From: Candidatus Abyssobacteria bacterium SURF_5
GTDB taxonomy: Bacteria > Abyssobacteria > SURF-5
Direction of reading: 5' to 3'
Length of the DNA stretch: 29,008 bases
Assembly: GCA_003598085.1 (NCBI GenBank)
Contig: QZKU01000028.1
Location: 1 to 29,008, forward strand
Made by a program: the position numbers and the translations under genes
In this document: piece by piece, positions 1-29,008 of the stretch
Layout: each line of letters opens with the position of its first letter
Position numbering within the stretch: the stretch's first letter is position 1
The notes under the pieces: generated by a model
Databases searched by the model: none
The model's input: the letters and a program-made list of their open reading frames with translations, nothing else
Told to the model about the DNA's origin: nothing

Positions 1-202
1 CGGAAAAATATCCATAAAGATGAACGGTTGCCTCGAAGGACTCCAGATCCTGTTGCGTCGCAAGTGAATTCAGAAGATCGATATAATGGGACAGCAGAAC
101 ATATTCCTTCTGGCCTACCACGGGAACGTATGCCGCGTCCATCGACAGGACTGCATTCTTGCGCTCGTCTATTTCGAGTCTATGAAACGTTTTTTTCTCC
201 AT
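1..202 (-). CDS. Partial unidentified protein (N-terminal 67 codons), downstream of larA
   Basis: A minus-strand reading frame stays open from an ATG at 202 (or 208) to the window edge with no stop, so only the N-terminus is present. The readable protein begins MEKKTFHRLEIDERKNAVL and continues with residues predicted as mixed helix and strand. An AGGA sits about 6 bases before the ATG at 202, which favours that start. The start lies inside the last codons of the LarA gene (overlap of about 23 bases), so the two are probably translationally coupled and co-transcribed. I do not recognise the family; there is no signal peptide or membrane segment in the visible part. Its position suggests a partner function to the LarA homologue, but this is inference from context only. 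Confidence 0.6.
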   Translation of the reverse strand, partial: MEKKTFHRLEIDERKNAVLSMDAAYVPVVGQKEYVLLSHYIDLLNSLATQQDLESFEATVHLYGYFS

Positions 203-1529
203 TCCCATTCCTGTACCGTTTCACCGAGATCACCGCCTCTTCGTGCTCCGCTCTTGTATGAAAAAGAGAAGCCGACGAGGCGGGAATAACGTATGTGGTG
301 AAATCCTCACCTAAATTCCCGGCTGCAAGAGCATATGCCTCGTCGAACGTGGGGGCGGCATGCATGCTCATGCGCTCGACCAACTGCGGTGCAAGATCAG
401 AAACAAGAACAATATTGACCGACGTCGCTTTCTCGTACATCGCATAGGCGGTCTGGCCGTAGATTTCATAATTACGCCGCAGGGCACGCTCAAATTCCCC
501 TATACTATTATACCTGAACCAGTCAACGAAGCCCGGATAGCCGAAGCCCTCGGGGCATTCGGCCAGGACTATCATCCACCCGCCGCGCCTCGTGATCGAA
601 TATGCGCTTTGAATCGCCTTGTGGGCCTGGATGAAATTGATGTCTTTCGGATGGCCGCCGCAATCAACGATTGTAAGGTCGCCGGCCGTGCTCACGACTG
701 TGCTGAAATGTTGCAGGTAAGAAGCACAGGCTTCCTGATGAGCCCTCACGAGCTCGCCGGCAAACACTGCGCACAGTTCCTTTTCCGGCGTCAACACTGA
801 ATTAATAGTGAAATCGGGCGCAATCATTTCCGCCGCCTCCAGCATATCTTCGTGAACCGGATTCCCTGCCAGCTGGGCTGTTTTTGCGCTCGGATTCCTG
901 CCGCGGACTTTATCGAATACGAGAAAATGACTGCGCAGGTTCGCCTCATGCGAACAGATGCCTGGCATAATGCTTTTTCGGCCTCCGCCGAAACCGGCGA
1001 AATAATGGGGAACAACCGAGCCGACCGTGATAATCCTGTCCGCCTCTGCGACAATCCTGCTTATCGAGACCGGTGTCCCTCGGGAAGTCGTTCCGATCGA
1101 GACCAGATTTTTAGAATCATATGCATCATGATTGAAAACTCTGATTCTGTCGAAGATGGAACGGCCAGTCAGCGTCCGCTTTTCCTCTTCCGTCTGAGGC
1201 CGATGTATCCCCAGAGCCACAACAATATCTATGTTATCATCCGGTATGCCTGCGGAATTCAACTGTTCCACCAGAATCGGCAGGATCACGTCGCTGGCGC
1301 TCGCGCGCGTGCTGTCGGAAATTATTATGACGGCTCTCTCTCCGGCAGAAACCAGGTTCTTTACCGGGACTGAATCAATCGGGCGCAACAGACTTTGCTG
1401 CACGAGGTGTCGAATGTCTCTTGCCGGTTTCGGGAAACACGGGGACAGTTTTTGGGGAATCTCCCCGCGGCTGGCGATCGCCTCAAACGCTGTTCGCCCA
1501 TATGCCAGATGAAGGGTACGTGCGTCCAT
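180..1529 (-). CDS. larA: LarA-family nickel-pincer racemase/epimerase homologue
   Basis: This 449-residue protein belongs to the LarA (DUF2088) family. These enzymes use a nickel-pincer nucleotide covalently bound to a lysine to racemise or epimerise 2-hydroxyacids by hydride transfer. With the ATG at 1529 as start, the conserved residues fall at Asp72 and Arg75 (SDSTR), His109 (ALGIHRP), His175 (VVPHYFAGFGGG), Lys185 (GGRKSIMPG) and His201. This is almost the numbering of the Lactiplantibacillus enzyme and supports this start over an upstream TTG at 1556. The Shine-Dalgarno-like AGGAG directly abuts the ATG, which is tighter than usual. No larB, larC or larE cofactor genes are in the window, so cofactor must come from elsewhere. 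LarA homologues act on several 2-hydroxyacids; lactate is only one possibility, and the nearby MFS transporter of carboxylate type fits a hydroxyacid substrate. Confidence 0.88.
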   Translation of the reverse strand: MDARTLHLAYGRTAFEAIASRGEIPQKLSPCFPKPARDIRHLVQQSLLRPIDSVPVKNLVSAGERAVIIISDSTRASASDVILPILVEQLNSAGIPDDNIDIVVALGIHRPQTEEEKRTLTGRSIFDRIRVFNHDAYDSKNLVSIGTTSRGTPVSISRIVAEADRIITVGSVVPHYFAGFGGGRKSIMPGICSHEANLRSHFLVFDKVRGRNPSAKTAQLAGNPVHEDMLEAAEMIAPDFTINSVLTPEKELCAVFAGELVRAHQEACASYLQHFSTVVSTAGDLTIVDCGGHPKDINFIQAHKAIQSAYSITRRGGWMIVLAECPEGFGYPGFVDWFRYNSIGEFERALRRNYEIYGQTAYAMYEKATSVNIVLVSDLAPQLVERMSMHAAPTFDEAYALAAGNLGEDFTTYVIPASSASLFHTRAEHEEAVISVKRYRNGNGEKNVS

Positions 1530-1537
1530 CTCCTGCC

Positions 1538-1572
1538 AAAAAAAAACAAGAGACAACAGCGATATCTCTTGT
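1538..1572 (-). terminator. Terminator-like hairpin in the larA leader (possible attenuator)
   Basis: On the minus strand, 8-base arms ACAAGAGA (1572-1565) and TCTCTTGT (1553-1546) flank an 11-base loop and are followed at once by a run of about eight Ts (1545-1538). The element sits between the larA promoter and the larA start. It has the layout of an intrinsic terminator, though the stem is AT-rich and may be weak. Because it precedes rather than follows the gene, it could act as an attenuator. Confidence 0.5.
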
Positions 1573-1616
1573 CGTCGATATTGCTTCTCTAATAATAAAG
1601 TTTCACGTGTATCTTC

Positions 1617-1645
1617 ATTATATTTTCTATCAAGAGGAATGTCAA
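1617..1645 (-). promoter_or_regulatory. Sigma70-type promoter for larA
   Basis: Reading the minus strand, a perfect TTGACA (1645-1640) is followed after 17 bases by a perfect TATAAT (1622-1617). Transcription would start near 1610 and give a leader of about 80 bases before the larA ATG at 1529. Confidence 0.8.
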
Positions 1646-1706
1646 CGATTTTGCAATTCCCTTTCCGTTTTCTCGACCCGGCGGCTTGAGCGCCGCTATT
1701 TTGCTA

Positions 1707-1735
1707 TTGACGCTTTGCTCTGGCGTCTGTATGAT
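1707..1735 (+). promoter_or_regulatory. Sigma70-type promoter for the MFS transporter
   Basis: TTGACG (1707-1712), 17 bases, then TATGAT (1730-1735). The predicted start near 1742 lies about 33 bases before the GTG start of the transporter gene. A short GCGGC/GCCGC inverted repeat (1681-1696) lies just upstream and may be regulatory. Confidence 0.6.
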
Positions 1736-1774
1736 AATCGCACTTGTTTTCTGTTCAAGGGGGGGATCTTTCCT

Positions 1775-3043
1775 GTGAAATACATGAACAAGGTCTTCTA
1801 CGGCTGGTTCGTCGTTGCCGCATGTTTCGTGATTCTATTCTCCTTGCACGGCGTAATCATTAACACATTCGGAGTGTTCGTGAAGCCGGTTTCCGAGGGC
1901 ATGGGCTGGGGTCGCGGCGAATTCAGCATGGCGCTTGCAGCTGGGGCGCTCGCGATGGCCTTTGGGGCTCCTTTTGTGGGGAGAATGATCGACCGCTTCG
2001 GAGCGCCGAAGACGATGCTTTCCGGCTGTCTCTGCTGCGGATTGGGAATGGTTGTTCTTTGTTGGGCAACCATGATCTGGCATTTTTATCTGCTGTTCAT
2101 TCTTATAGGACTTGGACTTTCCGCCGCCACTACTATTCCGGTATCCCTGGTAATCGCCAACTGGTTCAACCAGAAGCGCGGCATCGCAATGGGTACGGCG
2201 TTCATGGGAACAAGCGCCGGCGGAATGATAATGAATCCCATAAATGCGCTCCTCTTGCAGAAATTCGGGTGGCGCGATTCCTACCTCATTCTCGGAATCG
2301 TTGTGATGCTGTCATCCATCCCGCTCGTCCTGTTTATCATTCGCACGCGCCCGTCTGAGATGAACCTCTTGCCCGACGGCAAGCCCTCCCATGCGGCGTC
2401 CGACCAGCCGTTGACAGGACATACGCTCAAGCAGGCGATAGGGACTGCCTCGTTCTGGTTCATTGCCGCCAACATGCTCTTGACTACGGGAATGGCGAAT
2501 TCCATCGGGGTCCACTGCATTCCTTTTCTTACCGACGTAGGGCATTCTCCTCTCTTCGCGGCGACAGCTTACGGGTTATCGATGGGGTTCATGACGCTTG
2601 GCAAGGTAGCCTCCGGCTTTTGCGCCGACCGATGGGGAGCACGACAGACATTCACGTTCAGCGCCGTCATGACCGCTATCGGCATCGGAATCCTACTGTT
2701 TGCTTCCCCCGTATGGGTGGTCCTGTTATTCGTCTTTGTTTTCGGATTCCCGCAGGGCGCACCGCTCACGCTCACCCCGCTGGTCACAGCCGACTGTCAT
2801 GGCCTGCGGAGCTTTGGCTCAATCTTCGGATTGGCGACGTTGTTCTCGATTCTCGGCGCCGCCATTGGGCCGGTGATCGTCGGCTATATGTATGATTCGA
2901 GCGGCTCCTACACGGGCGGGTTCATCTTGCTGATCGCGATGACGCTCCTCGGCGCCTATTGCATTCACATGGCGAAAGCAAAGGAACAGTTCGAGGTGGG
3001 GGCGATTGCTTCCGGCCGGCTTGATAAGGCGGATGTTGCCTAA
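1775..3043 (+). CDS. MFS transporter, oxalate/formate antiporter-like (monocarboxylate type)
   Basis: A 422-residue integral membrane protein of the major facilitator superfamily with about 12 hydrophobic segments in two halves. The opening YGWFVVAACF... followed by FGVFVKPVSEGMGWGRGEFS is characteristic of the oxalate/formate-antiporter and monocarboxylate-porter branch. The loop GRMIDRFGAPKTM after the second helix pair is the MFS motif A region. I chose the GTG at 1775 because a strong purine stretch (AAGGGGGGG, about 1757-1765) lies about 9 bases upstream; an in-frame ATG at 1784 is the alternative. It is divergent from larA and converges on the peptidase gene, with the two stop codons sharing four bases (3040-3043). 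Likely role: proton-coupled or exchange transport of a small carboxylate across the inner membrane; the substrate is not determined by the sequence. Confidence 0.85.
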   Translation: MKYMNKVFYGWFVVAACFVILFSLHGVIINTFGVFVKPVSEGMGWGRGEFSMALAAGALAMAFGAPFVGRMIDRFGAPKTMLSGCLCCGLGMVVLCWATMIWHFYLLFILIGLGLSAATTIPVSLVIANWFNQKRGIAMGTAFMGTSAGGMIMNPINALLLQKFGWRDSYLILGIVVMLSSIPLVLFIIRTRPSEMNLLPDGKPSHAASDQPLTGHTLKQAIGTASFWFIAANMLLTTGMANSIGVHCIPFLTDVGHSPLFAATAYGLSMGFMTLGKVASGFCADRWGARQTFTFSAVMTAIGIGILLFASPVWVVLLFVFVFGFPQGAPLTLTPLVTADCHGLRSFGSIFGLATLFSILGAAIGPVIVGYMYDSSGSYTGGFILLIAMTLLGAYCIHMAKAKEQFEVGAIASGRLDKADVA

Positions 3044-4128
3044 TTGATAACGCCGCGGGCTTGCAGCAATTCGCGCACCTTCCTGAGCGGGAGCGCTTGG
3101 AGAGTATTGCCGTCGCGGCCTATCACCGTTTCGGCCATGAACATCGCGTTCAGGATTGCTTCCTCGACCGCATCCGCGGCGGCTATAAAGAAAGAATCGA
3201 TGAAGGTCTGTTCGACCAGCTCAGGAAGAGTAATAACCGGTTGATCGGCCGCCGCGGGAATCCGGCGTGCCGTTGAAAAAGCCACCACGACGTCTCCGCT
3301 GGTGTGGTTCGAAGAAGCGCCAGTCCGGGCGAGCCCATGCGTAGCCCGAACCGCCAGGCGGCGCAGTTGGTTTACCGATAGCGGCGCGTCGGTGGCCAGA
3401 ATAAAAATGATTGAACCTCCCAGCTCGCGCGGAGGATCATACTCCTGGAGCAGCTTTCCCGCCGGCACACCCTTTATCACCAATTGCTCTTTCCTGCCCA
3501 TGTTGGTCACAACTAAAGCACCGAGCACAAATCTGTTCTTTTCAAATGAGATCAGCCGCGACGAAGTGCCAACTCCGCCCTTGTAACCGTAAGCCGCTGT
3601 TCCGGTACCCGCACCAATAGAACCTTCCTGAACGCGTCCGCCGGCAGCACTCTCCAGAGCCTCCACCACTTCGGCCTTCGCCAGATGCCGGCCCCATATG
3701 TCGCTCAGAAAATAATCGTTGCATTCGAGCACCACTGGATTGATTGACGGTGCCCTCAGCCCCTTGTCCCGGATAAGGTAATCGAGGAGCCCATCAGCAA
3801 CCCTCCCCACGTTCAGAGTATTCGTTATGAGGATCGGTGTCTCGATTGTGCCGACTTCGGCAATTTGCATTAACCCCATGCTCTTACCGAACCCGTTGAT
3901 GAAATGAACAGCCGCCTGCACTTTAGAAGTGAACAGGTCGTCCGGCGCCGGAACAATCGCGGTGATGCCGGTGCGGATTGGCCCGTGCCCAATATGCAAT
4001 TCGCCGTCACCCTTCCAAGTCGAGCAATGTCCCACTTTGACTCCCGGAACATCGGTAATCGCGTTTTGTGTGCCGACAGGCAGGTCGCCAAATTCCAAAC
4101 CATAATCCCTTGCACGGCATCTTTCCAT
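3040..4128 (-). CDS. P1-family (DmpA/BapA-type) aminopeptidase
   Basis: A 362-residue member of peptidase family S58 (DmpA, L-aminopeptidase/D-esterase, beta-aminopeptidases). The N-terminus LEFGDLPVGTQNAITDVPGVKVGH and the later GSIIFILATDAPL are family hallmarks. These enzymes are made as one chain and self-cleave before a serine that becomes the N-terminal nucleophile; here that is Gly238-Ser239 in RELGGSIIF. Length is normal for the family and no signal peptide is visible, so it is probably cytoplasmic. Start ATG at 4128 has an AGGA about 8 bases upstream. It is the last gene of the minus-strand cluster, 24 bases after the nitroreductase gene. Family members hydrolyse N-terminal residues, beta-peptides or amides; which of these applies here is unknown. 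Confidence 0.85.
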   Translation of the reverse strand: MERCRARDYGLEFGDLPVGTQNAITDVPGVKVGHCSTWKGDGELHIGHGPIRTGITAIVPAPDDLFTSKVQAAVHFINGFGKSMGLMQIAEVGTIETPILITNTLNVGRVADGLLDYLIRDKGLRAPSINPVVLECNDYFLSDIWGRHLAKAEVVEALESAAGGRVQEGSIGAGTGTAAYGYKGGVGTSSRLISFEKNRFVLGALVVTNMGRKEQLVIKGVPAGKLLQEYDPPRELGGSIIFILATDAPLSVNQLRRLAVRATHGLARTGASSNHTSGDVVVAFSTARRIPAAADQPVITLPELVEQTFIDSFFIAAADAVEEAILNAMFMAETVIGRDGNTLQALPLRKVRELLQARGVIN

Positions 4129-4152
4129 TTATTTCATCCTGCTCCCTTCTGG

Positions 4153-4719
4153 TTAATCTATGACTTTTCTGATTGCCGGCGCTTTCCTTGGCGGTGCTTG
4201 CGGCTCGTGATCAGGCGTTCCAACAACAATTGGAGCAACAATGCGGTAATCTTTTGGAATATCCAGCTGTTCCCGCACATCGTCATCCGGATCAGCCCCG
4301 AGTCCGATCCAGCAGCTTCCGAAACCGCGCGCGCGGGCCGAAAGCATCAGGTTCCCCGCCGCCATCGAGCAATCAAAGGTGGCAAGCGGCGCCGAGCGCG
4401 GAGCCACTATGTATATTACGCACGGCGCATTATAAAAGATATTCAGATCCAGATTTCTCAGGGACGCTTCGTAGCGTTTAAGATAGTTGTCCGGATCGGC
4501 CTCGAGAATCCTGAGCATTTTACGCTTGCAACTGTCCGATATTTTCTTCATGAAAGCTTTATCGGTCACTATGACAAATTCCCACGGCTGCAGGTTGCTG
4601 GCCGTGGCCGCCTGGGTGGCATCGATTAATAAGGCCTCAATCGTCTCTCTCGACAGCGGCTCATCTTTATACAAACGAATCGACCGGCGCCCATACAATA
4701 CGTCAAAAAATTCCGGCAT
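4153..4719 (-). CDS. Nitroreductase-family flavoprotein
   Basis: A 188-residue protein of the FMN-dependent nitroreductase family. The N-terminal RRSIRLYKDEPL segment provides the arginines that contact the FMN phosphate, ATASNLQPWEFVIV is the usual following block, and the C-terminal GFGSCWIGLG and VVGTPDHEP segments are also typical. It probably works as a cytoplasmic homodimer that reduces nitro, quinone or enone-like substrates with NAD(P)H. GGAG lies 8 bases before the ATG at 4719. The gene lies 61 bases after the FabK-like gene and 24 bases before the P1 peptidase, consistent with one operon. In this context it might reduce a conjugated CoA-ester or aromatic intermediate, but this cannot be distinguished from a general detoxifying role. 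Confidence 0.85.
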   Translation of the reverse strand: MPEFFDVLYGRRSIRLYKDEPLSRETIEALLIDATQAATASNLQPWEFVIVTDKAFMKKISDSCKRKMLRILEADPDNYLKRYEASLRNLDLNIFYNAPCVIYIVAPRSAPLATFDCSMAAGNLMLSARARGFGSCWIGLGADPDDDVREQLDIPKDYRIVAPIVVGTPDHEPQAPPRKAPAIRKVID

Positions 4720-4780
4720 CAGATATCTCCATAGTGTAATTGCAGGTGCTTACTTAACGCGTCCCGGCCAGCAATCCGGA

Positions 4781-5650
4781 TCATGCAACCATTTCTTCGA
4801 TGATTTCCTTTACACTTCTGATCCGCTTGAGAAGGCCGACGCATTGCCCGGCCGAAATCATCACGTTGGAGACTTCGCCTTCTTTGGCGATATCGTGCAG
4901 GTCTCCCTTGTATTCTTCTCCCAACAGATTCGCAACATACGGCGTGCGGATCGCCCGGCTGAATACGCGTCCTCTTCCCACTAGCGCTGTGTCGGTTTCA
5001 AGCGACCGAATCATCAAGTGTTTGAAGGATTCCTGGATGATGCACTCTCTCGAAGTCATGAATGCGGTTCCTACCTGTACCCCCTGTGCCCCCAGCGCAA
5101 AAGCTGCGCGATAGCCTCGCCTGTCCGCTATTCCGCCGGCGGCAACTACAGGAATCTTGACCGCGTCCACGACTGCCGGTATGAGCACCATGGTGGTAAC
5201 GCCGTTGTTGCCCTGCAGTCCGCCGGATTCCATTCCCTCGGCGACCACGGCGTCGGCGCCGGCGGCTTCCGCCTTCTTTGCAAGTGCGGCATTCGGCACA
5301 ACATGTATCATCTTGATTCCCCGGCCGCGGAGAAGAGGCGCCAGCTCATTTGGAGAACCGGCCGAGGTTGTCACCGCCCGGATGCCAAAATCGGCGATGA
5401 CGTCGACATACTCCTTCGATTTGGGATTCCTTGCCATCAGGTTCACGCCAAATGGTTTGCTTGTCAGTTTTCGTACGGACTCCATCTGCTCCTGCAGTTC
5501 ATCAATTCCTGAAACGGAGCCGCTTGCGAGCAATCCGTATCCGCCGGCCTCGGAAACCGCCGCCACCAATTCCGGATTGGATATGTTCGCCATCGCTCCT
5601 TGAATGATGGGATGTTTTGATCCGAGCATCTTACATATGGGATTCATCAT
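4781..5650 (-). CDS. FabK/nitronate-monooxygenase-like flavoprotein with altered active-site motif
   Basis: A 289-residue TIM-barrel flavoprotein of the nitronate monooxygenase/2-nitropropane dioxygenase superfamily, closest in motif pattern to FabK-type enoyl-ACP reductases. The opening KHPIIQGAMANISNPELVAAVSEAGG, the block VVAEGMESGG, the VVAAGGIADRRG phosphate-binding loop and GAQGVQVGTAFM are all present. The catalytic histidine of the family motif (ESGGHxG, His144 in pneumococcal FabK) is replaced by Leu145 (ESGGLQG, codon CTG). The family is about 310-330 residues, so this copy is slightly short at the C-terminus. The gene is 53 bases downstream of the thiolase gene. It may reduce an enoyl thioester made in the same pathway, or have another flavin function. 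Confidence 0.8.
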   Translation of the reverse strand: MMNPICKMLGSKHPIIQGAMANISNPELVAAVSEAGGYGLLASGSVSGIDELQEQMESVRKLTSKPFGVNLMARNPKSKEYVDVIADFGIRAVTTSAGSPNELAPLLRGRGIKMIHVVPNAALAKKAEAAGADAVVAEGMESGGLQGNNGVTTMVLIPAVVDAVKIPVVAAGGIADRRGYRAAFALGAQGVQVGTAFMTSRECIIQESFKHLMIRSLETDTALVGRGRVFSRAIRTPYVANLLGEEYKGDLHDIAKEGEVSNVMISAGQCVGLLKRIRSVKEIIEEMVA

Positions 5651-5703
5651 TGCGCTTCGTGTCCTCTAGAATTTGTGAAAAAAGGCAGCCAGCAGTTATT
5701 GAA

Positions 5704-6912
5704 TCACATTTTCAGGTTCTCTATAACAGTCGCCACTCCGAGTCCTCCGCCGCAGCATGACGCGAAGATGCCGTATCTTCCGCCGCGACGGATCAACTCA
5801 CGCATGGTGAACATGCCGATCCGCGGACCGGAAGCGCCATTTGGATGTCCGAATGCGATAGCGCCGCCGTTCGGATTCCACTTCTTCATGTCAACTTTTT
5901 CGCCGGTCTGGCTTTCGACTTCCTTGATGACTGCGAGATTCTGAACGGCAAAAGCTTCATTGCATTCCATGACATCCATATCCGACAGCTTCAGTCCCGC
6001 GCGCTTGATAGCCATTGGCATCGCATAGCCGGGGGCGATGCCCATGATTTTCGGATCGACGCCATAGTCGTACCCGCAAATCCACTTCGCCATCGGCTCG
6101 TAGCCAAGCTCTTTGGCTTTTTCGGCGGTCATCATCAGCACAAAGGCGGAGCCGTCATTGCGGCCGGAGGCGTTACCGGCGGTTACGGTGCCGTCCTTCC
6201 TGAAGGCGGGCGGGAGCTTCGCCAGTCCCGCGAGCGTAGTATCCGGGCGTGGATGTTCGTCCACGTTGAAAATTATATCGGGACTCTTTCTGGTCCCCGG
6301 AATGACGACGGGAACGATCTCCTCATCGAAATAGCCGGCCTCCATTGCGGCCTTTGCGCGCATCTGACTGTTATACGCGAATTCATCCGAGGCCTCACGC
6401 GGAATCTTGTACGTAACCTGCAGATTCTCGGCCGTCTCGCCCATTCCGATGCATTCTTCGGGAACCGGAGAAAGCCCTTGCCGGATGGGCATGGGCGCAT
6501 TCAGGCGATAGGGCTGGACCGCCATGGAAAACTTGGCTACCATCTGCGAGTAAGATTCCATGCCGCCGGCAATGACGACGTCGGCGTGGTTCGCCAGAAT
6601 TTTCCAAGCCGCGTGGTTTATGCAATCAATGCCGGACCCGCACTGCATTTCGACGTACGAGGCAGAGGTCTTGTAATCAAGGCCGGAATAAAGCGTCGCC
6701 CAACGCGCGGGATTATTTGAATGCGAACAACCGGCAGCCGACCCGAGGAACACACAATCCACATGAGCTTTTTCGACGATTTTCGTTTTGTCGAGCAGGC
6801 CTTTAATGCCGATACCGGCCAGCTTGGACGCGAAAATATCCCGGATCGTTCCGCCCATGCGACCAAAGGCGGTGCGCACACCGTCAACAAACACGACTTC
6901 TCTTGCAGCCAT
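5704..6912 (-). CDS. Thiolase (acetyl-CoA C-acyltransferase family)
   Basis: A 402-residue thiolase of normal length. The nucleophilic cysteine is Cys91 in EMQCGSGIDCI, the CNEAFAV block is present, the catalytic histidine is His356 in AFGHPNGASG, and the second catalytic cysteine is Cys386 in ASCCGGGLG. With all three catalytic residues intact it should catalyse CoA-dependent cleavage of 3-ketoacyl-CoA or the reverse condensation in the cytoplasm. An AGGGAG lies about 7 bases before the ATG at 6912. It follows the activase gene after a 263-base gap and precedes the FabK-like gene by 53 bases. The ketothiolase suggests the cluster ends in a beta-oxidation-like cleavage step, although a biosynthetic acetoacetyl-CoA role is also possible. 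Confidence 0.92.
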   Translation of the reverse strand: MAAREVVFVDGVRTAFGRMGGTIRDIFASKLAGIGIKGLLDKTKIVEKAHVDCVFLGSAAGCSHSNNPARWATLYSGLDYKTSASYVEMQCGSGIDCINHAAWKILANHADVVIAGGMESYSQMVAKFSMAVQPYRLNAPMPIRQGLSPVPEECIGMGETAENLQVTYKIPREASDEFAYNSQMRAKAAMEAGYFDEEIVPVVIPGTRKSPDIIFNVDEHPRPDTTLAGLAKLPPAFRKDGTVTAGNASGRNDGSAFVLMMTAEKAKELGYEPMAKWICGYDYGVDPKIMGIAPGYAMPMAIKRAGLKLSDMDVMECNEAFAVQNLAVIKEVESQTGEKVDMKKWNPNGGAIAFGHPNGASGPRIGMFTMRELIRRGGRYGIFASCCGGGLGVATVIENLKM

Positions 6913-7175
6913 TACTCGCTCCCTTCATGTTGCCTGATATCTATTGTTTTTCTGCTACAGATGCAGGTTTCATCTTCTCTGCATCACGCCTATGCCTCTT
7001 CACCCCACTTTGATCAAAAGGTCGCTCGCCATAATACCATTCGTTTTGCGCGGAAAGCAACCATCCCCGGGCAAATCCCGATTCGGATCCACTGATGGTT
7101 GTTGTCATATAGACGTATGCCAGCTTTCGAAGAGACTGAAATTGAGAGGCGAGTATTAAGTGGGAGGCTTGATCT

Positions 7176-8135
7176 TTATGAGTTGCAGATAACCGCAAAT
7201 CCGCAATCTTCGAAACGTTGAATGGTCGTGTTCAACATCTCGTCGCTCAGCGCCCCCATATCCCGGTATAAAGCACCCTTTCCGATTTTTTCCCATTTCG
7301 TTTTTGCCAGCCTGTTGTAAGGCATGAGGTGGACCTGGCCACGAAAGTTGACCCGATCGAAGTACTCGATGAACTGGGAGATCGAATCTGAATCCACGTT
7401 GAAGCCGGGAATGAGCGGGATCCGAGGAATTATTCTCTCCGTCCCTGCGAAAGAAAGAATACGAGAGAAATTTTCCAGTATTTGCTGATTCGGTGCGCCG
7501 ATTAATCTTTCATGAATGCTGCTGTCGACGTGCTTGATGTCGAAAAGAAACAGGTCCACCAGTTCAAGCAGGTCTGGCAGAAATTTCGGCGAGAAATGAC
7601 CGCAGGTTTCGAGAGCGGTATGAATATTCTCTTTTCTCGACTGTTCAAGGAGCGCTCGGAGGAATTCAGGCTGGAACGTGGGCTCGCCGCCCGAGAAGGT
7701 AACGCCTCCCCCCGAGGCCGTATAGAAGGCATTATCGGCAGCCGCCATTTCCACTACCTGGCCTGCCGACAGGCTTTTTCCGATTCGTTCCATCGCACCA
7801 TTGGCGCACGTCTGCTCGCACGCGCCGCACGCAGTGCAGCGGTCATGGTCTCGAATTATGGAGTTATTTTTCATACTTAGCGCGCCTGACGGACACGATT
7901 CGATGCACCGCTGGCAGCGCGCGCACCGCTCGGCGAACCACGACATCTGCGGGTTAGGGTCCTGCGACTCCGGATTCTGGCACCAGGCGCATCTCAAAGG
8001 ACAGCCTTTCAGAAAAATGCACGTGCGGATACCGGGCCCGTCATAGATGGCATAGTACTGTATGTCGAAAACAATGCCTGTCATCTCTTCTGTCAGATGT
8101 TTGTCGTGATTCTTGATATTAGCTTTTCTAATCAT
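7176..8135 (-). CDS. Glycyl radical enzyme activating enzyme (radical SAM, two extra 4Fe-4S clusters)
   Basis: A 319-residue radical SAM activase of the PflA-like family. It binds the SAM-cleaving 4Fe-4S cluster through Cys45, Cys49 and Cys52 (GCPLRCAWC). A ferredoxin-like insertion follows with two CxxCxxCxxxC sets (Cys71/74/77/81 and Cys100/103/106/110). This insertion is typical of activases for non-PFL glycyl radical enzymes such as glycerol dehydratase, choline lyase and arylacetate decarboxylase types. GGGVTFSGGEP is the SAM-contacting motif. The 5'-deoxyadenosyl radical would abstract hydrogen from the glycine of the adjacent glycyl radical enzyme. The first in-frame ATG is used; an internal ATG at 8084 (MTGIVFDIQYY) matches the usual family N-terminus and may be the true start. 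The gene lies 203 bases downstream of its presumed partner, with a palindromic repeat between them. Confidence 0.92.
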   Translation of the reverse strand: MIRKANIKNHDKHLTEEMTGIVFDIQYYAIYDGPGIRTCIFLKGCPLRCAWCQNPESQDPNPQMSWFAERCARCQRCIESCPSGALSMKNNSIIRDHDRCTACGACEQTCANGAMERIGKSLSAGQVVEMAAADNAFYTASGGGVTFSGGEPTFQPEFLRALLEQSRKENIHTALETCGHFSPKFLPDLLELVDLFLFDIKHVDSSIHERLIGAPNQQILENFSRILSFAGTERIIPRIPLIPGFNVDSDSISQFIEYFDRVNFRGQVHLMPYNRLAKTKWEKIGKGALYRDMGALSDEMLNTTIQRFEDCGFAVICNS

Positions 8136-8152
8136 GAATATGCCAGTTCTTT

Positions 8153-8280
8153 CCCCCTCACCTTAGTCCTCTCCCTCAGGGAGAGGATACAAGAACCCGT
8201 AGGTTTTCAGTTGCAGCCGATTGTTCTCATATTTGCGCCTGATCCCTCTCCCTTGAGGGAGAGGGTTTGGGTGAGGGGGG
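8153..8280. repeat. Inverted pair of palindromic GC-rich repeats
   Basis: Two similar units of about 36 bases lie head to head: CCCCCTCACC... from 8153 and its near reverse complement ending ...GGGTGAGGGG at about 8279. About 60 bases separate them. Each unit contains its own hairpin (CTCTCCCTCAGGGAGAG near 8169-8185; CCCTCTCCCTTGAGGGAGAGGG near 8244-8265). This consensus (CCCTCACCC...CTCTCCC with hairpin) is a dispersed palindrome seen in many bacterial genomes, REP/MITE-like. Transcribed, the pair could fold into a large stem between the glycyl radical enzyme and activase genes and affect their relative expression. Confidence 0.75.
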
Positions 8281-8338
8281 ATCTGATTGCGGCTCTGCCC
8301 CTGTCAAGACGTGTGAAATATGCCGATAGAGGATCTTG

Positions 8339-10954
8339 TCATCCACCGCCGTGCTCCGAACGAGCGATTATCTCGTTCTGGATTTCTTTGCCGAGATCGA
8401 CGAAATAGGTGCTGTATCCGCCGACCTTCACGATGAGACTGCGGTATTCCTCGGGATTCTGTTGCGCTTCGCGAAGCATTTCGGTCGAAGCGACCGTCGG
8501 CTGTATCTGCATGCCGCCAAGTCCAAAATATGTGCGCACGAGCGCTGCCCATTTGCGGCGGCTTTCCTCGCCCTTGCCGATGGCGGAAGGATGGAGCCTG
8601 ACGTTTACCGCGCACCCGAGGATATGCTTGAAATCCAGCCGCGCGACCGAGCGCAAAACACCGGTCGGCCCGCATCTATCCACATTGTATGGATTGCAGC
8701 TTGCGGCAAACGGCATGGCCGCTTTCCGGCCGTCGGGCGTGGCTATCGAGATGCGGCCGTCGTAAGTGTGCGACGTCATGCTGTTGATGAAAGGGACGAA
8801 AGCCCCGTTTTTGTAACTGCGATGTTTGTAAGTCTCTTCGAACAGGCGCGTCGTCACCTGTCGCGCAAGCTCATCCGACTCCGCGTTTCCGTTCCCCCAT
8901 TTGCCTTCGACCGACTTGATCATCCGGTGAATATCTTCGTAGCCGGCAAAGTTCAAGTCGATCGCCCGCAGCAATTCGGCGAAGGTGAATCGCTTCTCCT
9001 CAAAAACGAGCTTCTTAATGACGTGTAGCGAATCGATCACATTGGCAATGCTGTTCATGAACAGGATGCCGGACAGATCATACACTGCGCCGCCGCGGGT
9101 GACATCTTTCCTGTTTTCGAGGCAGCCCTGCATAAAGGCGGATATGTACGGCGCGGGCAGGTTCTCCGCGAAAAACCGGTCGCGGAAATTCGAGGCGTCA
9201 ACGATCACCTTGATCATGTTCGCGGCCTGTGCGACAAACGCATCCACTAACTGATCGAATGAGGCGAAACCGTCAGGGTCGCCGGTCTTGATTCCGGCGT
9301 CTTTCACCGTGCCCACCAGCGTGCGCGAATCGCCGTTGCGGAGCGTGATATCGAGCACACGGCTCAGAAGGATGGCGGCAAACCCGATGCCGCCGGTCTT
9401 TCCCGAGGCGAGCAGGTCCACGCACCCGGTGATGGAGTAATCATTTGCATCCTCGAGGCTGAATCCGCGCCGCCTCATGGCGTCGACACAGATATCGTCG
9501 TTCATGAGCGAAACGCTCGACGTGCCGTGATAGAGCACGTCCGCGACCGCCAGATACAATTCTTCGGGCGAATTTTTATGGAAGCGGACGACAACATTGA
9601 CTGCGCTCTTCGAGCGGTCGGCAGCCTCGATGAACAGATACGTCAAATCGTTCGTGGCATCAGTTCCATCGCGCTTCAGCCCGCCAAGCGTTACCGGCGC
9701 CGAGCCCTCGTACCTCTGGTAAAAGTCGCCGATGAAGTTCGATTCCGGCCGCATGTTGTGCGTCATGATCTTGAGAAGCAATTCTTCGAACAGTTCGCGC
9801 GCCTCCGCGGGCGTGATCAGGCCCGCCTCCAGGTCGCTCCGGTAGTACGGGAAGAACACCTGGTCGAGCCGCCCGGCTGAATGCACGTTCGTGATGTTGG
9901 CCAGTTCCGTGGCAACCTTTACCGTCCAGAACGACTGGATCGCCTCCCGAAGACTTGTCGCCGGATTGAGCGGCACCCTGCTGCACACTTCCAGCATTTC
10001 TGATAGCACTGCCTTCCACTCCGGATCGACAACGTTTCCAATATCCTCTTCGATCTTTTGGGTTAACCGTTGTGCAAACATAATGACGCCGTCGAACGCG
10101 ATCTCGACCGATTGCTGAAAATTCTTTTCCTGCTCGGTGAGCCGATTCTCAGAGGCCGCCTGTCGCGCGTCCTCGCGCATCGCGAGAAGACCCCGCCGAA
10201 GCGCCTGCTCGTAATCGAGCACGAGATGGCCCTGATACGTGCCGACGACCGCGCCGGTGGAGACAAACGTATACATCCTCGAAGTCGTGGCGGGCAGAGC
10301 GGCGGCGAATGCTTTCATATCGCCCGAAAACAGGCCGGCCCGGTCAGTCTCCCGCGCCAGGCGCGAAGCGATGTCGCGGTCCTTCCAGTACGGCAGCAGT
10401 TCCTTCAGCAGGTACTCCTTGTCCTGCGGCCGGATCGAGTACGGGTTGATCTTCCGCTCGTCCATCGTTTTGAGTCCGATACTCGGCATTGCAGCGCCGA
10501 CCGCGCGGGTCTCGCGCAGGGTGTGGTAAAAACCCAGCGGCCCGTGTTTTCGCAGCATGAATGCGGCGAAGCGCGCGTTCGTCTTCACCTGATGCGCCAG
10601 CATGGCGAGCCTGTCGAGCTCGACGCGAAGCACATTGTTGAACAAGCCCCGCTCGATGTCGATCGGTGTCCCGAGGAAAAACTCCGTCCACGCGCCGGCG
10701 AGGCGGTCGTCCGGATCCACGTAGTGGGTCATCTTCTTAAACACGTTTTTCATCGCGAGCGCAACGCGGATATCGAGTGGCAAACCTGCCTTTTCCGTTT
10801 CGCGCCAACTCTCGGTGTAATACTTGGCGCGCTCGATAGAAATCCATGCTATCCCATCGAGATATCTCTTCCGTATCCGCTTGATTCTTTCGCTGGCGTT
10901 ATCTCGAATTTTCATGAATCGATTCCCGAAATTTGACGGTTGACCTTTTGGCAT
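8339..10954 (-). CDS. Glycyl radical enzyme of unassigned substrate (PFL-like family)
   Basis: An 871-residue glycyl radical enzyme. The C-terminal glycyl loop reads KVGGYSTYFVDLGKEIQ with the radical glycine at Gly846. The thiyl-radical cysteine is Cys511 in SITGCVDLLASGKTGG. Other family blocks are GHLVLDYEQALRRGL and the N-terminal ERAKYYTESWRE. Length is similar to choline lyase, glycerol dehydratase, arylacetate decarboxylase and benzylsuccinate synthase types. In the dehydratase, lyase and decarboxylase clades the residue two after the cysteine is glutamate (GCVEP); here it is Asp513 followed by Leu, so the reaction cannot be assigned. Start choices are a TTG at 10984, ATG 10954 and ATG 10915; none has a strong ribosome site. 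The enzyme would be cytoplasmic, oxygen-sensitive and activated by the adjacent radical SAM protein. Confidence 0.92.
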   Translation of the reverse strand: MPKGQPSNFGNRFMKIRDNASERIKRIRKRYLDGIAWISIERAKYYTESWRETEKAGLPLDIRVALAMKNVFKKMTHYVDPDDRLAGAWTEFFLGTPIDIERGLFNNVLRVELDRLAMLAHQVKTNARFAAFMLRKHGPLGFYHTLRETRAVGAAMPSIGLKTMDERKINPYSIRPQDKEYLLKELLPYWKDRDIASRLARETDRAGLFSGDMKAFAAALPATTSRMYTFVSTGAVVGTYQGHLVLDYEQALRRGLLAMREDARQAASENRLTEQEKNFQQSVEIAFDGVIMFAQRLTQKIEEDIGNVVDPEWKAVLSEMLEVCSRVPLNPATSLREAIQSFWTVKVATELANITNVHSAGRLDQVFFPYYRSDLEAGLITPAEARELFEELLLKIMTHNMRPESNFIGDFYQRYEGSAPVTLGGLKRDGTDATNDLTYLFIEAADRSKSAVNVVVRFHKNSPEELYLAVADVLYHGTSSVSLMNDDICVDAMRRRGFSLEDANDYSITGCVDLLASGKTGGIGFAAILLSRVLDITLRNGDSRTLVGTVKDAGIKTGDPDGFASFDQLVDAFVAQAANMIKVIVDASNFRDRFFAENLPAPYISAFMQGCLENRKDVTRGGAVYDLSGILFMNSIANVIDSLHVIKKLVFEEKRFTFAELLRAIDLNFAGYEDIHRMIKSVEGKWGNGNAESDELARQVTTRLFEETYKHRSYKNGAFVPFINSMTSHTYDGRISIATPDGRKAAMPFAASCNPYNVDRCGPTGVLRSVARLDFKHILGCAVNVRLHPSAIGKGEESRRKWAALVRTYFGLGGMQIQPTVASTEMLREAQQNPEEYRSLIVKVGGYSTYFVDLGKEIQNEIIARSEHGGG

Positions 10955-11013
10955 TAATGTACTACTTCTGCGTTCTTCATGCAAGAAAATATAACACCCG
11001 AGCGTCTTCTACA

Positions 11014-11032
11014 TTTCACAGATTCTGTGAAA
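11014..11032. promoter_or_regulatory. Perfect palindrome upstream of the glycyl radical enzyme gene
   Basis: TTTCACAG (11014-11021) and CTGTGAAA (11025-11032) form a perfect 8-base inverted repeat with a 3-base centre. It lies in the divergent region between the glycyl radical enzyme gene (minus) and the acyl-CoA synthetase gene (plus). A TATATT on the minus strand at about 10990 could be a -10 element, which would place the palindrome just upstream of it, where an activator or repressor could bind. The regulator is not identified. Confidence 0.4.
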
Positions 11033-11205
11033 CTCGTTTTTAATGGTGTTTAAGCCGTCGCGGTCCATTAGACATCTTTTTTAAGAAATGATATTCTACC
11101 CTCGCTTGATCGCATTGCAAACACTACTATCCCAGAAATAGCTTGACGAATTGCGGATGGGGACCGAATCCGTTCACGATGGGGCGATTCGTACAGGAGA
11201 TTAAG

Positions 11206-13043
11206 ATGGACAACGCTTCGTTCTCCGACAGGCAACTGATTACGCTCTCGCAGTATGCTCGGGCTCAGGCGCGGATGTTGCCGCGGCTTCCCAAGATCTT
11301 GCAGACGATCAAACACATCAAGAGGATCGGCGCCGAGAACCGTGAATCGTGGGGGCTCTTGCTTGAGGAGAACGCGGCCAAATTTCCCTCGAATGTGGCC
11401 GTAAAATCCGACGAAGCGGTTCTCACGTATCGCGAGTACAATGAAGCCGTCAATCGCTGTGCAAACTATCTTCTATCGCAGGGACTGCGCAAAGGCGACA
11501 TCGTCGCTCTTTTTCTTGAGAACCGGCCCGCATTAGTCATTGTTTACAGCGCGATCGCAAAAATTGGCGCGATAAATTGTATGATAAACACCAATCTCCG
11601 CTCGGACTCGCTTCGGCATTGCCTGACGGTGAATCCGGCGAAGGCCTTCATGGTGGGTGAAGAGGTCATTGGAGCTTTCCTCGAGATCAAATCGAGCCTG
11701 AAACTGGATGCAAGTCAAAAGTTATACTTTGTCGAAGACCGGAGGACGAAGCCGCTCCACACGGCTTTATCAACCTGGCGGACGCCATGAAGGATTCTCC
11801 CGCCGAAAATCCGCCGACCACTGCCAGTGTGAAATCCGCCGATACCCTCGCGTATGTCTTTACCTCGGGAACGACCGGCGGCATGCCGAAAGCGGCGGTA
11901 ATCACCCACAGGCGCGTTATCAGCGGGATGTATTTTAACGGCAAAATAGTGCTGAATATTCAGCCGCATGATACGATGTACGTCCCACTGCCGTTCTTTC
12001 ACACGAATGCCCTTGCTTTGAGCTGGCCGTGCGTGTTTGTAAATGGGGCGGCCCTCGCAATCCGCAGCAAATTCAGCGCAAGCAGGTTCTGGGACGATGT
12101 TCGTAAATTCAATGTCACCATCTTCTGCTACGTCGGCGAGTGTTGCCGTTACCTGTTCAATCAGCCTCCAAAAGCAGACGACCGGCGGCACTCGTTGCGG
12201 ACCATCATCGGAAACGGCCTGCGGCCGGATATCTGGAAAGAGTTCAAGCGCCGCTTCAACATCTCGAAAGTTTACGAGATCTATGGCGCGGCCGAATCGA
12301 ACCTTTTCTTTATCAACATGCTGAACTTCGACTGCACGGTCGGAACCTGTGTCATGCCCTTTGCCATTGTGAAGTATGATGTGGATGTGGACGAGCCGGC
12401 GCGCGATCACAACGGATTCATGCAAGAGGTGGCGAAGGGAGAATCGGGGCTTTTACTCGGCAAAATAACGGAGTTTTCACCGTTTGCCGGTTATACGAGC
12501 AAGGATGCGACCGAGGCCAAGATATTCCGGGATGTTTTTGAAAGGGGAGATGTCTGGTTCAATACGGGAGATATGGTGCGGAATATCGGCTTTAAGCACA
12601 TTCAATTTGTCGACCGGCTGGGAGATACGTTCCGTTGGAAGGGAGAGAATGTGTCCACCACCGAAGTCGAGAAAATCGCTGACACATTTCCTCATATCGC
12701 CATGTCATCGTGCTACGGGGTCGCCATGCCGGGCGGCGACGGCCGCGCCGGCATGCTGGCCCTCATCCCGCGAACCGAAGTGGAGTCGTTCGATTTCGAA
12801 CGACTGGCGGTGCATTTCCGCAAAGCTTTGCCGGCCTATGCCGTTCCACTTTTCCTGCGCTTCAAAACCGACTTCGAATATACGCCGACACACAAAATAA
12901 AAAAGGTGGACGCCAAGAAAGAAGGATTCGATCCCGAAAGAATAAGTGACCCGCTCTATGTGCTGCTCCCGGGCTCGCATGCTTTTCAGCCGCTGACGAA
13001 GCAAATCCATGAGGAAATTGCTCAGGGCAGATATAAGTTCTGA
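11206..13043 (+). pseudogene. FATP-type long-chain acyl-CoA synthetase, split by a frameshift
   Basis: Two adjacent frames together encode one adenylate-forming enzyme of about 612 residues, the usual length of bacterial very-long-chain/FATP-like acyl-CoA synthetases. The first part (11206-11790) carries the N-terminal domain (AVLTYREYNEAVNRCANYLL). The second supplies the phosphate-binding loop TSGTTGGMPKAA, YGAAESN, NTGDMV and DRLGDTFRWKGENVSTTEVE. The homologous reading passes from frame to frame near 11738-11745; restoring one G in the CGGAGG stretch gives a continuous VEDREDEAAPHGFINLADAM, as expected for the family. So this is a one-base deletion, a sequencing error or, less likely, programmed frameshifting. 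Start ATG 11206 has AGGAG 7 bases upstream. An intact enzyme would activate a fatty or other carboxylic acid to its CoA thioester using ATP. Confidence 0.85.
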
Positions 13044-13059
13044 TCAACGGCGGGAACGA

Positions 13060-14577
13060 CTAGATAAATGAACAGATGAAAACTGCGAAGACCGCAACAC
13101 ACGGTCCCCAACTCAGGGTTCGGCTGCCAAAGGAAGTTTGCTTGTGGAAGTGGCGGCGAGAAGGCAAAACCATTCCCATTGCAATGGAAACCGCCACGGC
13201 CCTTCCGGCATGCTCGCCGCTGAAAAGCGAGAAAGCAAGGGCGGTCGCGAGCAGAGCCAGTGTTACCACATACGCGGCATCCTGACGTTTATTCATCCCG
13301 AATGCAAGAAGGAGCAGTCCGATGCTCACCAGCCCGAGCATAAACTGAGAGACGCTCAGCAACGGCAGGGGAATGTTGCTGTGCAGGACCCCTAGAGGTC
13401 CCTCAAGAGTAGGAACAGCACTGAAGAAGAGAAGGAACCCGCCAAAAACAATTAACAAAATGTTGCTGGCATACCGCCTCGTCAACGATGTGGACAGGAC
13501 ATCACGCAAGACAAATGGACGCACTGGCGCGGGTATTCCAGACGGTGACGGAATCGGCAGGCGCGCTCCCTGCAAACGACCGGCCGCAACCGCACATCCC
13601 TTCAGCAGCTTGGTCGAGGCCGTATGCTGAATCCATCTAATCTGCTCCCTTTTCCGATAAACCTCCTGAGTGGCAAGCACCGCAACGCCAAGGCTGAGAG
13701 GAAGCACATAATAAATGATCCGATAAATTACCAAAGCCTCTGCTACGGTCGAACCTTCCAGGAATGGAGACAGGAAAACGAGCATGATCGATTCGAAAAC
13801 TCCAAGGCCGCCAGGCACCTGACTCAATAGCCCCGCCTCCTGAGAAACAACAAATATCGCCAAGAACGCGAAAAACGTTAGTCCCTCAGCACGAGGCAGA
13901 AGCAGGTAGAGGATTGCGGCGGCTGTGCTCCAGTTCAGCAGAGAGAAAAGTAATTGCGCGACCGACAGCCGAAGCGGCGGCAGATCAAGCTCCCGTCCGA
14001 AAATGCTGAAACATCGCTTCCTTCCTCCGCTCAGCGCCACGTATGTTACCGGCAGCAAAATCAAGACCATTCCCAGCGGCCGAAGGTATTGGAAGGGAAA
14101 CGGTACCAGACTGGCAAGTATCTCGGGATTGATCAGGAGGATCAAGCCGGCTAAAGCGAAAAGCCCCAACGCCGAACTGACAAGGCAGAAAAAAGCAATT
14201 TTGGCTATCTCGATAGTAGATAAGCCCCATCCCGAATAAAGCCGATATCGCATAGAGTTTCCCGCAATGAAGGAGCAGCCCAAATTGTTGCTCATCGCGA
14301 ACGCAAGAAATGAGGCCATCAAGGTCTTCAGCCGGGACACCGAACGCTCGAGATACCGCAGCGCCAGGAAATCATATGCCATTACTCCGCCGACGCTTAA
14401 GACGGCAACTCCCAAAGCTGACAAAATTCGAGCGACCGGGAAAGCCGCCAGATTGTTGATTATCTCCATAAGGCTATAAGACGCCAGCTCATGCCGCAGC
14501 ACCGAAACAGCCGCCGCAAATATAACCAGGCTTGCTATAGCCCCTGCGCCCCGGAGTATGTTCTTTTGAACACTCAT
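13060..14577 (-). CDS. MprF-like membrane flippase lacking the aminoacyl-transferase domain
   Basis: A 505-residue, strongly hydrophobic protein. Its first half is the lysylphosphatidylglycerol-synthase transmembrane (flippase, UPF0104) domain, with the signature SQVPGGLGVFESIML (GGLGVFE at 256-262). A second set of membrane segments (about residues 375-475) follows, as in full MprF proteins. The sequence ends at ...AVFAVFICSFI, about where MprF proteins enter the soluble DUF2156 domain that transfers lysine or alanine from tRNA to phosphatidylglycerol; that domain is absent. The stop lies 16 bases from the end of the convergent acyl-CoA synthetase gene, so no room is left for it. The protein could flip lipids without modifying them, or be a truncated remnant. 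No strong ribosome site precedes the ATG at 14577. Confidence 0.85.
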   Translation of the reverse strand: MSVQKNILRGAGAIASLVIFAAAVSVLRHELASYSLMEIINNLAAFPVARILSALGVAVLSVGGVMAYDFLALRYLERSVSRLKTLMASFLAFAMSNNLGCSFIAGNSMRYRLYSGWGLSTIEIAKIAFFCLVSSALGLFALAGLILLINPEILASLVPFPFQYLRPLGMVLILLPVTYVALSGGRKRCFSIFGRELDLPPLRLSVAQLLFSLLNWSTAAAILYLLLPRAEGLTFFAFLAIFVVSQEAGLLSQVPGGLGVFESIMLVFLSPFLEGSTVAEALVIYRIIYYVLPLSLGVAVLATQEVYRKREQIRWIQHTASTKLLKGCAVAAGRLQGARLPIPSPSGIPAPVRPFVLRDVLSTSLTRRYASNILLIVFGGFLLFFSAVPTLEGPLGVLHSNIPLPLLSVSQFMLGLVSIGLLLLAFGMNKRQDAAYVVTLALLATALAFSLFSGEHAGRAVAVSIAMGMVLPSRRHFHKQTSFGSRTLSWGPCVAVFAVFICSFI

Positions 14578-14629
14578 CCCGCGGAAAACTCCATGCTAAA
14601 TGAAGAAAGTTCGACGGAAAATCTATTTT

Positions 14630-14658
14630 ATTATCCCACAATTCGCATGAAAACACAA
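14630..14658 (-). promoter_or_regulatory. Possible promoter for the MprF-like gene
   Basis: On the minus strand TTGTGT (14658-14653) and GATAAT (14635-14630) are spaced by 17 bases. Each matches the sigma70 consensus only partly. The predicted start is about 45 bases before the ATG at 14577. Confidence 0.4.
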
Positions 14659-14921
14659 CTGCATTATCGCTTCAAAATTCATTTCTCGTTGACCATGGTC
14701 ATGGTTTAAAAGGCTGTTGTTTGTTGCGAGATTATGGGATTTGCTTTCAATTTGTCCAAAACTTTTCTTCAAAATTACTCATATAAAATCCCTTTTTTGC
14801 CGTTCCCGCGAGAAAACGAGAATCCATACTATACGCCCGTCATGGTCCTTTGAAATGTGAAAATAAACTCGCACTTGGAGTGGGGGAGGGCCGAGCGAGG
14901 AAAAGAAAAGCCTGCTTCCGC

Positions 14922-14957
14922 AAAATAAAAAAAGGACGCCCTCAATCGCGGGCGTCC
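14922..14957 (-). terminator. Intrinsic terminator of the B12-radical SAM gene
   Basis: Read on the minus strand, GGACGCCC (14957-14950) and GGGCGTCC (14941-14934) form a perfect 8-bp GC-rich stem with an 8-base loop, followed by TTTTTTTATTTT. It begins 17 bases after the stop codon of the radical SAM gene. Confidence 0.88.
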
Positions 14958-14974
14958 AACGTTTCTTCGATAAT

Positions 14975-17071
14975 CTAGACGACGGCCGTTACCGCTTCCA
15001 GTATATCCTTTGCGAAACCGGCCACCGCCGGATGCGTAAGCAGCTCTTTCAGGCCGTTGCCTCCTTCCAAACCTTGCGCATAATAATCGAGCAGCACGGC
15101 CAGTTTTTCCTTTGCATTCTGCACGCTGAAATCGATCTCGTTCTCCGGGTCCTCGCCGGCCTCGACGGCTTTCGCAAGCAGTGCCGTTAATCCGGCTCCC
15201 GCTTCCGAAAGCATTGCCGGCACATCGACTCTCGGCTGCCTGAGATGATCGGCCAGCGACTTCAGGATCGAAGAAGCGTCGCGCCGAAGATCGGACACCG
15301 TCTCATGCAGTTTCGACTCAGGATAATCGAGCACCTGCGTGGCGGCATGGGCTACGCCGAGCAGGGCCATTTCGGCGTCCTGTATCTTCATGTCGCGAAT
15401 GTACCTGGGGTCTTCATTCAGATACTCTTTTGCGTAAGGAAGACTGCCGTCGTCCTTGATGTCTTTGCCAAAGAAGTAGTATCTCTTTGCGGGCGGAATG
15501 CGGATGTGACGGTTGACCGGATCGACCTTGTCTTTTAGAAATGCGTAGGCCGCCTTCATCTCTGTGTATTTCGCCTGGGTCCTCATGAAACTCGAGGGCT
15601 CCCCGAAATGCTGTTTCCAGCGCTGCTCCATCTCCTTCACCATCTTGCGAACGCGTCCGTTCGGGGCGAACCGCTCCATGGCAGGGATCATCACATAGCC
15701 TTGAAATGCCTTCTGGCGATGGAACTCCGCGATCTGCCGGAAATGCTTGTCGTCGTACTTCCGATACCGCTCATAGCCGTTGAAATGAACCTTGAGGAAC
15801 CGGAGAAGAGTCGGGCCCCACGTCTGGAGCAGGCGCTCGTCACCCTGCCGGATGAACTCCATGATCTCGTGCTCGTACAGATGCTTGTGGATCATGCCGC
15901 CGCCGTAGAAGCTGACGTCTTCCCACTTGAACGGTTTTACCCGGCCTTCCTCCTTCAGGCGCTTGTAGAGCGGAGTGCCGGGGTAGGGGGTAACCCGCGT
16001 GAGCTGAGCCGCCGTCGGCTCGCACTCGAGCAGGTACTGGAAGTCCTCCTCGAGTATCTCGCGCGTGTGAAAATCGAATCCGGCCATCCAGCCGATCATT
16101 GTGCCGATGCCACGCGCATACAAATTGTGGAGGATCTGTTTGGCGTCGCCCGCACGCTTGCCGTACCCTTGGTCGGGAGCAAACTTCGATTCCAGCCCAA
16201 TAAACATGCTCTTCACGTTGTTGTGGGCCATCTCATCAAGGTCGTTGTACAACGAGAGCGTATTGATACTGATGAGGATGGTGATGCTGAACGTCGAGAA
16301 ATCAATCTCCGGATCCGCGCGGAGCAGGCGCCCCACCTCGTTGATAAAATTTTTGTCCTGATCCTCTTCATAAATAATGATGTTTGTGCCCGGCAGCCGG
16401 TTCTGCCACATCTTGATCTCGTTCTTTAACTCCTGCGGACTAACCATTGTGTGGCGTTGTCCGCCAAACAAAGTCGTGGTCGTGCAAAAATCGCATCCTC
16501 GATTGCAGCCGAGAGCAGCTATCATCGCCGTTGTATCGCCGGGAGGCCAGCGGTCGATCCACCACGGACTGCCCATCGCGCAGCGCGGCAAATAATGCTG
16601 GCGAACCGGCGCCTTCACATCATCGCCGAGACGCTCCCTGAACCAGCGGATGCCGTCCCCGAGCACCAGGTGGTCCGCAAGCTTTTTCCATTCCTCCTGC
16701 GGATAATACGCCCCGACGCTCTGCGCGAGGAATCCGCCCAGAACGATCTCGCTCTTCGGCGAGTATTTTCGGACCACCCGGCACATCTCCATGACTCCCT
16801 CAAAGCTGGGTGTCAACGCTGAAATGCCGACAATGTCATAGCCCTTCTTTATCTCCTCGATCCAGTTCTCGACCGTCGGATGATCGAGAACGGTGGCGGG
16901 CGCAGAAATATTCTGCGCAATGATGAAAGGACCAATAAGATGCATGTGCGCCTCAAAAGTAAAGATCCCCTGGCCCTTGAAGAACCGCTGGCGCATAATA
17001 TCCGTTGGCGTGTCATGCCAAGGTTGCAGCGGGTATGGCGTGGTTGGAGTTGCGAGAAGGACGCGTTTCAC
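14975..17071 (-). CDS. B12-binding-domain radical SAM protein
   Basis: A 698-residue protein with an N-terminal cobalamin-binding-like Rossmann domain (about residues 1-150) and a radical SAM core. The 4Fe-4S cysteines are Cys189, Cys193 and Cys196 (GCNRGCDFC). The N-terminal domain includes YDIVGISALTPSFEGVMEMC and IVLGGF. The motif order resembles large anaerobic B12-radical SAM proteins such as BchE-like and HpnJ-like methylases and cyclases. The C-terminal third (about 430-698) is mainly helical and I do not recognise it. It starts with GTG at 17071, preceded by a run of six Gs at about 8 bases. It has its own strong promoter, a palindrome overlapping the transcription start, and its own terminator, so it is monocistronic. 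The substrate is unknown; modification of a lipid or other small molecule is possible. Confidence 0.88.
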   Translation of the reverse strand: MKRVLLATPTTPYPLQPWHDTPTDIMRQRFFKGQGIFTFEAHMHLIGPFIIAQNISAPATVLDHPTVENWIEEIKKGYDIVGISALTPSFEGVMEMCRVVRKYSPKSEIVLGGFLAQSVGAYYPQEEWKKLADHLVLGDGIRWFRERLGDDVKAPVRQHYLPRCAMGSPWWIDRWPPGDTTAMIAALGCNRGCDFCTTTTLFGGQRHTMVSPQELKNEIKMWQNRLPGTNIIIYEEDQDKNFINEVGRLLRADPEIDFSTFSITILISINTLSLYNDLDEMAHNNVKSMFIGLESKFAPDQGYGKRAGDAKQILHNLYARGIGTMIGWMAGFDFHTREILEEDFQYLLECEPTAAQLTRVTPYPGTPLYKRLKEEGRVKPFKWEDVSFYGGGMIHKHLYEHEIMEFIRQGDERLLQTWGPTLLRFLKVHFNGYERYRKYDDKHFRQIAEFHRQKAFQGYVMIPAMERFAPNGRVRKMVKEMEQRWKQHFGEPSSFMRTQAKYTEMKAAYAFLKDKVDPVNRHIRIPPAKRYYFFGKDIKDDGSLPYAKEYLNEDPRYIRDMKIQDAEMALLGVAHAATQVLDYPESKLHETVSDLRRDASSILKSLADHLRQPRVDVPAMLSEAGAGLTALLAKAVEAGEDPENEIDFSVQNAKEKLAVLLDYYAQGLEGGNGLKELLTHPAVAGFAKDILEAVTAVV

Positions 17072-17112
17072 TGGTGTACCCCCCTTTTTTCGACCAGCTT
17101 GCGCTGTGCTTA

Positions 17113-17134
17113 AATGAATGAAGCTTCAGTCATT
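17113..17134. promoter_or_regulatory. Palindromic operator candidate at the radical SAM gene
   Basis: An inverted repeat centred between 17123 and 17124 has arms AATGAATGAAG and CTTCAGTCATT, pairing at 10 of 11 positions. It starts at the predicted transcription start of the minus-strand gene, a usual place for repression. Its TGAATGA...TCAGTCA core resembles fatty-acid-type TetR (FadR-like) operators, but that likeness is only by eye. Confidence 0.55.
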
Positions 17135-17140
17135 AATGAA

Positions 17141-17169
17141 AGTATACTTCGTCAATCGCGATTTGTCAA
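17141..17169 (-). promoter_or_regulatory. Sigma70-type promoter of the B12-radical SAM gene
   Basis: On the minus strand a perfect TTGACA (17169-17164) and TATACT (17146-17141) are separated by 17 bases. Transcription would begin near 17134, about 60 bases before the GTG start. Confidence 0.75.
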
Positions 17170-17200
17170 GATGAAAAGGCGAAAAAGTCGAGAATGTCTA

Positions 17201-17229
17201 TTGACATGTTGGAGTATTGGCGTTATAAT
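17201..17229 (+). promoter_or_regulatory. Consensus sigma70 promoter of the TetR gene
   Basis: TTGACA (17201-17206) and TATAAT (17224-17229) are both perfect and spaced by 17 bases. Such a strong promoter next to an operator is what one expects for a tightly repressed, autoregulated gene. Confidence 0.85.
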
Positions 17230-17245
17230 GTGAATAGATATTCAC
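17230..17245. promoter_or_regulatory. TetR operator copy 1
   Basis: GTGAATAGATATTCAC has perfect 7-base arms around a 2-base centre and begins immediately after the -10 hexamer, covering the expected transcription start. The same arms recur at 18558-18573. Binding by the adjacent TetR protein is inferred from position and repetition. Confidence 0.8.
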
Positions 17246-17264
17246 ATCATGAGGTAAGCCTTCT

Positions 17265-17870
17265 ATGGCATCCGAAAAACTGAAAACAGAAATCAGGCGC
17301 GAGCAGATAGCCGAGGCCGCACTCGGCGTGATCGCCATGCACGGGATCAAAGGATTAAATGTCGCGCGTATTGCCCGCCGAATCGGCTTGGTACCCTCGG
17401 CGCTTTACCGGCACTTTCGAGGAAAAGACGAAGTACTTGACGCCGTCCTTGCCATGATCGAGCAGCGCCTGCTGGAGAATGTGGACGTTGCGCGGCGCGA
17501 GCAGCCCAGCGCGCCCGAGCGCCTGCAGCTTCTCCTGCGACTGCACATCAAGTTCATCCGCGAGAACCAGGGCGTGTTGCGGGTGATCTTTTCCGAGGAC
17601 CTGTTTGGTGGGAAACCTGCCCGCAAAGCCCGGGTGTACGGGATGATTCGCCGGTATCTGCACAAGATTGAGGAAATCGTGCGCGAGGGGCAGGCGCAAA
17701 ATGTTTTTCGTTCGGAGCTGAATCCGGAAACCGTTTCAATCATGTTCCTGGGGCTGATTCAGCCGGCGGCGATCCTGTGGAACATGAGCGACGGAGAGTT
17801 CGATGTGACGCGACATTCAGAAAAAGCGTGGAATATCTTCAGCGAAATGATAGTCCGGACGGGCCGGTAG
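17265..17870 (+). CDS. TetR/AcrR-family repressor of the efflux operon (CecR-like position)
   Basis: A 201-residue TetR-family regulator. The N-terminal helix-turn-helix (about residues 10-55) reads IAEAALGVIAMHGIKGLNV followed by ARIARRIGLVPSALYRHFRGKDEVLDAV, matching the family pattern, with a helical ligand-binding domain after it. It sits 20 bases downstream of a palindrome overlapping its own promoter, so autorepression is likely. It begins the same gene order as the E. coli cecR-ybhGFSR efflux locus. The matching palindrome before the adaptor gene implies direct control of the exporter. The inducing ligand is unknown. The DUF6448 gene follows after 29 bases. Confidence 0.9.
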   Translation: MASEKLKTEIRREQIAEAALGVIAMHGIKGLNVARIARRIGLVPSALYRHFRGKDEVLDAVLAMIEQRLLENVDVARREQPSAPERLQLLLRLHIKFIRENQGVLRVIFSEDLFGGKPARKARVYGMIRRYLHKIEEIVREGQAQNVFRSELNPETVSIMFLGLIQPAAILWNMSDGEFDVTRHSEKAWNIFSEMIVRTGR

Positions 17871-17899
17871 GGCCGCGGCCCTGCAAAAGGAGGAAAAAA

Positions 17900-18514
17900 A
17901 TGAAACCGCTACAAATTGTCTATGTGAGTCTTCTCGCAGCCGGTCTTCTTTTCATCCGCTCAAGCATCGGGTTTGCTCATTGCGACACGATGGATGGCCC
18001 CGTGGTAATTGATGCTCAAGCGGCGCTGCAGAAGGGCGACGTGACGCCGGTGCTGAAATGGGTGGCGCCGGAACAGGAATCTGAAATCAGGGGGGCCTTT
18101 CAACAGACGCTTGCCGTGCGGGAACTTTCCCCCCAAGCGCGCGATCTCGCCGATAGGTATTTTTTCGAGACCCTGGTGCGGGTCCACCGTGCGAGCGAGG
18201 GAGAGCCGTATACCGGCCTTAAACCGGCAGGACAGGAACTCGAGCCTGCCGTCGCCGCAGCCGACCGCGCGCTGGAAACAGGAGAAGTTGACGGTTTGTT
18301 GAACATGGTACAGCGGGATTCGGCCGAGGGCATTCGTCACCGATTCCATCGCGATCATGAGGCGAAGCAGCATGCGGGCGAGAGCGTTGCCGCAGGAAGA
18401 GAATATGTAAAGGCATATGTGGAATTCGTTCATTACGCCGAACGCCTTCATAACGATGCGACTGCAGCGGCCCATCATGTGGCGGCGCCCAAGGATCGCG
18501 GCCACGCTCATTGA
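17900..18514 (+). CDS. Exported His-rich DUF6448-type protein
   Basis: A 204-residue protein with an N-terminal hydrophobic signal (about residues 1-26, ending SSIGFA) and a mature end beginning HCDTMDGPVV, the hallmark of the DUF6448 family. No function is established for the family. The predicted mature protein is helical and rich in histidine (RHRFHRDHE, HYAERLH, AAHHVAAPKDRGHAH at the C-terminus), which suggests metal binding in the periplasm, an inference only. The start is well defined: AAAGGAGG lies 7 bases before the ATG. It lies between the TetR gene and the exporter genes, 29 bases after the former, and is probably co-transcribed with the regulator. Confidence 0.8.
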   Translation: MKPLQIVYVSLLAAGLLFIRSSIGFAHCDTMDGPVVIDAQAALQKGDVTPVLKWVAPEQESEIRGAFQQTLAVRELSPQARDLADRYFFETLVRVHRASEGEPYTGLKPAGQELEPAVAAADRALETGEVDGLLNMVQRDSAEGIRHRFHRDHEAKQHAGESVAAGREYVKAYVEFVHYAERLHNDATAAAHHVAAPKDRGHAH

Positions 18515-18557
18515 ACGCTCCAGATTTCTTAAACCGGTTTTGGTTTTTGGTTAAGAA

Positions 18558-18573
18558 GTGAATATGTATTCAC
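18558..18573. promoter_or_regulatory. TetR operator copy 2, before the adaptor gene
   Basis: GTGAATATGTATTCAC carries exactly the same 7-base arms as the site at 17230-17245, differing only in the two central bases. It ends 11 bases before the adaptor ATG. A weak TTGGTT (18540-18545)/TATGTA (18563-18568) pair with 17-base spacing overlaps it, so it may control an internal promoter. Confidence 0.78.
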
Positions 18574-18584
18574 AAGAGGGACCC

Positions 18585-19739
18585 ATGAGAACGAAGAAAA
18601 TAAGAGTGCTGATATTGCTGGTGCTGGTGTCAATTGGCTCCGTCGTTGCCATCAGCTTTATCCCGTTTCGGGAAGAAGAAGAGAATGCGATCCGAATTTC
18701 GGGAAATATAGAGGCGACCGACATAGCCGCAAGCTTCAAAATAGCGGGTCGTCTTGAAGAGCGCCTGGTGTCCGAGGGGGAGATGATTGGACGGGATCAA
18801 CCGGTGGCTCGCCTCGAGCAAACGGAGTTGTTGCAGGAGGCGGCCATGTACAGGGCTGAACTAGCCTCCGCGCGAGCCGCTCTTGCCGAACTTGAAGCCG
18901 GTTCTCGTCCGGAAGAGATAGCAAAGGCGGAAGCCGCCGTTAACAAGGCTGAGGCAAATCTGGCCGCGTTGATTGCCGGATCACGGAGGCAGGAGATAGC
19001 CGCGGCGCGGGCAGTCGTGGATCGCGCCCGCGCCGAGGCGGCTCGCCTTAAATCGGATTTCGCTCGCCAGGAATACCTTTATGAGAATGGCATCTCTTCG
19101 GATAGAGAGTTTGACGCTGCCAAAACCGCATACGAGATGGCCGAAGCCCGGGTTAAGGAAAGCGTCGAGCAGATGCAGCTTGTTGAAGAAGGGCCGCGGC
19201 AGGAGGAGATCGATGCGGCGCAGGCAGCCCTTGTTGAAGCCCGCGAGCAGTACAACCTGGTAAAGAAAGGGCCGCGAATCGAAGTGATCGAGCAGGCGCG
19301 CGCTCGCGTCGAGCGGGCGGAGCAGGCTTTTGCCATAAGGGAAACGAAGCTGGCCTACACAAATCTACGCTCGCCTCTCACCGGAATTGTCCTTTCGGAG
19401 CAGGCCGAACCAGGCGAGTACGTGAACGCGGGATCGCCGATCATCGTCGTGGGCGATCTGGAGAACGTTTGGCTTCGCGGATACGTCAATGAAACCGATC
19501 TGGGAAGGGTAAAGCCGGGACAATCGGTTCGGGTGACCGCCGATACGTATCCAGGCAAAGTATATAATGGCACGATTTCCTTTATCTCTTCCGAGGCAGA
19601 GTTCACTCCGAAAAACATTCAGACCCAGGAGCAGCGCGTCAAGCTTGTTTATCGGGTAAAGATTGATATCTCGAACCCTCGACTCGAGTTGAAGCCGGGA
19701 ATGCCCGCAGACGCGCAAATTCTGCTGGGCGGAGCGTAA
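18585..19739 (+). CDS. HlyD-family membrane-fusion (adaptor) protein, YbhG-like
   Basis: A 384-residue periplasmic adaptor with a single N-terminal membrane anchor (about residues 7-26), a split lipoyl domain (IAASFKIAGRLEERLVSEGE... and LRSPLTGIVLSEQAEPGEYV), a long alpha-helical hairpin and a beta-barrel region. The hairpin contains four related GxRxxEIxxA units (AGSRPEEIAKAEAAV, AGSRRQEIAAARAVV, GPRQEEIDAAQAAL, GPRIEVIEQARARV), typical of this adaptor branch. ATG 18585 is preferred because AGAGGG lies 4-5 bases upstream; an in-frame GTG at 18558 would place the operator inside the gene. The protein would link the ABC-2 permeases to an outer-membrane channel, for which no gene is in the window. 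Confidence 0.92.
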   Translation: MRTKKIRVLILLVLVSIGSVVAISFIPFREEEENAIRISGNIEATDIAASFKIAGRLEERLVSEGEMIGRDQPVARLEQTELLQEAAMYRAELASARAALAELEAGSRPEEIAKAEAAVNKAEANLAALIAGSRRQEIAAARAVVDRARAEAARLKSDFARQEYLYENGISSDREFDAAKTAYEMAEARVKESVEQMQLVEEGPRQEEIDAAQAALVEAREQYNLVKKGPRIEVIEQARARVERAEQAFAIRETKLAYTNLRSPLTGIVLSEQAEPGEYVNAGSPIIVVGDLENVWLRGYVNETDLGRVKPGQSVRVTADTYPGKVYNGTISFISSEAEFTPKNIQTQEQRVKLVYRVKIDISNPRLELKPGMPADAQILLGGA

Positions 19740-19742
19740 CGG

Positions 19743-20675
19743 ATGGAAACGATTAAAGTGCAATCGCTCAGCAAAAAATTCAACGGCAACCCCGCCGTCC
19801 AAGGCCTTACATTTTCGGTTGAAGAAGGTGAACTGTTCGGGCTCGTCGGTCCGGACGGCGCGGGCAAAACGACAACTTTGCGGATGCTGGCGTCGATCCT
19901 CGATCCGACTTCCGGCGACGCGTGGGTCGGCGGTTTTCACGTAACTGAAGAAGCGGAGCGGATCAAAGAGATTATCGGATATATGGGGCAGCGCTTTGAT
20001 TTGTATCCGGACCTGACCGTGATGGAAAACATCACCTTTTACGCCGATATCTACGAGGTGCCCCGCAGAGAGCGCAAGCAGAAGATTGAGCGGTTGCTTG
20101 CATTCAGCAATCTCGGGCCGTTTACGAAGAGGCTGGCGGGGAATCTGTCCGGAGGCATGAAGCAGAAGCTCGGGCTCGCCTGCTCGCTCGTGCATACTCC
20201 GAAAGTGCTTTTTCTCGATGAACCCACAAACGGAGTTGATCCGGTCTCGCGGCGCGACTTCTGGCGCATCCTGTACCAGTTGCGGAAGGAGGGCGTCACG
20301 ATTCTGGTTTCGACCGCATACCTGGACGAGGCGGAACGCTGCAACCGGCTGGTCCTCATGCATCAGGGGCAAAGCGTGGCCTCCGGTTCGCCTGACGAAC
20401 TGAAAAGACTTGTTCAGGGCGATTTCGTCGAGATTCGGGCGCCGCAGCCGCGCGTCGCGGCGCAAGTGCTCAGACGGGATGGGGGTATGGGAATGGTCGA
20501 GTTGTTTGGCGAGCGCATTCATCTGCTTGCCGACGATTTCGAATCGGCGGCGACGCACGCACGCACGGTCCTCGATAAACATGGAATAGCGACAGACGAA
20601 ATTTTTCGCGTCGAGCCGTCGTTGGAAGACGTGTTCGTCACCATCCTTGCGGGGAAGCGGGTGAGTGATAGGTGA
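19743..20675 (+). CDS. ABC transporter ATPase 1 (YbhF N-half-like)
   Basis: A 310-residue ABC ATPase. Walker A is GPDGAGKTT (about 36-44), the Q-loop glutamine is Gln83, the signature is LSGGMKQK (135-142) and Walker B is VLFLDEPTNGVD (155-166). The switch-loop histidine is replaced by Ala192 (STAYLDEAE), while the partner ATPase keeps STHYMDEAE-like His197. GPDGAGK in place of GPNGAGK resembles the first half of the fused E. coli YbhF. The gene starts 3 bases after the adaptor stop and overlaps the next gene by four bases (GTGA), so the products are probably made together as a heterodimer. The C-terminal region (about 215-310) is the usual accessory domain of drug-exporter ATPases. Confidence 0.93.
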   Translation: METIKVQSLSKKFNGNPAVQGLTFSVEEGELFGLVGPDGAGKTTTLRMLASILDPTSGDAWVGGFHVTEEAERIKEIIGYMGQRFDLYPDLTVMENITFYADIYEVPRRERKQKIERLLAFSNLGPFTKRLAGNLSGGMKQKLGLACSLVHTPKVLFLDEPTNGVDPVSRRDFWRILYQLRKEGVTILVSTAYLDEAERCNRLVLMHQGQSVASGSPDELKRLVQGDFVEIRAPQPRVAAQVLRRDGGMGMVELFGERIHLLADDFESAATHARTVLDKHGIATDEIFRVEPSLEDVFVTILAGKRVSDR

Positions 20676-21643
20676 ACGGGAGAAGCGATATAGCCGTCCG
20701 GGTGAAGGATTTGCAAAAAAGATTCGGCGATTTCACCGCCGTCAACCGGATCAGTTTCGACGTTAGGGAAGGTGAGATCTTCGGATTTCTCGGGCCGAAT
20801 GGGGCCGGAAAATCCACTACCATAAAAATACTCACCGGCATCCTGAAAGCAACGGGCGGAGAGGGGACTGTCGCCGGCCTCGACATTTTCACTCAGAGAG
20901 CACTCATCAAGTCGCACATCGGTTACATGAGCCAGAAATTCTCGCTCTATGAGGATCTTACGGTGGAGGAGAATATCGACTTTTACAGCGGCGTCTACAA
21001 AATCCCTCCGGCAAAGAAGAAGGCGCGCAAGGAATGGGTGATCGAGATGGCGGGGCTTGCTCGACATCGCAACAGCAGAACCGGCGTGCTCTCAGGCGGC
21101 TGGAAACAGCGGCTGGCATTGGGCTGCGCCATCCTGCATGAACCACCAATCCTGTTTCTTGACGAGCCAACCTCGGGCGTTGACCCAATCAGCCGCCGCC
21201 GGTTCTGGGACCTGATATACGACCTCTCAGAGAAGCGCGTCACGGTCTTCGTAACCACTCATTACATGGATGAAGCCGAATACTGCAATCGATTGGCGCT
21301 TATTTATCGCGGTGAGATCATCGCTTCCGGCTCGCCCGGCGAACTCAAACGGAACTATATGAACGGCGACGTGCTCGATCTGTCGTGCGATCAGCCGCAG
21401 GAAGCGCTCTCCGTGCTCGAGAAAGCACCTTCCATAAAAGAAGCCGCTCTGTTCGGGGGAGGCATTCATATCGTTGCGGATAACGGTGAAGCCGCAGCCG
21501 CGGATATCCGCAAGCGCCTCGCGCAGTCCGGCTTTACCGTCAGACGGATTGAGAAGATTTCGCCCTCGCTCGAGGACGTGTTTGTTTCTCTCATTGAAGC
21601 CGGCGCACGCAGCGCCCCGCCTCAGCAGGAGGTTGGCAGATGA
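20672..21643 (+). CDS. ABC transporter ATPase 2 (YbhF C-half-like)
   Basis: A 323-residue ABC ATPase with all catalytic motifs intact: Walker A GPNGAGKST (41-49), Gln88, signature LSGGWKQRL (140-148), Walker B ILFLDEPTSGVD (160-171) and switch His197 in TTHYMDEAE. It starts with GTG in a GTGA overlap with the preceding gene and ends in an ATGA overlap with the first permease. It likely pairs with the degenerate ATPase 1 to power the two permeases. In E. coli YbhF these two ATPases are one polypeptide. Confidence 0.93.
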   Translation: MNGRSDIAVRVKDLQKRFGDFTAVNRISFDVREGEIFGFLGPNGAGKSTTIKILTGILKATGGEGTVAGLDIFTQRALIKSHIGYMSQKFSLYEDLTVEENIDFYSGVYKIPPAKKKARKEWVIEMAGLARHRNSRTGVLSGGWKQRLALGCAILHEPPILFLDEPTSGVDPISRRRFWDLIYDLSEKRVTVFVTTHYMDEAEYCNRLALIYRGEIIASGSPGELKRNYMNGDVLDLSCDQPQEALSVLEKAPSIKEAALFGGGIHIVADNGEAAAADIRKRLAQSGFTVRRIEKISPSLEDVFVSLIEAGARSAPPQQEVGR

Positions 21644-22770
21644 GAACGATGAGAGTCGCCGCGATAGCCAGAAAAGAATTCATCCATGTTATCCGCGATC
21701 CGAGGAGCCTCGCGATGGGAATAGCGATTCCTATGCTGCTGATCGTGCTTTTCGGATACGCGCTCACCCTTGACGTTGATAACGTGCCGATGGTCGTTTG
21801 GGATCAGGACTCAACGCATAGCAGTCGAGAGCTTGTCAGCAGATTCCAGGGCTCGCGCTATTTCTCGATCAGAGACTATATCGATGACTATGCCGAACTC
21901 GAGCGGTACATTGATTCCGGAAAAGCGGGGATCGTGCTTGTGATCCCGCCCGGTTTCTCGATCGGGATCGAGAGCGGCCGCCAAACCTCGGTTCAGCTTA
22001 TCGTTGACGGGAGCGACTCGAACACCGCAACCATAGTCATCGGCTACGCCGATGCCGTTCTGTTCGATTATGGAGGCGATGTGGCCGCCGCCTTCTCTGA
22101 ATTCGGTGGAAGAAAAATCGCTCCTCCTGTTGATTTCAGGCCGCGTGCCTGGTACAACCCCGATCTGGAATCGAGAAATTACATTATCCCGGGGCTGATC
22201 GCGGTCATTATGATGGTAATCGCCGCCCTCATGACATCGCTGACCATTGCAAGGGAATGGGAGCGCGGCAGCATGGAGCGCCTAATCTCGACTCCCGTGA
22301 GGACCGAGGAGTTGATTCTCGGCAAATTGATTCCTTATTTTTCGATCGGGATGCTGGATGTTGCGCTGGCAGTCTTGATGGGCGAGTTCCTGTTCCAGGT
22401 CCCGTTGCGCGGCACGGCGGCTTTCGTTTTCTTGATGGCGGCGATTTTCCTTGCGGGCGCTCTGGGTCTGGGGATGCTTATCAGCATCGTTACAAAAAGT
22501 CAGCTATTGGCCAGTCAGCTTGCGATGGTGCTCACCTTCCTGCCCTCGTTCCTGCTGTCCGGCTTCATGTACGCAATCAGCAACATGCCGGTGGCGGTTC
22601 AAATCATCACCCACCTGGTTCCCGCCCGCTACTTCGTCAGCCTCTTGAAAGGCATTTACCTGAAGGGAATCGGCCTCGAGATTCTCTGGCTCCAGGCTGC
22701 CCTGCTCTTGCTCTTCGGGATCGGCATTCTTGCCCTCGGCAAACTAAAGTTGAAAAAGAAACTGGGGTAG
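21640..22770 (+). CDS. ABC-2 permease 1 (YbhS-like)
   Basis: A 376-residue ABC-2-type permease. One N-terminal membrane helix (about 25-45; AMGIAIPMLLIVLFGYAL) is followed by a large extracytoplasmic domain (about 50-175; containing VQLIVDGSDSNTA) and five C-terminal membrane helices. KEFIHVIRDPRSLAM at the N-terminus and EWERGSMERLISTPVRTEELILGKLIPY are family hallmarks. It overlaps ATPase 2 by four bases and is followed after 4 bases by the second permease, with which it likely forms a heterodimeric pore. Confidence 0.93.
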   Translation: MRTMRVAAIARKEFIHVIRDPRSLAMGIAIPMLLIVLFGYALTLDVDNVPMVVWDQDSTHSSRELVSRFQGSRYFSIRDYIDDYAELERYIDSGKAGIVLVIPPGFSIGIESGRQTSVQLIVDGSDSNTATIVIGYADAVLFDYGGDVAAAFSEFGGRKIAPPVDFRPRAWYNPDLESRNYIIPGLIAVIMMVIAALMTSLTIAREWERGSMERLISTPVRTEELILGKLIPYFSIGMLDVALAVLMGEFLFQVPLRGTAAFVFLMAAIFLAGALGLGMLISIVTKSQLLASQLAMVLTFLPSFLLSGFMYAISNMPVAVQIITHLVPARYFVSLLKGIYLKGIGLEILWLQAALLLLFGIGILALGKLKLKKKLG

Positions 22771-22774
22771 CGGC

Positions 22775-23896
22775 ATGACGTGGGAACGCATAAAGCATCT
22801 GGTCAAAAAGGAATTCATTCAGGTCTTCCGAGACCCGAGGATGAAGGGGGTCATTTTCCTCATGCCCATCATCCAGGTCCTCGTGTTCGGATATGCAGTA
22901 ACCACCGATCTTCGGGAGGCCAGGACCGCGGTGCTTGATTTCGACGACACCATAGCCAGCCGCGAGTATATCTCCAAGTTTGCCGAATCGCGCTACTTTG
23001 ACATCAGGTATGTACAGGATGAGCGCGAAATTCATCGATTAATGGACAGGGGAGGCGTGCAGGCCGCACTTGTCATCCGTCATGGATTTGAAAACGATGT
23101 TCGAGCCGCTCGCGCCGCTCCCGTTCAGTTCATCGTTGATGGGACTGATTCGAATACCGCCGGCATCCTGCTGGATTACAGCGCACGGATCACCCGCCGG
23201 TTCTCGGGTGAGGTCACCATGAACCGTCTTTCCCTGCGATCACAGCCGGCCTCTCCCATTGAGGTCGAGACAAGGGCATGGTTCAATGAGAACCTTGAAA
23301 GCCGCGCATTTTACGTGCCCGGTGTAATAGCGATCATCGTGATGTTGATCACACTGATGCTCACCAGCATGGCCATCGTGCGAGAGAAGGAGATCGGGAC
23401 AATGGAACAATTGCTTGTGACGCCGCTTTCGGCTCCGGAATTCATTATCGGCAAAATGCTCCCGTTCGCATTGATCGGGCTTGTCGATGTTTTGGCGGTG
23501 ACACTGGTAGCCGTGTTCTGGTTCGAGGTCCCCGTCCGCGGGAACCTGTTTCTGTTGTTGATATCCGCCGTGCTTTTTCTTCTCACAACGCTCGGCGTCG
23601 GCTTGTTTATCTCGACAGTAAGCGGCACCCAGCAGCAGGCAATGATGACGACGTTCTTCTTCTATTTTCCGGCTGTCCTGCTCTCCGGTTTTATGTTCCC
23701 TATCGCCAACATGCCCTTGCCGGTCCAATGGTTGACCTATATCAACCCCTTGCGCTATTTTCTCGTGATCATCCGCGGCATCTTTCTGAAGGGTGTCGGC
23801 ATCGACATCCTGTGGCCGCAGATGCTGGCTCTGGCGCTGCTCGGCGCCGGCATACTTGGACTCGCCGTTTATCGGTTTGGAAAAACAAGCTCGTGA
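22775..23896 (+). CDS. ABC-2 permease 2 (YbhR-like)
   Basis: A 373-residue ABC-2 permease of the same architecture as permease 1 and clearly related to it: VKKEFIQVFRDPRMKG, an extracytoplasmic domain with VQFIVDGTDSNTAGI, then REKEIGTMEQLLVTPLSAPEF and the C-terminal helix bundle with NPLRYFLVIIRGIFLKG. It starts 4 bases after permease 1 and ends the exporter operon; the following gene has its own promoter. The exported compound is unknown; YbhGFSR-type systems are linked to drug and cation tolerance. Confidence 0.93.
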   Translation: MTWERIKHLVKKEFIQVFRDPRMKGVIFLMPIIQVLVFGYAVTTDLREARTAVLDFDDTIASREYISKFAESRYFDIRYVQDEREIHRLMDRGGVQAALVIRHGFENDVRAARAAPVQFIVDGTDSNTAGILLDYSARITRRFSGEVTMNRLSLRSQPASPIEVETRAWFNENLESRAFYVPGVIAIIVMLITLMLTSMAIVREKEIGTMEQLLVTPLSAPEFIIGKMLPFALIGLVDVLAVTLVAVFWFEVPVRGNLFLLLISAVLFLLTTLGVGLFISTVSGTQQQAMMTTFFFYFPAVLLSGFMFPIANMPLPVQWLTYINPLRYFLVIIRGIFLKGVGIDILWPQMLALALLGAGILGLAVYRFGKTSS

Positions 23897-23947
23897 CGCT
23901 GCCGCAAATTCCTTCTGAAAACAGTAAACAGCGGTGAAAAAGCTAAA

Positions 23948-23976
23948 TTGACAAATATGCCCGCCTCTGCTATATT
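23948..23976 (+). promoter_or_regulatory. Sigma70-type promoter for the YihY-like gene
   Basis: TTGACA (23948-23953), 17 bases, TATATT (23971-23976). Transcription would begin near 23983. An AGGGGG (24011-24016) in the leader could serve as ribosome binding site for the next gene. Confidence 0.7.
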
Positions 23977-24025
23977 TTTGGGAATGGGAGCATTTAACTT
24001 GCACACTGGCAGGGGGTAACGCAAA

Positions 24026-25306
24026 ACGGTTTCCCGCGGCAGAATTCAAAAACAAATCGCCGAGTTCTTCCGGAGCAGAGGACGGTCAAAGTCCTCGTTT
24101 TTCGTCAGACCTTTATTCATCATTTCCCGGACGACCGCCCGCACCGTTAAAGAGTTTCTCGCCGATGAGTGCCTCCTCCGCGCAAGCGCTCTCGCCTTTG
24201 CCACGTTGCTCGCCCTCGTACCCGTCGCCGCCATCTCCTTTTTCGTCCTTACCAAGCTCGAGGCATTCCAGGAGATCGAACAGAAAATCATGAATTTCAT
24301 TTTCCGGAATTTCATACCGGCGCGCACTGACATCATTCAGCAGTACCTTATCGAATATACGACCAAGGTGGGAGTGCTCGGCATCTTCGGCATCTTCGGT
24401 CTCATTATCGCCGCTATTTTCCTTTTCAATAATATCGAAAGCACGTTTAACGCCGTCTGGCATGTAAGAAAGAAGCGCCCGTTCGTCGGAAAGCTTACTT
24501 CGCTATGGGCGGTGCTGACATTCACTCCGATCCTGATCGCCCTTTCCTTTTACGTGGCTGCCCGGCTGACTGCTGAGAGCGAAGGCATCGTGCCTGCCTG
24601 GATTGTGCCATACCTGCTGAATGTGATCGCCTTCTGGTTCGCTTATCAATTCATCCCGTACACAAAGGTCCATTTCCATGCCGCAATCATTGCCGCTGTC
24701 GTGGCCGGCATTTTTTGGGAAATCGCAAAAGGAATGTTCAACTGGTATATTAATAATTTGACCTCGTACACGCAGATCTACGGGTCGCTCGGTACGATTC
24801 CCGTTTTTCTCCTGTGGCTGTTCCTCACGTGGGTCATCGTCCTGTTCGGCAGCGAACTCGCCTATGCGATTCAATACCGCCAGAGCAACAAAACAAGCGG
24901 ACACGAATACCTGGAGTTCTATTCCGTCCGCGCAATGGCGGAGATCACGAGGCTGTTCCGCGTTCCGGCCGAAAACAGGGAAAACACCATTGACCGGCTC
25001 AGAGAGGCCGGTATTCCGCAGGATATGGTGGGCGATATTCTGAATCTTCTTGCTCAAAAGAATCTCGTCATCTTCACCGAGGACAAGGAATATTATCCGG
25101 CAAAGGACCCGGCCACAATTACGGTTCGCGACGTCATCGAGGCGGTATCCGGCACCACCATGCTTGCTCCGGCCGCCGCAAAAGACCCGGTTTCACAGAA
25201 CCTGAAAAAGAATTTTCAGGAAGCGGGAGCTCAGATTAATTCTACTCTTGAAAAGTTGAATCTGCAGATGCTCATTAACGGTTCCAAAGAGGCTGAAGAA
25301 AAGTGA
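24026..25306 (+). CDS. YihY/BrkB-family inner-membrane protein, atypical start
   Basis: A polytopic membrane protein of the YihY/virulence-factor BrkB family (once misnamed RNase BN). Typical blocks are FLADECLLRASALAFATLLALVPV, WHVRKKRPFVGKL, NWYINNLTSYTQIYGSLG and PVFLLWLFLTWVIVLFGSELAYA. A C-terminal extension (about 290-370; VRAMAEITRLFRVPAENREN and following) looks like a winged-helix segment found in some members. The conserved N-terminus extends upstream of the first TTG (24206), yet there is no in-frame ATG, GTG or TTG between the stop codon at 24017 and 24206. The best start by position is an ACG at 24026, 9 bases after AGGGGG, which would read MVSRGRIQKQIAEFF if it were ATG. An internal TTG start would delete the amphipathic N-terminus. 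Function of the family is uncertain. Confidence 0.75.
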   Translation, partial: TVSRGRIQKQIAEFFRSRGRSKSSFFVRPLFIISRTTARTVKEFLADECLLRASALAFATLLALVPVAAISFFVLTKLEAFQEIEQKIMNFIFRNFIPARTDIIQQYLIEYTTKVGVLGIFGIFGLIIAAIFLFNNIESTFNAVWHVRKKRPFVGKLTSLWAVLTFTPILIALSFYVAARLTAESEGIVPAWIVPYLLNVIAFWFAYQFIPYTKVHFHAAIIAAVVAGIFWEIAKGMFNWYINNLTSYTQIYGSLGTIPVFLLWLFLTWVIVLFGSELAYAIQYRQSNKTSGHEYLEFYSVRAMAEITRLFRVPAENRENTIDRLREAGIPQDMVGDILNLLAQKNLVIFTEDKEYYPAKDPATITVRDVIEAVSGTTMLAPAAAKDPVSQNLKKNFQEAGAQINSTLEKLNLQMLINGSKEAEEK

Positions 25307-25336
25307 GTTGAGTTTTCGTACGGAGGACAATTCCGC

Positions 25337-26041
25337 ATGAGTTCTTTAATCATTCTGGCGATCATCATTCTGGCTGCTTTCGTGTTCTTGGCGTACCTGT
25401 TCCGCGAATCGAAAATCGAACTCGATTCCCTCACGATCGCAGCCGTAGAAGCAAAAAGAGAGCCTGCCGGCCCACGAGTTCTGAAGAGGGTCCAAGCGCC
25501 GAAACTTCAGGAAGCGAACGCCGCCCCCGCTCCGCCGGAATCCAGAATTCCTGAATCTTCCGGGCCCGCTCCGGCTGCACCGCCCGCGCCAGGATATGAA
25601 TATCGCGAGTTACTGGAAGCGGGGGGCGATAATTTTGTCATTCCCCAATGGATGGTCAACTACTTCTCGAGCAGCGAGATCTGTCATACGCTCGATCAGG
25701 TGGACCGGGTCGTGCTGATCGTCAAGTTGAACGACCCGAGAAACGCCAATGAATCGTCCATCGATTTGTCGGCCGAATGCGACATGAATACACAAACCGC
25801 CTCACTGAAGCTTAGCTTTGGAGAAGGAGCCGCTGCGGAACAGGTGCGGACTAAATTCTACCTCTTCGAGCGGGGGGACCTGTTCGAGTTGAATCGCCTT
25901 GTTCGCCAGCAGGACGTGAGAATCGACGTGCTCACTCGAGCGGCGGATTATTCTCTCGAATATGCAAAAACTACTCGCATCCGACTGCCGCAAGACATTC
26001 TAGCGCAACTGAAGAACGTGCTTTCCAAAATCCCTTCATAG
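25337..26041 (+). CDS. Unknown membrane-anchored protein with proline-rich linker
   Basis: A 234-residue protein I do not recognise. It begins with one hydrophobic segment (about 3-22; IILAIIILAAFVFLAYL), continues through a Pro/Ala-rich low-complexity linker (about 55-85; APAPPESRIPESSGPAPA) and ends in a globular domain (about 88-234) with the pattern FVIPQWMVNYFSSSEICHTLDQVDRVVLIVKL. A GGAGG lies about 10 bases before the ATG. It starts 30 bases after the YihY-like gene and is probably in the same transcript. The domain would face the cytoplasm or periplasm depending on insertion; charges after the helix suggest N-out, C-in. A weak short hairpin with a T-run (about 26062-26079) may terminate it. 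Confidence 0.75.
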   Translation: MSSLIILAIIILAAFVFLAYLFRESKIELDSLTIAAVEAKREPAGPRVLKRVQAPKLQEANAAPAPPESRIPESSGPAPAAPPAPGYEYRELLEAGGDNFVIPQWMVNYFSSSEICHTLDQVDRVVLIVKLNDPRNANESSIDLSAECDMNTQTASLKLSFGEGAAAEQVRTKFYLFERGDLFELNRLVRQQDVRIDVLTRAADYSLEYAKTTRIRLPQDILAQLKNVLSKIPS

Positions 26042-26115
26042 GAAAGGCGGAAGCCGGGCCGCTCTTCAAGAGATTTTTTCATTCATATTTCTGTGTGAGA
26101 TCCCGCCGTTTCTCC

Positions 26116-26145
26116 TTCACAAGCAGACTGCAAAAATGGTATAAT
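26116..26145 (+). promoter_or_regulatory. Promoter for the DUF362/polyferredoxin pair
   Basis: A perfect TATAAT (26140-26145) is preceded by TGG (extended -10, TGnTATAAT) and by TTCACA (26116-26121) at 18 bases. The start near 26152 gives a short leader before the ATG at 26179. Confidence 0.65.
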
Positions 26146-26178
26146 CATTGCATTCCGGCCGGATAAATGGAGGGATCA

Positions 26179-27123
26179 ATGAATCACAAGGTATCGCGCC
26201 GAGGGTTTTTGGGATCGGTGGGGACCGCGGGCATCGCTTGGACCGCCGGTTCTCTTATTGGTTGCAACGGAAAGGCGGCTGCGTTCGCGCCGAAACTGCC
26301 GAGAGAGCACCAGTTGTCGCCGGAACTGATTATTGTTCGCGGCGAAAATCCAAAAAAAATGGTAACAGCAGCGCTCGAAGCGTTGGGTGGCATCGACAAG
26401 CTGGTGAGACCCAACGATGTGGTTGTCGTGAAGCCCAACATCGCATGGGACCGGATCCCCGAGCAGGCGGCAACGACAAATCCCGCCGCTGTGGCCGCCG
26501 TCGTGGCCTTATGCAAGAAAGCCGGCGCAAAAACAGTAAAGGTCTTTGATCGAACTTGCAATGACGCTCGCCGCTCATACGATTCGAGCGGAATCGCAAA
26601 AGCCGCCGGGGAAGCGGGCGCGTCAATCACCCATGTGCTCGATCGAAAATTCCGCGCGATTTCCATCCCCAAAGGGATATCAATGCGGGAGTGGACGATT
26701 TATGAGGATGCCGCCTCAGCCGATGTCTTGATTAACATGCCGATCGCAAAGCATCACGGCAACTCGCGCCTGACGCTTGGCCTGAAAAACATGATGGGTA
26801 TCGCAGGCGGCAACCGCGGAACCTGGCATCCGGAAATCCATCAGCGCCTCGCTGACTTTGCAACCGTGACCGCCGTCGACCTTACTCTTGTGGACGCATA
26901 CCGCATCCTTACCGATCGAGGGCCTGCCAGTGGAACAGCAGCCGACGTCCGCTTGGAAGGTCTTTTGGTGGCGGGAATAGATCCGGTCGCGGTTGATGCA
27001 TATTGTACAACTATTTTCGGATTGACACCCCAGGAGGTCGGCTTCGTGCCGCGGGCATTCGAGCTTGGTCTGGGCGAGATGGACTTGCAGAAGGTTGCTC
27101 AGCAGAAGATAAATCTTTCATAG
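26179..27123 (+). CDS. DUF362 protein with Tat signal and lipobox
   Basis: A 314-residue DUF362-family protein. The N-terminus has a twin-arginine signal (SRRGFLGSVG) and ends in a lipobox-like SLIGC, so it is probably a Tat-exported lipoprotein on the outer face of the membrane. The DUF362 core includes VVVKPNIAWDR, NMPIAKHHG, LTLGLKNMMGI and DPVAVDAYC. The function of this domain is not established, but it is often linked to iron-sulfur proteins. ATG 26179 is preferred over ATG 26167 because GGAGGG lies just upstream of it and the Tat motif then sits at the correct distance. The polyferredoxin gene starts 11 bases after the stop, and the pair probably function together. Confidence 0.87.
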   Translation: MNHKVSRRGFLGSVGTAGIAWTAGSLIGCNGKAAAFAPKLPREHQLSPELIIVRGENPKKMVTAALEALGGIDKLVRPNDVVVVKPNIAWDRIPEQAATTNPAAVAAVVALCKKAGAKTVKVFDRTCNDARRSYDSSGIAKAAGEAGASITHVLDRKFRAISIPKGISMREWTIYEDAASADVLINMPIAKHHGNSRLTLGLKNMMGIAGGNRGTWHPEIHQRLADFATVTAVDLTLVDAYRILTDRGPASGTAADVRLEGLLVAGIDPVAVDAYCTTIFGLTPQEVGFVPRAFELGLGEMDLQKVAQQKINLS

Positions 27124-27134
27124 CAAGCGGCAGT

Positions 27135-28712
27135 ATGAGAAAAATCAGACGCTCATCTCAGTTCCTTTTCCTCGCGTTCTTCATATTCCTCCTGACGCGC
27201 GCTTCATATCCGCTTAATGACCTGTATCCGGTGGATCTTTTCCCCCGACTGAGTCCTCTGCTGGCATTGTCGGCTTCGCTCGCCTCCCGTACTCTCATCA
27301 CTGCGTTCTGGCCGGCGCTCATCCTAGTGCTGCTCACGCTGGTGATCGGACGCGCATTCTGCGGATGGGTCTGCCCGATGGGGACCACCCTCGATATCAC
27401 CGACAAACTGTTTTCAATTAAAAAAAATCCTGCTTCGGATAAAAAGCCTGCCCACAGGAGATGGAAGTTTGCGCTGCTTGTGGGCATCCTGGTTGGCGCC
27501 CTCTTTGGCGCACAACTTGCCGGATGGTTCGACCCGCTGAGCCTGATTACGCGCACCTATGCCTTGGTCCTGCAGCCATACGTGAATTTCCTCGGTGAGA
27601 GAACGGTGGATGTTCTGTACCTCGTGCCGGGAATCAATGCAGGCATGTACGCGGTTGAAGAGTCTCTGCGAACATATGTCCTCTCATTCCAGCAACTGGT
27701 TTTTTCCTCGCATATTCTTTTTGCCGCCATCTTCCTCGGCGTCGCCGCCCTGGGAATGATTAACCGCCGCTTCTGGTGTCGGAGCATTTGCCCCCTCGGC
27801 GCCCTTTTCGCGCTCGCAGGCCGATATCCTCTCTTGCGACGCAGGGTCAGCGATAATTGCACAAGTTGTCTGAAATGCCAGCGCGTGTGCATGACGGACG
27901 CTATTACCGACAACGGCAAGAAGATCGTGCGGGGTGAATGCGTTTACTGTTTCACCTGCGAGTCTGTTTGTCCCGAAGGGGCCATAAGTTTTGGCCTCTC
28001 CTCGAAAACCCCGCAACGCGTATCCGGCGGCGTCTTGACACGGCGCGCCTTCGTCACCGCCGCGGTCAGCGGAGCAGCCGTCGTCCCCCTGATCAAGCTC
28101 AATTACCAGCGCAGCTCTCTCTATCCATGGCTGATTCGCCCGCCCGGCGTGCAAGAAGAGGACCTCTTTCTGGAGCAATGCGTCCGGTGCGGCGAATGCA
28201 TGAAGGTGTGCTTGAAGAATGCCCTGCACCCGGCGCTGCTCGAAGGAGGCTTTGAGGCGCTTTGGACTCCAAAACTTGTTCCGCGAGTGGGTTACTGCGA
28301 ATATAATTGTACACTCTGCGGCTCTGTATGTCCGACCGGCGCAATCCCTCAACTGTCTGTCGAACAAAAACATGCTGTGAAGATGGGCCTGGCTCATTTC
28401 GACAAGAACCGCTGCATTCCGTGGGTGGCATATCAGAATTGGACTGAGGAAAAACAATGGACCACCGACTATAATTGCGCCGTTTGTGAGGAACATTGCC
28501 CAACGCCAAAAAAAGCAATCCAGTTCTCCGATGTCACTGTCAATACTCCTGCAGGTCCCCGCGTTATTCGACGCCCCCTGGTTGTCGAAGATGAATGCAT
28601 CGGATGCGGCATCTGCGAATTCGTGTGTCCGCTGAATGGACCGGCCGCCGTCCGGGTGATTGCACAAACTGCCGCAAGGAAAGGCGTGCAACCCAAACTC
28701 TTGCCCACATAG
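27135..28712 (+). CDS. Membrane polyferredoxin, NapH-like domain fused to NapG-like domain
   Basis: A 525-residue protein in two halves. Residues 1-285 resemble NapH/NosR/RdxA: membrane helices with two CxxxCP motifs (Cys76-Cys80, FCGWVCPMG; Cys215-Cys219, CRSICPLG) and two 4Fe-4S sets (Cys242/245/248/252 and Cys269/272/275/279). Then a twin-arginine segment and hydrophobic stretch (TRRAFVTAAVSGAAVVPLI, 302-320) precede a second domain with further sets: Cys349/352/355/359, Cys388/392/395/399, Cys448/451/455 (plus possibly Cys427) and Cys488/491/494/498. The order matches a NapH-NapG fusion. It probably moves electrons from the membrane pool to the partner DUF362 lipoprotein or an unidentified acceptor. 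The start has only a weak ribosome site. Confidence 0.88.
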   Translation: MRKIRRSSQFLFLAFFIFLLTRASYPLNDLYPVDLFPRLSPLLALSASLASRTLITAFWPALILVLLTLVIGRAFCGWVCPMGTTLDITDKLFSIKKNPASDKKPAHRRWKFALLVGILVGALFGAQLAGWFDPLSLITRTYALVLQPYVNFLGERTVDVLYLVPGINAGMYAVEESLRTYVLSFQQLVFSSHILFAAIFLGVAALGMINRRFWCRSICPLGALFALAGRYPLLRRRVSDNCTSCLKCQRVCMTDAITDNGKKIVRGECVYCFTCESVCPEGAISFGLSSKTPQRVSGGVLTRRAFVTAAVSGAAVVPLIKLNYQRSSLYPWLIRPPGVQEEDLFLEQCVRCGECMKVCLKNALHPALLEGGFEALWTPKLVPRVGYCEYNCTLCGSVCPTGAIPQLSVEQKHAVKMGLAHFDKNRCIPWVAYQNWTEEKQWTTDYNCAVCEEHCPTPKKAIQFSDVTVNTPAGPRVIRRPLVVEDECIGCGICEFVCPLNGPAAVRVIAQTAARKGVQPKLLPT

Positions 28713-28967
28713 CAATGGACCGGTCATAATGCAACAGAGTTGATTCCGAAGTGCAATGTATAAATAATTGATCTTCCGGAAAAGGGATTCATCTACCCGT
28801 ACAAATTTGTCACTTCGCTATACATTGTAAACGAAAGTCGATTAGCAACCATATCTAGTGTTTTTCGATCCGATTCTTATTGAAATTTCCCGGTTTTCGT
28901 GTATAATAATTTTAGCTCCTCACAAGAATTTGTGGGTTAATTGTGGCATAGGAAGGTCTCCGAGCAC
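28713..28967. other. Intergenic region after the polyferredoxin gene
   Basis: No convincing gene is seen. Short structures present are an inverted pair CAATGTATA (28754-28762) / TATACATTG (28819-28827), the palindrome ACAAATTTGT (28801-28810) and a promoter near 28880-28907. No clear intrinsic terminator for the upstream gene is visible. Confidence 0.6.
28880..28907 (+). promoter_or_regulatory. Sigma70-type promoter reading out of the window
   Basis: TTGAAA (28880-28885) and a perfect TATAAT (28902-28907) are separated by 16 bases. A CACAA-GAA-TTTGTG inverted repeat (about 28922-28934) lies at or just after the expected transcription start and could be an operator. Confidence 0.6.
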
Positions 28968-29008
28968 GTGATAAAGGGCAAGCGAAAAGGTTTCAAATGT
29001 GCGGTAGC
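28968..29008 (+). CDS. Possible start of a gene cut by the window end
   Basis: A GTG at 28968 opens a frame (VIKGKRKGFKCAVA) that runs to the window edge without a stop. AGGAAGG (28949-28955) lies about 12 bases upstream, slightly far, and a good promoter precedes it. Too short to identify; it may not be real. Confidence 0.3.
   Translation, partial: MIKGKRKGFKCAV

Follow-up and report, generated by a model that had tools for sequence, protein, structure and literature searches.

A paired palindrome at an exporter locus of Candidatus Abyssobacteria bacterium SURF_5 is the putative operator of an autoregulated, strictly local TetR switch

The closest described counterpart of the locus presented here is the CecR (YbiH)/ybhGFSR system of E. 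coli, in which a TetR-family gene lies upstream of, and in the same orientation as, the genes for an HlyD adaptor, the ABC ATPase and two ABC-2 permeases. More generally, local TetR-family efflux repressors are autoregulated and have the exporter as their neighbour; the arrangement with repressor and exporter in equal orientation has been termed ‘type II’ (PMC6790063). The window (the whole stretch of 29,008 nucleotides that was analysed) contains a block of this kind on the plus strand, ending at 23896. The tetR gene (17265–17870, 201 residues) is followed by a DUF6448 gene, an HlyD-family periplasmic adaptor (18585–19739; YbhG-like, 28% identical to E. coli YbhG), two ABC ATPases (19743–20675 and 20672–21643; 44% to the N half and 51% to the C half of YbhF, respectively) and two ABC-2 permeases (21640–22770, 39% to YbhS; 22775–23896, 33% to YbhR and 35% to YbhS over 343 residues). 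An adaptor, tandem ABC ATPase domains and two ABC-2 permeases, with identities of 28–51% and E values of 1e-40 to 1e-84 against the E. coli proteins, define a YbhGFSR-type exporter. The match to cecR-ybhGFSR that had been proposed in an earlier note on this DNA thus holds for the exporter genes, which are homologous and equally ordered, but not for the rest: its regulator is a protein other than CecR, the single fused YbhF of E. coli is represented by two genes, and the inserted DUF6448 gene is lacking in E. coli. The palindrome before cecR, TCTTAATCAATCATTTGATTAAGA, is also unlike the GTGAAT-N4-ATTCAC of the window. From local TetR efflux repressors in general, the locus differs in having within the gene block a second, identical operator copy at which no promoter is visible, and in an exporter class that varies with lineage (ABC-2, RND/MMPL or MFS).

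The regulator carries the TetR_N helix-turn-helix (PF00440, 43.6 bits against a Pfam cut-off of 24), and a palindromic candidate operator is found at its own promoter in all 27 orthologous loci, both of which place it in the TetR family. Its C-terminus is of the TetR_C_24/TetR_C_4 (YsiA-like) type. The CecR_C domain (PF09209), which scores 120.9 bits in E. coli CecR, is absent, and BLASTP aligns the two proteins at 23% identity over 95 residues with an E value of 2.3, the similarity being confined to the DNA-binding part; orthology to CecR was therefore rejected. A search of genome contigs with this TetR returned remote matches only.

The 16-base palindrome GTGAATANNTATTCAC occurs at 17230–17245 (OP1, GTGAATAGATATTCAC) and at 18558–18573 (OP2, GTGAATATGTATTCAC). 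The tetR promoter P1 is a TTGACA-17-TATAAT sequence at 17201–17229 on the plus strand, with the same hexamers and the same spacing in the orthologs; its −10 hexamer ends on the base immediately before OP1. Together with its flanks, OP1 forms a 20-bp palindrome, ATGTGAATAGATATTCACAT (17228–17247), whose first two bases are also the last two of the −10. Between OP2 and the adaptor ATG (18585) there are 11 bp. Both palindromes, the perfect promoter directly before the first of them and the 11-base spacing of the second had been described in the earlier note, and all were borne out. The result named there as a refutation, many copies at unrelated sites, did not occur: OP1 and OP2 are the only exact copies in the 5,103,455 bases of the genome, where about 0.02 would be expected by chance (5.1e6/4^14, a simple estimate) and the reversed pattern, used as a control, has none. 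Allowing one mismatch adds a single site (C73:4687), with no credible open reading frame nearby; allowing two adds seven more, giving 10 in all compared with 2 for the control. A wider regulon was rejected, since the one-mismatch site lacks a credible gene and the remaining sites, with two mismatches, are not far above the control.

Just upstream of this region lies a divergent promoter (TTGACA-17-TATACT, 17169–17141, minus strand) for a radical-SAM/B12 gene at 14975–17071. A separate palindrome, AATGAATGAAGCTTCAGTCATT, is found at 17113–17134, just downstream of the −10 of that promoter, and probably serves another regulator as its operator.

Conservation was followed in 26 further loci, chosen by similarity of the TetR protein alone (35–64% identity) and not by the motif; they come from the same family and several other phyla and, with the window, make 27 loci at 35–100% identity, which share descent and are not 27 independent events, although their tree has several deep branches. 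OP1 is present 25–35 bp before the tetR start in 27 of 27, its 10-base core being perfect in 25 and carrying one mismatch in the other two. In 22 loci it adjoins, with a gap of 0 bp, the −10 of a TTGACA-17-TATAAT-type promoter. OP2 precedes the first exporter gene in 21 of the 27 loci (14 perfect, seven with one mismatch). In the 277 kb of ortholog loci, 40 copies of the perfect core were counted, almost all of them at the OP1 and OP2 positions, while the reversed pattern does not occur at all; these counts, together with those for the genome, rule out a chance origin of the pair. In the operator profile GTGAA and TTC are invariant, the remaining arm bases are nearly so, and the AT flanks are conserved. 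One ortholog (G041) whose TetR is 53% identical has a site identical to that of the window, and the site is absent at TetR-family paralogs of 26–28% identity. Across the 26 ortholog-bearing genomes, the exact 12-base sequence GTGAATNNNNATTCAC is found once or twice per genome, always at the tetR locus with one exception in G394 (C247:32488); this lies near one 249-residue reading frame, and none of the reading frames of at least 100 residues within 3 kb encodes a TetR or an exporter. A literature search on the operator found nothing relevant.

An additional operator-like copy was seen in G437, about 165 bp upstream of OP1 (L064, 629–644 and 793–808, in reverse-complement coordinates), where it lies near a divergent second TetR gene. 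Weaker copies with one mismatch are found at the matching place in G426 and G281.

We infer that TetR binds both copies (core GTGAA-N6-TTCAC, usually ATGTGAAT-N4-ATTCACAT), which flank its own gene block, and would thereby repress both tetR and the exporter; its release would require a ligand, which is probably a compound that the exporter transports. Since OP1 covers the end of the −10 and the region where transcription from this near-consensus sigma-70 promoter should start, a bound dimer should block initiation by RNA polymerase. OP2 immediately precedes the ribosome-binding site of the first exporter gene, and its likeliest role would be a second gate on read-through from P1. Such a roadblock would place the exporter under tighter control than tetR and DUF6448; alternatively, OP2 may contain a weak or cryptic promoter. 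Repressors acting as roadblocks to elongation have precedents (PMC6237814, PMC3711431 and PMC4132739). The occurrence of OP1 in every locus supports the self-regulated circuit that had been suggested earlier, and the genome-wide counts make the small regulon suggested with it a strictly local one, predicted to comprise this locus only. An autoregulated local switch of this kind, in which binding would be by TetR itself, is well supported, and the paired sites very probably constitute a self-regulating switch that turns export on and off and is private to this locus. We consider the explanation as a whole (TetR on two operators, repressing itself and controlling the exporter, with a local regulon and OP2 most likely a roadblock) to be highly probable.

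A different function of the regulator, in nucleoid occlusion (SlmA-like) or in lipid regulation (FadR-like) and not in efflux repression, is suggested by its resemblances: FadR and SlmA are its closest matches both in the PDB and among NCBIfam models, and the SlmA site GTGAGTACTCAC, a string that occurs with SlmA in PMC3116907, shares a GTGA half with the window operator. The scores, however, are 75.5 bits for FadR (cut-off 200) and 72.6 bits for SlmA (PRK09480, cut-off 120), far below the equivalog cut-offs, and membership in either group was rejected. The window operator also differs as a 16-bp site with a centre of 4–6 bases and in its local regulon. Sites of SlmA are dispersed over the chromosome, whereas the operator motif has two exact genomic sites, both at the exporter locus; in all loci that were resolved, the ortholog has an exporter as its neighbour. 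Because dispersed sites are lacking, this reading is refuted, and we regard it as extremely improbable. Hardly more credible is the idea that OP2 acts at the RNA level, forming a small hairpin in front of the ribosome-binding site of the exporter, and not as a DNA operator. The inverted repeat is adjacent to that site and can indeed pair as a 6-bp stem closing a 4-base loop, but the region folds no better than shuffled sequences (z 0.29). Moreover, OP2 has the same letters as OP1, which would be transcribed from P1 only in part, and pairing in RNA would not by itself require identical half-sites.

More weight has to be given to the possibility of two transcription units, the exporter having a promoter of its own, weak or non-consensus, under the control of OP2. 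This was the idea of the earlier note, which had suggested that the exporter and DUF6448 may have separate promoters. The window itself offers some grounds for it, with OP2 located 687 bp behind tetR, past DUF6448 and separated from the DUF6448 stop by a 43-bp gap, and the distances from OP2 to the start codon would suit a short leader. In G281, OP2 is immediately preceded by a strong terminator-like hairpin, suggesting that the exporter there needs a transcript start of its own; G426 and G437a look alike by eye. A search for a terminator before OP2 in the window found none. Promoter scores point the other way: sigma-70 scores are far above background at OP1, while the best ones at OP2 are near background (p 0.02–0.75 in 21 loci), so that no sigma-70 promoter stands out there in any locus. 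The 60 bp upstream of OP2 contain no conserved hexamers or other element in 13 non-redundant loci, apart from the AT flank of OP2 itself. A sigma-54 promoter at OP2 was likewise rejected, the best matches to TGGCAC-N5-TTGC reaching 5–8 of 10 positions with no position conserved; those upstream of OP1 reach 5–6 of 10, slightly under the values at OP2. The position of OP2 also argues against a separate promoter, as in three genomes (G438, G437b and G436) it is located within tetR, about 50 bp into the reading frame from its 3′ end. In three others (G439, G394 and G393) it begins 6–12 bp past the tetR stop, and among the six of 27 loci that lack OP2 an exporter gene follows tetR within 20–32 bp in five, the sixth (G449) having DUF6448 in between. 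A gate on read-through fits this combination (no trace of a promoter at OP2, OP2 inside or just behind tetR, short gaps where OP2 is missing) better than a separate promoter does, and we judge OP2 likelier to act as a roadblock to read-through or through a cryptic promoter than with a clear promoter of its own. The proposal of two transcription units is accordingly possible but rather doubtful. The roadblock as such would have about an even chance, and a cryptic promoter a lower one; the roadblock is clearly less certain than binding by TetR, because a hairpin precedes OP2 in G281 (G426 and G437a appear similar on inspection) and OP2 is lacking in six of 27 loci.

The exporter behind the TetR and its operators is not always of the ABC-2 type. 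In G155 and in six genomes of family f69 (L075–L081), the TetR/operator pair precedes an MMPL/RND exporter wherever the contig was read, followed, where reading went further, by LolA-like and DUF1302 proteins; these assignments come from Pfam for the G155 set and from resemblance for the f69 genes. In G388 (L066, 3683–6450), the genes behind a TetR that has OP1 but no OP2 encode an HlyD adaptor and an MFS exporter. In the tree, the RND group is nested in the operator clade as one well-supported clade; the MFS case adjoins an ABC case. Since ABC-2, RND/MMPL and MFS exporters are all found behind one TetR/operator pair, regulator and operator stay the same while the exporter type varies; such a conserved regulatory cassette, with a cargo exchanged between lineages, is what is new here. 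In its fullest form, the proposal would be that of a portable cassette of a previously undescribed TetR clade, combining a composite promoter-operator with a promoterless roadblock copy, whose exporter has been exchanged more than once under unchanged control. We put this forward tentatively, its chances falling a little short of even.

The DUF6448 gene (PF20046; 17900–18514, plus strand) starts 29 bp behind tetR and therefore probably shares one transcript with it. Its product is predicted to be exported, with an HCDTMDGP motif after the signal peptide and a histidine-rich C-terminus; these ends, as HCD-x2-[DS]-GPV after the signal peptide and a His-rich tail, are shared between the window protein and those of L061 (3777–4361, reverse-complement coordinates), L082, L120 and L116. 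The gene occurs in eight of 27 genomes (the 26 ortholog-bearing ones and G001), directly behind this tetR in six; in G447 it is on another contig, and in G001, where it also occurs, the TetR is lacking. Elsewhere its neighbours, some of them named from sequence resemblance only, include hemerythrin and ScdA/RIC-like di-iron proteins (G281, G426, G001, G299), a FeoB-like protein (G347) and another TetR (G181). There are hints here of a role in the envelope connected with metal or redox stress, and the HCD start raises the possibility of a Ni-superoxide-dismutase-like fold. A search for sequence matches of DUF6448 in the PDB gave none, a single-sequence fold of the window protein was poor (pLDDT 57), and a literature search on the family found nothing relevant.

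The predicted circuit is of an ordinary kind, unusually well supported by sequence alone. It provides a testable operator for an unnamed TetR clade that extends across several poorly studied bacterial phyla, and the target genes should be predictable in any genome from the 16-base pattern. DUF6448 would be placed under control shared with the exporter locus. If OP2 is indeed a roadblock, the system would represent a natural example of a TetR-family repressor controlling elongation as well as initiation, and also of a regulatory pair that persists while the exporter is swapped.
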